Assembly (NCBI RefSeq): GCF_001411555.2
Contig: NC_049914.1
Span: 11,894,847 to 11,958,846 of the forward strand
Direction of reading: 5' to 3'
From: Juglans regia
Lineage: Eukaryota > Streptophyta > Magnoliopsida > Fagales > Juglandaceae
DNA length: 64,000 nt
Shown here piece after piece: positions 1 through 64,000 of this stretch. Below the pieces are notes generated by a model. It had not been told where the DNA came from, made no database searches, and was given only the letters and a program-made list of their open reading frames with translations. Each line of letters starts with the position of its first letter. Position 1 is the stretch's first letter. Both the position numbers and the translations under genes were made by a program.

Positions 1-569
1 TTGCGGTGGGTCTAGTTATCTGTGGGGAGCCCGAAAGGGTGCCATGTTGTTGGCATCTGCCATTCCGCGCCATAGGAAACAACTTTTGTTAGCATAAATG
101 AAATTCACATCAATTCTAAGGGAGACAAACCGGGATTGTTTGGTTGCCATAGTAAGTCCTCTTGACTGGTACTGTCCGCAGCTAGCTACCATTTAATCTT
201 TGGTTGCTCCTTTTTTAGTTTAAGGATCTGTGAGCACCATATGCCTCACTCTGGATACCGGCCTTAACCAATTGGGTTGTAGTGGCCTTGCATGGGACAT
301 GCAAGTCTGACGCATCGTGAGGTCTGACAAGTCTCGTGCAATCAAGGAATCATGTCTGAGCAAGTGAGACATTGTTCGAGTCGTGCAAGTGAGGCCCGAG
401 CAATGCAATAAGTCTTGTGCAAGTGCAAGTGAGTTCCGAGTAGTGCAGCTGAGTCCCGAGCAATGAGGCACTAGTCTGAACCCTAAGCAAGTGAACGAGG
501 GGCTGGTCTTAGCCCATGCATGCCTGCTAGTTCGTGCGAGATGATTCTTCGAGTCCCATGCATGCCCAC
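1..569. other. Intergenic DNA, no gene recognised
   Basis: No supportable gene. From about 340 to 480 the sequence is built from degenerate short repeats around GTGCAAGTGAG and GAGTCCCGAGCAATG. The short open frames here follow that repeat and match no family I recognise. Confidence 0.5.
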
Positions 570-712
570 TAGGGGTGTAAATTCAAAATGGTAAACCGGA
601 AAATCGGTCTGGACCGGTTTTACCGGTTTTTAGAATGTGAAAACCGGCCAATTCCGGTCCGGTTCCTGTTTAGGGATTTTTTGGACCTAACCGGACCGGT
701 TGATAAAAAAAT
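570..712. mobile_element. Possible hAT-type MITE fragment
   Basis: The segment opens with TAGGGGTGTAAATT, a terminus typical of plant hAT-type MITEs. It continues with clustered CCGGTTT and ACCGG motifs in both orientations (about 595-700). I could not find a matching right terminus or an 8-bp duplication, so this is at best a truncated copy. It resembles in style the two complete hAT-type MITEs at 52589-53220 and 62185-62665. Confidence 0.3.
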
Positions 713-1839
713 ATAAGTGATGGGCTGAGTCCTAGTCCCATGCATGCCCGCTGGTTCGAGTCCCATGCATGCCCATTGTTCGTGCAGAGGTGATGGGCTC
801 GCCGAGCTGGTGATTGAGGAGTGTGCGTGGCTGAGGTGGGAGAACCTGCTGTTGGGTGGCGAGCTGAGTGCCCAAGGAGTGTGTCTGGCTGTGGTGGGCA
901 TGCTCGCTGCTGGGTGGCAAGCTGAGTTCCTACCATGGTGGTCAGGGGACCACATTAGGGACAGCAGAAAGTGACACGGTGTTCACGCCAGTGCCGTGAG
1001 CTTGGCCTGCATGTTAGAGCATGTTGTGTGCACTGCATGCGCGGCCAACGACTACTGTTGGTTGGTTGGGGTGGTTGGCAACAGCCCACGCGTCGGCATA
1101 ATCTTACGATGGTCAAGTGGTGATTGACAGCGGAGACATGGAGCTCACGGTGAGCTTGTCGTGCACGTTGGTGCACGACGTGCGTGGCCAGAAGTTGCTG
1201 CCAATCAGTTGGGGTGGTCAGCAACCACCTCAAGGGCAGCAGACAGCTCTGACGATCCGTTGGGTGGTTGCAGGTAGCCCAACTGTAAGAAGATAGGGCT
1301 GGGCTTTGTGGTTTCCACCACATGTGAGGTTGCACTTATGGTAGTCTCGGCGGAGCTAGCTCTGCTGGGGGATCAGCGATGTACCGGTGGAGGCAGACAA
1401 TGTCGGCGAACCACATGGTGGATGCCGCCACCCTCTCTTGTTGCGCCACGGTTAGGCCGTGCAATTGTCTCCTTGCGCACGGCATGGTGCACACATGGCG
1501 CATTGTTCACGGCCCCCATGGACCAGGGTCATGGTTGCGAAGCCAGAAACCACCGGCGGTGCAAATGATGACCGCTAGCCAAAAAAGACTTACTTGCTTG
1601 TTTTATGTGGCATCATTTGTCATAAATGTAAAAGTTGAAAAACTAAGAATAGTTATCAGAGAGGATGTTATCTGCTCATCCGGTAATTATTCAGCATGCC
1701 GGAAAATCATCATTCTCCCACCTCCAGCTAAGAGAGAAATCAGATCCCATAAACGGTGCCACTGTTTTTTGCGGAAAAAATTGAACAACGGGCCGGAAGG
1801 AGAGAAATAGTCATTTCCGGCCCACTGGTCGACTTGGGC
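713..1839. other. Intergenic, relatively GC-rich, no gene recognised
   Basis: The phrase GTCCCATGCATGCCC recurs near 553, 738 and 758. A GCTGAG-containing sentence is imperfectly repeated at about 830-935. Open frames occur on both strands, but none has a recognisable domain. It may be decayed retrotransposon DNA. Confidence 0.4.
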
Positions 1840-2650
1840 CTTGATCGGTGTTGTTTGGGGGCCCCGATAGTATTCCGATGCAGCTGTACTGTATCAATGC
1901 ATACGTCTATTGCAGTAAATGGAAAACAAGTATAGAGAAATGAGAGAAAATGACATAGATTTACGTGGTTCGGCATGTTGCCTACATCTACAGACGTTTG
2001 GGAAGGGAGAACCCACTATAATATACTTGTTTACAATCTTTCATGGCCTATCATTTCTCATTGTATAAAGAAAGCTGGAGATCTTCTTGCTAGAGAAGAT
2101 GTCTTCTCGGAACTCTCTCTAGAGAGGTTGAAGAAGAAGAGGAGCTCGGTTGGTCAACTGATGCCTTGCTTTTATCTTACCCCCCATTGCGCGTGCTTAC
2201 CTGCCATGATGTCACCAATCCCTTTACGTATCTGTCTGTGGAGGTAAGGTCTGACCCTTGGTGTGTCTGGGCATCATTTCCTTTTTTCACTTCCTTCTGA
2301 CCCCTTCTTCATACACTTCTTGCACCTATGACCACTTCTTATTTCCTACTCCCTTTCTATCCATTTTGTCCTCTAGTGTGGCTTGGTGGGCTGAGTTTAA
2401 CCTTCGACAAGTCAGGTATTTTATCCTCCACATATATAATACATATAGGTGCAATAGAACCAAAACATTGGTGTCGATATGAGCCATATTCTGGAGTAAA
2501 TCGGGGAAATGACTGCTAAAAGGTCATTTTGAATGCAAAATCATGAAGGGTTTGTAACTCTGTAGTACTGAGACGAGAAGCTTCAATGAATAGTGGGGCA
2601 CTATCCCTTATATCTTAAAAGCCACTATACGCAGATGAACATGAATGAAC
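1840..2650 (+). mobile_element. Possible LTR-retrotransposon remnant
   Basis: Around 1955-1990 is the phrase GATTTACGTGGTTCGGCA followed by a 'gcctacatctac' stretch. That phrase recurs in many plant LTR retrotransposon ends. It is followed by T-rich non-coding DNA. I see no matching second LTR, primer-binding site or coding domain, so boundaries are only approximate. Confidence 0.25.
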
Positions 2651-2949
2651 AGTCTTTTTGCTTGCACTTCCTTCTTCCACTTCTGTCCCTTTGTCTAACC
2701 GAGTGTGTCACTTTTACCCCCTGAGTTCCTTATATTTCGTTCGTCTGACTGAGGTTATTTTGGTCTTTTTAGTGAAGATCATGTACATCTTCTGCTTCCT
2801 CCTCTCTCTCAACTCAAACCCCCTCTCTCTTCTGTTTCCGCTTATGTTTAACTTGTTTAACGTCGGACAATATTTCTTCTTCAAGGAGCAGGAGCTTTCT
2901 GTCGATTTCTCCGCTGCCTGCATGCAGTCACCGTAAGGAAGATCTATTG

Positions 2950-3733
2950 ACATACACAACTATCTTCAACATACACGGCTATATGAAATCTGGAAAATAC
3001 ATAGCATACAAAGGCATTAATTAAATAAGTTCCACAATGCATTAAAAGAGGTAAAATCTGGAAAAGATACGAGTTTTCAACTACAATAGCTCGGTTTTGC
3101 ATCACAACCACGATCCAATGAAAGGAAATCAGGGTTAGGGTTTATACCTTTAGTAGATCTCTTCCCAAAACACAAAACGCAGAAGAGGAAAGGTAGATTC
3201 AGTTTGGGAACTAGAGAGCACACAAAGTCATTGGCTTCCTATTTTCCTCTTGAGAAGATGAAATAATAAGTGCTTGGGCTTAAGATGAAGGAGAACGAAA
3301 ATGGGGAGAGAAAGAGAAGAGTCGCACGGATGGACTTGAGGACTAGAGAAATTTTTCCTTCTCCTTACCTTGGAAGCTGACGCGTATGATGGGGGGTAAT
3401 AAGGGCTTAAGTGACTTTTGAAACTCCTTCCCTTAGAAGCTAAAATGGATGACGGGGATTAAATTTGGGAAGATATTTGCCTTACCTAACAAATCAATAG
3501 CTAGGATTAAAGGAGCTTTATACTTAAAATAAATAAAATGGTAAAACTAAAGGTAATGTTGTAAAATCATATAATTATACCCTTCCCTCATTTTAATAAG
3601 TCCCATTTAAATAAAATAATTAAAAATCTTAATGTAAAAATGCATAAAAGAATATTTAATTTAAAGAATTAATAAAAAATTATGTAAAAGAACATTATTA
3701 AATATTAAAGAAAAGAAATTGAACGGTGTCACA
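2950..3733 (-). mobile_element. Possible LTR fragment, minus strand
   Basis: Read on the minus strand, the block starts with TGTGACACCG at 3733, a common Ty3/gypsy LTR start. It has an AT-rich U3-like part (about 3480-3730) and then a pyrimidine-rich leader (about 3130-3400). No second LTR or target duplication was found. The call rests on layout only. Confidence 0.22.
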
Positions 3734-6670
3734 TTGAGATCTCGATGCCCGAACTCTCTTCTATAATTCTATAGTAAGGGATGTAACATGATTAAAAATA
3801 AGAATTCTAAATACTTAATGTACAAATTAATATGTACTTGTAACGTGTTGTCTGATCACAATATATATGCTTCTTGCATGACTCAACTTAATTTACACGA
3901 TGATCATAAAGAGGTTTCATGCATTGCATGGTCTGCCACAAACTAGCCCGTCAACATTTTGAACTAATTTTTTTGTTAAATTTGTATTAAAAAAATTTAG
4001 CAAAATGATCAATTTGTATAATCAAAATGATCAATTTGTAAAATTTGTATTAAATTATGGCGTATTTTGAATTAATCATTTTTTTCTAATCTATCCAAAT
4101 ATGTAAATATTATACTTTACTAACATATCATTATCCAAAGATATTTGTTAAATAATTTATTAATCATTCTTCTTTCGTAAAAAATCATATGATTTTTGTA
4201 AAAAATCTAAATTAGGCAAAAGGGACGTTGCTCTATTACTAGTATATATATGTGACCGCTCCATGGCATGTGATAGATCTAGCTTCCCACGTCTTCGTCC
4301 TTCAGATCCTTGGAATGAAAGTAAGAGCTGATGTCTATTTCTGACAAAAGAGAATGAGAGGTTGTATATCGGAGATGGCAAAAAGACCCAAGAAGCGCCA
4401 TTGTTTAAGGTAGCGCGTGGATTCCACGCACTGCGCATAGCTAGGCTGCGTGCACTACACTAGTTAGTAGCTGGGTGTATTTGATATAGTTTGGTGGCTG
4501 AGTATGACAGAGCAACGGATTAAATGGGGAGCATGTTGACAACAGATACGTCGATGTATGGCTGCACATCTCAATTATTTTCCTCCCGTCAAAAATCTTG
4601 AACACTGAAGAAAAAAAGGTTTTGGAAAGATAAGAAAGAGAGAAAAAAAAATCATGTTACGACCAGAAACAAAACAGGAACGGCCAGAAAGAGGCATAGA
4701 TTGCATCACAATGGGGCATATGTGGCCCTCAAATACTCCGGTGCTAGCACGTACGTGAGGGTCATGCACCAATGATATGGAGGTTGCAGCAAGCTAGGGT
4801 CTGCCTTGGTCAAACTCGAGTTGGAGAATTCATTAGTGGGCAGTACTGTAGAATATATAATTCATGAGTTGGTGAAGATGAGGGTAACGGATCAGGTAAA
4901 GGAACAAAGAGAAGAGGGAAGGCCTTCCTTGCCTCCCCTTTTTGCAAACATTGTGCAAGTTAGGGTGCTAATTATATAAAACAAAATTACATTTACAAGT
5001 CGGTTTGGAGGACATATTGACTTATAAGTAAAAGAAATTAATTGATAAACATGCCATACTAATTAAAAAAATAACGTATCAAGGTAGGTTATAAAGTATT
5101 AATTATATGTATAATAATAAGTATGATTATTGATTGTTAAAACATATATACCGCTCGAATCAATACATAGAATTCTAAAAAGTTTCGATGAGCACATGAA
5201 AAATATGAAACCAAAAGCAAGAATATTAATGAGACCCTAGATACCAGGCAGACACATGCGGAGCGAAGCCCAATCATAAGTTGCCAACTAAGTAGGAAAT
5301 TAATAATATTGTCGGGATATCGTAAAGATAAAGTAGATGACGTTGTAGGGTACCATAAGACAGTGACATGTAACCTTCAAATTATTTTTATTTATTTATT
5401 ATTCAATCATGCATGTGAGCTGTCAGGAATGACATTGGGCTATTACAGTAATTACTGTGGAGGAATGCTTTGTTAGTATAAAGAATAATGTTTACACGAC
5501 CCATGCATCATTGCTAGCTCTTTAGTGAATGAAAAATGCTGGATATAATCGGCTGGGGGAAGTGTGGGGAATCGCGTTCCATGCAGCATAAATGAAACAG
5601 CATCGTTTTATTCATTTTGTTCAAAACACCGTGTCTCATCTCATCTCGTCTCGTCTCGTCTCGTCTTCGTCTCCTTTTCGTCTACCCATTACCTCCTTTC
5701 TCCTTTATCCTATTCTTCTTAACAATAACATCACCCAAGAAGGTAGGTGGAAAAGCATGAAAAGCCCACCATAAAAAGTCATTATTTAGGAAAGATAAAA
5801 ACAAGAAGAGCATGAGCATGTTTTATTTGTATCCATTACCCATTTTCGGAGAACTCTTTTGCGGTGATGAAATCGAAAAAGTTATTGGACTGCATTCTAC
5901 CAATTGAAACCAGAATCAAAGTGAAGAAATATAAAAAGGACATTCTATAAATCCCTTCAATTAATAAATAAAGAATGATGAAATTAAAACAAAAATCAGA
6001 AGAAAAAGCAATGAGATATGCCGATTACCGCATTATTTTCCTTTTTCTTTGAAATTCCTTTCGATTTCTGATGTTGGAGCACACAATCCTTTGCTTTAGG
6101 TGTCCTTTTTCTTCTTTCCTTTTTGTTTCTGAGTTTCGGGGAAGCCCTACAGGTTATAAAATCGTTCAGACTTCGATTCTTTCTCAAAAGCAAGAGGGTG
6201 CGGCAATTTAACATATGATTATTCTGTTCTTAAGCGGGAAAACAATCACATATCTGAGTTGTAGAAGACGATCCCTCGCTCTACTGTTTCCATTTTCTTC
6301 TTCTTCATTTTTTTTAATATATCTTCTTATGTGGCATTAGCCGATTATCCTGCGGTTACTCACCGCGGTTGTATGTAGAAAAACTGTTAATAAAATACTC
6401 TTCGGAGCATATATGCTTCTAATCTATTCGTTAACCTAACATTTTTGTATGAAAAGGATCATGAATTTATGTTCTTTTAATTTCTTAGTTTTATGTAATT
6501 GGTATGGTATATTGGTACGTAATTACAGTAGTATTCATGATGAGTAATTTATATGTTCTCTGGATATTTTACCCAGATATGTTGATTAGCTGAGCGATAC
6601 ATAACCATTCAAAACATGATCATCAACTAATCACTCTCTTTTGCAGGGATACATACTCCTTGGTCTTGTC

Positions 6671-6672
<2 letters not shown>
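3734..6672. other. Intergenic, AT-rich, no gene recognised
   Basis: About 2.9 kb with no supportable coding region on either strand. The short open frames at 4160-4438, 5592-5774 and 5996-6214 have no recognisable motif and lie in AT-rich sequence. A (TCTCG)n tract is annotated separately. Confidence 0.5.
5633..5674. repeat. (TCTCG)n microsatellite
   Basis: An imperfect run of the pentamer TCTCG/TCTCA lies in intergenic DNA. Confidence 0.8.

Positions 6673-6713
<41 letters not shown>
6673..6713. repeat. (AT)n microsatellite
   Basis: A nearly perfect AT dinucleotide run of about 40 bp ends 24 bp before the left end of the CACTA element, so that element inserted beside an AT-rich tract. Confidence 0.9.
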
Positions 6714-6716
<3 letters not shown>

Positions 6717-6737
6717 TTGTGTGTGTATATGTGTATA

Positions 6738-6751
6738 CACTACAACAAAAA
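6738..6751. repeat. CACTA left terminal inverted repeat
   Basis: CACTACAACAAAAA, 14 bp, is an exact inverted match to 27506-27519. The flanking base triplet to the left is ATA. Confidence 0.93.
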
Positions 6752-6939
6752 CGCTCTTTAGCGAAGAAATTTTTTGTCCCAAATTATACTCATTTCGTCC
6801 CGAGCTCGTTCTAACAACACTGTCCCAAAAGATATTTTGGGATGAAAATCATCATTTCGTCTCAAAAAATATCTTTTGGGACGAATTTGGAGGAAACTGT
6901 CCGAACATGTTGGAACAAGGAATTTCTTTTGTCACGGTT

Positions 6940-7235
6940 AAAATTCATCCTAGAATATCGTTCAAAAGGTTACAATTTTACGTTCGAACTGGATTAATTT
7001 GTTTAAACGATTGCAAAATACGTTCAAACAAAAATAAATTATACACCCGTTCGAACGGTATAAATTTAGCTTTCCGTTCGAACGTTAAAGGGATAGATCG
7101 AACGGTATAAGAGTTCGAACGGGAAAAGTTATGTTCGAACACTACGAAAATAAATGACGTTCGAATGTTATGTGATCGTTCGAATGATTTAGTAAATTGC
7201 GTTCGAACGTTATGTGGTCGTTCGAATGATATCTA
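6940..7235. repeat. CACTA left subterminal repeat array (GTTCGAAC)
   Basis: About ten full or one-mismatch copies of the palindrome CGTTCGAACG lie within 300 bp, for example near 6980, 7047, 7075, 7115, 7131, 7160, 7179, 7201 and 7219. In characterised CACTA elements, subterminal short repeats are bound by the element's own DNA-binding protein; that role is inferred here from position and density. Confidence 0.8.
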
Positions 7236-7418
7236 TTTTATTTAAACTCAATAATAAAAAACCAAATAAACATTCATAATATTTGAAAAAATATATTAGA
7301 AACAGTTTAATACTCACAAAAGTTTTATAATAAGTGCAAACTAAATAAATAACCATGAGACTGGCATTGTTCGTACATAAATAGATAATCCCAAAATCTG
7401 TACGTAAAAAACTATCAG

Positions 7419-8913
7419 TTACTTGGAGGCCTGTACTGTTACATAAGTTTGTATCTGTCTTCTGAACTGTTTTTGTTGTTCTTCATGTTGTTTGATGCGC
7501 ATCTCTATGTCTGCTTGTTTCGCCAATTGAGCCTCTAACTCATGTTGTCTTACAGTCAATTTTTCAATTCGCATTTTCTAACGCTATAGAAATCATAGGG
7601 GCAAACCCGGCCGGAAGAAGAGGAAGTGAGAGAAGTTTTTACACTGCGACCCGAACTCCTCAAATATCTTGAACGTTGACCTAGGACTTGTGTTAAAATA
7701 TCAATATTATTTATTGATGAATTTTGGTCTGACGCAGATTCAGCACGTAGGGCAACCATTTTATCCTAAACATATATAAGATAAAGAATTAATATCGTCA
7801 TAAATATTCTAATATATTTAATTAAAACAATTTATAATATTTACATAATTTTCACGGGCATCAGGATGAGTCCAGTCTCCATTACGATCAGTGTGCGATG
7901 CAGCATATAATTTTATCAGACTATAATTGGTATCTGAATCTTGCTACAATAAATATGTGTTAAGACATAAAGTCATTATGATTTATCCAAATAATTAACT
8001 ATATCCAATAAAAAAAATAGCAATACCAATTTCTTAGAGAGACGATGGAAAAATCTTGAGCCTGCATGATGGTTAATCTTCAATTTTTATCTATTTGTTT
8101 TGTTTATAAAACTTCAATCTTGCAAAGAAATTAAAAATATTATGAGACAAAATAACAAATAGGACAAGTAAAATAATTAAATTTAATTATACATGATATG
8201 ATAGATCTTCAAACATGTCACAAAGTTTTTCTCACTTAGAAGGTCGTACATCCTGAAAAGGATGTTGGCGTGCATCTTCCTTGTTCTCAAACTTATTATA
8301 ATGTGCATGACATATTGCCTTATATTTGCGGAATGCATTACCCATAAACTATTCCACAGTCTTACGCTTCTCTCTTCGATCAAAATTTAATTCGAAATCA
8401 TCATTGAAAAAAGTAGTCACAAACATAGTATCATTTATAATATTCTAAATTTAAGTAAAATATAAAAATTTATTCTACTAAATCAAAATTTTAAACATTA
8501 CCAAACAACGTTTCTTGATAAGCTCTTTAACATCTTCTGGGACTTTCTTCCATGAAGTCATTGCCAAATGTGCATAAGTTCATGTAAGAGCACCCACATG
8601 TGATGCAAGCGAAGTTGCTGGTTGTCCTTCACCTCCGGTATATTCGTTAGGAATGTTAACCTTGATCTTACCTACCTTACGATATTTTTCCAACGTCATG
8701 CCTCTAGTAGTACCTCGACCTTGACGAGATTGTACCGTAGACACTATAAAATATAACATTGTAATCAATCTCTATTATATGACCTTAATTAATAAATTTT
8801 ATGAGTATTTGATTTTTACCTTATTCTGTAGAGTCAATCTCTATTGGTGAGTCTGAAAAAGAGTTAGGAACAGGTAAATATGAGTTGCGAACTTCCTTCC
8901 TCTTTAGTGACAT
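7419..8913 (-). pseudogene. PTTA/En-Spm-type CACTA protein gene, decayed, several exons
   Basis: On the minus strand the gene can be followed in blocks. A start-proximal exon begins at 8913. A block at 8500-8768 contains RQGRGTTRGMTLEKYRK and a following MTSWKKVPEDVK. A block at 8190-8400 contains REKRKTVEWFMGNAFRKYK. Smaller blocks lie near 8040-8110 and 7850-7945. The last block, 7419-7770, has a Gln/Glu-rich coiled-coil-like tail ending at the stop at 7419-7421. This order is that of the plant transposase (Ptta/En/Spm) family, the partner protein of CACTA elements thought to bind DNA. Exon edges look like GT-AG introns, but an in-frame stop after the first exon and another near 8580 (V-G-A-L-T-stop) indicate decay. 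Exact exon joints are uncertain. Confidence 0.7.
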
Positions 8914-9004
8914 AATTTCAAACTACTGATACATTCAATAAGTAAAATATTTGTCATCAAGTGTAATGTTAACACATAATTGGTCAATCATAATCTGTAT
9001 TAGT

Positions 9005-12000
9005 TTAATTTGACAATTCGCTCTCATCATCTGTAGATACCTCATATGATTCAACATTTTTCTCAATTGTCGCATCAACAATTTCAGCCTCAATATCTTC
9101 TCTATATAATGGAATCATCTCATATTGGCTCAAATCCACAAACAAATTTAAGGGGGGTTGACTCTCTTTGTATGCTTCTTGAGTAGAGGGGTCATCTTCT
9201 TCTTCATCTTGTCCTTCTGTCTGAAGGATAACATCATATATATTTTTTGGAGAATATTTTTGTACTACTTGCCATTGATTTCCTAACTCTAGGTCATCTA
9301 AGTAGAATATTTGAGATGTTTGAGAAGCCAAAATAAAAGGATCAACTTCATACCATTTTTTTGATGTACTAACTCTCAAAAAATATTCATCATCACGGAC
9401 TCCAGTTCAAGGATTGCTTAAATTCCACCAATCACATTTAAACAGATACACCGCAAGCTCCCCCAAATATTTCATTCCAATTATATCGACAATAACCACA
9501 TAGAAATCAATGTTTTCTCCAGTATGACTTCCTTCGACTAGGACACCACTATTTCGGATTTTCCTATAACAATCTCGATCCATTGTGTCGTACCTACTTC
9601 CTCGAGAAATACATGCAGAATATCGAGTAGTGCGTCTCGATGAGCCATGCGCCAATGCATATAGTTCATCCGATATATCGTTTGGATTATTCGCATGTAT
9701 TTGTACAACCTACATATTGAGTAAAACATATATTATATCAAAATTTAAATCAATATTTTTTTATTGGTTATTGAGTAAAGCATATGTAATGTCATTACTC
9801 GTTCTTCAAACCATTTGGAGAACTCCTCTTCATGTTTCTGGTTTATATCATTTACTCCTAATTCCTTGAGCACGTTAATATGATCACTGAAATTGATGAT
9901 TACCATAAATCTTTATATTCTTAGAATTTTTTTAAAGTAAATGAGCAAATTTAAATTAAGAAATAGTTATAACTTACTTCAAGTGGTTCTCTCTCTTAGG
10001 GCAATTGTTCAGCACGCACCACTGAACTTTCTCGAACTCTCTTCCATACAAGTCATAATCACAGACTGCACCAATTGGACGTACTTGTTGGGAAAACACA
10101 AAAAACACATTTTGTTGTCTTGCTCGGTTAACATATAAGTTTCTTTCCGACCAATCAAACCTAGTGTCAACTCTGTAGAAATATTTGGAACAGTAGGTAT
10201 AACACTCATCATCAATATATGCTTTTGCAATTGATCCTTCTGGGTGGGCCTTGTTACCCATTGTACGTTTCAACTTTCCAAGAAATGACGGTGGGTAAAT
10301 ACTTTCTACCTTACACAATATTATGACAATTTCTCATTCCATTCGATCCAAAGCTTTTACATTCAACGTCCTTGCACATAATTCTTTAAAAAATGCACTC
10401 AACTCTGTCAAAGCCACGCGCACGTCTCTTGTCAAGTATCCACAGATACCAATAGGAAAGATACTTGTAAGAAGACATGACAATCATGACTTTTTAATCC
10501 AGTTATTTTCCAATCATTTGTTCTCACATACCTTGTTAGATTCGAGGCATAACCGTCCAATAGTTTAATCTTCATTAGCCACTCACAAAATGTAACCCCT
10601 TCGTTCCTTGACAATGTATACCACCTAATCGGCATGTAGACAGACGAACCATTTTCTTGCAATTGCATTTCTTGTCTTATTCCCAACCGCTTCAGATCTT
10701 TTCTTGAGTTTAATGTATCCTTTGTTTTTCCTCCAATTGACATCAATGTTCTCAATTTGGATTTGCAAATATTTTTTTCAATATGCATAACATTAAGACT
10801 ATGCCGCAATTTTAATTTTGACCAGTACGAGAGTTTGAAAAATATACTATTATTTGTCCAATTCAACTCATTCGTAGCTCGTTTTCTCTTTCGTTATTTT
10901 TTACCAAATTCATTACAACCAACATTTATAAATTATGCAAGTACATCGTCACCAGACAAATATGGTGGAGGTTAGCCCCAGTCAACAGTTCCATCAAACA
11001 TTCTAGAATTTTCACGTCATCTATGGTCACCAGGTAAAAATCGATGATGACCCATGAAATATAATTTCTTCCCATACGTAAGCCATTCAGATTTGGTATA
11101 TTTGTTACAAATTGGACATGTCATTTTTCCCTTAGTACTCCAACCTGACAAGTTTTCATAAGTGGGAAAATCATTTATTATCCATAACACCGCAACAAGC
11201 ATCTTAAACGACTTGCCTGTTGATGAATCAAATGTGACAACCCCATTCTCCCACAAATCTTTTAATTCTGCAATCAATGACTGTAAGTGTATGTTTATAC
11301 CATTTCCCGATAATCTCGAACTTGGAATGAGCAAACTCATCATGAAATATAGATAGTACGATGACTAGTACTCATGTTTCCAAATCCATCTATTGTCAAC
11401 CCAAGTCGTACATTACACAGTTCTTCAGCAAACCATGGGTGCTCTTGATTAAATTCCTTCCACACCTGGGAGTCAACAGAATGTGACAAAATATCATCGT
11501 TCCTTACTTTGCCTGATGAGTGTCATGTCATGTCTACAGCCGTTACGTGTGACATAAATAATCGTTGTAATCTAGGTATCGATGGAAAGTGGCGTAAGAC
11601 CTTCTGCAGCACATTTTGCTTGTCCGATTTCCATCTTGATTCATGGCATACGAGGCACTCGTTCAACTGCTCATTCTCTTGCCAAAATAATATGTAGTCA
11701 TTCTTACATGCACGTATTACGTTGTAATCAAATCTGAGTTCTCGTTTCAACTTTTTTGTCTCATAGAAGTTACGATGTAAAGTATTGTCCATCGACAGTG
11801 CCTATTTGAACAATACAAGTAACATATTGATTGCCTTAATAGATAATCGACACATTGATTTTATGTGAAACAGTCATACAGTAAATGAAAACTTACTGTG
11901 TCTTCTGCATCTTGGATAAAGCTCATGCTATGAATCATTCCACAATCATGCAAAAGTGTTATGGCCACCATCATTTGAGTTTGATGTGTCCGTGTCACCT

Positions 12001-12346
12001 TCATCCATAAACATTTTCGTACTGATGTCACCTAACATCTGCTCCATATCCTCATAGTATTCATCTCCAACAACCTCTGATTGTACATCTTCATCAATCT
12101 CTTCTTCATCATGTGAAGCCTCAAATGAAGTTGGATATGGTTCCCTGTGTAAAATCCAATCAATATAACCTCTGTCAATACCTTAGACAAACAGATGCTC
12201 TCTCACCAAGTCTATCTTATGAGAACGCAAATTCCTGCATTCTATGCATGGGCATCTAATATGCCCATCACTATCGCATGTACCCAATTCGAACTCCAAG
12301 AATTTCTTAACACCTTCAACATATATATTGTAATTCTGGTCCAATC
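9005..12346 (-). pseudogene. CACTA tnp2 transposase gene, interrupted and decayed
   Basis: Domains in order on the minus strand: the transposase-associated N-terminal domain (12183-12346, ending GHIRCPCIECRNLRSHK); the tnp2 catalytic region (about 11792 to 10800, with MTCPICNK and LYFMGHHRFLPGDHR); a DUF4218-like part (10866 to 10010, with LNVMHIEKNI, VYMPIRWY and KAHPEGSIAKAYIDDE); and a DUF4216-like C-terminal part (9655 to 9005, with LFKCDWWN, WYEVDPFILASQTSQIFYL and WQVVQKYSP). Introns and several stops or shifts separate the open blocks. Its first codons lie 9.9 kb away at 22280-22315, beyond the retroelement insertion. The protein would be the DDE-type transposase that cuts the CACTACAAC ends; this copy is not functional. 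Confidence 0.85.
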
Positions 12347-14599
12347 TGTAACAACCGGGCTTTAAGCCTAGCCTGTTGGAGTTAGTCGATTGTATGAAAC
12401 CCAGCCCACAAGCGGTTAATGTGAGACCGAGCGGCGTCGTTTGGGTGAAGGGATTAAATTCCCTTTTCCGGATGCACTGTTCTTCTTCCTCGCGTTGCCT
12501 CCCCCACTGCTCTGCATTTCCGGATCTCACTCAACCGTGCGCACCAACCCACGAGTCTGGCAGTTGATTTCCATCTCTTACCACACTCAAGGTTCGGTTT
12601 CACTCACTTCTGAAAACATTTCAGTCGATTTTCCTCTCATCTTTTTTTCGATTCTTCATACATTCACCGTGCGCTCAACTCAAGGATTTAGAACTTCAAA
12701 TTTTTTTTTCCACTGCAGATTGGTTCGGCTTCTTGATCAAAGTGTGGTCGCATTCTCTCTCACTAGAGATTGCTGTGAATTTCTTTTGGGGCGTGGAGTG
12801 CAGTGAATTTCAGCGACTCATTCGAAGTGGTTTGAAGTTTTGTGTTTTCCTTTGGGGTAAGTTTCCCGAAGCTTTTGGTGGTTTTGAATAATAGGGTTGG
12901 ACTGTGAAGTTGTAATAGAGTCACTGATTTGATGGTGGTTGAGTATGATGGAATTCTTGACATTGAGGAGTACGGTTTTGGATGGATTCGTGAAATTGTT
13001 TTGGACTATTATGTGAGATTATTTAGTGTAAATTGAAGGGTGTTTTGAGTTAATTGTTTTGAATTTATTATGCAAGTCTTAAATTGTCGAATGAATAAAA
13101 TATTGATGCGGACACTGAAATTACTTTATTCGAAGGTTGGAAGTGAAGTTTGGTTTGGGGTTATGTTTTAATTATTGGAGTTGCAGTTGTTGGTTTTGGA
13201 AATAATTAAAGTTGGTTTGGTGTTAAAAGAAGGTGGTGGCTGTTTTGGATTTTAAATGCGAATGGTTTGAAGAGAGAGTTGTTCGAGTTTAATTGTTAGA
13301 TAGTTATGGAGCTGTGAAGGGACTGTTTTGATTTATTACTCAATAAATAGCAGCCTACTAGATTGGTTATTAAATGATTGATATATGCTTCTTTTTGTTT
13401 AGGTGGTGTTACTATTAGAGTTCCGGCTCAAGGTGTTGATAATACGAAGAAGTCAGGTAAGCGGGGTTCATATACTAGTTTTGCATAAAATAAATAAAAG
13501 GAGGTTTACTTTGAGAATAAATGTCTTTATTTTCTTTTTGAAAGAGATGATCTGAAAATAACTTCAGATGTTTATTCTGCATATGCATAAATTCTATATA
13601 AGAGAAAGTGTTTTTTTGTCATGACTGGTGTAGACATGAGCTAGTTTTGTGCACTTTATTTCTGAACTATGTAAAAGAGCGAATATGGAAATCTAGATGT
13701 TTTGTTATGAACAAATGAGAATATTTTGTTTATGTTTATCTCGAATATGTGAAATGATCTGAAACTTTTCAGTGTTTTGTTTTGGAATGATGTGTCAGCT
13801 GAAAACCTTGGCATGAAATTCTGACTCTGTATATGATTGTAATCGGATTTTCAATGAAATCTGTTCTGTTTCTGTTAAGACCCAGCCACGGGTATAATGG
13901 TGGTTTATAACCCTACCACGGGGGTGAAACATGGTATTGTCCCGATGTGATACTAAACGATGATATGATTATAATATTTCAGTTTAGAAATGCCAACGGA
14001 TTTTCTTTTTGGAATAAGTTTATTTTTTTCTGGAAACTTCGCTCTAATGCCTTTGTACAAAGTTTCGTGTCTGCATTTTGAAAGTAAATGTTTTGTTCTG
14101 CTTATCAAATGTTATAAATGCTCATGTTTACATGCTAGTATATGCTCTATGCTTGCTGAGTTGTTGATAACTCACCCCGTTAATCTTTATAATATTTCAG
14201 GTGACATCGATGGTTTAGCTGAGGATCAGTATTAGAGTCTATGGAGAAGATTAGCAGTGATTTGTTGTTGGGTATCTCATGATATTAGTGTTGGTGTTGG
14301 AGGTTAATTATTTTTCTTAAATTTGCTTCAATGGATTTAGACGGTTTATGGAGACTTATGTTAATGTTATATTATTTCTAGTTGTTATTTGAGACATGAA
14401 GAAGAGTTGATTTTATTTGGGATGTTGGATTGATTATTGGATAAATGAGTTTATATGGTTTATTTAATTGAAGTATTTACGTTTGATTTGAGGTTTGGAA
14501 AATATATATTCTTGAATTTGGAAGTACTCTAGCCTTATTAGAGTTGATTATCAGGTTATATGAGTTAACTCTCTGGACCCTCGGGGACGGGGCATTACA
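12347..14599 (+). repeat. Left LTR of the gypsy element
   Basis: It starts TGTAACAACCGGGC and ends CGGGGCATTACA, pairing with 19509-21820. It is 59 bp shorter than the right LTR because it has one instead of two copies of a roughly 60-bp repeat (near 13880-13945) with the phrase CCACGGGTATAATGGTGG. It contains splice-like sites AGTCAG|GTAAGC at 13456/13457 and ATATTTCAG|GTGAC at 14200/14201. Confidence 0.93.
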
Positions 14600-14601
14600 G
14601 T

Positions 14602-14613
14602 TGGTATCAGAGA
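14602..14613 (+). promoter_or_regulatory. Primer-binding site, initiator Met tRNA type
   Basis: TGGTATCAGAGA lies 2 bp after the left LTR. It matches the usual TGGTATCAGAGC complement of plant initiator Met tRNA except for its last base. Confidence 0.85.
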
Positions 14614-15008
14614 CAGGTTTGAATTCTGCATACTGTAGACCTTGAAGGTTTAGATATCTGTGGGTTCATAAGATATGGAAATTTCAATATAGGAATTGGA
14701 GGATTATAAGGATAGTCACGTGGATATTTAAGTTTGAATTCCAAGAACATTAAGATTGATTTTGATGGGATTTGAGGTTTTAGATTTGGCTGATGTTAGG
14801 AATTGAATTTGAAACTTTGAGGTTATAGATTCTAGTGATATATGTGTCTATTAAGTGGTGTCGGATTTACATAGTTATCTGATATATATATATATATATG
14901 TATATGTGTTAATATGTATATTTTATTTATCTTCTTATTTTATTCTATTTATCCGGTATTTTCGTTTTCTATTATTTTAGAACGTTTCACAGAGTTTAAA
15001 CTTTCAGG

Positions 15009-15992
15009 ATGGCTGCTCGTCGTAGAGTTCGAACTCTTGAAGATTTAAACGAAGATGACAATGGTGGGGGTTGCACGTTCGAACAATTTAATCGAACGCA
15101 TCCTCCCATATTTGATGGAAGAGGTGATGCGAACGCTGTGGAAGATTGGATACAAGACATTGAAGAAATATTTGGTGTTTTGGAGTGCACCGATCAGCAA
15201 AAAGTCAGGTTCGCAGCTTTCAAACTATCTCTAGAAGCAAAGAGATGGTTGAATTCTGAGAAAGTTATCAGGGAAACTGAGGGGACTGGGTTAATTGTTT
15301 GGGCTCAATTCAAGCAGAATTTCTTTGATCGATTTTTCCCTAAGGCTGATAGGGAAGCAAGAGCTCGTGAGTTCACTAACTTGGTGCAAGGGACCATGAC
15401 TGTGCGCCAGTATGCTGCAAGGTTTGCGGAATTATCACGTTTCGCCTCATACTTGATTCCCGATGAGGAGAAAAAGACTAGGAAGTTTGTGGATGGTTTG
15501 AACTACAGGATTTATGAACGTGTGATGATATTTCAAATTCAGAATTTTTCAGAATTAGTACACACGGCGATGCTAGTTGAGCAGAATCTCAAGAGGGGTG
15601 CTGAGTTGCAAGAACAGAGGAAGAGAGCTGCTCCACAAGGATTCCCTAATTCGAATCAAGGGCAATGGAAATGGAGAAATGAGGGGAGCAGTTCAAGTCA
15701 GAGACAGATACAAGGAAATCATACCTCTAACCCCTGTAAGTTCTGTGACCGCATACAACATGAAGAGTGCAGAAAGGAAGTGGGATCATGTTTCAAATGC
15801 GGTAAGGATGGGCATTTCACTAGAGAATGTCCATTGTTTGCGGTGAATAACAGAAGGCCCAATCCAGCTCAAAACTTTAGGCCGAATAACCAAGGCAACG
15901 ATCAGCGAAGGACTGTACCAGCACGGGTGTTTGCTTTGACACCGGGAGAAGCTGAGGACAAGGATGATGTCATCACAGGTATAATTTTTTGA
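15009..15992 (+). CDS. gag: Gypsy gag polyprotein
   Basis: The 327-residue open frame has a retrotransposon Gag domain (about residues 50-190, with VWAQFKQNFFDRFFP and RQYAARFAELSRF). A CCHC zinc knuckle, CFKCGKDGHFTREC, lies at about 262-275, followed by a basic, Asn/Gln-rich tail. Gag forms the cytoplasmic particle that packages element RNA. The frame is intact from ATG to stop. The stop lies only four codons beyond a GT at 15979 that begins a likely intron, so unspliced RNA would give Gag alone and spliced RNA would continue into protease. The start is the first ATG of the frame and fits related gag starts beginning MA/MV-A-R-R. Confidence 0.9.
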   Translation: MAARRRVRTLEDLNEDDNGGGCTFEQFNRTHPPIFDGRGDANAVEDWIQDIEEIFGVLECTDQQKVRFAAFKLSLEAKRWLNSEKVIRETEGTGLIVWAQFKQNFFDRFFPKADREARAREFTNLVQGTMTVRQYAARFAELSRFASYLIPDEEKKTRKFVDGLNYRIYERVMIFQIQNFSELVHTAMLVEQNLKRGAELQEQRKRAAPQGFPNSNQGQWKWRNEGSSSSQRQIQGNHTSNPCKFCDRIQHEECRKEVGSCFKCGKDGHFTRECPLFAVNNRRPNPAQNFRPNNQGNDQRRTVPARVFALTPGEAEDKDDVITGIIF

Positions 15993-16072
15993 CCGTCCCT
16001 TAACATTTTTTTTATGTTGAGAATTAAGGATTATTTATCTTATTATCTCTTTGGATTATATGACGTAACCAG
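15979..16072 (+). other. Putative 94-bp intron between gag and pol
   Basis: The segment begins GTATAATTTTTT and ends GACGTAACCAG, and is T-rich like plant introns. It has stops in the gag frame. Joining 15978 to 16073 completes one Gly codon and carries the gag frame straight into the protease frame without a stop. That exact match of splice sites and phase is the evidence; use of the intron is inferred. Confidence 0.6.
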
Positions 16073-19000
16073 GAATTGTTCCCTTATTCCTCAATAAGGC
16101 TATTGTTTTATTTGACTTGGGGGCTACCCACTCCTTTATTTCAATGGATTATGTTAAGTTGTGCCCCATTGTTGCTAATGAGATGGACTACAATTTGAGG
16201 GTCTTTACCCCAACTGGTGATATAGTGCCTTGTAACAAGATTATACTCAAGTGTCCAATAACTGTTAGCGGGAAGGAAATGCCAGCTAACCTGATAGTCT
16301 TTCCTATGACTGGGTTTGATGTGATTTTGGGGATGGATTGGTTAGCTTCCAGTTATGCTAGTATTGATTGTTTTAAAAGGGAAGTGGTGTTCAAGTTTCC
16401 GGAAGAAGAGGAACTTCGGTTTATGGGTTCCAGGGTGCGTACCTCTCCATCAGTTATTTCTGCTTTTCAGGTTGACAAGTTATTACGTGTTGGGTGTCAA
16501 GGGTATTTGGCCTTTGTGGTGGATGAACCAAAGGAAGAATTGAAACTTGAAGAAATTCCTATTGTTAGGGAATATCCGGAAGTTTTTCCTGAAGACTTGT
16601 CTGGATTACCGCTTGAGCGGGAGGTAAAATTTGCTATTGATTTAACCCCAGGCACGGCACCTCTTTCCAAAGCCCCTTATCTAATGGCACCATCAGAGTT
16701 AGCCGAGCTCAAAGAACAGTTGCAAGACTTATTAGACAAAGGTTTCATCAGACCTAGTGTGTCACCTTGGGGAGCTCCAGTTTTGTTTGTGAAGAAGAAG
16801 GATGGGACAATGAGGATGTGTATAGACTACAGGGAACTGAATCGAGTGACCATAAAGAATAAATATCCGTTGCCCCGCATCGATGACTTATTTGATCAGT
16901 TGCAAGGTGCGCAGGTGTTCTCAAAAATTGATCTTAGATCGGGTTATTATCAATTAAAGATCAAGGCGGAGGATGTGCCTAAGACAGCTTTCAGGATCAG
17001 GTACGGCCATTATGAATTTTTAGTCATGCCTTTTGGTTTAACCAACGCCCCAGCAGTATTTATGGACTTGATGAATCGGGTTTTTCATGAGTTTTTAGAT
17101 AAATTTATAGTGGTGTTTATTGATGATATATTAATCTACTCCAAGAGCAAAGCTGAACACGAAGACCATCTGAGACAAGTATTAGGGACACTCAGGGATA
17201 AGAAATTATTTGCCAAGTTGAAGAAGTGTGAATTTTGGCTTGAGTCTATTGCATTTTTGGGACATGTAGTCTCAAGGGATGGTATTTCAGTAGACCCCGG
17301 GAAGATTGAAGCAATAGCTAGCTGGACTCAACCAACCAATGTGCATGAAGTTAGGAGTTTCTTGGGTTTGGCTGGTTATTACCGTTGATTTATAGAAAAT
17401 TTCTCAAAAATAGTGGTCCCCCTTACCGCTCTTACTAGGAAGGATAACAAGTATGTTTGGACCGAAAAATGTGAGGAAAGCTTCCAGGAATTGAAGAAGA
17501 GATTGGTGACAGCTCCAGTTCTGACAGTCCCTAGCGAAAGAGGAGGATTTGTGGTTTATAGTGACGCTTCACGATTGGGTTTGGGGTGTGTTTTGATGCA
17601 GCATGAAAAGGTAATAGCTTATGCTTCTCAGCAATTGAAGACATATGAGCAAAATTACCCCACACATGATTTGGAGTTGGCTGCCGTTGTCTTTGCACTT
17701 AAAATATGGAGGCATTATTTATATGGTGAAAGGTGCGAAATCTACACGGACCACAAGAGTTTGAAGTACTTCTTCACCCAGAAAGAACTGAATATGAGAC
17801 AGAGAAGATGGCTCGAACTAGTCAAGGATTATGACTGCAACATTAACTAACATCTAGGCAAAGCTAATGTTGTAGCTGATGCACTTAGCAGGAAGCCAGT
17901 GGGACCAATAATTGCAATTCTTATCACTCAGCCCCACTTACTAATGAACTTGGAAAGAGCCACTATTGAAGTAGTTGTGGGTGACCAGCAGGCATTGATA
18001 GCCAGTTTAATAGTTCAACCAGCTTTGATAGACAGAATTAAGCTCGCCCAAAAAGAAGATTCTAAGTTGGCGAGATTAATCGAAGAAGTAGATAAAGGGA
18101 TCAAACCTGAGTTTAATCTTTCTGATGATGGAGTATTAAGGTTTGGAAATAGATGTTGTGTGCCAAACAGTGTTGTAATAAAAAGACTTATCCTTGAAGA
18201 AGCGCACCGCTCCCCTTACACAGTTCACCCGAGTAGTACGAAAATGTATCGAGATTTGAAAGAGTCTTTTTGGTGGGAAGGCATGAAGAGAGAGATTGCT
18301 CAATTTGTGGCACAGTGCTTAACTTGCCAACGGGTGAAAGTAGAACACCAACGACTAGCAGGGTTATTGCAACCACTTCAGATTCTAGAATGGAAATGAG
18401 AGCATATTTCTATGGACTTTGTTACAGGGCTCCCACGGACACCGACAGGACAAGATGCAATTTGGGTGATAGTTGACCGTTTGACGAAGATAGCTCATTT
18501 TGTTCCTATCAAAGTTTCTTATAAGTTGGAGAAACTAGCCGAGCTATATATACAGGAAATCGTGAAATTGCATGGGGTACTTGTGTCCATTGTGTCAGAT
18601 AGAGATCCGTGTTTCATTTCGAAATTTTGGCGAAGCTTACAAGAGGCCATGGGCACTAAGTTAAATTTCAGCACAACGTTTCACCCACAGACAGATGGTC
18701 AGTCGGAAAGGACCATTCAAATTTTGGAAGACATGTTGAGAGCATGTATGCTGGATTTTAAGGGATCTTGGATTCGACACTTGCCTTTGGTCGAGTTTGC
18801 TTATAATAACAGTTACCAGGCTAGCATTAAGATGACACCTTATGAAGCACTTTACGGTAGGAAGTGTAGATCTCCTTTATATTGGGACGAGGTGGGAGAA
18901 AGACAACTTTTGGGTCCAGAAATCATTCAGAAGACAACAAAGAAGATTGAGACCATTCGAGCTAGAATGAGAGCAGCTCAGAGTCGACAGAAAAGCTATG

Positions 19001-19440
19001 CAGATAACCGTCGTCGCCAATTAGAGTTTGAGATTGGGGACAAGGTATTCTTGAGGATTGCACCCATGAGAGGGGTTATGAGGTTTGGAAAGAAGGGTAA
19101 GTTGAGCCCTAGGTATATCGGACCATTTGAAATTCTTGATCGGATTGGACCAGTGGCTTACAGAGTAGCCCTACCACCTGCACTCTTAGGTGTACACAAT
19201 GTATTTCATGTATCTATGCTGAGGAAGTATGTACCTGACCCCACCCACGTCATCGATTACGAGCCTCTTCATTTTCAGGAAGATCTGACTTATATAGAAG
19301 AGCCGGTGCGGATTGTAGAGAGAAAAGAACAAGCGTTACTTAATCAGACTATTCCATTGGTTAAGGTGGTATGGAATAATCATGCTATCAGTGAAACCTC
19401 TTGGGAATTAGAAGAGGAAATGCAAGTCAAGTACCCATAG
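16073..19440 (+). pseudogene. pol: Gypsy pol: protease, RT, RNase H, integrase, chromodomain-like tail
   Basis: One reading frame runs from 16075 to the stop at 19438-19440, with three internal stops: TGA at 17386 (in the YYR-FIENF motif), TAA near 17848 (before HLGKANVVADALSRK) and TGA near 18397 (before HISMDFVTG). Domains: aspartic protease with [10 protein letters not shown], where family members usually have DSGA; RT with [23 protein letters not shown] and [12 protein letters not shown]; RNase H with [13 protein letters not shown] and [10 protein letters not shown]; integrase with an HHCC zinc region (H-x-C near 18210-18330, CLTCQRVK), the D,D-35-E residues in MDFVTG, SDRDPCF and [11 protein letters not shown]; and a chromodomain-like end with [10 protein letters not shown]. 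The stops replace conserved Arg, Tyr and Trp codons by single changes. Protease-to-integrase order defines Ty3/gypsy. Confidence 0.9.
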
Positions 19441-19495
19441 TTGTTCGACGACGATCCTAATAGCTTATGACAAATTCCGGGGACGGAATTTTTAT

Positions 19496-19508
19496 AAAGG
19501 GGGAAGAA
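19496..19508 (+). promoter_or_regulatory. Polypurine tract of the gypsy element
   Basis: AAAGGGGGAAGAA lies directly before the right LTR and would prime plus-strand DNA synthesis. The similar tract AAGGGGGGAAGGA precedes the right LTR at 31353. Confidence 0.85.
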
Positions 19509-21820
19509 TGTAACAACCGGGCTTTAAGCCCAGCCCATTGCAGTTAGCCGATTGTATGAAGCCCAGCCCACAAGCAGTTAATGTGAGACCGAGCGGCGTC
19601 GTTTGGGTGAAGGGATTAAATTCCCTTTTCCGGATGCACTGTTCTTCTTCCTCGCGTTGCCTCCCCCACTGCTCTGCATTTTCGGATCTCACTCAACCGT
19701 GCGCACCAACCCATGAGTCTGGCAGTTGATTTCCATCTCTTACCACACTCAAGGTTCGGTTTCACACACTTCTGAAAACATTTCAGTCGATTTTCCTCTC
19801 ATATGTTTTTCGATTCTTCATACCTTCCCCGTGTGCTCAACTCAAGGATTTAGAACTTCAAATTTTTTTTTTCCACTGCAGATTGGTTCGGCTTCTTGAA
19901 CAAAGTGTGGTCGCATTCTCTCTCACTAAAGATTGCTGTGAATTTCTTTTGGGGCATGGAGTGCAGTGAATTTCAGCGACTCATTCGAAGTGGTTTGAAG
20001 TTTTGTGTTTTCTTTTGGGGTAAGTTTGCCGAAGTTTTTGGTGGTTTTGAATAATAGGGTTGGACTGTGAAGTTGTAATAGAGTTACTGATTTGATGGTG
20101 GTTGAGTATGATGAAATTCTTGACATTGAGGAGTATGGTTTTGGATGGATTCGTGAAACTGTTTTGGACTATTATGTGAGATTATTTAGTGTAAATTGAA
20201 GGGTGTTTTGAGTTAATTGTTTTGAATTTATTATGCAAGTCTTAAATTGTCGAATGAATAAAATATTGATGCGGACACTGAAATTACTTTATTCGAAGGT
20301 TGGAAGTGAAGTTTGATTTGGGGTTATGTTTTAATTATTGGAGTTGCAGTTGTTGGTTTTGGAAATAATTATAGTTGGTTTGGTGTTAAAAGAAGGTGGT
20401 AGCTGTTTTGGATTTTAAATGCGAATGGTTTGAAGAGAGAGTTGTTCGGGTTTAATTGTTAGATAGTTATGGAGCTGTGAGGGGACTGTTTTGATTTATT
20501 ACTCAATAAATAGCAGCCTACTAGATTGGTTATTAAATGATGGATATATGCTTCTTTTTGTTTAGGTGGTGTTACTATTAGAGTTCTGACTGAAGGTGTT
20601 GATAATACGAAGAAGTCAGGTAAGCGGGTTTCATATACTAGTTTTGCATAAAATAAATAAAAGGAGGTTGACTTTGAGAATAAATGTGTTTATTTTCTTT
20701 TTGAAAGAGATGATCTGAAAACAACCTCATATGTTTATTCTGCATATGCATAAATTCTATATAAGAGAGTGTTTTTTTGTCATGACTGATGTAGACATGA
20801 GCTAGTTTTGTTCACTTTATTTCTGAACTATGTAAAAGAGCGAATATGGAAATCTAGAAGTTTTGTTATGAATAAATGAGAATATTTTGTTTATGTTTAT
20901 CTCGAACATGTAAAATGATCTGAAACTTTTCAGTGTTTTGTTTTGGAATGATGTGTCATCTGAAAACCTTGGCATGAAGTTCTGACTCTGTATATGATTG
21001 TAATCAGATTTTCGATGAAATCTGTTCTATTTCTGTTAAGGCGCAGCCACAGGTATAATGGTGGTTTATAACCCTACCACGGGGTGAAACATGGAATATG
21101 GCCCAGCCACGGGTATAATGGTGGTTTATAACCCTACCACGGGGATTGAACATGGTATTGTCCCGATGTGATACTAAACGATGATATGATTATAATGTTT
21201 CAGTTTAGAAATGCCAACGGATTTTCTTTTTGGAATAAGTTTATTTTTTTCATGAAACTTCGCTCTAATGCCTTTGTACAAAGTTTCGTGTCTGCATTTT
21301 GAAAGTAAATACTTTGTTCTGCTTATCAAATGTTATAAATGCTTATGTTTACATGCTAGTATATGCTCTATGCTTGCTGAATTGTTGATAACTCACCCCG
21401 TTAATCTTCATAATATTTCAGATGACATCGATGGTTCAGCTGAGGATCTGTATTAGAGTCTATGGAGAAGATTAGCAGTGATTTATTGTTGGGTATCTCA
21501 TGATATTAGTGTTGGTGTTGGAGGTTAATTATTTTTTTTAAATTTGCTTCAATGGATTTAGACGGTTTATGAAGACTTATGTTAATGTTATATTATTTCT
21601 AGTTGTTATTTGAGACATGAAGAAGAGTTGATTTTATTCGGGATGTTGGATTGATTATTGGATAAATGAGTTTATATGGTTTATTTAATTGAAGTATTTA
21701 CGTTTGATTTGAGGCTTGGAAAATATATATTCTTGAATTTGGAAGTACTCTAGCCTTGTTAGAGTTGATTATCAGGTTATATGAGTTAACTCTCCGAACC
21801 CTCGGGGACGGGGCGTTACA
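19509..21820 (+). repeat. Right LTR of the gypsy element
   Basis: It starts TGTAACAACCGGGC and ends CGGGGCGTTACA. Two tandem copies of a roughly 60-bp unit lie at about 21040-21160 (phrase ATAACCCTACCACGGGG), against one in the left LTR. The LTRs otherwise match closely over their whole length, which points to a fairly recent insertion. Confidence 0.93.
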
Positions 21821-21833
21821 GTCTGATACCATT

Positions 21834-22279
21834 TATAACGCCTCAATGGAAGGCCCAAACCACATGGCCTATACTCCAAAAGGACTAGTCAATGATACAA
21901 TTAGAGTCCCATTGGAACCTGATAAAGAGCAAGAACTTCTCCTTCCCAAGCAATGTAGGATCTCATACACCACCTACCATTATCCATATCATATGGTGTA
22001 TCACAATCTACCCCCCTTAAATTCCCGACGTTGTCGTCGAGCCTGTCCATTGTAGGTGGCATGGCTCAAGTCTCACATTTCTGGTTGGGATAGGCTCTGA
22101 TACCATTTGTAACGCCCCAATGGAAGGCCCAAACCACATGGCCTATACTCCAAAAGGACTAGTCAATGATACAATTAGAGTCTCATTGGAACCTTATAAA
22201 GAGCAAGAACTTCTCCTTCCCAAGCAATATGGGATCCCATACACCACCTACCCTTATCCATATCATATGGGGTAACACA
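21834..22279 (-). mobile_element. TRIM (miniature LTR retrotransposon), minus strand
   Basis: Two 172-bp direct repeats (21834-22005 and 22108-22279) flank a 102-bp interior. Read on the minus strand the order is LTR (TGTGTTACCCC... to GGGGCGTTACA), primer-binding site TGGTATCAGAGCC (plus 22093-22105), short interior, polypurine tract AAGGGGGGTAGAT (plus 22006-22020), LTR. There is no coding capacity. To its left, 21821-21833 keeps a further primer-site-like piece (GTCTGATACCATT), which suggests a tandem TRIM whose third LTR was lost at the gypsy junction. Confidence 0.85.
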
Positions 22280-22315
22280 CAATCGATCGCTAACTTGCAT
22301 CTAATTCTTATCCAT
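22280..22315 (-). pseudogene. Displaced 5' end of the CACTA tnp2 transposase
   Basis: On the minus strand an ATG at 22315 opens MDKN, then a TAG codon at 22301-22303, then MQVSDR, and runs into the CAATC duplication. It continues in phase at 12346 as DQNYNIYVEGVKKF. CACTA transposases commonly begin MDKSWM or MDRSWM, so the TAG probably replaces the conserved Trp codon TGG. Confidence 0.8.
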
Positions 22316-22830
22316 GCCGACTATCTTCATTACAAATAGTCACGTGTGCATCAACAAATAAACATGTATCTTGTATCAATCAAGGAGTATACCACCTTTC
22401 ACTGGGTAGTTGGTCCTATCTCATTCGGGATTCTAAGATCATAGTTGCCAACCTATAATCTGTCACGTTTAACAAAATTTCAGCAGTATCTCTCCATAGT
22501 TTTCCAAATATGCTCGTTTGGTTGTGTGCACTAACAATTAACATATCGTTGTACCATCACCGAAACTGCATATATGTAGAACAATGGATGAATATACCAA
22601 AATCATAATGTTGGAAGATAACAGATATAGTTTGATAATTTGCGAGAATAATCTTACAATCCCAAACTGTCCACTCTGGACAATTCAAGAGTTATCAATC
22701 AAGCATTCATCCGGATTGATAACTCTCGAACGGGTATAAAATTTATTTTAATGAACAAACAATGCAAGATATGGTAACATATGTCAAATAATAACAACAA
22801 TACAACAAAAACATAATTATTTAAGTATTA
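22285..22830. other. CACTA interior, no further gene seen
   Basis: Apart from the displaced transposase start, this stretch has no recognisable coding sequence. It is probably the promoter and leader region of the minus-strand transposase. Confidence 0.4.
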
Positions 22831-22839
22831 TTTAAAGAT

Positions 22840-23335
22840 TTAGGTGTATTTTAATTAAAATACTTCATTTTATTAATTTAGAATTAACTATTTTAAGTAT
22901 TATTAAATCTTAACTATTTGTATTTTAAATTAAATATTTAGTAGTATTTTAATTTAAATACTTCATTTTATTAATTTAGAATTAAGTATTTAAATATTAT
23001 TAAATATTAACTATTTGTATTTAATTTAAAGATTTAGTAGTATTTTAATTTAGATACTTCATTTTATTAATTTATAATTAAATATTTGTATTTTAATTTA
23101 AAGATTTAGAAGTATTTTAATTTAAATACTTCATTTTATTAATTTAGAATTAACTATTTAAGTATTATTAAATCTTAAGTATTTGTATTTTAATTTAAAG
23201 ATTTAGTAGTATTTTAATTTAAATACTTCATTTTATTAATTTAGAATTAACTATTTAATTATTATTAAATCTTAACTATTTGTACTTTAATTTAAAGATG
23301 TAGTATTAAGTATTTTTATTTTTATTTAGTTTAAG
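22840..23335. repeat. AT-rich tandem repeat array in the CACTA element
   Basis: Five imperfect copies of a unit containing ATACTTCATTTTATTAATTT recur at spacings of about 70-110 bp, near 22860, 22967, 23055, 23127 and 23224. Confidence 0.8.
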
Positions 23336-23439
23336 TATTTTTAAAAGGACAACTATCCTTATATATTCTAATTTCTAATTGTAAATACATTGATATATAG
23401 TTTCCATTCGTACAGTGCTAAACTATGTTCAAACATAAC

Positions 23440-25420
23440 ACACCCGTTCGAACGATAAGCCTAAACCGTTCGAACAGGTTCATTCCATATTTCAGTCATC
23501 TTCAACAGCAGAAAATCCCATTAATCACGAACTCACAGCAACACAAACAACAATATCAAGAGCAAACAAATTTCTAACATTGCAAAATATCATATTCAAA
23601 CTAAAATGAGAAAATAAAAAGCATACCTAGGTTTTGGGAGATGAAAAGGCAAGGAGATTAAACAATATGCCGTGTGCCCAATGCGAAGGAGCTCCCCAAA
23701 AAGTAGTAAAAATAATGAGGTAATCGGAGAATAATTGAGTGAAATGAAAACTCTTTTGAGTTTGGGGGCTGGATTGTGGGAGAATGGCACTTGTTTGTGA
23801 AGGATCTCTGGTTCATGAGAGACTGAGAGTGGCGGGAGGAGAGCGAGTTTGTGAGGTTATGTCGTGTGTTTGAAGAACCTTTCCTGTTTGAACGATTATT
23901 TACTAACCGTTCGAACGTGATACTATGAAGCGGCAAAAATTTCCCTCCTAAAGTTTTCTGTTAGAATGGATAAATAGTAGGTTCGAACGGTAATGGATGC
24001 ATTCCCGCTCTGGTTCATAAACGTTCAAACGCTTATTATTAACGGTTCGAACGGTTTGGTAAATGTTTAATAATATTTTTTTTACACTATACTTTTAAAT
24101 AAAATAACAACATTAATATATATAGACATATTAGATGATACTATAGCTTAGTAACATAATAATATCATATTATAATATATAATCAAGCATATTATATATT
24201 ATATTATAGTAAAGTATATATGAATATATAATATCATACGAATTAAATTATAAGTAACATATATATAGTATCAACATATTGTCTCATCTATAGTACTAGC
24301 ATATATAGTGTCATCTAATTGAACTATAACTAAAATATATTATGTTAATATATTAGACTATATATAACATATATATAGTATCATATACATGTCATCTGTA
24401 GTATTAGCATGTACAGTGTCATCTAATTAGACTATAACTAAAATATAATATGTTAATATATTAAACTATAGATAACATGTATATACTATCATATATAGTG
24501 TCATCTAATTGGACTATAACTAAAATATATTACGTTAATATATTAGACTATATATAACATATATATAGTATCATATATAGTGTCATCTATAGTGTCGTCT
24601 AATTAGACTATAACTAAAATATAATATGTTAATATATTAGACTATAGATAACATATATATATAGTATCATATATAGTGTCATCTAATTAGACCATAACTA
24701 AAATATAATATGTTAATATATTAGACTATAGATAACATATATATAGTATCATATATAGTGTAATCTAATTAGATTATAACTAAAATATAATATGTTAATA
24801 TATTAGTATAGTATTTAAATGTATTGAAGTAAACTGTTCAAACGTAATTAATCGTTCCACGGTCTTGCATATATAAGTTGTCACGGAGAGTCATTTTTAC
24901 GGACGCCGAACCACTCACAAAACGTCGTTTTCTCCAACATAACCGTCCATCTCCGCTGTTTAAAGTCGTCGTTGCCGCTATGAATAGTACCCAGTCGAAC
25001 CGTCTTTCTCTAAGCACCGGTATGCTATTTTTCTAACCATTTTACCGTTTAAATTTAAGTTTTTGATGGATTATTTGTTTAAATTAGGATAAAATAATTT
25101 ATCCATCAATACTCTTCGTAGATTTGCTTAAATCCATTATAGAAAGCTTTATTTAAGTATTTTTGTATTACTTTGTAGAAAAATTCATCCATAGATTTCA
25201 ATGGCGGAGTCGACTCAACGTCATCGCTGAGTTCCATGCGCATATCGTTTGAATGCTGGATAGGGCGTTCGAACGGTACAAACCAAATAGGTTTATTAAT
25301 TAACTGTTCAAACGTTGTTTTAGACGTTCGAATGGTACCCTGTTTGACCGTTGTTTTATACATTCGAACTATACAAGCCAAACATGTTTGCATATTGTTC
25401 GAACACTATTTTAGGCGTTT
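23440..25420. repeat. Right-side GTTCGAAC repeat clusters of the CACTA element
   Basis: Copies of GTTCGAAC and close variants lie near 23446, 23468, 23909, 23980, 24040, 25267, 25312, 25324, 25371 and 25399, and again further right near 27230, 27292 and 27388. They match the left-end array in sequence. Confidence 0.7.
24115..24815. repeat. AT-rich tandem repeat array, ~80-110-bp units
   Basis: About six copies of a unit containing ATCTAATTAGACTATAACTA and TATGTTAATATATTAGACTA, spaced at about 80-110 bp between 24300 and 24810. No coding capacity. Confidence 0.85.
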
Positions 25421-25748
25421 GAAAAATATAATTAAATTTAATAATATTAGTGAATCATTATTTTTATTCTATATTATAGTTCTATTAATTCTTAACGATA
25501 ATATATATTATATTATAATTAAATTAATATATAAATTTATCACATTTTGTTAAATATTTAATTTCTATTAATATTAATATAATTAATATTAAATAATGTG
25601 ATATTATTTTTATAAAATTTTGTTGCTCACAATGTCTTACTTTATTAAATTACTATTCGTATGTAAATAGTGATTAGTTATTTATTATATTTTTATCATT
25701 AATGTTGTATTGATAGACTCTTTAATTGTAAATTTCAGGTTGATTATA

Positions 25749-26982
25749 ATGTCTTCTTCTAGGGCGGGACGTAAGCGACGCAATCCAGCTGAGACTAGTA
25801 TCAATCCAAACAGGGAGATGACTGTTTCACTAGAGCGACAAGTGAAGCTTTTTGACTTCCCGAGTCTTGTCTGGGAGGATCATTCCCTGCCATCAGTCTT
25901 CAGCAATCGTGGTTGGAGACCTATCTTAGATGAGCAGGAGGAATCATAGGAGACTGTCTCCTATATTGACATTGTTCCTGAGTTCTATAGAGAGCTCAGT
26001 GGTGCCAACCTAGATGACAGAGGGGCGTACATGATCTCTGTCTGAGAAGTTCCAGTTCTATTTTCAAGGGCCAGACTCGCTGAGCATCTCGGTATTCCTA
26101 GGCTGCCAGATGCATATCCGAACGTGGTGTCTAGAGAGTCTGATACTTCAGCTGAGGCGGAGACAGTTGAGGAGGAGGCACCAGTTTATACAGATGAGGT
26201 CGATGCCCTTGCTGATCATGAGGTGAGGGATTTGGTTGTTGGTCCAGATGCTCCCCTGTATGACGAGACGAAGAGCACCAAGCAAGCAGATCTATCTTCT
26301 TTCTTCAAGATCCTGAATTTGATAATCGCCAACAATACTGACCCTTGGCAGCACAAGACAAATGTTGGCATTGATCGGACACAATTTATGATACGGATCG
26401 CTCGTGGCATTCCTATTGACCTGGTGGAGTATATATTCGATAGGATTGGATCAGAGTCTCGGTACATTTCGACGGATATACTACCATTTGGGATCCTGAT
26501 CACCCGATTTCTGCTATTCTTCAATGTCGTGCCTGATGTTGCCGAGCGTAAATAGGAGTCGCTGGGATCAATCAACAGAACCACCCTCTCACGCAGCACG
26601 AGACTCGAGACTGCGTTTTCGTGGACATATTCCATACTCGGTTGATCCTCATAGAGATGCACAGCCGGGAGATCATGGAGTATCGATCGCCGAGACATCT
26701 AGACAGGCCGATGCATCAATACATAGCGCTACTTGTGAGGACATGGCCAAGATCGTGCGTGCAGCGATCAGCGGACATACATCAGCGGTGATCAATGCAG
26801 TGAGTATGGAGGTTCGTTCTATTGTGTTTGAGTTTTGTACAGAGATTACTGCTAGCATCTCTGAGTTACGTACGAAGCTTGATGCCATGTCTGCGACTTA
26901 GGTCACCATCAGTACTCGACTGACACAAATAGAGGAACACTTAGCTGCAGTTGAGGAAGTGTGCAAAGAGTTGGGGTCTTAG
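25749..26982 (+). pseudogene. Third CACTA-borne gene, similar to the 'putative plant transposon protein' domain family
   Basis: The frame begins MSSSRAGRKRRNP at 25749, a basic start preceded by a likely 3' splice site (TTTCAG at about 25733-25738). It has an N-terminal block with EFYRELSGANLDDRGAY and LAEHLGIPRLPDA (25960-26110). A second block has SFFKILNLIIANNTDPWQHK and IRIARGIPIDLVEYIFDRIG (26290-26450), and then ILITRFLLFFNV. This alternation resembles the 'putative plant transposon protein' domain (I recall PF20167). After a frame change near 26550 the frame continues into a coiled-coil-like tail (26680-26982). There are in-frame stops near 25947, 26042 and 26900. It lies on the opposite strand from the transposase. 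The function is unknown. Confidence 0.55.
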
Positions 26983-27189
26983 TACTTTCTATCTTTTATT
27001 TTATTTTTTTTTATTTTTAGAATGGACAATATTTAGTATTTTGTAAATTCAGTATTTAATTATGAATTAGTATTATTTTATATTTTTTGAACTAATTATT
27101 GATTTATATTATTCCTATTATTTAATTGATAAAGTTCTTATAATTATTAGTTAATATAAATATAATTATCTAAAAAAAACATATGATCA

Positions 27190-27505
27190 CTTTTCGAATC
27201 CTACAAATAAAGTTCGAATAGTACTGATTCATCATTCGAACAGTAGAGTAATTTCTCGCTATAATAATTTTACTTAACGTGCCAAAATGTACGTTCGAAC
27301 GGTTAAATTTAACCGTCCAAATGTTAAAACATTACATTTGAATGGTTTTATTATTATGGACAAAGTATTTCGTCCCTCACTATACAGTTCGAACAGTATA
27401 GTTCTTTCGTCATTTTTTTGGCACGAAATATGAAATTCATCCCTAAATCTCAATTTTTGGAACAATTTTCATTTTGTTCCAAAACAAAATCGTCCCAAAA
27501 AATAT
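27190..27505. repeat. CACTA right subterminal region
   Basis: It contains GTTCGAAC-type motifs (near 27230, 27292 and 27388) and several GTCCC/GGGAC-like phrases. A similar GTCCCAAA phrase occurs just inside the left end (6776-6850). Confidence 0.7.
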
Positions 27506-27519
27506 TTTTTGTTGTAGTG
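27506..27519. repeat. CACTA right terminal inverted repeat
   Basis: TTTTTGTTGTAGTG is the exact inverse of 6738-6751 and is followed by the ATA duplication at 27520-27522. Confidence 0.93.
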
Positions 27520-27541
27520 ATATTTGCTTGCGCAGCCTATG

Positions 27542-29436
27542 TGTAACACCCCGTATTTTAGTGTAATTTTTACTGAAGGATTTTTATTATTTATTCAAAA
27601 ATTTATCCTCTTATTTTAAAATTGGTTGGATTTTTAGTGAGTTTATTTCTATGATTTTAATTTGTTAATTTGGTGAAAATTATTTTATTGTGTGCTTTCT
27701 TGATATTTATTTATTGTTATGCATTTAAATTGCTTTTAATATTTAAATTAATCACTGGTGATTTAATTATTTCAATTTGACTTTACCATTACGTTTAAAT
27801 TATTTTATTTAACTTATGGTTTTAAAATCGTTTCCGTTTGATCATTTTCGTGACCCAAGTTATAAGGATTGGACCTCATTTCTTTTTCCCTCTTTTTTCT
27901 TTCCTCTCCTTTTCTTTTCCTTTTTTTTTTTCTTTTCTCCTTATTTTCCTTCGGTTTCTTTCTCTCCCACGCGAGCCCGACCCTCTCTCTCTCCCCGTGC
28001 GACTTCGGCCTCCACCCAGCCCACTGCCGTCGAGCCGCCGTGGTCGACACCGCCCCCTCCATTTGGTTCCCCTGCCGCCGGCGACCTCACCCTACCAACC
28101 TCACTTCCATCCGAGCCACCGTTAGCCTCCACGCACGGCTTGAAGCCACGGCCTTCACCTCCTTTGCGCGCCGCCGTCGCGCCACCTTTGGCCACCATCT
28201 TCCTACCACTTCATCCCTGACCTCTTGGCAACCCTTTGGACCCAACCCCAGCTCCGATCCGTCACCGGTGAAGCCCCACCAAGTCCATTTCCGATTTGTA
28301 CGTTTTTTGCCTTAAACCACCATTTGCGCCGTCATCCACGGCAAACCACCACCACCATTGGCTTCACCGACCTCTCTATGAGAAAGTATTTTCTGTCATG
28401 ACTGGTGTAGACATGAGCTAGTTTTGTGCACTTTTTTTCTGAACTATGTAAAAGAGCGAATAAGGAATTCTAAAAGTTTTGTTATGAACAAATGAGAATA
28501 TTTTGTTTATGTTTATCTCGAACATGTGAAATGATCTGAAACCTTTCAGTGTTTTGTTTTGATATGATGTGTCATCTGAAAACCTTGGCATGAAGTTCTG
28601 GTTCTGTATATGATTGTAATCGGATTTTCGATGAAATCCGTTCTGTTTCTGTTAAGGCCCAACCACGGGTATAATGGTGGTTTATAACCCTACCACGGGG
28701 GTGAAACATGGAATATGGCCCAGCCACGGGTATAATGGTGGTTTATAACCCTACCACGGGGGTTAAACATGGTATTGTCCCGATGTGATATTAAATGAAG
28801 ATAAGATTATAATGTTTCAGTTTAGAAATGTCAACGGATTCTCTTTTTGGAATAAGTTCATTTTTCTGAAAATTTCGCTCTAATGTTTTTGTACAAGTTT
28901 TGTTTCTGCATTCTGAAAGTAAATGTTCTGTTCGGCTTATCAAATGTTATAAATGCTCATGTTTACATGCTAGTATATGCTCTCTGCTTACTGAGTTGTT
29001 GATAACTCACCCCCTTAATCTTCATAATATTTCAGATGACATCGATGGCTCAGCTGAAGATCAGTATTAGAGTCTATGGAGAAGATTAGCATTGATTTGT
29101 TGTTGGGTATCTCATGATATTAGTGTTGGTGTTGGAGGTTAATTATCTTTCTTAAGTTTGCTTCAATGGATTTAGACGGTTTATGGAGACTTATGTTAAT
29201 GTTTATTATTTCTAGTTTGTTATTTGAGACATGAAGAAGAGTTGATTTTATTTGGGTTGTTGGATTGAATATTGGATAGATGAGTTTATTTGATTTATTT
29301 AATTGAAGTATTTACGTTCGATTTGAGGTTTGGAAAATGGATATATTCTTGAATTTGGAAGTACTCTAGCCTTGTTAGAGTTGATTATCAGGTTTTATGA
29401 GTTAACTCTCCGGACCCTCGGGGTCGGGGCGTTACA
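27542..29436 (+). repeat. Left LTR of the LARD-like element, internally deleted
   Basis: It matches 31353-33987 except for a 736-bp deletion at 28378/28379, equivalent to 32191-32926 of the right LTR. The lost part includes the region of the splice-like donor AGGTAAGCGGGG (about 32783-32796). A GC-rich, pyrimidine-rich block (27880-28320) stays open in several frames on both strands; I regard this as composition, not coding. Confidence 0.92.
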
Positions 29437-31352
29437 GATGGTATCAGAGCCAGGTTAGAGATTCTGCATACTATAAACCTTGGAGGTTTAGATATCTGTG
29501 GGTTTAAGAAGAAACTTCAGATTTGAGGTGTAGAATTTTAAAGAATAAGAGATGATTATGTGGATATTGGAGGTTTAGATTTTACAGACTTTATGATTGA
29601 GTTTCGAGATTTTGAGGTTTAAGGATTTTAGATCCGACAAGCTTACTTGGTGGACTGTAGGAGATAATCTTTATAAGATTAATTTAAGGTTTAGATTTTT
29701 GAGGTTAGATTTCTAAAGACGAAAGAGAGTTTAGAGCGATGTCGGGTTTACAATATTAGATGGTAGGAATGAATATATGTGCTGATTAATGATATGACTA
29801 AGTTTGGGTAAAACCATGTGTGCAGTACCAGAAAAGTTTAAAGGTTTAATTGGAAATTATTATTTTTATTTAACTTGAATTTATTTGGTTTTGTTTGATT
29901 TTATTTTATTTGAATTGAAATTATATTATTATATTTATTAAGTTTATTTTGTTTTTTTCGTTTCGTTCGAAGCTGAAAAGCAGGTTATGGATTAAGTTAT
30001 GGCAGGATGATGGTATGACTGAGAACGCTTTTGTTATATTTAGCAGAGTAAACTTGAACTTTTATCAACTTGGTGTGCATTTATAATATCAAGGTTTGAA
30101 AGGAACGGCATAGTCTGGGTGATCTATTTGGGGAGTAAGATAGTTGAGATTTTCGATTTCATGGATGTATGACATGAGGCTTTAGAATAGAAGATTGTAA
30201 GTTCAACAAACTTTAAAGATAGACTTACGGAAATTTCACCAAAAGTTTAAGGTTTTGCAGATTTTCAGAAATGATTGTTATCGTTTAATGTTTAGATTTT
30301 GAAAGCTTTGGGAGTCAATTGTTTTATTATTGGATATAAGTTCATCGATCTTACAGATTTCGGAAATTGATTCTTATATAATTTAAGATCTTAGAATTGC
30401 AATTTGAAGGACTGATTTATAATGAGATTGAAATTTTTTAATTCTGCAAGCTTGGAGTGTTAGCTTGATTTATTTTGGAGACTGTTTAATCTGTGACCAT
30501 TAATGGGGTTGATCGAAGTTGAGTTATTAATATAGGAAATTTTAAGGGAATTATTTCTTTGAGGATTGAAGGTATTGGTCCAGTTTGGATAATAATTGTT
30601 ATTAATTCGAGGTTTTAGTGGTAGGTTTTGGGATTAGATCCATAGCAGATTTAAGGATAATAGTTGGTGCAGATCCAGGAATTAATTCTTAGTGAGTTTG
30701 AGGAAAGTGTGTAATAGTTCATGGTTTTGGAGATAAAGAATTTTCTACCAAATGTGGTGAGAGTTTTTTGGTTAGTAGGCGTTGAGCTACCTCGTACTCA
30801 ATGGTATTATGTTGTGTTATATTTAAGGATTCAAACCTTATGCTGATCTTAAGGAATTAGAGATTAAACTTTTGGTGGTGCGGAATTAGGATATAATTCT
30901 TGTTGATTTTGAGATAATAGGTCTGGATGATGAAAATGTTTATTGATGTTTAACTTTGGAAGTGGCTAATAGGTTACCAACCTGTAGAATTCAATTAAGG
31001 TTTGTGAGTTTTAACATAAGAGTCGATTGAGGTTAGCGCAGATCGTGTTACGAAAATAGTAATAATCATTGGGATTCCTTGGATGTTGTGTAAAGGCTCT
31101 TGTGGAAAGATGAGATTTTGGATAGTATTGCCACCCTAAGAATACTGGACGTGTTGTGCCACTGGGGGACTAATACGAGTATGATGGAATTGCCTATGAA
31201 AATAGACTTGAGAAAACATTACTCATGCTTGTTGGGAGTTGTTGTTGGTATGGTCTTTTCGAGCGTGTTTTGAGTTGTATCTGGCATCCTGCTTTAGCGT
31301 GATGTTTGACCTTACAAATTTCGAGGACGAAATTTTTTTAAGGGGGGAAGGA
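29437..31352 (+). other. Non-coding interior of the LARD-like element
   Basis: It starts with the primer-binding site TGGTATCAGAGCC (29439-29451) and ends with the polypurine tract AAGGGGGGAAGGA just before 31353. In between are 1.9 kb of T- and G-rich DNA with many short 'tttagatttt' and 'gaggttt' phrases, stops in all frames and no Gag or Pol motif. Confidence 0.85.
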
Positions 31353-33987
31353 TGTAACACCCCGTATTTTAGTGTAATTTTTTACTGAAGGATTTTTATT
31401 ATTTATTCAAAAATTTATCCTCTTATTTTAAAATTGGTTGGATTTTTAGTGAGTTTATTTCTATGATTTTAATTTGTTAATTTGGTGAAAATTATTTTAT
31501 TGTGTGCTTTCTTGATATTTATTTATTGTTATGCATTTAAATTGCTTTTAATATTTAAATTAATCACTGGGTGATTTAATTATTTCAATTTGACTTTACC
31601 ATTACGTTTAAATTATTTTATTTAACTTATGGTTTTAAAATCGTTTCCGTTGGATCATTTTCGTGACCCAAGTTATAAGGATTGGACCTCATTTCTTTTT
31701 CCCTCTTTTTTCTTTCCTCTCCTTTTCTTTTCCTTTTTTTTTTTCTTTTCTCCTTATTTTCCTTCGGTTTCTTTCTCTCCCGCGCGAGCCCGACCCTCTC
31801 TCTCTCCCCGTGCGACTTCGGCCTCCACCCAGCCCACCGCCGTCGAGCCGCCGTGGTCGACACCGCCCCCTCCATTTGGTTCCCCTGCCGCCGGCGACCT
31901 CACCCTACCAACCTCACTTCCATCCGAGCCACCGTTAGCCTCCACGCACGGCTTGAAGCCGCGGCCTTCACCTCCTTTGCGCGCCGCCGTCGCGCCACCT
32001 TTGGCCACCATCTTCCTACCACTTCATCCCTGACCTCTTGGCAACCCTTTGGACCCAACCCCAGCTCCGATCCGTCACCGGTGAAGCCCCACCAAGTCCA
32101 TTTCCGATTTGTACGTTTTTGGCCTTAAACCACCATTTGCGCCGTCATCCACGGCAAACCACCACCACCATTGGCTTCACCGACCTCTCTAGGCCCTACC
32201 CTATCATTTTGGGGTCTTCGTTTGTCTCCGTTGAAAAGTGGGTATTTGTGACCCACGGCCACAGTGTATTTTACACTGTGGTGTTGCTCAGACGTCGCCT
32301 TTTTCAGTTTCGTGATCCTTCGGAAATCATTATATAGCAATGTAAGTATTTTTTTCAAAGAATTCTCGTGAATTTAATGTATTTTTGCACTAGCACATTA
32401 CACTGTATTTTAATTGCTGGTTGGTTTTGCCGGACTGAGTCCGAGGAGTAACGGGGTTGATTGGATTGGGTGATGGAGTTGTTAGTATGATTGGTTTAGA
32501 CTATGAGATTTGTTGGCTGTTCGGGTTTAAATATTGGTGTTTTGTGTATGACGTGGGTTGTGGTGGATATTGGTGATTTTATGAAGTAATGATATACTTT
32601 GGGATTATGAGGATTTTTAAGTTTTGAGAAATTAAGATAGATTATTTTAGAAGCTTAGGCTTAAATATGGAAATCCGTAATTGGTTGAAAACTTACGGAA
32701 ATTGTGTGATTATTTTTTATAGGTGACGATTATTAGTCGACTCAACATTTTTTGAAGAAATTTCTGAAAAGCTAAGAAGTCCAGGTAAGCGGGGTTCATA
32801 TACTAGTTTTGCATAAAAGAAATAAAATGAGGTTGACTTTGAGAATAAACGTGTTTGTTTTTGAAAAGAAATGATCTGAAAACAACCTCAGATGTTCTTT
32901 TTTCTGCATATGCATAAATTCAATATATGAGAAAGTATTTTCTGTCATGACTGGTGTAGACATGAGCTAGTTTTGTGCACTTTTTTTCTGAACTATGTAA
33001 AAGAGCGAATAAGGAATTCTAAAAGTTTTGTTATGAACAAATGAGAATATTTTGTTTATGTTTATCTCGAACATGTGAAATGATCTGAAGCCTTTCAGTG
33101 TTTTGTTTTGATATGATGTGTCATCTGAAAACCTTGGCATGAAGTTCTGGTTCTGTATATGATTGTAATCGGATTTTCGATGAAATCCGTTCTGTTTCTG
33201 TTAAGACCCAAGCACGGGTATAATGGTGGTTTATAACCCTACCACGGGGGTGAAACATGGAATATGGCCCAGCCACGGGTATAATGGTGGTTTATAACCC
33301 TACCACGGGGGTTAAACATGGTATTGTCCCAATGTGATATTAAATGAAGATAAGATTATAATGTTTCAGTTTAGAAATGTCAACGGATTCTATTTTTGGA
33401 ATAAGTTCATTTTTCTGAAAATTTCGCTCTAATGTTTTTTGTACAAGTTTTGTTTCTACATTCTGAAAGTAAATGTTCTGTTCGGCTTATCAAATGTTAT
33501 AAATGCTCATGTTTACATGCTAGTATATGCTCTCTGCTTACTGAGTTGTTGATAACTCACCCCATTAATCTTCATAATATTTCAGATGACATCGATGGCT
33601 CAGCTGAAGATCAGTATTAGAGTCTATGGAGAAGATTAGCATTGTTTTGTTGTTGGGTATCTCATGATATTAGTATTGGTGTTGGAGGTTAATTATCTTT
33701 CTTAAGTTTGCTTCAATGGATTTAGACGGTTTATGGATACTTATGTTAATGTTATATTATTTTTAGTTGTTATTTGAGACATGAAGAAGAGTTGATTTTA
33801 TTTGGGTTGTTGGATTGAATATTGGATAGATGAGTTTATTTGATTTATTTAATTGAAGTATATACGTTCGATTTGAGGTTTGGGAAAATGGATAAATTCT
33901 TGAATTTGGAAGTACTCTAGCCTTGTTAGAGTTGATTATCAGGTTTTATGAGTTAATTCTCCGGACCCTCGGGGTTGGGGTGTTACA
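31353..33987 (+). repeat. Right LTR of the LARD-like element
   Basis: The full 2635-bp LTR. Its upstream half (to about 32760) has no likeness to the gypsy LTR at 12347. Its downstream half, from AGGTAAGCGGGGTTCATATA at about 32783 to the end, closely matches the downstream half of the gypsy LTR. It includes two copies of the CCACGGGTATAATGGTGG unit and the splice-like acceptor at about 33585. Confidence 0.92.
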
Positions 33988-33992
33988 CTATG

Positions 33993-34328
33993 ATTCACTT
34001 GTATAATTATCACGATTCTTATTCAAATGGACGATTTAAGACCAATTTTTTTCTTGGGAAAATCATGTGTCTATCATTAACCTAAAATTATAATTTAATG
34101 AATTTTACCATTAAAAATGAAGAAAAAAGATGTGGGACAATGAAAATTAAGGCCGCTTGAATCCTAGATGAGAAAATAATGAAATAATTACTAATATATA
34201 TGGAAGGATAAGGGACGTACAATTTTGATTGTCTAATAATCAAATAAGCAGTAGTAAATGAGTTGTTAAAGTGTAATTTTCTCTAGTTTTTTCAAAAAAT
34301 ATTCTTAAAAACCGAAGAAACAATTGAA
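33993..34328. other. Intergenic, AT-rich, no gene recognised
   Basis: Host DNA between the CTATG duplication and the SINE-like insertion. I see nothing coding in it. Confidence 0.5.
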
Positions 34329-34419
34329 TAGCTATTTTTTTTTTTTTTTGATTGGGGGAGGTGGGTTTCGAATGTTACGTCAATCAGGCATAGACCTTTA
34401 ATATCAACTGAGTAGCTAT
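34329..34419 (-). mobile_element. Short tRNA-derived SINE-like insertion
   Basis: On the minus strand a 77-bp unit (34412 to 34336) begins CTCAGTTGATATTAAAGG, like the A-box region of a tRNA (TAGCTCAGTTGG). It then has ATTCGAAACCC, like a B-box (GTTCGAATCCC), and ends in an A-run of about 17 (T-run on the plus strand, from 34336). The 7-bp TAGCTAT flanks it at 34329-34335 and 34413-34419. It is unusually short and is probably 5'-truncated or a minimal SINE. Confidence 0.5.
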
Positions 34420-34783
34420 CTTAAATTAGCAAACAAGGCCGGAAAATTTTTCCTATTGGACCCATGAAATAATAGATTCCAAACAGTCTAGGCTTACCAA
34501 GATAAAGTGATACCACAAATTATTCGGGTCGATTTTGAGAAAGGACGGAGAAAAAGATTTTCTCTTTTTCGAAAAGAAAGAAAAATCATTGAATTTCAGG
34601 AGGAGAGAAAGATGGCACATTGGCAATACAAAAGGAAGCACTCGAGAGTCAATCACGCCCGCTCTATCTATGCAATTCAGCCAAAAACATACACAAGAAG
34701 AAAATTGGAACCCCATGCCTGCATGCACCCAAATTAAGTATCCCAACTCGATCGTACTGCAACATATCTTCAAGCTGCTTTGG

Positions 34784-35470
34784 TCACAAAGCCAACGCTG
34801 CGATATTCACTGCAATTCCAAGAAAAACCGGCATTCCATGCATGGGGAGACTCACCACACCTGCAGATTTGTCTACTTTAGCAGAAACAGGAGGATTGCT
34901 CTCCGCCAACGGTACCGAATCAGGCTCATAGTCACTAAAAATTGCCAGAGGAAGAAGCACTTTATCCACTTGATACACAACCAGATCATTATCCGAATAC
35001 ACTACACTGCCCACTGTGGCATTCACAACGCCTGTGGAGATCTGCACGTCATTGCCGGAGGAGGAGACATTTAGTGGGAACGCACCTGCGCTGGTGTCTC
35101 CGGCCTGGGTCGGCACCGGGTTGCCCAAAGTTTGGAAATTTGGTAGAGTGACGTAAGTGGCTAAGATATGGAACTGTATAAGTTGGACCTTCTGGAGGTC
35201 ACTTAGAGAGTTAATGCTGCCTGATCTGAGGTCCGAAAATGCTTTGTCCGGTGGAGCAAAAAGGGTAAAACCAGTGTTTGATTTCTGAAGCTCCCCGTTG
35301 AGTTGGTTAACTATTCCGGTGCTCTTTAGGAGACGGAGCAGGATCGTGAACCGGCCAGGCTTCTCAAGGATTTTGGTGATGTCGGGAGCCTGGGCACCGG
35401 CTGTGGTGCAGTAGTACCGGAAGAGAAATATGAGTAGAAGTGAGAAGGAAAAGACAGCATGTTTGGTCAT
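34784..35470 (-). CDS. Fasciclin-like arabinogalactan protein, short form (copy A)
   Basis: The single open frame of 228 residues has no sign of an intron. A secretion signal lies at residues 1-27. One fasciclin domain (about 30-178) has an H1-type block GFTLFAPPDKAFSDL (67-81), LIQFHIL (97-103) and an H2-type block VVYQVDKVLLPLAIF (164-178). A short tail ends in a hydrophobic segment (about 204-228) typical of a GPI-anchor signal. Likely N-glycosylation sites are NVS (134) and NAT (150). Unlike copies B and C it has almost no Pro/Ala-rich arabinogalactan region: the fasciclin domain starts right after the signal peptide. Plant FLAs of this type sit at the outer face of the plasma membrane or in the wall and affect cellulose deposition and wall mechanics; FLA11/12-like is the closest group by layout. 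It is the most diverged of the three tandem copies. Confidence 0.9.
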   Translation of the reverse strand: MTKHAVFSFSLLLIFLFRYYCTTAGAQAPDITKILEKPGRFTILLRLLKSTGIVNQLNGELQKSNTGFTLFAPPDKAFSDLRSGSINSLSDLQKVQLIQFHILATYVTLPNFQTLGNPVPTQAGDTSAGAFPLNVSSSGNDVQISTGVVNATVGSVVYSDNDLVVYQVDKVLLPLAIFSDYEPDSVPLAESNPPVSAKVDKSAGVVSLPMHGMPVFLGIAVNIAALAL

Positions 35471-37193
35471 CTTCGCAATTTACAGGCTTTGTTTTGCTTG
35501 GGAAATTTGGATACCGAAGAGTGATCGTTGCAGGAGTGTTTGACATTTGTGAGAAGCGGAAGGTGAATTTATTAAGGCTATTTGGGAGTATAGTCGGTGT
35601 CTCGTTTGAATTTGAGTGCTTCAACCAAAAATCGACGGATTATTTCGGGCAAAAATAACTATTTACGATAAAAGTAGATTTATTTTAATAAAAAGTAATC
35701 ATTTTTATAGAAAATAACCTGTCATTAATAAACAATTTTCTTATAATAAATAAAGTTAAAGTAAAAGAAAAATAGAAACATAAAATAAATCATATAATAA
35801 TTTAAAAATATTTAATTAAACAGTATTATATTAAATTAAATACTGTAGTTTACATGATGTATCGATCTCTCTTCTAATTGAGATATGATGTATCTATTAG
35901 GAACAATTGTAGTTAGAAATCCTTAGTTATTTGCAGCTAATGTGTCGTGGAGATGAGGTGGATAAACCATAAATGAATGGGACAGAGTGTGAGATTCTGC
36001 TGTTATAGCAACTGGTTTGCGTTTGCGTGGGAAGGCAGGAAAAAGGAGAGGGGATCTCAATTGGATGAGCGGGCAAATAATGATGATGAATGTGATTGCT
36101 TTGCTTTATTTGTAGCTAGCGACGGGTATACATGAGAAGGAACCAAGAAGATCATGAGAGGCTTATTAATTAGCATGCAATCATAGGCTGGCTAGTGTCG
36201 GGCCCTCTAAAAAGCCCGCACATGGATATATATACTGGATTTGAAAATACTAACCTACCTAGCATGAATTGGGGCTGGATTTTCCCTCTTTGGGTTGGGC
36301 TTTAGTGTAAATGATCCGGTTATAATTCAGATCCTAACTAGATTATTAACAACAGATTTAAATAAAATATTATTAGAATATAATTTTGATTTGTAATTTA
36401 TAAAAAATTAAATTATTTTTTTATATTTTGTGTGAAAGTTTAAAATAGTTATAATGATTATATAAAATGATGATTATCAAATGAGCTGCGTTGCAGTCCT
36501 TTCCAAAAACTAGCCCAAATTCGTGAAACATAACACAACTTTTGCACGATTATATAATAAAATATTTATTTATTTGTTTGTTTAATATTTTAATTTGATG
36601 GTTTTGAATTTTAAAAATAATAATCAATTTATTGAAGAGTGGTGTAATTTGATACTCTCAACATTTCTCGCATACTGAGCAAGTGAATGTGCAGCCAGTG
36701 TGCAGCCAGCCATATTGGCTTCCCTATGGACATGAGTAAAAAAACAATCTACCAAATAATGTGGAGTAATTGTTGTGTTTGAATAAGTAGAAAACTTTTT
36801 CTACTGTGACCTTTTTTAAAAGCTTTCCTTTGATCTTAGGTTGTCGGTCTTCATATCATCATAATGATTGAAAGATAAGAAAATAATTAGAAATAATTTT
36901 TCAATCATACAAGGCTAGCTGTATATATTAAAAGATTTAAAAGGATGATGATTAAAATAAAATGATAGAATGCCACTTTTCAAAAACAAAATCACCAAGT
37001 GCACAACTTTAGCAAAACTAAAAGGGAAAAAAAGAGAAAGAAATGGTGAAAAATCATAATATGCATGGGACAAGGAAATTAAAGAAGCAAAATTATTTTA
37101 AAAGCCCACGATCGATGTTGGTCAACCCAACAATGATAAATCAAGAACAAATTGGATCCCGGCAAAGAAGATCAAGCTGATACTCTTACGCCA
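35471..37193. promoter_or_regulatory. Upstream region of FLA copy A and 3' flank of copy B
   Basis: Non-coding. At 36046-36083 is a block shared with the other two FLA genes (see that entry), 576 bp upstream of the copy A start. The rest is AT-rich with no recognisable gene. Confidence 0.5.
36046..36083 (-). promoter_or_regulatory. Conserved FLA upstream block, copy A
   Basis: The plus strand reads GAGAGGGGATCTCAATTGGA followed, after a short variable part, by AAATAATGA. The same 20-mer is at 38423 and 43465, upstream of copies B and C. Its conservation in otherwise changed flanks suggests a shared promoter element, or simply retained duplication. Confidence 0.6.
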
Positions 37194-38132
37194 TCAAGTT
37201 CCTTTCGCCATACAAAATGCAACCACAACAATTCCAACCGGTAACAACATTCCCTTCCTGCTGTGGCTCACTGCATCAGATGCAAATATTTTGGCGGCGT
37301 CGGCAGCAGCAGAAGCTGCGGCACCCGCAGCAGAAGCTGCGGCAGAAGCAGCAGCAGCACCATCCCCTGACGGACTATCGGCAGTAGTGGCTGTAGTATT
37401 TGATTCTGACATTTCTGGTTTAGGTGCTGCAGCTTTTTTAGACTTGGGAGAAAAAACATCTAGTGGAAGAAGCACACTGTCCACTCGATATATCGCAAGC
37501 TGGTTATCAAAATATATTGTACCACCCATTGTGGTATTCACAAGGCCGGTCGAGATGTTCACTTGGTTGCCGGCAGTAGTCACATTTAGTGGGAATTCCC
37601 CGGCGCTAGTGTCACCGGCCTCTGTTGGCACTGGATTACTTAGAGTTTGGAAGTTGGATAGACCAATCACGGAGTTCAAGATGTGAAATTGTATAAGCTG
37701 GGTCTTTTGTAGGTCAGATAGAGAGTTTATAGTGCCTGGTTTGAGATTTGAAAATGCGGTATCCGTAGGTGCAAATATGGTAAACCCATTGTTTGAACTG
37801 TTGAGTTGTCCGTATAGTTGTGCAGCAAGTCCAGTGCTCTTTAAGAGGCGGATAAAGACTGAATAACCACGGGCCTTTGCAAGGATTTTTGTGACATCAA
37901 TAGAACCTTTTTGTACAGGTACTTGGACTGACTGGGCAGGCGCCTTGGCTGATTGGGTTGGAGGCTTGGCGGGTGAGGCAGGAGGCGTGGCTGACTTGGC
38001 TGGAGCCAAGGTTGGCGGGGTTGGAGCCACGGCTGGCGGGACTGGAGGAGCAGTGGGCTGGGCTAAAGTGTTAATACCATGAAAGAGAAAAACAAATAAA
38101 ATTGATAGGGAAAAGGCGGCGTATTTGGTCAT
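37194..38132 (-). CDS. Fasciclin-like arabinogalactan protein (copy B)
   Basis: 312 residues in one exon. A signal peptide (1-25) is followed by a Pro/Ala/Ser/Lys-rich arabinogalactan region (26-74, repeated AP, SP and PP pairs, the context for O-glycosylated hydroxyproline). One fasciclin domain follows (about 78-228), with GFTIFAPTDTAFSNL at 116-130, LIQFHIL at 146-152 and LAIYRVDSVLLPLDVF at 212-227. N-glycosylation-type sites include NVT, NIS and NTT. Then come a Thr/Ser and Ala-rich stretch (240-285, largely Ala-Ala-Ser runs) and a C-terminal hydrophobic GPI-anchor signal (about 294-308). It is expected at the plasma membrane surface and in the wall. It is close to copy C in the fasciclin domain and differs mainly in the Pro-rich and Ala-rich parts, so the two are recent tandem duplicates. 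Confidence 0.93.
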   Translation of the reverse strand: MTKYAAFSLSILFVFLFHGINTLAQPTAPPVPPAVAPTPPTLAPAKSATPPASPAKPPTQSAKAPAQSVQVPVQKGSIDVTKILAKARGYSVFIRLLKSTGLAAQLYGQLNSSNNGFTIFAPTDTAFSNLKPGTINSLSDLQKTQLIQFHILNSVIGLSNFQTLSNPVPTEAGDTSAGEFPLNVTTAGNQVNISTGLVNTTMGGTIYFDNQLAIYRVDSVLLPLDVFSPKSKKAAAPKPEMSESNTTATTADSPSGDGAAAASAAASAAGAAASAAADAAKIFASDAVSHSRKGMLLPVGIVVVAFCMAKGT

Positions 38133-38249
38133 GATCTTTGATCCTTTTAGTGTTTTACAAATACAAGATTGGTGCTAAAGTGGGATATTTGGAAAAGCAA
38201 GATGGTATTTGCAGGAGTGGTTGATTTGAGGTGGAGAGGAGGCCGGGGA

Positions 38250-38259
38250 GTTTATAACA
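38250..38259 (-). promoter_or_regulatory. Candidate TATA box of FLA copy B
   Basis: On the minus strand TTGTTATAAA lies about 120 bp upstream of the start codon, a plausible core promoter position. A TATA-like sequence occurs about 200 bp upstream of copy C. Confidence 0.45.
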
Positions 38260-38422
38260 AAGGCAGGCCTGGAGAGAGTGAAGTAATTAGGTGAAAGGGT
38301 ACAATTATTAGTTACAAATCCTAAGCTGCATGCAGCTTATCTGTCTTGGAAAGGTAGAGGAGATAATGGATAGAATGTGAGGTTTGCAAATACTTTTTGC
38401 TTGGGAAGGTAGCTTCGAAAAA

Positions 38423-38459
38423 GAGAGGGGATCTCAATTGGATCTGCAGCCAATAATGA
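38423..38459 (-). promoter_or_regulatory. Conserved FLA upstream block, copy B
   Basis: It has the same GAGAGGGGATCTCAATTGGA block as copies A and C, 291 bp upstream of the start. Copies B and C also share AGGTGAAAGGGTACAATTAT (about 38290 and 43388) and flanking sequence, so the duplication took in several hundred bp of promoter. Confidence 0.65.
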
Positions 38460-38705
38460 GCGGGATTGCGGCCTCGGCCTTTTCACATACTTCTTTGGAG
38501 AAAGCAAGAGGTCGGATGGGATAGGATTTATGGTAACAGGTGTACACATGAATGGATTAATGGATCTCTCTGATCTTCATCTTTTTCTTTCTCTTTTTGA
38601 AAAAACTGCCCTAAACTCTTCTGAATTATCTACTTTTGTTTAATGTGAATTTCAAACTACATATTTCGACAATTTACATCTAAAAAGTTCTTTTAATTGT
38701 TTAAT

Positions 38706-38839
38706 ATGCACTACAAAAAAACTGCTTATTTACAACTAGTTAATTCCAGTTAAATGACTATTTACAATTAAAATTAGTTATAAATAGCCTTTTGGTTGTA
38801 ATAAATTAGTCATAAAAGTCTATTTTTCTTGTAGTGATG
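38706..38839. mobile_element. 128-bp CACTA-type MITE
   Basis: 38709-38836 starts CACTACAAAAAAACTG and ends TATTTTTCTTGTAGTG, giving terminal inverted repeats CACTACAA(A/G)AAAAA. The 3-bp duplication ATG lies at 38706-38708 and 38837-38839. The interior holds an imperfect inverted arrangement (TTTACAACTAGTTAATTCC and AATTAGTTATAAATAG). It has no coding capacity. The termini share CACTACAA with the 20.8-kb element, but the interior is unrelated. Confidence 0.85.
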
Positions 38840-38910
38840 CTAAAAGTTCTTTTAAAGAAAAATTGATATATTTGATAAATTTATAAGAAAATCCTTTTAG
38901 CAATGTTTTT

Positions 38911-39212
38911 GTGAAGATGATTATGCAATGTGTGAAGATAGTTTCTTTCTCAGTTTTGGTTAATGGGGAGTCTCATGAACCTATTCTACCTACTAGGGAA
39001 TTAGGCAAACGGATGCATTATTCCCTTACCTATTTCTTTTATGTACTGAGGGTCTTATTACTTTGTTAAAATATACAGATAATAATAAGTAGCTTGTGAG
39101 GAGGATTAGAGTGTGCCGAGGGGCTCCAATGTTCGCAAATGATAGCATTATTTTTTATAGAGTTGATGATCAAACTGCTAGACATATTGATGAGGAGATT
39201 TTAGAGAAGTAG
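38911..39212 (+). pseudogene. LINE (L1-type) reverse transcriptase fragment
   Basis: The first block (38911-39069) reads VKMIMQCVKIVSFSVLVNGE, then PTRELGKRMHYSLTYFF. It fits the L1 RT motif around V-N-G and P-x-RGLRQGDPLSPYLF, with key residues changed. After a stop and frame change, 39110-39212 reads CRGAPMFANDSIIFYR, fitting the FADDS catalytic motif with Asp changed to Asn. It is a short, dead relic. Confidence 0.7.
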
Positions 39213-39402
39213 GAGGAAGCATTTGGTTCGCGGAAGACAATAGAGGAATGGTTATTGCTATTATTTTGCTTGGTTACATTTGTAGGGGAAGGAATAGTTA
39301 TTGATCTCGGGGAATAGCCATTCCTCGCAATCCATTCCAAGAGCATTGGTATAAAGTTAAAAAGAAAACGTATTATTTTCATTTTCTTTAAAATATATAT
39401 AA

Positions 39403-39405
<3 letters not shown>

Positions 39406-39442
<37 letters not shown>
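39406..39442. repeat. (AT)n microsatellite
   Basis: An uninterrupted AT dinucleotide run, directly beside the putative Helitron terminus. Confidence 0.9.
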
Positions 39443-39447
<5 letters not shown>

Positions 39448-39448
<1 letters not shown>

Positions 39449-40340
39449 TAGCGGTGGCTAACGTGCAAAGCACGTTTGCCATGTCTGCCTAATTAAAAAT
39501 AGATAAATAATAATTTCTAATATTAAAATAATCTAATGTATATGAGTAAAATTATTATTTATTTATATTCATCATTTATTATGGAATTTAAATTATATTA
39601 AAAATTTAAAATAATTATATAGTTTTTTTCTATTAAAAATATTTAGTAAAACTTCATTATTTATTTAATGATGAAAAAATAATATTTTATAAATTAAAGT
39701 TGATTTTAAGTGTATGATATAATATTATTCTCTTAAAAATGTTCAGTAAAACTTTATCTTTTACTTAATGATGAAAAATTAATATTTTATAAATTAAAGT
39801 TAATTTTAAGTGTATGGTAGAATATTTATATTTTAGTTATTTGTTTTATGTTAGTTTAAATCAATATTTAAACTTCTATCGTTAGATTAAATCTGAAAAT
39901 TAAAGATGAAGGGTTGTAATATAAAACCTAAAAACTAACATTTTCTCCACGCACGTTTACCGAATTTAGTTAATTAAGAATATTATCATATTTAAATTAT
40001 GTTAAGACTCTAATTATTTATATAATTTTAATTTCTTAAAAATATTTAGTAAAATTTTATCATTTATTTAATGATGGAAGATTAATATTTAATAAATTAA
40101 ATTTGATAGTTTATGTATAATATAATATTTATATATTAATTATTTAAATTTTAAATTAATTTAAATCAATGTTTAAATTTCTATTGTTAGATCAAATCTA
40201 AGAATTTAAAATGAAGAATTGAGATTAATTTCTTAAAAATATTTAATAAAATTTTATTGTTTATTTAATTTATTTCAATATTTTTAATTAAATTAATATT
40301 TATGTATATTTAAATCAGTATTTTTATCTTTTATTGTTAA
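39448..40340 (-). mobile_element. Putative non-autonomous Helitron, minus strand; far end uncertain
   Basis: On the minus strand a hairpin with a 7-bp perfect stem, AACGTGC-TTT-GCACGTT (39460-39476), is followed 8 bases later by CTAG (39451 to 39448) and then T. That fits the Helitron 3' end rule of a hairpin, then CTRR, inserted at A^T. The interior is AT-rich with two related halves (about 39470-39930 and 39950-40230, sharing CACGTTT and TTTAGTAAAACTTTATC-like phrases). No rep/helicase gene is seen. The 5' TC end was not found; 40340 is only where the AT-rich character stops. Confidence 0.5.
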
Positions 40341-40346
40341 ATCATT

Positions 40347-41290
40347 ATGAAGATCCCAAAACGAAAGGACCGGATAAATCCCTATATCTTTTTCTTTTCT
40401 CCCTCACTTTTCCCTCCCCTCTCTCTCTCCTCCCTCGGCTCACGCGTACGCGGCCCCTCCTCCCAGCCGAATCTTCCTCTGCCCAGCCCGACGCCGCCGT
40501 GCGTCAGTGAGCCTCACCGCCTCTTCCACCGGCATCACCTCATTCCGGCGAGTCCCCCCACACCGGTCTCCCTCTCTCACGCTCTCTCTTCCTCTCTGTC
40601 GGCTGTGCACAGCCCGAATGGGTTTGATGCTGCTGCGCCGCCGTATACCATCCTCCGGCGCCACCACCTCCACGGTAGCCTCCTCTCCCACCGGCCATCC
40701 CTCTCCAGCGAGCTCGGCCTCCATCTCCGTGCCGTTTGCTCCCACGAAATCTACCTCTCTCTTGCACGGGTTCTCCACACCCACGGCGGAGCTCCACCTC
40801 CTCTGGCCACCGCACCACCACCGGGACCTCCTTTCGCCACCGACCACCTCTCGTAGCCGTCCTCACGCCCAGCTGAGCCACCATGGATGCTCACCTTCCC
40901 TCATGGACGCCCACTTCCCCTTAGGCCACCTCCCCTACCGTAATTTGTGGTGATTTTTTTTTATTTTATGGTATTTTTGTTGTGATTTTATAGTGATTTT
41001 GTGGTGATTTTGTTAATTTGTGGTATTTTTGTGAAGATTTTATGATGATTTTGTGATTTTACCGTGTATTTTTGTAATGATTTTATGGTGGATTTGCTTC
41101 GGTTGCCTTTGTGGTTTTGCGGTTTTGTGATTTTTTGTGATGATTTTATGGTGGATTTGCTTCGGTTGCCTCTTGTGGTTTGCGGTTTTGTGATTTTGCC
41201 GTTGATGTCACTGTTGATGTTACTGTTCATTATTGTTGATGTCACTGTTCATTGGGCGATAGGCTCTTTTAAGTATAAGGAGATATATCA
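40347..41290. other. GC-rich block followed by GTGATTTT repeats, origin unclear
   Basis: 40430-40940 is GC- and pyrimidine-rich and open in several frames on both strands (up to 169 codons, Ser/Pro/His-rich). The style matches the GC-rich block of the LTR at 31800-32100, so LTR origin is more likely than a gene. 40945-41210 is built from GTGATTTT/ATGATTTT phrases, including two copies of GGTGGATTTGCTTCGGTTGC (about 41087 and 41150). Confidence 0.4.
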
Positions 41291-42209
41291 TTTAAGATAA
41301 AATAAGTTGGGTGTCCGAACAATAAGTTTAAGAGTAATGATTTATAAATCTCAAAAGTGGGTCCCATCATAGAAAATGTAAAAAAATTTATTTTTTTAAT
41401 AGTATCTACTTTTTCGAAAAAAGGACCTGACCTAAAAATGTATTTAGCATTAAACTAAGAAAAACATTAATACTTTGCCTCCTACTTAAAGTGACTGCTT
41501 AATTTTTTTTTATTAATAAAATAATTTTAAATATATCGGTATATATTTGTACTTTTTAAAATATTTAAATATATTAAAAAATATGAATAAAAAAATAAAC
41601 ATAAAAAACTAGAAAAATACTATCGATCACTTTGAACTGACTACTCTGAGTGAATCTTAAACTAATCCTAATATGATAACTGCAAGAATAAAAAAATGGG
41701 AAAATGGAGAGAATGTGGCAAATAAATACATCGGTCATGAGTTAAAAAATCAAAAGAAAGGTTTGATCATCACAAGAGTGATCAGGAAATAAAAGTTCTG
41801 GCGGCAAAATAAAACGTTTTTCTTTCAACTGCTAAGCTTTACCATTTTTTTTTTCCCCTGATAAGCGCTAATTAGCACGCAGCAAGTTTATTGCTTGTGA
41901 GCCGTAACAAGTTTTACCATTTTTTCCCAATCATTGACGTTGCCTTGTTTGCCTTTCTCAACTCGAAGCGTTGAAAAATGAGTACTTGTTCTAAAATTAC
42001 ATTGTAATTGAAAATATATAAAAAAAAAAGTCATCATTATGCTCAATAACATTCACACAAATTACATAGAAGGTGGAAAAGATCAGATAGCCGGAAGAAA
42101 ACTAGAGAAAAGAAAATTACATAGAAGGAGATTAAAGAAGCCGATTATTGTGAAAGCACACGATGTGATCAACCCGACCATGGGAAATCAAGCTGGGAAT
42201 ATTACGCTG
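41291..42209. other. Intergenic and 3' flank of FLA copy C
   Basis: No coding region supported. Part of it, about 41830-42010, resembles 61080-61310 in the order of phrases TTACCATTTTTT, TTCGCCTTTCT-like and TTCTAAA(A)TTACATTG. Confidence 0.45.
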
Positions 42210-43148
42210 TCAAGTTCCTTTCCCCATCAAGAATGCAACCATAGCAATTCCAATTGGTAACAACATTTTGTTTGTACTGAGGCTCACTGCACCGGACGCG
42301 TTTGCTTTGGCAGCATCGGTGTCCGTAGTAGAAGAAGCAGTAGCAGCAGCAGCAGCAGCACCTGATGGACTCTCTGCCGCAGTCGTTGTAGTATTTGAAT
42401 CTGACAATGCTGGTTTAGGAGCTGCAGCTTTCTTTGGCTTAGGAGAAAAAATGTCCAGCGGAAGAAGCACACTGTCCACTCGATATATCGCAAGCTTGTT
42501 ATCCAAATATATTGTACCACCCATTGTGGTATTCACAAGGCCGGTCGAGATGTTCACTTGGTTGCCGGCAGTGGTCACATTTAGTGGGAATTCTCCAGCA
42601 CTAGTATCACCGGCCTCTGTTGGCACTGGATTGCTTAGAGTTTGGAAGTTGGACAGACCAATCACCGAGTTCAAGATGTGAAATTGTATTAGCTGAGTCT
42701 TTTGTAGGTCAGATAGAGAGTTTATAGTGCCCGGTTTGAGGTTTGAAAATGCAGTATCTGTAGGTGCAAAGATGGTAAACCCATTGTTTGAATTGTTGAG
42801 TTGTGCATATAATTGCGCAGCAAGTCCAGTGCTCTTAAAGAGACGGATAAAGACTGAGTAACCACGGGCCTTTGCAAGGATTTTTGTGACGTCAATAGAG
42901 CCTTTTTGTACTGGTACTTGGACGGATTGGGCAGGCGCCTTGGCGGATTGGATTGGAGGCTTGGCAGGTGAGGCGGGAGGTGTGGCAGCTGAGGTTGGGG
43001 GCTTGGCCGGCTTGGCTGGAGCATTGGCGGGTGGCTTTGGAGCTGCGGTGGATTGAACTGGTGCCGCCGTTGGCTGGGCTAAAGTGTTAATAACATGGAA
43101 GAGAAAAACAAGTAGAATTGAGACGGAAAAGACAGCGCACTTTGTCAT
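42210..43148 (-). CDS. Fasciclin-like arabinogalactan protein (copy C)
   Basis: 312 residues in one exon. It has a signal peptide (1-25), a Pro/Ala/Lys-rich arabinogalactan region (26-80, with AP, SP and PP pairs) and one fasciclin domain (about 84-234; GFTIFAPTDTAFSNL at 123-137, LIQFHIL at 153-159, LAIYRVDSVLLPLDIF at 219-234). A Thr/Ala-rich second glycomodule follows (about 240-288), then a hydrophobic GPI-anchor signal (about 294-309). The fasciclin domain is nearly the same as in copy B; the glycomodules vary more, with insertions and deletions of Pro/Ala units. It is expected on the plasma membrane and in the wall, with a likely role in wall matrix organisation, known for the family and not shown here. 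The first ATG of the frame is used because the signal peptide follows it directly, as in copies A and B. Confidence 0.93.
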   Translation of the reverse strand: MTKCAVFSVSILLVFLFHVINTLAQPTAAPVQSTAAPKPPANAPAKPAKPPTSAATPPASPAKPPIQSAKAPAQSVQVPVQKGSIDVTKILAKARGYSVFIRLFKSTGLAAQLYAQLNNSNNGFTIFAPTDTAFSNLKPGTINSLSDLQKTQLIQFHILNSVIGLSNFQTLSNPVPTEAGDTSAGEFPLNVTTAGNQVNISTGLVNTTMGGTIYLDNKLAIYRVDSVLLPLDIFSPKPKKAAAPKPALSDSNTTTTAAESPSGAAAAAATASSTTDTDAAKANASGAVSLSTNKMLLPIGIAMVAFLMGKGT

Positions 43149-43348
43149 GATCTTTGATACTTTTAGTGCGTTTCAAATGCAGAGTGGTGCTTCCTGGAGG
43201 CTTGATATGTGTGAGAAGTAGAAGAAAGTCTGCTTGGTGAGCTTTGTAATTTACTTTGCAAGCGGGCTTTCTTTTGCTTGGGATATTTGGAAATGCAAGA
43301 TGGTATTTGCAGGCGTTGCTGATGTTTTAAGACGGACTAGAGGAGGGA

Positions 43349-43358
43349 TTTTATAAAT
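43349..43358 (-). promoter_or_regulatory. Candidate TATA box of FLA copy C
   Basis: On the minus strand ATTTATAAAATC lies about 200 bp upstream of the start codon, in the promoter part shared with copy B. Confidence 0.45.
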
Positions 43359-43464
43359 GCCGTGAGAGAGTGAAGCTAGGCAATTAGGTGAAAGGGTACA
43401 ATTATTAGCTAGAAATCCTAAGTTGTATGCAGCTTATCTGTCTTGGGAAGGTGGCTAGGAAAAA

Positions 43465-43500
43465 GAGAGGGGATCTCAATTGGATCAGCAGCCAAATAAT
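43465..43500 (-). promoter_or_regulatory. Conserved FLA upstream block, copy C
   Basis: GAGAGGGGATCTCAATTGGA on the plus strand lies 317 bp upstream of the start codon, as in copies A and B, followed by a CCAAATAATGAG phrase. Confidence 0.65.
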
Positions 43501-43619
43501 GAGTACGATTGCCTCATTTTCACATACTTATTTGGAGAAAGCAAGAGGTCGGATGGGACGGGACTTATGTTAACTGGTGTCCACCAATTAAGGATTGATT
43601 AGCCTCTCTCTCTTACTGT

Positions 43620-44200
43620 ATTTGTTTGTTTTTTTTTTAAAATCTTTTCTAATTAAACTACATATTTCGACAAAACACACTCAAGTTCGAGAATTTATTG
43701 TATTGTGCACCTTCTGTTATGATTATTTCAAGTTTTCCATTTGCCAATGCTCTATTTTTTAAGCGTCATATTGATATTAATCTATTGAATATTGCCGAAA
43801 TTGGTTGTTCGGTGGTCACAGTAAGGTAATATCATGATAAATGGGGCATTAACCTTAATCTTTAGACAAATTAATGTTGAAACTTTGGCAACAGGAGCAG
43901 TTTTGTCTAATCTCCACACCCTTCTTTTGTTTCTTATCTCGCTGCCCGTCGCAGCCTACCCCATAGACTACTTATGTGTTGACATCAAAACGGCTCTCGC
44001 AGGGGCAGCTCAAAGGCAAGGCAACAGAGCATTGGCCCATCCATCATTAAGTTCAAAATTTGACTAAAAATTGAAGTTTTAGCTAAAGCCAAAATTATTA
44101 GAGAGGTTAATCTATATTGGACTATCTATTTAAAAGTCAAAATAATAATATAATATTAAATATTTTAATAATAATTTTTTTATATTTTGCAAATACACTA
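43620..44200. other. Intergenic, no gene recognised
   Basis: Non-coding as far as I can tell. A 77-codon open frame at 43834-44067 has no recognisable motif. Confidence 0.4.
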
Positions 44201-44215
44201 GAGTACTGCTATAGG

Positions 44216-44235
44216 CAGGCACAATGTTGTGCCTG
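44216..44235. repeat. Perfect palindromic hairpin
   Basis: CAGGCACAATGTTGTGCCTG has a 9-bp perfect stem with a 2-base loop. The phrase GAGTACTGCTATAGGCAGGCAC to its left has a loose inverted partner near 47565-47600, so it may mark one end of a transposon. Confidence 0.6.
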
Positions 44236-44299
44236 TGCGCAGATGCCACTGAAGATTTGCCATGTCAGCAATTATATATTAAAAAAAATGTCGTGAAGC

Positions 44300-45258
44300 T
44301 GAGAAGGAGAGAACGAGCGGGAGAAACTGAAAATATAAGCATATTTACGCTGCCCAGTTCAGTCATTATTGAGAAAAGCAGATTTTGCAGAGTAATGAGA
44401 AAATAGAAGCAGATTTATGCTGCCCAGTTGTTGCAACCGAACCTGGTAATAATCTTCCTTTCAATTTCAGACTCATTGCATTTTATTATAGTATTTTAGG
44501 CTTTTTATTTTGTTGCAATGGCAATTCCAGGTTTAGTTTGGATGATATATGAAAAAACAATTTTTAAAAAAAATAGTCTTGGAGGGAATTTACTGGTGAG
44601 AATCCCATCTCGTGTTTTTTTTTTCCAGTGGGAGAGCCTGTACAATCTAGAGCGTCGAGTGGGCATGGTTCAATCTTGGTGCTTAAGTTACTTTATGTTT
44701 GAAAAAAATGGAAAAAGGAAATTTCTTTTGTTTAGATCTTTCTGTTTTTTTAATTTATTTTTTCTTGTTGATAAGTTTTAATGACCAGGAAATGGTTGAC
44801 ATTGTCCTTAGCTGAAAGGGAGATTTTTTCCATGTAGAACATTTGCATTCAGTTTTAAAATGTGCCCAACTTGATTGTAATTTTTTTTCCTAAAAAAATG
44901 CTAAGTGAAAAAATGTTGAGTGCCCAACTTGATTGTGTATATATGTTGCTGCAGATTTGTATAAAGATTTATCGTAAAAAGTTGCATTCAGTGTTGCTGC
45001 AGTACTTACGTAAAAAGTATGACCCACTAGGTTTCATTGTTGAGGTAAATAGAGAAAGAGAAAGAGAAAGAAGATGCATCCCACATAATAGCTACTATCA
45101 CCAATCCATCAATCCAGGTATTGTAAACCTCTTTCAACAGTTGGCGTATGTTTATTTTATGTGTAGTCATTGTCCACTTGGGTTAATTAACATTATGTTG
45201 CTATATGTTAGGACATATCAAGACCATTGTATCCAAATTTTTTAAATTACATGCAAAG
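44300..45258 (+). other. Upstream part of the exon-repeat gene fragment, exons unclear
   Basis: Possible donor sites follow CCAACCTG-like and CCATCAATCCAG phrases (for example 45117/45118, CCAG|GTATTG). Short open stretches with no recognised domain lie between. I cannot define exons with confidence. Confidence 0.3.
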
Positions 45259-45831
45259 TTACTTTGGTCCAGTGCCTCATGCGTGGTTAACACCTTTTGT
45301 GCCTCCTCCAAGTGCCAATCCATATCTATTGAGCAACCAGGTGATCGTTGGATGGTAAAGTAGTTCATGTGCTTTATTTTATGAACTTGAATATTTGGTC
45401 TAATTATTTATTTTTAATTTTTTTTTGGAGAATTGCAGCAAGACCTATGGAGCTCTACTGCTGCTGCCACGTCAAGTTCCGCCATACCAATGATGAGACC
45501 TCTTCCAACTGCCTACCCATATCCATGGAGCAACCAGGTGATAATTTCTTGGAATATTTATTACAGTTAGTGTGCTTTAATTTTCTGAACTTAAATATTT
45601 CGTCTAATTATTTATGTTTAATTTTTTTATGGAAAACTGCAGCAACACCCATGGAGCACTACCTTCGCTGCCACGTCAAGTATTGCTGCCTTGTGTAGTT
45701 CCGCTGCCGCGTCAAGTACTGTTGCCTTGAGTAGTTCCGCTGCTGCGTCAAGTACTGTTGCCTTATATAGTTCCACTATACCAATGATGGGACCTCCTCC
45801 AACTGCCTACACATATCCATGGAGAAACCAA
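45259..45831 (+). pseudogene. Unidentified gene fragment with a triplicated exon-intron module
   Basis: Three similar exons are separated by similar introns: exon 1 at 45259-45340, exon 2 at 45439-45537 (99 bp) and exon 3 at 45643-45831 (189 bp). The introns are 45341-45438, 45538-45642 and 45832-45934; each starts GTGAT, is T-rich and ends in CAG. Exons 2 and 3 are multiples of three and open. Each exon ends with a related Pro/Tyr-rich block (NPYLLSNQ, AYPYPWSNQ, AYTYPWRNQ). Exon 3 is longer because an Ala/Ser/Thr-Val unit (SSAAASSTVAL) is repeated inside it. I do not recognise the protein. It may be a low-complexity region of a host gene or a captured fragment. Confidence 0.45.
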
Positions 45832-45934
45832 GTGATTATTTTTTAAAGTATTTATTGTAGTTAATGTAGTTAATGTTAGACTTGAATATTGGTTTAACTA
45901 TTTATGTTTACATTTTTTTTGGAAACTAATACAG

Positions 45935-47461
45935 AGTTGTGAGGCCTTTGGGCTTCTAAACAAACAATACACAGTTGTTAAGCATACCATGAAGGCACAA
46001 AAACAATACACAGTTGATCCCACACAAATATATTTACTCATTAAGCAGAATTGAATAGCATCAAAGACTTAATAATTATCTTCATTAGTTCATTGATCAT
46101 CGGCGTAGGTATTTTGCAAATAAAAGACTTTTTCTAAATGAAATTTTAGCTTTAGAAAAAGTGATTGGTATTTGATGTTGTCAAAGAGCAATAGTTATGG
46201 GTGTCTTTCAAATGAGAGTAGAGATGAAGACTAGGTAGGTTTCTATAGCAGTGAAGAAGAGCTCAAGGAGGAGGACAAGGACTGCCTCCTATTGTGACCT
46301 ACAGTTTAAGAACAAGAGAAAACTACAACATGTTGTGTAAACCCATAGAACCAATAATGAATCTTAAGCAGATTGAGAAAAACTAGGCAAAAAATATTGG
46401 AAGTGACTTTAAACCTCTGCATTTTTGCAACACTTAGACTGATTTAGCATTACCTAAACCCTCCCATGTTGATAATATGTATAATTTTGTAATTGAAAGT
46501 ACATGAAAAGTGATGAGATATTCAGTTAACTACCAACAAGTAAAAGCTAAAAAGACCAGTGGAAACAATACAGATTTGCAAAGACCGAAACATAGATATT
46601 GTGGATAAAAATACCAGCAATGAAATTTTCCAATTCCATCTAGCAACTTTTCAATCCAGCAACTTTCCAATTTCAAATAAAATGTATCATATTGATTTAA
46701 GATAAGATATTGGATATTCAAATGATAAAAAAAATATCTTCTATTTTACTCTAACAAACGAATAGCATGAAATTGAGAGATTCTTACAAATTAATACATG
46801 TATATTTGGTTATATACACGTATATAGGGTTGGGAAAGTTACCTAGGATGGAGCCGCTTGGTGGATAGCTGGACGGCGAATCTTCCTTGGCATCGCACAG
46901 CTGTGTTAGGGTTAGGTTTAAGTTTGTGAGAGAGATCGGGCAGGGGGGAGATTTCTGGAAGGAGAAACAAAGAAGAAGTAAGGTGAAGAAAGATTGAGAA
47001 AGAAACGAAGAGAAACGATGAAGAAGATCGAAGAGACCGAGGAGAAACGAAGAAGAATGTGAAATCGCAGGGGCAAAGAGAGCAGAGAGTTCTTAGGAGG
47101 GAGACGGATCGAAGGAAGTAACAATGCAAAACGGTGTGTTTTGTTTCCAGAAGGCAGTCATATCAGTGGACTCAAAACGCACCATTTTATTTACTCCAAA
47201 ACAGTGCATTTTGTTTCCACGTAGGAAGTCGTCCGCTAGGAGGCCAGAATTATGCATGCATTTAGACTTTTCGAATACACTATATATATTAATTAGTAAT
47301 TCACTTTTTACATAAAATTATTGTTTCCCAGCTATTTTTTTCCCAACCTAATTATCCAATATATATAAGTAGTCATTGAGAATATTTTTAGAGTAAAATA
47401 TTATTTTAGAGATGAATAGTAGTTGCCCAAATTTGGAGATCTAGAGAGGGTTGGATTTATT
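45935..47461. other. Intergenic, no confident gene
   Basis: On the minus strand 46839-47129 is open for 96 codons. A purine-rich plus strand (46930-47110) explains the Ser/Phe/Leu-rich translation. A splice-donor-like CCTAG|GTAAC lies at its inner end, so it could be a leader exon of a minus-strand transcript. I would not call a protein gene. Confidence 0.35.
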
Positions 47462-47522
47462 ATAGCTCAAAAGTGGAGCATTGAAGTTTTGACTACTCCA
47501 ATGCAAACCACTTTTGAGCTAT
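47462..47522. repeat. 15-bp inverted repeat (foldback hairpin)
   Basis: ATAGCTCAAAAGTGG at 47462-47476 is exactly inverted at 47508-47522, with 31 bp between; the loop itself has CATTG and CAATG as an inner pair. It could be the core of a small foldback MITE or a hairpin transcript. Confidence 0.7.
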
Positions 47523-47974
47523 GTTGCCAAAATTTGGTTAGGCACTAACATTTGGATAGACCAATACCAGTACTACTCTAAGTGCCTGCCTTAGGCCCCC
47601 AAAATGCAAAGGTCTCCTTTTCTGCATTTGAACAAAGTCCACATAAATTTATTATACATTCTTTTAGAAAAAAATGTATGAAGTGCCCTTTTATTTTATA
47701 CTTTGATATAAAAAATAAGGCCCTGGCAACTTAAAAATTTAAAAAGCCATGGGTTGTATTAAATACGTTCATTCTTCTCTGTATTCAATCCATATCGCTT
47801 AAGAGTATAGTTAATGCTTGAGAGTATAGTTATGTGTATATTTACCAAATGCATAAATTTATTGTAAAATTTTATTGAAATTTCTCATAGCAGTTGGAAT
47901 GTTATTAAAAATTCTGGTAACAGTTTCTTAATTCAATGCCTAATCTAATAAATTTTGTTTTGATCAACTAAACA
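47523..47974. other. Intergenic, no gene recognised
   Basis: AT-rich host or old repeat DNA up to the TGTCA duplication (47975-47979) of the next LTR element. Confidence 0.4.
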
Positions 47975-47979
47975 TGTCA

Positions 47980-50785
47980 TATAACATCCCGTCCCTGAGA
48001 GTTCGGGGAGTTAACTCATGTTACCTAATAATCAACTCAACCACTGCTAATATACCTCCAAAAAGCTCTAAATCAAACGTAAACACTTCAAATTTAAATA
48101 ATCACACAAACTCATTTTTCAAATCCTCGATATACTCAATTCTTCAAAAATGCCACGTCAACAGAACAAAATGAAATTTCTTAACAAAAAATCTTCGATA
48201 CTTATCGAAACTTTCTATTCTTAATCCACCATTCTTAAGACATCTCACCCAATACTTCATAGTATTGGTCCCGAGCTGAAATATTCAAAATCATCTGAAA
48301 ATATTAGAGATAAAAGGGTGAGTTACCAATAACTCAGTAAGTAGATAACATAAACTAGTATGTAAATATGAGCATTTATGAATCTTTGAAATGCTGAACA
48401 AAATATTTTCTCTCAGAATGCAGAATAAAAAAACTTGTTTTCAGAATGCAAAATCGAAACATATTACCAAAAAAATATGAGCGAAAATTTCAGAAAACAT
48501 TCTTATTCAAAATTTTCTTGGCATAGCATAACTGAAACATCTATCAGAACAAAATTTCATGTTTAACCCCCGTGGTAGGGCTTTGCATTATGCGGAAAGC
48601 CAAACAGAACATAAATCACCATGAATATCAAGAAGATTGCTCTCAGAACAGAAAACCACTATTATATCCCGTAGTGGACCAGAGATCAGTATTGTATCCC
48701 ATGACAGGGCCAAAGGTCACTATTGTATCCAGCGATAGGGCCAGAGGTCACAATTATATCTCATGATAGGGCCAAAAGTCATTACTGCATCCCGTGACAA
48801 GGCCAGAGGTCTCTATTATATCTCGTGACAAGGCCAAAGGTCACTATTGTATCCCATGACAGAATCAGAACCAGAGTCAGAACACAATCAGAATCAAAGT
48901 CAGAACAGAATTATAACGTTATGCCAAAGGTTTTTCAGATGCCAAATCATTCCAAAACAGAGTACTGAACAAAATCAGATCATTTCACATTATCTAAAAC
49001 AGATTCAGAATATCTTCATGTCACATGCAAAAATTATCAGTTTTCATATTCACTCATATTTTTCTAAGTTCAATAACAGAATGCCAAAAATAAGCTCATG
49101 TCTACACCAGTCATGCCAGAAAATTTTTTATTTTTACACAAAATCTCATGAGTAATGCAGAACAAATAACTCAGATCGTTTAACATTTCTTTTCATAGCA
49201 CAACATGCATATTTTCAAAATTGACCTCAATCCATTTTATTTTTATGCAAAGTCTAGTATAGAAACCCCGCTTACTTGAACTTCTTAGCTTTTCATAAAT
49301 TTTCCTCAAAATTGCCGAACAACTATAAATCATCATCTATAAAATAATTATGAAATTTTCATAAATTTCCAATCAAACACGTATCTCAATATTCAAACCT
49401 GAAATGCTAAAAGAACATATTTTCTTAAAATTCTAAAATTACCATAACCCTAAAATATCGTCACTTTCCAAATTCATTGGTATCCACTTAAATGAATCTG
49501 TACCGAAGAAAATAATCGAATAAATATTATGATAAATACGGTACTCAAAGAATGCTAGTGTTTTAAAATACTAAAGTACCCACAACGTATTATAGATTAA
49601 TGGAATACTATGGCTACTTAAAATCCCATAAAATATGGCCAACTTAAAAACGAATTCAATTAAAAACTAAATAGTTAAAATTAACAATATAATCATTTTT
49701 TATGTATAATAAAAACCAAGCCCATTAATTAAACATAACCAATTAAACCAAGCCCATTGAAACAAAAACCCATTAAACTAAATCCAGGTAACAATATATC
49801 TGAAAACATCATACTAAGGGGCAACATGTAAAAACACTTAAAAACAAGTTTGAGGTGTTCTACGGAAAAATCAAAGACCAAAGGCCTGATGGCATTCGTT
49901 AATATTTTCAAAGAGTGCAAAGTTTCTACTTGTTTCTAGGAAGACATAAAACACAACAAAAAGGAAATGGAAACCAAAAGAGAAGGAGGTGCAACAGAGG
50001 CTCACCGTGAGGGAAATAGGTGGCGGCAGAGCTGGCAAGGCAGGGGGGATCGTTGTTCTGAAAATGGCGCACTAAGAGAGAGAAATAGATGAGAGAGAGA
50101 GAATGGAGAGAAGGAAAGAGAGCACAAATCAGAGAGGAAGAGAGAGAGAGAGAGAGAGAGAACGTGATCTAACGAAGAGAGCCTGGGAAGTGCGAGGCTG
50201 GAAGAAGAAAGAGGAGGGAAAGAAGGAAGAACAAAAAGATAGAAAGAGAAGGAAAGGGAAAGGGGGTGAAAAGTGAAACAAAAAGGAAATGGAGAAGCAA
50301 TGACGCACAGGAGAAAGAAGGAGAAGAAAAGAAGAGATGAAGAAGCCCTAAGGGCTGGACCAAATGATGCCGTTTGGGGGATTTAGTGGGTTGGGTTGAA
50401 GGTTCATGGGTTGGGCTGGGGTCCGAAGGGGCTGTGCCTAAAGTAAATTAAAACACACTCAAACAAGTCCAGTCCGAAAATAGAAGAGTCCAACAAAAGA
50501 AAAGGGCACAATAAAATAAAAAAGAGTCAAATAAAAACACTACAACTCAATATTAATAAAATACAATAATTAAAGTCCAAGAATAAAATTATTCATTAAA
50601 GAAAAGAGCAATTTAAATGCAAACAATAATTAATATCAAGAAACACATCAAAATAAATTTTGCAACTTAAAATTTATAAAATAAATCCAACGAGAAATCT
50701 GATAAATTTAAAACAAGAGAACCAATATTTAAATTAATTAAAATAATCATTCAATTAAAAATACACTAAAATACAGGATATCACA
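47980..50785 (-). repeat. 3' LTR of the gag-only element
   Basis: On the minus strand it starts TGTGATATCCTG and ends GGGACGGGATGTTATA. It carries a six-copy ~32-bp minisatellite (about 48650-48860) and, on the minus strand, the splice-like donor AAGTAAGCGGGG (about 49265-49277) and acceptor TTTTCAGATGATTTTGA (about 48285-48302). Confidence 0.9.
48650..48862. repeat. ~32-bp minisatellite in the LTR
   Basis: About six imperfect copies of a unit with TATCCCGTGACAGGGCCAGA and GGTCACTATTG. The partner LTR has only about three to four copies (53625-53735), so copy number changed after insertion or during replication. Confidence 0.85.
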
Positions 50786-50800
50786 TCCTCCCCCTTTAAA
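50786..50800 (-). promoter_or_regulatory. Polypurine tract of the gag-only element
   Basis: The plus strand reads TCCTCCCCCTTTAAA, i.e. TTTAAAGGGGGAGGA on the minus strand, directly before the 3' LTR. Confidence 0.8.
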
Positions 50801-50882
50801 AAAAATTTCATCATCGAAATTTGCTTAGCTAGCTGCTGCTACTTCCAATGGGCTCCGCTGCTCACTCTGTATTGAGTTGAAT

Positions 50883-51800
50883 TTAGGTGTACACTGCGTT
50901 GTGTTGGTTCTTGCCTCGTGCCGCCAAATCATTCCTTTGAGGCGGGTTGGAGTTCATGCTCTCATCTAGTTGCCTTGGACAATCTCTGACTAGGTGGTTA
51001 TGCTTCCCACATCGAAAACACCGTCCAGTTCTCCTTCTGCAATCCCCAAAGTGTACTACGCAGCATAACTTGTAGGAGTTATTCTGTTGATTGTCTTGCA
51101 CCTGTCTCTGGCCTGAGTTGCTACCTTTATTTCTCTTCTTCCAAGGCCCTCGACCCATACTAGAGGATCCATGAGGAGTAGCTCTCCTTCTCTATTCCTG
51201 CAACTCGGCGCTTCTCTTAAGATTCTGCTCCACTAGCATCGCTTTATGTACCAAGTCTGAAAAGTTTTGAATTTGTAGAACCATAACCTGTTTGTAGATT
51301 CTGTGATTTAAACCTTCTTCAAACCTCCGAGTTTTCTTCTCCTCATCGGGAATCAAATATGGGACGAAGTGCGATAACTCTGCAAATTTTGCAGCATACT
51401 AGCATACCGTCTTGGTCCCTTGCACCAAGCTAGTAAACTCTCAGGCTCTAGCTTCCCGGTCTACTTTCGGAAAGAAGTGATCGAAGAAGTTTTGCTTAAA
51501 GTAAGGCCAGCTCACTACTCCAGTTCTATCAGCTTCTCTTATGGCTTTCTCAGAGTTCCACCATCTTTTCGCTTCTCCGATCAATTTAAAAGCTGCAAGT
51601 CAAACTTTCTGTTGATCGATGCACTCCAAAACACAGAATATCTCTTCGATGTCTTGAATCCAATCCTCAGCTGCATTGGAATCGCCTCTTCCATCAAAGG
51701 TGGGTGGATGAGTGCGATTAAATTGCTCGAACGTGCAACTCCCCTCATTGTTGTTTTCGTTCAAATCTTCCAGATTTCGTACTCAACGACGAGCAACCAT
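50883..51800 (-). pseudogene. gag: Broken gag gene of the gag-only element
   Basis: On the minus strand an ATG at 51800 opens MVARR and is followed at once by a TGA. The region then follows the gag of the gypsy element at 15009 in order: a CTFEQFNRTHPP-like start (about 51740), the Gag domain, and LVEQNLKRSAELQE-like sequence (about 51200). Its last block (51158-50883) is open and carries the CCHC zinc knuckle CFRCGKHNHLVRDC. Further in-frame stops replace Gln codons, for example TAG near 51400 and near 51195. Nothing of protease, RT or integrase follows before the polypurine tract. It is clearly related to, but diverged from, the gag at 15009. Confidence 0.8.
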
Positions 51801-52280
51801 CTTGAGTTCTTAAACTCGGTTAAACATTCTAAGGTAAGAAAATAAAATATGTATAAACAAAATATAAATACTAGTTAAAATATTTAAAACAAGTTAAAGA
51901 TAAATAAATGAATCAATAAAATCTTGAACTTGTTTTATCCTTTCTTAGCCATATCTTTAACCAAGTCATATAGTCTTTCCTACCATCTATAATTGTTAAC
52001 CCGAGATGGCTTTAAACTCCTGTACATCTTTAGAATCTAAACTACAAAGATCTAAACCTTAAATCTTATAAAGATTATCTCTTATAATCCACAAAGTAAG
52101 CTTGTCGGATCTAAAATCCCTAAATCTCAAAACTCAATCATAAAGTTTGCAAAATCAAAAATCTTACATATCCACATAATCATCTCTTATTCTATACAAA
52201 TCTACACCTCAAATCTGAAGTTTCTTCCTAAACCCACGGATATCCAAAACTCAAATGTTTATAATTTGCAGAACCTCAAA

Positions 52281-52297
52281 CCTTAGCTCTGATACCA
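52281..52297 (-). promoter_or_regulatory. Primer-binding site of the gag-only element
   Basis: On the minus strand TGGTATCAGAGCTAAGG follows the 5' LTR after 2 bp, matching initiator Met tRNA over 12 bases. Confidence 0.85.
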
Positions 52298-52299
52298 AC

Positions 52300-55200
52300 T
52301 ATAATGTCTCGTCCCCGAGGGGCCGGAGAGTTAACTCGTGTTACCTGATAATCAACTCCAACACTGCTAATATACTTCCAAAAGCTCCAAATCAAATGTA
52401 AACACTTCCAATTTAAATAATCACAGAAACTCATTTATCAAATCCTCGATATACTCAATTCTTCAAAAATGTCACATCATCAGAACACAATGAAATTTCT
52501 TAACAAAAAATCGTCGATACTTATTGAAACTTTCTATTCTTAATCCACCAATCTTAAGACATCTAACCTAATGCTTCACAGTCTTGATTAGGGCTGGGCT
52601 CCGACTCCGACGGAGTCGGAGTGCTCGTTTCCGACCTTCGACTCCGACAAGAGTCGGAGCCAAATTGGAGCTCCGACTTCGACTCCGAACTGGAGTCGGA
52701 GTCCGACTCCGATCGGAGGTCGGAGCTCCGACCTCCTATCGGAGCTCCGACCTCCTATAGGAGCTCCGACATAAGATCGGAGCTCGACGTGCGCTCGACG
52801 TAGCGCTCGAGCGAAACTCTTTCAGAGAGGTTCACTCGACTTCCGCTCGACTTTCGCTCGAGCGAACCTCTCTGGAAGAGGTTCGCTCGACTTCCGTTGG
52901 ACCTGTCGCTCGAGCAGAAATCTTCCAGAGAGGTTCGCTTGACTTGCGCTCGACATGTCGCTCGAGCCAATGTTCAATACAACGTGTGCTCGACTTGCGC
53001 TCGACACCTCGCTCGAGCGCAAGTGTTCAGTAAAAAAAATTTCGGAGTCAGAATCGGAGCTTCTTGGAGCTTCGACTCCGACTCCGACTCCGACTCCGAA
53101 TAGATATTCGGAGCTACTCCAAATTCCGACTCCGAATTCCGATGACTCCGACGAAGTCGGAGTCGGAGTCGGAGCGGAAGTCGGACGGAGTCAGAATTTT
53201 CGGAATTTTGCACACCCCTAGTCTTGATTCCCAGCTAAAATATCTAAAATCATCTGAAAATATTGGAGATAAGGGGGTGTGTTTTCTACAACTTAGTAAG
53301 CAGAGAACATATACTAGTATGTAAACATGAGAATTTATCAGACTTTGAAATGCTGAACAAAATATTTTCTCTCAGAATGCAGAATTAGAAAACTTGTTTT
53401 CAGAATGCAAAATTATAACATATTACCAAAAATATATGAGCTAAACTTTAAGAAAACATTCTTATTCAAAATTTCTTTGGCATAGCATAACTGAAACATC
53501 ATATCAGAACAGAATTCCATATTTAATCCCTGTGGTAGGGTTGTGCATTTTGTGGAAAGCCAAGCAGAACATAAATCACCATGAATATCAAGGCGATTGC
53601 ACTCAGAACAGAAAACCACTATTATATCCCGTGGTGGGCCAGAGTTCACTATTGTATCCCGTGACAAGACCAGAGGTCACTAGCGTATCCCATGATAGGG
53701 CTAGAGGTCACTATTATATCCCGTGACAGGGCAACATCTCGGAGTAAAACAGAATCGAAATCAGAGTCAGAACAAAATCAGAAATTTGAGTTAGAACAGA
53801 ATCTTAACCAGCGTCAGAACAAAGTCAAAATCAGAATCAGAACAAAATCAGAACATTATGCCAAAGGTTTTTCAGATGCCGAATCATTCCAAAACAGAGT
53901 CCTGAACAAAATCAGATTATTTCACATTATCCAAAAAGATTCAAAATATCTTCATGTCACATGCAAAAATTATCAATTTTCATATACGCTCATATTTTTT
54001 TGAGTTCAAAAATAGAATACAAAAAATAAGCTCATGTCTACACCAGTCATGCCAGAAAATCTTTTATTCTTATACAGAATCTCATGAGTAATGCTGAACA
54101 AATAACTGAGATCGTTTAACATTTATTTTCATAGCACAACATGCACATTTTCAAAATTGACCTCAGTCCATTTTATTTTTATGCAAAATCTAGTAAATGA
54201 ACCCCGCTTACCTAGACTTTTTAGCTTTTCATAAATTTTCCTCAAAATTGCTGAACGACTAAAAATAGTCACCTATAAAATAATCACGAAATTTTCATAA
54301 ATTTCCGACCAAACACGTATTTCAATATTCAAACTTGAAATGCTAAAATAACCTATTTTCTTAAAATTCTAAAATTATCATAACCCTAAAATATCGTCAC
54401 TTTCCAAATTCATTGGTATCCACGTAAACGAATCTCTACCGAAGAAAATAATCGAATAAATATTATGATAAATACGGTACTCAAAGAATGATGGTGTTGT
54501 AAAATACAAAAGTACCCACAACGTATTATAGATTAATGGAATATTATGGCTACTTAAAAATCCCATAAAATAAGGCCAACTTAAAAACGAGCTCAATTAA
54601 AAAATAAATAGTTCAAATTATCATTATAATCATTTTTTATGTATAATAAAAACCAAGTCCATTCATTAAACATAACCAATTAAACCAAGCCCATTAAAAC
54701 ATAAACCCACTAAACCATATCCACGTAACAGTATATATGAAAACATCATACAACAAAATGTGAAAACACTTAAAAACAAGTTTGAGGTGTTTTACGGAAA
54801 AATCAGAGACCAAAGGCATGATGGCATTTTCATAATTACTAGGAATATCATGAACATAAAGTTTAAAACTATATGTTAATATTTTCAAAGAGTGCAAAGT
54901 TTCTAGGAAGACATAAAACACAACAAAAAGGAAATGGAACCAAAAGAGAAGGAGATGCGATGGAGGCTCACCATGAGGGAAAGTGGTGGTGGCAGAGCTG
55001 GGCGAGAGATGGGGGATCGTTGTCCTGACAATGGCACACTGAGAGAGAGAAATAGATGAGAGAGAGAGAGAACGAAGAGAAGGAAAGAGAGAGAGAGAGA
55101 GAGAGAACGTGATCTGAGCGAGAGAGCCTGAGAGGTGTGGGGCTGGAAGAAGAAAGATGAGGGAAAGAAGGAAGAACGAAAAGAAAGAAAGAGAAGGAAA

Positions 55201-55730
55201 GGAAAAGGGGGTGAAAAGTGAAACTGAAAAGAAATGGAGAAGCAACGACATGCAAGAGAAAGAAGGAGAAGAAAAGAAGAGATGGAGAAGCCCTAATTGA
55301 GGGACCAAACGGTGCCGTTTGGGGGATTTAGTGGGTTGGGTTGAAGGCTCATGGGTTGGGCTGGAGACCTATTGGGTTGGGCCCAAACAAAATTAAAACA
55401 CACTCAAACAAGCCCACTCCGAAAATAGAAGAGTCCAACAAAAGAAAAGGGCACAACAAAAAAAAAAAAAAAGCCAAATAAAAACACTACAACTCAATAT
55501 TAATAAAATACAATAATTAAAGTCCAACAATAAAATTATTCATTAAAGCAAAGAGCAATTTAAATGCAAACAATAATTAATATTAAGAAGCACATCAAAA
55601 TAAATTTCAACTTAAAATTTAGAAAATAAATCCAACTAGAAATCAGATAAATTTAAAACAAGAGAACCAATATTTAAATTAATTAAAATAATCATTCAAT
55701 TAAAAATATACTAAAATACGGGATATTACA
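52300..55730 (-). repeat. 5' LTR of the gag-only element, with nested MITE
   Basis: It matches 47980-50785, on the minus strand starting TGTAATATCCCG at 55730, and is interrupted by the hAT-type MITE at 52589-53220. It holds (GA)n tracts near 55030-55110 and a short version of the 32-bp minisatellite (53625-53735). Confidence 0.9.
52581..53228. mobile_element. hAT-type MITE, 632 bp, CpG-rich internal repeats
   Basis: 52589-53220 starts TAGGGCTGGGC and ends GCACACCCCTA, which are imperfect inverted termini. The 8-bp duplication GTCTTGAT at 52581-52588 and 53221-53228 fits the hAT superfamily. The partner LTR lacks the insert. Inside are dense GGAGTCGGAGTC/GACTCCGACTCC repeats near both ends and a centre of repeated GCTCGAGCGA and TTCGCTCGACTTGCGCTCGA phrases. 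There is no transposase. Confidence 0.88.
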
Positions 55731-55735
55731 TGTCA

Positions 55736-56071
55736 CCAGATTTTTATATGAATTAATCATACTATCGATTAAAAATAATATCTTAGTGAATCTTGAATAG
55801 AATATTTGATTATAATTTTGCATCCTATAAAGTCGCAAATGTTGATTTTAAATAATTTATAAATATTTACTTGATGTGATGTATATCATTATAATATAAC
55901 TATAGAAAGGTCTCACTTTAGACTTTTGCCTTAGGCCTCAATTTGTATTGAGTCACTTTTGGACTCTCGTTATGCAGAACAATCAAATTTAGTTGATAGC
56001 TGTTGGTGAAAAGGGGTCGCAAAACAATAAAGTAGTGAGAGAAAACAATTTACTTCATGGCACGTTACAAC
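55736..56071. other. Intergenic, no gene recognised
   Basis: AT-rich DNA between the LTR element and the next retroposon, with nothing coding seen. Confidence 0.45.
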
Positions 56072-56382
56072 TTCACTTTACTTTTTCTTTTTTCTTTTTT
56101 TTTTGTGTAAGGGAGGATGGGACCTCCATACTTTATTAATCAACCTCACTCATGGTGGAGGAAAACTGTTACAAACAAAGGACAAGACTAAAAAAAATTA
56201 CACCCAACAACAGGATTAACAAAATCCACTCCAAAGATAAAACAACCTCGCTTATGGTAAACAAGCCTAATGCTAGGAAAACCAAGCTTTTCCAAACATA
56301 AAATCTCTCTAAGGTTAGTAGGAATATTCTAAGAAAACCATTGCTGATTGCAGCCCCTCGCACCCACAATTTCACTTTACTT
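56072..56382 (-). mobile_element. Poly(A)-tailed retroposon (5'-truncated LINE or SINE) with 12-bp duplication
   Basis: The 287-bp unit 56084-56370 lies between two copies of TTCACTTTACTT (56072-56083 and 56371-56382). On the minus strand it ends in an A-rich tail (plus-strand T-rich run, about 56084-56105). This is the signature of LINE-machinery insertion. A 68-codon open frame lies inside, but no LINE domain is recognisable. Confidence 0.7.
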
Positions 56383-56399
56383 AATACAATATATATTCA

Positions 56400-59090
56400 T
56401 GTAATACCCAGGTCCAGTACCAAGCCCGTTTTCTAAATATTTTTAGATTTATATGTATGAAAAGTTCAATTGAGTTAGCGAGTACTTTTTCTTGTATAGA
56501 CTTTGGGCCTAAAATCTTTGTTTTGGCGGAATATGATTTTTCTTTGGGTTGATAATTTGGTTAAAAATCTTTTTGTGGGCCGAAGACAAGTTGGATTATT
56601 TTTTTGTAGGTTGAGTCGAGGGCCAAAACTCGAAAAAAAAGCATATTTAGTTTTTTTATACACTACCAGATGTGAGCCCAAATACTTGAAATGGGCCAAA
56701 AAGCCCAAGTCGTGAGAAGTGGGCCAGACTCTTCACCATGCCAGACTCTTCTTCATGCATGGTTTTGAGCATGATTCACGTCTGTTTGTCAGTCCTGCTA
56801 GGGTTATTGGCAACACCATATATTCATAAGTTTCATTTCACAGATCGCACCTAGCCTTCTTACTTGATACACGTCTATTTCTCCCTCATCTCTAGGGTGT
56901 ATATATATATATATATATATGCCTGTCCCTTTTGCTTGAAAAGAAAACTCCAAGCCGCAAACCTCTTTGAAGCCTTCCCTTCCATGCACACTGCTCCCCT
57001 CTTCAAGCGCTACTCCAAGCCGCACGACAGAAGAGACTAGCCTGCCCATCCCCACTGCCCAGCCCCACGTGTAAACTGACAACCACCATGGCCTCCTTCC
57101 ATAAGCCGCAACCACCCACACTCATGGCAACACCACCACAAGTCTCTGCCATGGAAGCTGCACGTTCTCTTCATCACGCAAAGCCCCTAGTTTAGACCCC
57201 TGAAATAGAGCACAACTCTTTGATCCATAACACACCTCAGTCGCTACCCCATGACGGAACCACCCTGGTGAGCCCCCACTGCTCAGACAAGCCACCGTGA
57301 TCCTCGCTCAGAAGCCCGAGTAGCTCCACCATGAAGAGCTCACTCCAATTGTCGATGTCGTCCAATTGAGCATCACTGCGGGATTGGAAGACAAATTAGT
57401 AGAAACTCTAGATCATAGGAGATCATCAGACTACATCCCCCACCATGCTGTCGTACTCCACCCCTCACCAAGGTTGCATAACCTAAGCCAACCCTCGGTT
57501 TCTCCCTCTATCTTGGCACAATTTATCATCTCTCTCAAGTGAACACTAGTCCTTCATTACAACCACCTAACATTGATTTTACATAAATGACCTTAAGAGT
57601 CTAAGACCGCGGGTCACTCCTTTGCAGAATATACAGGAAAAGAAAAAAAATTCTCTTAGCATTATTACCTATATGTCGCTTAGTATGTAAGCCATAGCGG
57701 AAGTTTTATTTTTTGGACCGGGATTAATTTGGAAAGTGATGATATTTTAGGGTATGAGGATTTTAGATTTATTGTTTGGGAAAAATAGATTATTTTAGTA
57801 TTTCAAGTTTAACTATCGAAATATGTGTTTGATTGAAAATTTACAGAGGTACGTGACTATTCTATAGGTGACGATTAATATTTGTTCGGCATTGTTGTGG
57901 AAAAATTCAGCGAAAATAAAAAGTCCAGGCAAGTGGGATTCCTATGGTAGACTTTGCATAAAAGAAATAAACTAAGGTCAATTTTAGGAAAATATGCATG
58001 TTTTGTTACGAAAAGAAATTTGAAACAACTTCACTTATTTGTTCGGCATTACTCTTAAAATTCTATATAAGAATAAAATATTTCTGGCATGACTGGTGTA
58101 GACATGAGCTATTTTGACATTTTGTTTTTGAATTGTGCAAAAGAGAGCGAATATGAAAATTTGTGCATAAATTATATTTTTGTGATCTGATTCTGTTTTG
58201 TTATGAAGATGTTTTGTACGTTGATATGATATGATGTGATTTCTGAAACCTCTAGCTTGTCATTTTGTTTCTTTTCCATTTTGACCTTACTACGGGTGTA
58301 AAACTATGGCCTTTGTGCAGGTTGATACCAACGTTTCTATTTCCAGTGCACCCACTTTAGAAGCCAAAGTGGTTTTCTATGTAGTCTTTCCTGTGTGCAT
58401 ACTCGGCACTCCGAGAATAATAAAGGGAAGATTTCACATTCTGTTTCTGCTAGGTTGGCCACCGGGGCTAGCACAACCTTACCATAGGGATTAAACATGA
58501 AATTTTGTTCTGATGTAATGTTCCAGTGATGCTATGCTAAATGAATTTTGAATAAAAATATTTTTGAACTTTCGCTCTGATATTTTTGATAACATATTCT
58601 GATTATGCATTCTGAAAATAAAAATATTTTATTATACATTCTGAACTTTGTAAATGTCCATATTTACATACTAGTATATGTTTTTTGTTTACTGAATTAT
58701 TGATAACTCACCCCTTATCTTACAATAATTTTCAGATAATTTTGATAGCTCAGCTGGAAGTCAAGAGTAGGAAGTGTTAGCAAGGTTTGATGGTCGTAGA
58801 GAAATAAGAGCCAAATGCTACAAGTATTTATTGGAGAGTCTTATTTAGTGGATTTATTATTTTATGTTATTTTGGCCTTTTGATTTATGGATATTTCCAA
58901 GTCTTTGTGGAGATTTTAATTTATTTTATTGAGGTAGTTCTTTGGTGTCGTGGTAGAGGAACACATATTTTTAGTTTTGAATAAATGAGTTTATATTTTA
59001 TGAGGAATTTGGAGTATATAAATATGTTATAGGAGATGATTTTATGTAACATGAGCTAACTCTCCGGACATCCGGGAATAAGACGTTGCA
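56400..59090 (+). mobile_element. Solo LTR, ~2.7 kb, related to the gypsy LTRs of this window
   Basis: It starts TGTAATACCCAGG and ends GACGTTGCA, flanked by ATTCA (56395-56399) and ATTCG (59091-59095), a 4-of-5 match. The downstream half follows the gypsy LTR: AAAAAGTCCAGGCAAGTGGG (57920), ATGACTGGTGTAGACATGAG (58089), ATTGATAACTCACCCCTTAT (58697), TTTTCAGATAATTTTGATAG (58732). No interior or second LTR is present, so it probably formed by LTR-LTR recombination. The short open frames inside it are not genes. Confidence 0.75.
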
Positions 59091-59095
59091 ATTCG

Positions 59096-60179
59096 GCCCC
59101 ACCAATAACGATATGTACACGGGTTATCGACGAATTTGCCTCCAAGATACAATGAAGCCCATAACAAGCCTGTTTGTCTAATTAGATTATGCACAAATGA
59201 AATTAGACTTGAATACCCTCACATTTTTCTATTCAACCAAGAGATTAGAAATATGTTCTCTGTAGAATAAACAGATTTAATAACAAGTTTTAAAGAAATG
59301 AAGTACTTTTGGAAGAGAGAAAATTTGGAGATTGGCTTATGAGATATATTAAAATTTTAGGCCAATAGATATATTTATAGATGGCCAAAGGATGCCAACG
59401 AAAAGTTATAACTTTTTGTATTAATAAAATTGCTACCGAATACGTACTTATGCCACATCTGTTACCAAGTGGCACAAAGGTTGGACTTCCAACAGTTATG
59501 TGGGCCTCTCTGAAAGGGTCGTGACTTGAACCCATCCAAGCACGCCCATTGGTTTTTATTTTTGCAATAGCTGTTTGTGTGCCCTTGGGTTGCTAGGCCG
59601 CAAGCCCAAGCCCTTGTGGGGCTTATCCTCCCAATATAGCTAAAACCCCTTCTTGAAAAAAAAGGGTGGTTCGAACCCCTACCATCATTTTGGAACAATC
59701 CCCCATCATTCAAAATACATGTTCATTAGAATAACAAAAATTTATACACAAATGAAGGTGTCTTTTGGACTTGAACCTTAACATAGTGAAAATAAGTCAA
59801 GACTAATTAATATGACGTAGTAGACATGTTTTGAACTAAAATCCTATATGATTAGCCAGATATATCTCACATATAAATTTTCTTCTTTTGGATAGCTCAA
59901 AAAAGCCAACATGTGGATTGGCCTTGTGTCCATATCCTGGTTTTATAAGCACTTTACAGACAAAACCTAATTTGCATACGAGGTGACACCACCCCGAATA
60001 CTCATATAACACTCATATAGGTAGATTTACCAAACGTGTCCAGTAACTAATTAACATTAACATAACTCTACTATAAGTATATTAGGAGTTTAATGTTCAG
60101 CCTCTCATTTTCATTACAGTACCAAACACTTCAAACATTGGGATGGTAACTAGTGGAAAGGACATAGGTTTATCAAAGT
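59096..60179. other. Intergenic, no gene recognised
   Basis: Between 59540 and 59690 is a stretch with GGTTCGAACCCC (about 59665) and repeated AAGCCC/GGGCTT phrases that could be an old SINE. No tail or duplication was found. The minus-strand frames at 59290-59713 are not convincing genes. Confidence 0.4.
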
Positions 60180-60560
60180 TAGGGATGCACTATCCCCACT
60201 AAAAACCTAGTATAAAAGTCGATCCCTAGGTATGAAGAACTCTTTCGGATCCTTCTAAACTTACGCACAAACTACGAAGGAGACATACTGACTTTGCCAT
60301 CGGAGACTCCCCAACCACCACCAAGGCTCCCAATTTTTTGTGTTTGGTTAAGTGTGCAGATGAAAGCCCGAAAACCCGAGTTGCTGGAATCCAACCTTAA
60401 GGCGTGTTAAACACGACGTTAACCGGGTGCACGTTTTTCCTAAGCAATGAAGATGATATACTGTCCCTAGTACAAGTTAGACATTTACAACATATGTAAT
60501 TCGTGTATTGTACTTTGACCACACACCCACGGCTATATCAAAAAAAGGAAAAAGTGGAAC
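60180..60560 (+). mobile_element. Possible LTR remnant (Tat/Ogre-like downstream part)
   Basis: TATAAAAGTCGATCCCTAGG (about 60211) is followed by ACTGACTTTGCCATCGGAGA (about 60288) and CTCCCC. A TATA box then 'actgactt..catcggag' is a layout I associate with LTRs of Tat-lineage gypsy elements. No ends, primer site or coding part are visible. Confidence 0.3.
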
Positions 60561-62176
60561 TCCTAGCATCCATTTCATTCCAGCTTTAACTATATTTGAT
60601 TAAATCAAAGGATTCATCATGTCATTGATATTTTTTGGTATTCTCATCTTTTTTCCAAGTAAATCATATATATCAATACTGTTAAAAGGAGTTGGATTTC
60701 CTGACAATAACCCTATTACAATAACTACAAAAAAAAAAAAAAAAACATAAACAAAAACAAAAATGAAAATGGAGGCAATTAATGATTATGAGGATCCTGA
60801 ATTTCCTTAAATAATCATACAAAAGGTTTGAGAAGAGAGAAATGGAAAAAATTAAAGTTTAAGAAATAATATTTACAATTTTAAAATGTATAAATTCCGC
60901 TTACTTCTTGTGATTTGAAATTGGTTAAATTTGGAACCCACATGAAAAAACTATTTTTTAATAGCGGATCATACTTTTTCAAAGAGAGTACAAATAGGTG
61001 ATCATATGCATTTTGATGCACGGAGCATGTACAACCTATACTTATATCTAGTATTAATCTTAAAGTTTTTATAACTTTTCTTTTTACCGTTGAGCTTTAC
61101 TTTTTTTTCTTGCCTGGATAAGCTTCAAGTAATCATCTTACTGTCCACACCTTGTTGCTTGGCTGTGTAAGTGCTTAATTTAGGTAACAAGCATTACCAT
61201 TTTTTTTAATAATGCATTATTGCCTGGCCTTCACCTTGTTCGCCTTTCTTCTCTCCAAGCCTTGACAAAGAACTGGTTCTAAATTACATTGGAGTTATAC
61301 CCTATAAATTGTCCCTAAAAATTAAATAAAATTCTCTTCCCTTTCTTGAAAAAAAAGAAAGAAAAGAAAAACCCAAAGGAGAGGGGTTGAGTCAAGGTTT
61401 TTAAAGTCTGTCCCGGTAGGAAGGACCAGAAGTTTTATGCAATGCACAGTCTAGGTTACTGTTTGATACCGGGTCAAATTTCGGCCGTTCCGATAAGTTT
61501 CGGTCGATTCCTGCTATAAATGCGTTTCGGTCCGAAATAAGCCTTAGTGGCAGTTTCGTGAATAGTTTTGAGTAGTGAGGAAACAATTGTCATTTCTCGA
61601 TATTTTTCTCCCATCCACTTTTCTCCGTCTTTGCAATTTGCGAGCGGTGAAATGATTAAATCCTAAAAATTCAAAACACTATTTTGGTCTGTCTCCAATC
61701 CATGCCCAGCTAGTGTTGCTCCGCCGCAGGTGGATTTCGAACGTCACACTAAAATCGGCCCACTCCACATGCAAGTAATGATTAGGTAAGATAAAGGGAA
61801 GGAGAGATTCTTTGATATATGGTTGTTACTCGAGTTTAGTGTTAAAGAATTTTGGATTCGACTGGTGAGGATTGTACCCATTTGCGGCTTTGGATGGCCT
61901 TTGGCCCCTTGGGGTTTTGGAAGAAGGGCGATTTTTTTATGGAGAGCAAAGAGGGGGGGAGCTGATCATCTTGTATGACCATTTTTATTCAAACAGTAAT
62001 CTATCTTCAGCTTGATGGGTTGTCGTTCCAGGTTCTACCTTTGACCTGTGGTTCGATCAGTTGGGATCAATGGATCAGGGTTTTTCTTGGGTCTCAAACA
62101 CCTTTGTTACGTTTAAAGGGAGGGGTTTCAACTTGTTTTCGAGCTATTTTTCTTTGAGCAAGAGGCATGAATTGCT
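60561..62176. other. Intergenic with FLA 3'-flank relic and MITE-like scrap
   Basis: 61080-61310 resembles the 3' flank of FLA copy C (41830-42010), but no FLA coding region follows. 61400-61560 has TTTCGG/CCGAAA phrases and a TTTTTAAAGTCTGTCCCGG start similar to the complete MITE at 62185. No gene is supported; a 60-codon frame at 61975-62157 has no motif. Confidence 0.4.
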
Positions 62177-62673
62177 GATTTGGTCAATGTTTTGAATACC
62201 GAACCAGACTTCGTACCGGTCAAGGCACTGGAACGAAATATTTCGGTACCGGTACCGTTTCGGAATAGCGTTTCGGGATAACATTTCAGGATAATCGATA
62301 TATAAATAAATTATATATATAAATATATATATAAATTATATTCTAAAATAATAGTCTATATATAAATAAATTATATATAAATACATATATATAAAAATTA
62401 TAAATAGTATAGTCTGAATTAGGGGTTAAAAAATAAGTTTGTAGTTTGAAAAAATGAAAAAAAAAAAAAAAAAAACACCCAGGCTGAAATATCGGCCGGT
62501 ACCGGTCGAAATATAGGCCGGTACAGGTCGGTACAGGCCGAAATTTAGTCCGGTATGACCGGTATTTTAGCCAGTACAGGACATATATAGTACCTGTACC
62601 GGCCGGACGGCCGAAATGAAAAATTTCGGCCGTACCGGCCGGTACGGTACGAAATTAAAACACTGGATTTGGT
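62177..62673. mobile_element. hAT-type MITE, 481 bp, CCGGTACCGG-rich
   Basis: 62185-62665 starts CAATGTTTTGAATACCG and ends TTAAAACACTG, giving imperfect inverted termini CA(A/G)TGTTTT. The exact 8-bp duplication GATTTGGT lies at 62177-62184 and 62666-62673. Near both ends are many GGTACCGG/CCGGTACCGG-like motifs and ATTTCGG phrases; the middle is AT-rich (62290-62480) with an A-run. No coding capacity. Confidence 0.88.
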
Positions 62674-64000
62674 TAAACAAAATAAAATTATCTTATTTTA
62701 TCTCGTTTAATAATTATAATTTTTATATAAAATATAAGAAATTTTTTAAATTTTTAAATAAAAATAATATTAAATAAATGGTTTAGCTGTTAACCGGCAA
62801 TGGCTTTGGTAGTTATTAGCTATGAGATAGCTAGAAATTGAAATGCAAAACATTGCCAAGTTTTCCTAATGTTTACTAAGGTTCCATCTACTTTTGTACA
62901 GCTACACTGGCTCTCTGGCTCGTTTATAAATGATAACACCGATTTAAAGGAACCAAAAAATACATTTTTATAATTAATATATTTATAGTTAGAGTTTTGC
63001 TACATGCAACCGCTCATGTGGAAGCGATGCGTAACCGAGTGATGTGGTAATTTGCGACGTTATCATCTGACAAAAAATATAATAATAATAAAAAAGAAAT
63101 GAAAACTGAGCAGAGGAGAAGTCCTTCGTCTTCTAGCACAGAGCTCATTCTTCTTCCCCAAGCATAGAGAAGCCAAATCCCCTTTACCCTTTGTCTTTCC
63201 CAAGCACAGATCTAGGGTCTTGCACCTTCTAAATCATCTTTCACTCGTTGAAGAAACACGAAAGGCACACTCCTCCCAACCGACTCATCCGCAACAACAA
63301 GAAAAATTGCATGCCCAATGAAATGAATTCAACTACACACGTTGCAACCAGAACTAAAATTAAATTGGCTAAAACAACTAAAAGATCAAAGAACTAATTG
63401 GTGAAAGCAAAGCAATCGGTAGCTAATTTTAAAGAACTAACCCAAGCCTTTGTCTGGTTTCTATTCCTAGGAAATGCCATCAAATTTAATAAATTGACGA
63501 TTCCAATTCTAGACTTTCAAAAAGTCTATTCAAATGAGCCTGGCATTGCCATTTTGACTTGGGTGAGATGGGTTTTTAATTTTCTCGACATGCAAACATA
63601 TGATAAGGGAGACATGAATCAAGGCCCAGAAAATCAAAATGACTTGACTTGAGTTTTGGTAGGATTGTTAACAGAAAGAAAATTTTACATCTGATCAAGA
63701 AAAGTGGTAGATATCAGTGTTTTTTTAGGGAGAAGGAAACACACGGAAGAAAAAAGCTTGGGGAAGGAAGAAATGAAAAAAACTTAAAAGGAGAAGGGAG
63801 AAGACTATGGAATGAGAGCATCCCCATCCCATTCCCTATACCACTATTATCCCTAAATTATAGGGAAAATTTTAGGGAAAAGTTTAAAAATCCCCTCCCA
63901 TCCCATTCCCTATTTTAGGATTTTGATTTAGGAAATGAACGGTGATTCCCTAAATACTACTATTCATCCCTTAAATTATTTTTTATTAATATTTTATTCA
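62674..64000. other. Intergenic to window end, no gene recognised
   Basis: An 84-codon plus-strand frame at 63398-63652 and an 89-codon one at 63649-63918 have no motif I recognise. At 63820-63930 the phrase CCCATCCCATTCCCTA is repeated twice around an inverted ATCCCTAAATTATAGGGA core, which may be the end of another MITE cut off by the window. Confidence 0.4.

Follow-up and report, generated by a model that had tools for sequence, protein, structure and literature searches.

LTR retrotransposons require Gag in excess of Pol. In many plant elements a single open reading frame (ORF) encodes the two. In the parts of the cited papers on which we draw here, most LTR element groups are described as having one ORF, while Ogre and Bianca have two ORFs with a gap between them (PMC6317226), and plant LTR elements are generally without introns, Ogre and EVADE being notable exceptions (PMC12786077). 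Ogre, a Ty3/gypsy element of the Tat lineage in pea and Medicago, carries a second RNase H between RNase H and integrase, and its gap is an intron that is removed from part of the transcripts, making a whole polyprotein possible (PMC6317226). The initial annotation of the walnut DNA studied here had likewise pointed to introns near this place in Ogre/Tat-lineage elements. The walnut element is like Ogre in that a putative intron lies between two ORFs and, judging from DNA, would be spliced from part of the transcripts. It differs in place and lineage: Ogre is not a chromovirus and its gap, 274 bp on average, separates gag-protease from reverse transcriptase, whereas the walnut segment is about 94 nt long and lies between gag and protease in an element of a Tekay-like lineage.

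Other described systems resemble the walnut element in part. Bianca (Ty1/copia) also has two ORFs with a gap, 172 bp on average, but belongs to the copia superfamily, and splicing is not stated in the portion of PMC6317226 consulted. BARE1 of barley (Ty1/copia) has a 104-nt U-rich facultative intron near the end of gag that controls Gag versus Gag-Pol (PMC3735527). EVADE (AtCopia93) uses alternative splicing to produce, in addition to its full-length messenger, a separate short one for Gag (PMC12786077). The logic of both differs from that proposed here: in BARE1 the spliced RNA gives Gag only, and in EVADE, again of the copia superfamily, splicing makes the Gag-only messenger, whereas in walnut the unspliced RNA would be the Gag-only form. 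CRR is a centromeric chromovirus of rice. It is a Gypsy element with spliced transcripts, but splicing removes rt and creates two ORFs, and the part of the source used here describes no intron separating gag from pol (PMC3735527); the same paper mentions Bagy2 and Ogre beside BARE1 and CRR. Chromoviruses of Beta have a continuous gag-pol ORF (PMC3605345), and sunflower elements have spliced isoforms, with no Tekay among the expressed ones in the portion consulted (PMC7730604). Splicing in plant LTR elements is already known, and what appears to be new is a Tekay-like element with its intron between gag and protease; our search of open-licence papers, available in part, returned no report of such an intron in a Tekay-type element, which is not proof of absence.

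We propose, with a probability that we put at roughly 0.87, that a Tekay-like Ty3/gypsy lineage in walnut gained a spliceosomal intron within the gag-protease junction, where it would regulate the production of Gag versus Gag-Pol.

Structure of the walnut element

The window, the whole stretch of 64,000 nt of Juglans regia DNA analysed here, holds the element on its plus strand. Self-alignment delimits a 5′ LTR at 12347..14599 (TGTAACAACC...GGGGCATTACA) and a 3′ LTR at 19509..21820, which differ at 75 of 2251 sites (K2P 0.034). No matching target-site duplication was found between the outer flanks, 12337-12346 and 21821-21830, and the window copy may therefore be a recombinant. Sequence features mark a primer-binding-site region at 14600..14620 (GTTGGTATCAGAGAC), which we take to be of the initiator tRNA-Met type, and a polypurine tract region at 19491..19508, 5′ of the 3′ LTR. 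In its unspliced reading the gag ORF (15009..15992, ending at TGA 15990-15992) encodes 327 aa with capsid and a CCHC knuckle; the gag ORFs of P0001, P0002 and P0003 are equal to it in length and end three residues past the same Gly. Pol follows in four pieces: protease (Pfam RVP_2) and reverse transcriptase at 16073..17388, ending at TGA 17386-17388; RNase H (Pfam) at 17389..17850, ending at TAA 17848-17850; the H2C2 zinc-binding part of integrase (Pfam) at 17851..18399, ending at TGA 18397-18399; and the integrase core, a weak match under the Pfam cut-off, with a C-terminal SH3-like part at 18400..19440. With pol stops at 17386, 17848 and 18397, the window copy is not intact, a point absent from the initial annotation.

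The LTR pair, gag and the order protease-reverse transcriptase-RNase H-integrase are those of a Ty3/gypsy element, and the nearest proteins are from Juglans. The Tekay label, which the initial annotation also used, is our assumption, worded as "Tekay-like" and not as membership, the trees reported here being built from gag and from copy DNA. The continuous gag-pol ORF that is usual, if not strictly defining, for Tekay/Del chromoviruses is absent, its place being taken by two ORFs 94 nt apart. No Pfam match to a chromodomain was found in 18400-19437 at E up to 1, a search that may miss divergent domains. RNase H gave one Pfam stretch in 17389-17847, and no second RNase H was found in 17851-19437 at E up to 0.001. 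As a second RNase H defines Ogre-type (Tat) elements, the walnut element would work like Ogre without being a member of that group.

Beside the 5′ LTR, on the minus strand at 9005-12530, lie ORFs that contain DUF4218 and a transposase-associated domain; they are probably the remains of a DNA transposon, presumably of the CACTA type.

The 94-nt segment between gag and protease

A phase-1 GT...AG segment of 94 nt at 15979..16072, the putative intron, splits Gly codon 324. Its borders are exact, with G at 15978, GTATAA...AACCAG up to 16072 and GA from 16073, giving a donor CAG/GTATAA at 15976..15984 and an acceptor ACCAG/GA at 16068..16074; a short CAGG repeat stands at both borders. Without splicing, the gag frame meets its stop three codons past the Gly codon, the pol frame opens no earlier than 16069 (after TAA 16066-16068), and the two frames do not overlap. 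We scanned five donors in 15900-15992 with four acceptors up to 16149 and obtained 17 GT...AG pairs around the gap that are 60 nt or longer, four of which lead into the pol frame; only the pair 15979/16072 does so without residue loss. The segment is 46.8% T and 73.4% A+T, neither of which is reached by any other 94-nt stretch in 15009-19440 outside the insert, and within the 64-kb window no other matches to it were found beyond short chance matches.

Relatives with a single ORF read straight through the VITG/I junction in which the split Gly sits. We built a junction profile from 18 read-through relatives, one a Malania gene model and 17 with jgi as their source, the latter presumably gene calls without introns, and searched the gag and pol pieces against it separately. 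The gag piece ended at column 57 and the pol piece started at column 59. The split Gly therefore fills column 58, and the joined reading has neither an extra nor a missing residue. In joined relatives such as P0031, the splice site falls within the Pfam RVP_2 match. The initial annotation is borne out on these points: it had placed a T-rich GT...AG segment exactly between gag and pol, had unspliced Gag ending just past the donor, and had expected removal to complete the Gly codon and carry gag into the protease frame.

With its borders kept and the frame restored by its removal, the segment appears to behave like a GT-AG spliceosomal intron. GTATAA is not the strongest plant consensus for a donor, and this weaker site fits partial splicing and, equally, weak splicing. 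We hypothesize that full-length RNA keeping the intron would serve as genome and as a Gag-only messenger, because its frame stops just past the junction, while removal of the intron would allow Gag-Pol to be made in one frame, and partial splicing would set the ratio of Gag to Gag-Pol. Removal by the host spliceosome in present-day RNA, the ratio and its regulatory use are what we infer from sequence.

Alternatively, unspliced RNA could yield Gag-Pol through frameshifting, read-through of the stop or internal initiation, with the GT and AG incidental. According to the part of PMC3735527 consulted, retroviruses and retrotransposons commonly shift frame between gag and pol. A further point for these routes is that the gag frame of the window copy, beyond TGA 15990, is open to 16094 and so overlaps the pol frame. 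However, no single shift joins the two frames of the window copy, gag ending at 15992 and pol opening at 16069, and among copies the insert length runs through all phases, so that no fixed shift serves the family. Internal initiation at an ATG would lose the active site, since the first ATG of the pol frame (16144) lies past the protease Asp (16114). We consider any of these routes very unlikely and favor splicing of the segment.

Filled copies and one empty copy in the walnut genome

A DNA search of the J. regia genome gave 105 candidates, of which 40 were scored, all matching at 91-100%; the set consists of 39 fetched copies and the window copy, spread over many contigs. The donor GT is present in 40/40 copies (GTATAA in 39) and the acceptor AG in 36/40, with AA in three of the remaining copies and AT in one, a loss of AG that counts against the intron reading. 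The insert varies from 91 to 99 nt with all phases present, departing from the 94 nt of the window in 36 copies and by a number not divisible by three in 28. In the flanks, any length difference was seen in two of the 40 copies over 219 nt of gag and in four over 258 nt of pol, three of the latter not divisible by three. Reading past the Gly without splicing, we found a stop after three residues in 35 copies and after 12-16 residues in four; in one copy the reading continues for 37 residues, beyond the insert and in the wrong frame.

The initial annotation had also suggested checking whether GT, AG and phase are conserved across the family while the interior drifts. The first part holds for GT in every copy and for AG in most, but the drift is uneven: mean diversity among the 40 copies is 0.092 for the whole insert, 0.143 for its T-rich 5′ half and 0.055 for its 3′ half. 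Values at codon positions 1, 2 and 3 are 0.041, 0.048 and 0.102 in gag and 0.038, 0.036 and 0.060 in pol. The value of the 3′ half is near those of gag positions 1 and 2. A 3′ half more conserved than gag third positions (0.055 versus 0.102) is not needed by a pure spacer and counts against the intron reading. This half, 16022-16070 in the window, possibly contains a splicing or packaging signal.

Decay, or insertion of a small transposon, might also have split gag from pol in one dead copy, with no role for splicing. The window copy does have three further stops in pol, and the CAGG repeat bounds the insert as a target-site duplication would. Nevertheless, at least 40 copies, distributed over many contigs, have the insert, with GT in 40/40, which refutes a one-copy accident, and the same codon is filled in the distant copies L050, L051, L052, L058, L061 and L065, where, read by eye, the donor is GT in all but L065 (TT) and the acceptor is AG in all but L052 (AA). 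An insert shared by at least 40 copies and by distant ones has been propagated by active elements, and it is missing, exactly to the base, from a nested copy described next. We give decay or chance insertion hardly any credence and retain the reading of a propagated intron.

Joined sites were sought with a 23-letter degenerate pattern of the predicted spliced junction, allowing up to 2 mismatches, which matched 46 times compared to four for the reversed control. Judged by their letters, the donor side of filled copies accounts for 22 of the 46. Twenty matches became loci, all compared with the window, and 16 of these were read at the junction. Zero mismatches were found for two, L048 and L049. 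In L049 (G000:C4:10903599), 970 nt of gag (94.4%) run straight into 1313 nt of pol (94.8%), with the segment absent to the base. The copy has LTR sequence on both sides, including an 841-nt piece of 3′ LTR that is 95.0% identical to the 5′ LTR; the remainder of the 3′ LTR was not found at this locus. L049 is the one exactly empty site of the window's family found among the 20 loci compared from the 46 pattern matches.

Both trees place L049 inside the intron-bearing family. In the gag protein tree it groups with the window copy (99/95). A DNA tree built on the exon flanks of 44 copies has L049 as its sole empty row, in a clade of 22 rows whose other 21 are filled copies (98/93). Its nearest rows in the DNA tree, L012 and L016 (90/68), differ from those in the protein tree. 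As L049 is nested and lacks exactly the segment, we interpret it as derived, first by splicing and then by reverse transcription, and not as the ancestral state. Reverse transcription of a spliced RNA is the simplest reading of this copy, which suggests that the segment really is spliced out, although deletion of precisely the stretch between the two border CAGG repeats could have had the same result. Under the splicing reading, it would be mostly unspliced RNA that is reverse transcribed, because one empty copy was found against 40 filled copies scored, and the intron would be kept in new copies.

Wider relatives and a possible second family

Intron presence is not uniform in the wider clade, and this counts against the intron reading. 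L048, L056, L064 and L066, which are decayed and more distant, have gag contiguous with pol and carry no insert. They lie near family II, within a 31-row wider clade (100/99) that also holds intron-bearing rows. These copies may never have had the intron or may have lost it long ago. Related intact copies without the segment had been named in the initial annotation as grounds for rejecting an intron; copies without it do exist, L049 being nested and exact and reading as spliced and then reverse transcribed, and the other four being more distant and decayed.

We also examined 72 proteins that reach 50% gag identity or more. Most are from Juglans, the set includes P0090 from Carya as well as P0295, and all are annotations or predictions. 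Sixteen run into protease exactly at the junction, and 14 end 1-25 residues past the junction codon, which is Gly in 13 and Val in P0024. Another 13 go on with other sequence past the junction, and 29 stop short of the site or escaped the motif script, for example P0020, a Gag-only protein with a long unrelated tail. Records joined at the site may reflect introns removed by annotators, but any of them could equally be a copy without an intron, so they carry little weight alone. We dropped a Gly followed by a codon starting with A in Gag-only proteins as evidence of a donor, as single-ORF relatives also have Thr or Ile there.

Earlier gag trees, made without the genomic loci and leaving out P0045, P0051 and P0095 as too short, placed 11 rows with intron-like tails in one 20-row clade (99/99). 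The P0047 family falls outside the window's clade in the gag trees, and a single clade of the two is disfavoured by gag (AU p 0.006, in a test where the group was named after the first tree and long branches are present). As far as the junction, the ORF P0095 shares 95.7% identity with P0047; it departs right after VVTG, while the gene model P0047 runs on into protease. L054, which belongs to the P0047 family by tree, also departs at the junction and has GA, not GT, at the donor place. This second Juglans family (P0095, P0047, L054) seems to have a different insert at the same Gly codon. Splice-controlled Gag/Gag-Pol production may have arisen more than once at this Gly, in the window's clade and again in the P0047 family, but we regard this as doubtful, with the odds of a second gain lowered by the missing GT in L054. 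Old intron loss in relatives between the two clades may fit as well. If repeated gain is true, a proto-splice site at the conserved junction would be a recurrent landing place for introns, and introns would turn single-ORF elements into two-messenger elements.

Elements with Gag alone were observed in the window and among relatives of the walnut element. On the minus strand at 48260-55731 lies an element whose LTRs are 85.7% alike and in which only gag is recognised internally, with five stops. Its Gag match ends near residue 303, as in P0009, P0017, P0065 and P0072, which suggests a propagated Gag-only family without protease, one that we take to be TR-GAG-like. In the Juglans gene models P0012 and P0015, Gag is followed by metallothionein-like sequence from the same place, representing a captured host exon, exon trapping by a donor of the window's type, or an annotation error. 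Scans of viral contigs found no relatives.

The segment might be a true intron and still be a neutral passenger, either with no regulation of Gag versus Gag-Pol or in elements that borrow Pol from others. Gag-only relatives such as the minus-strand element above, P0009 and P0017 would be in line with this, as would stops in the visible gag part of nine of the 40 copies and in the visible pol part of four. On the other hand, 36 of 40 copies keep the length of downstream pol across the 258 nt compared, and only removal of the insert leads into Pol in frame with zero residue loss. We allow the passenger reading a small chance, slightly above that of decay or of translation from unspliced RNA, and prefer an intron that would regulate Gag versus Gag-Pol. 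Closely related filled copies and an exactly empty copy in one genome make splicing, the Gag/Gag-Pol ratio and the choice of packaged RNA testable with ordinary RNA data, and would offer an example of intron gain, within a conserved protease domain, that can be dated, with loss probably via reverse transcription.
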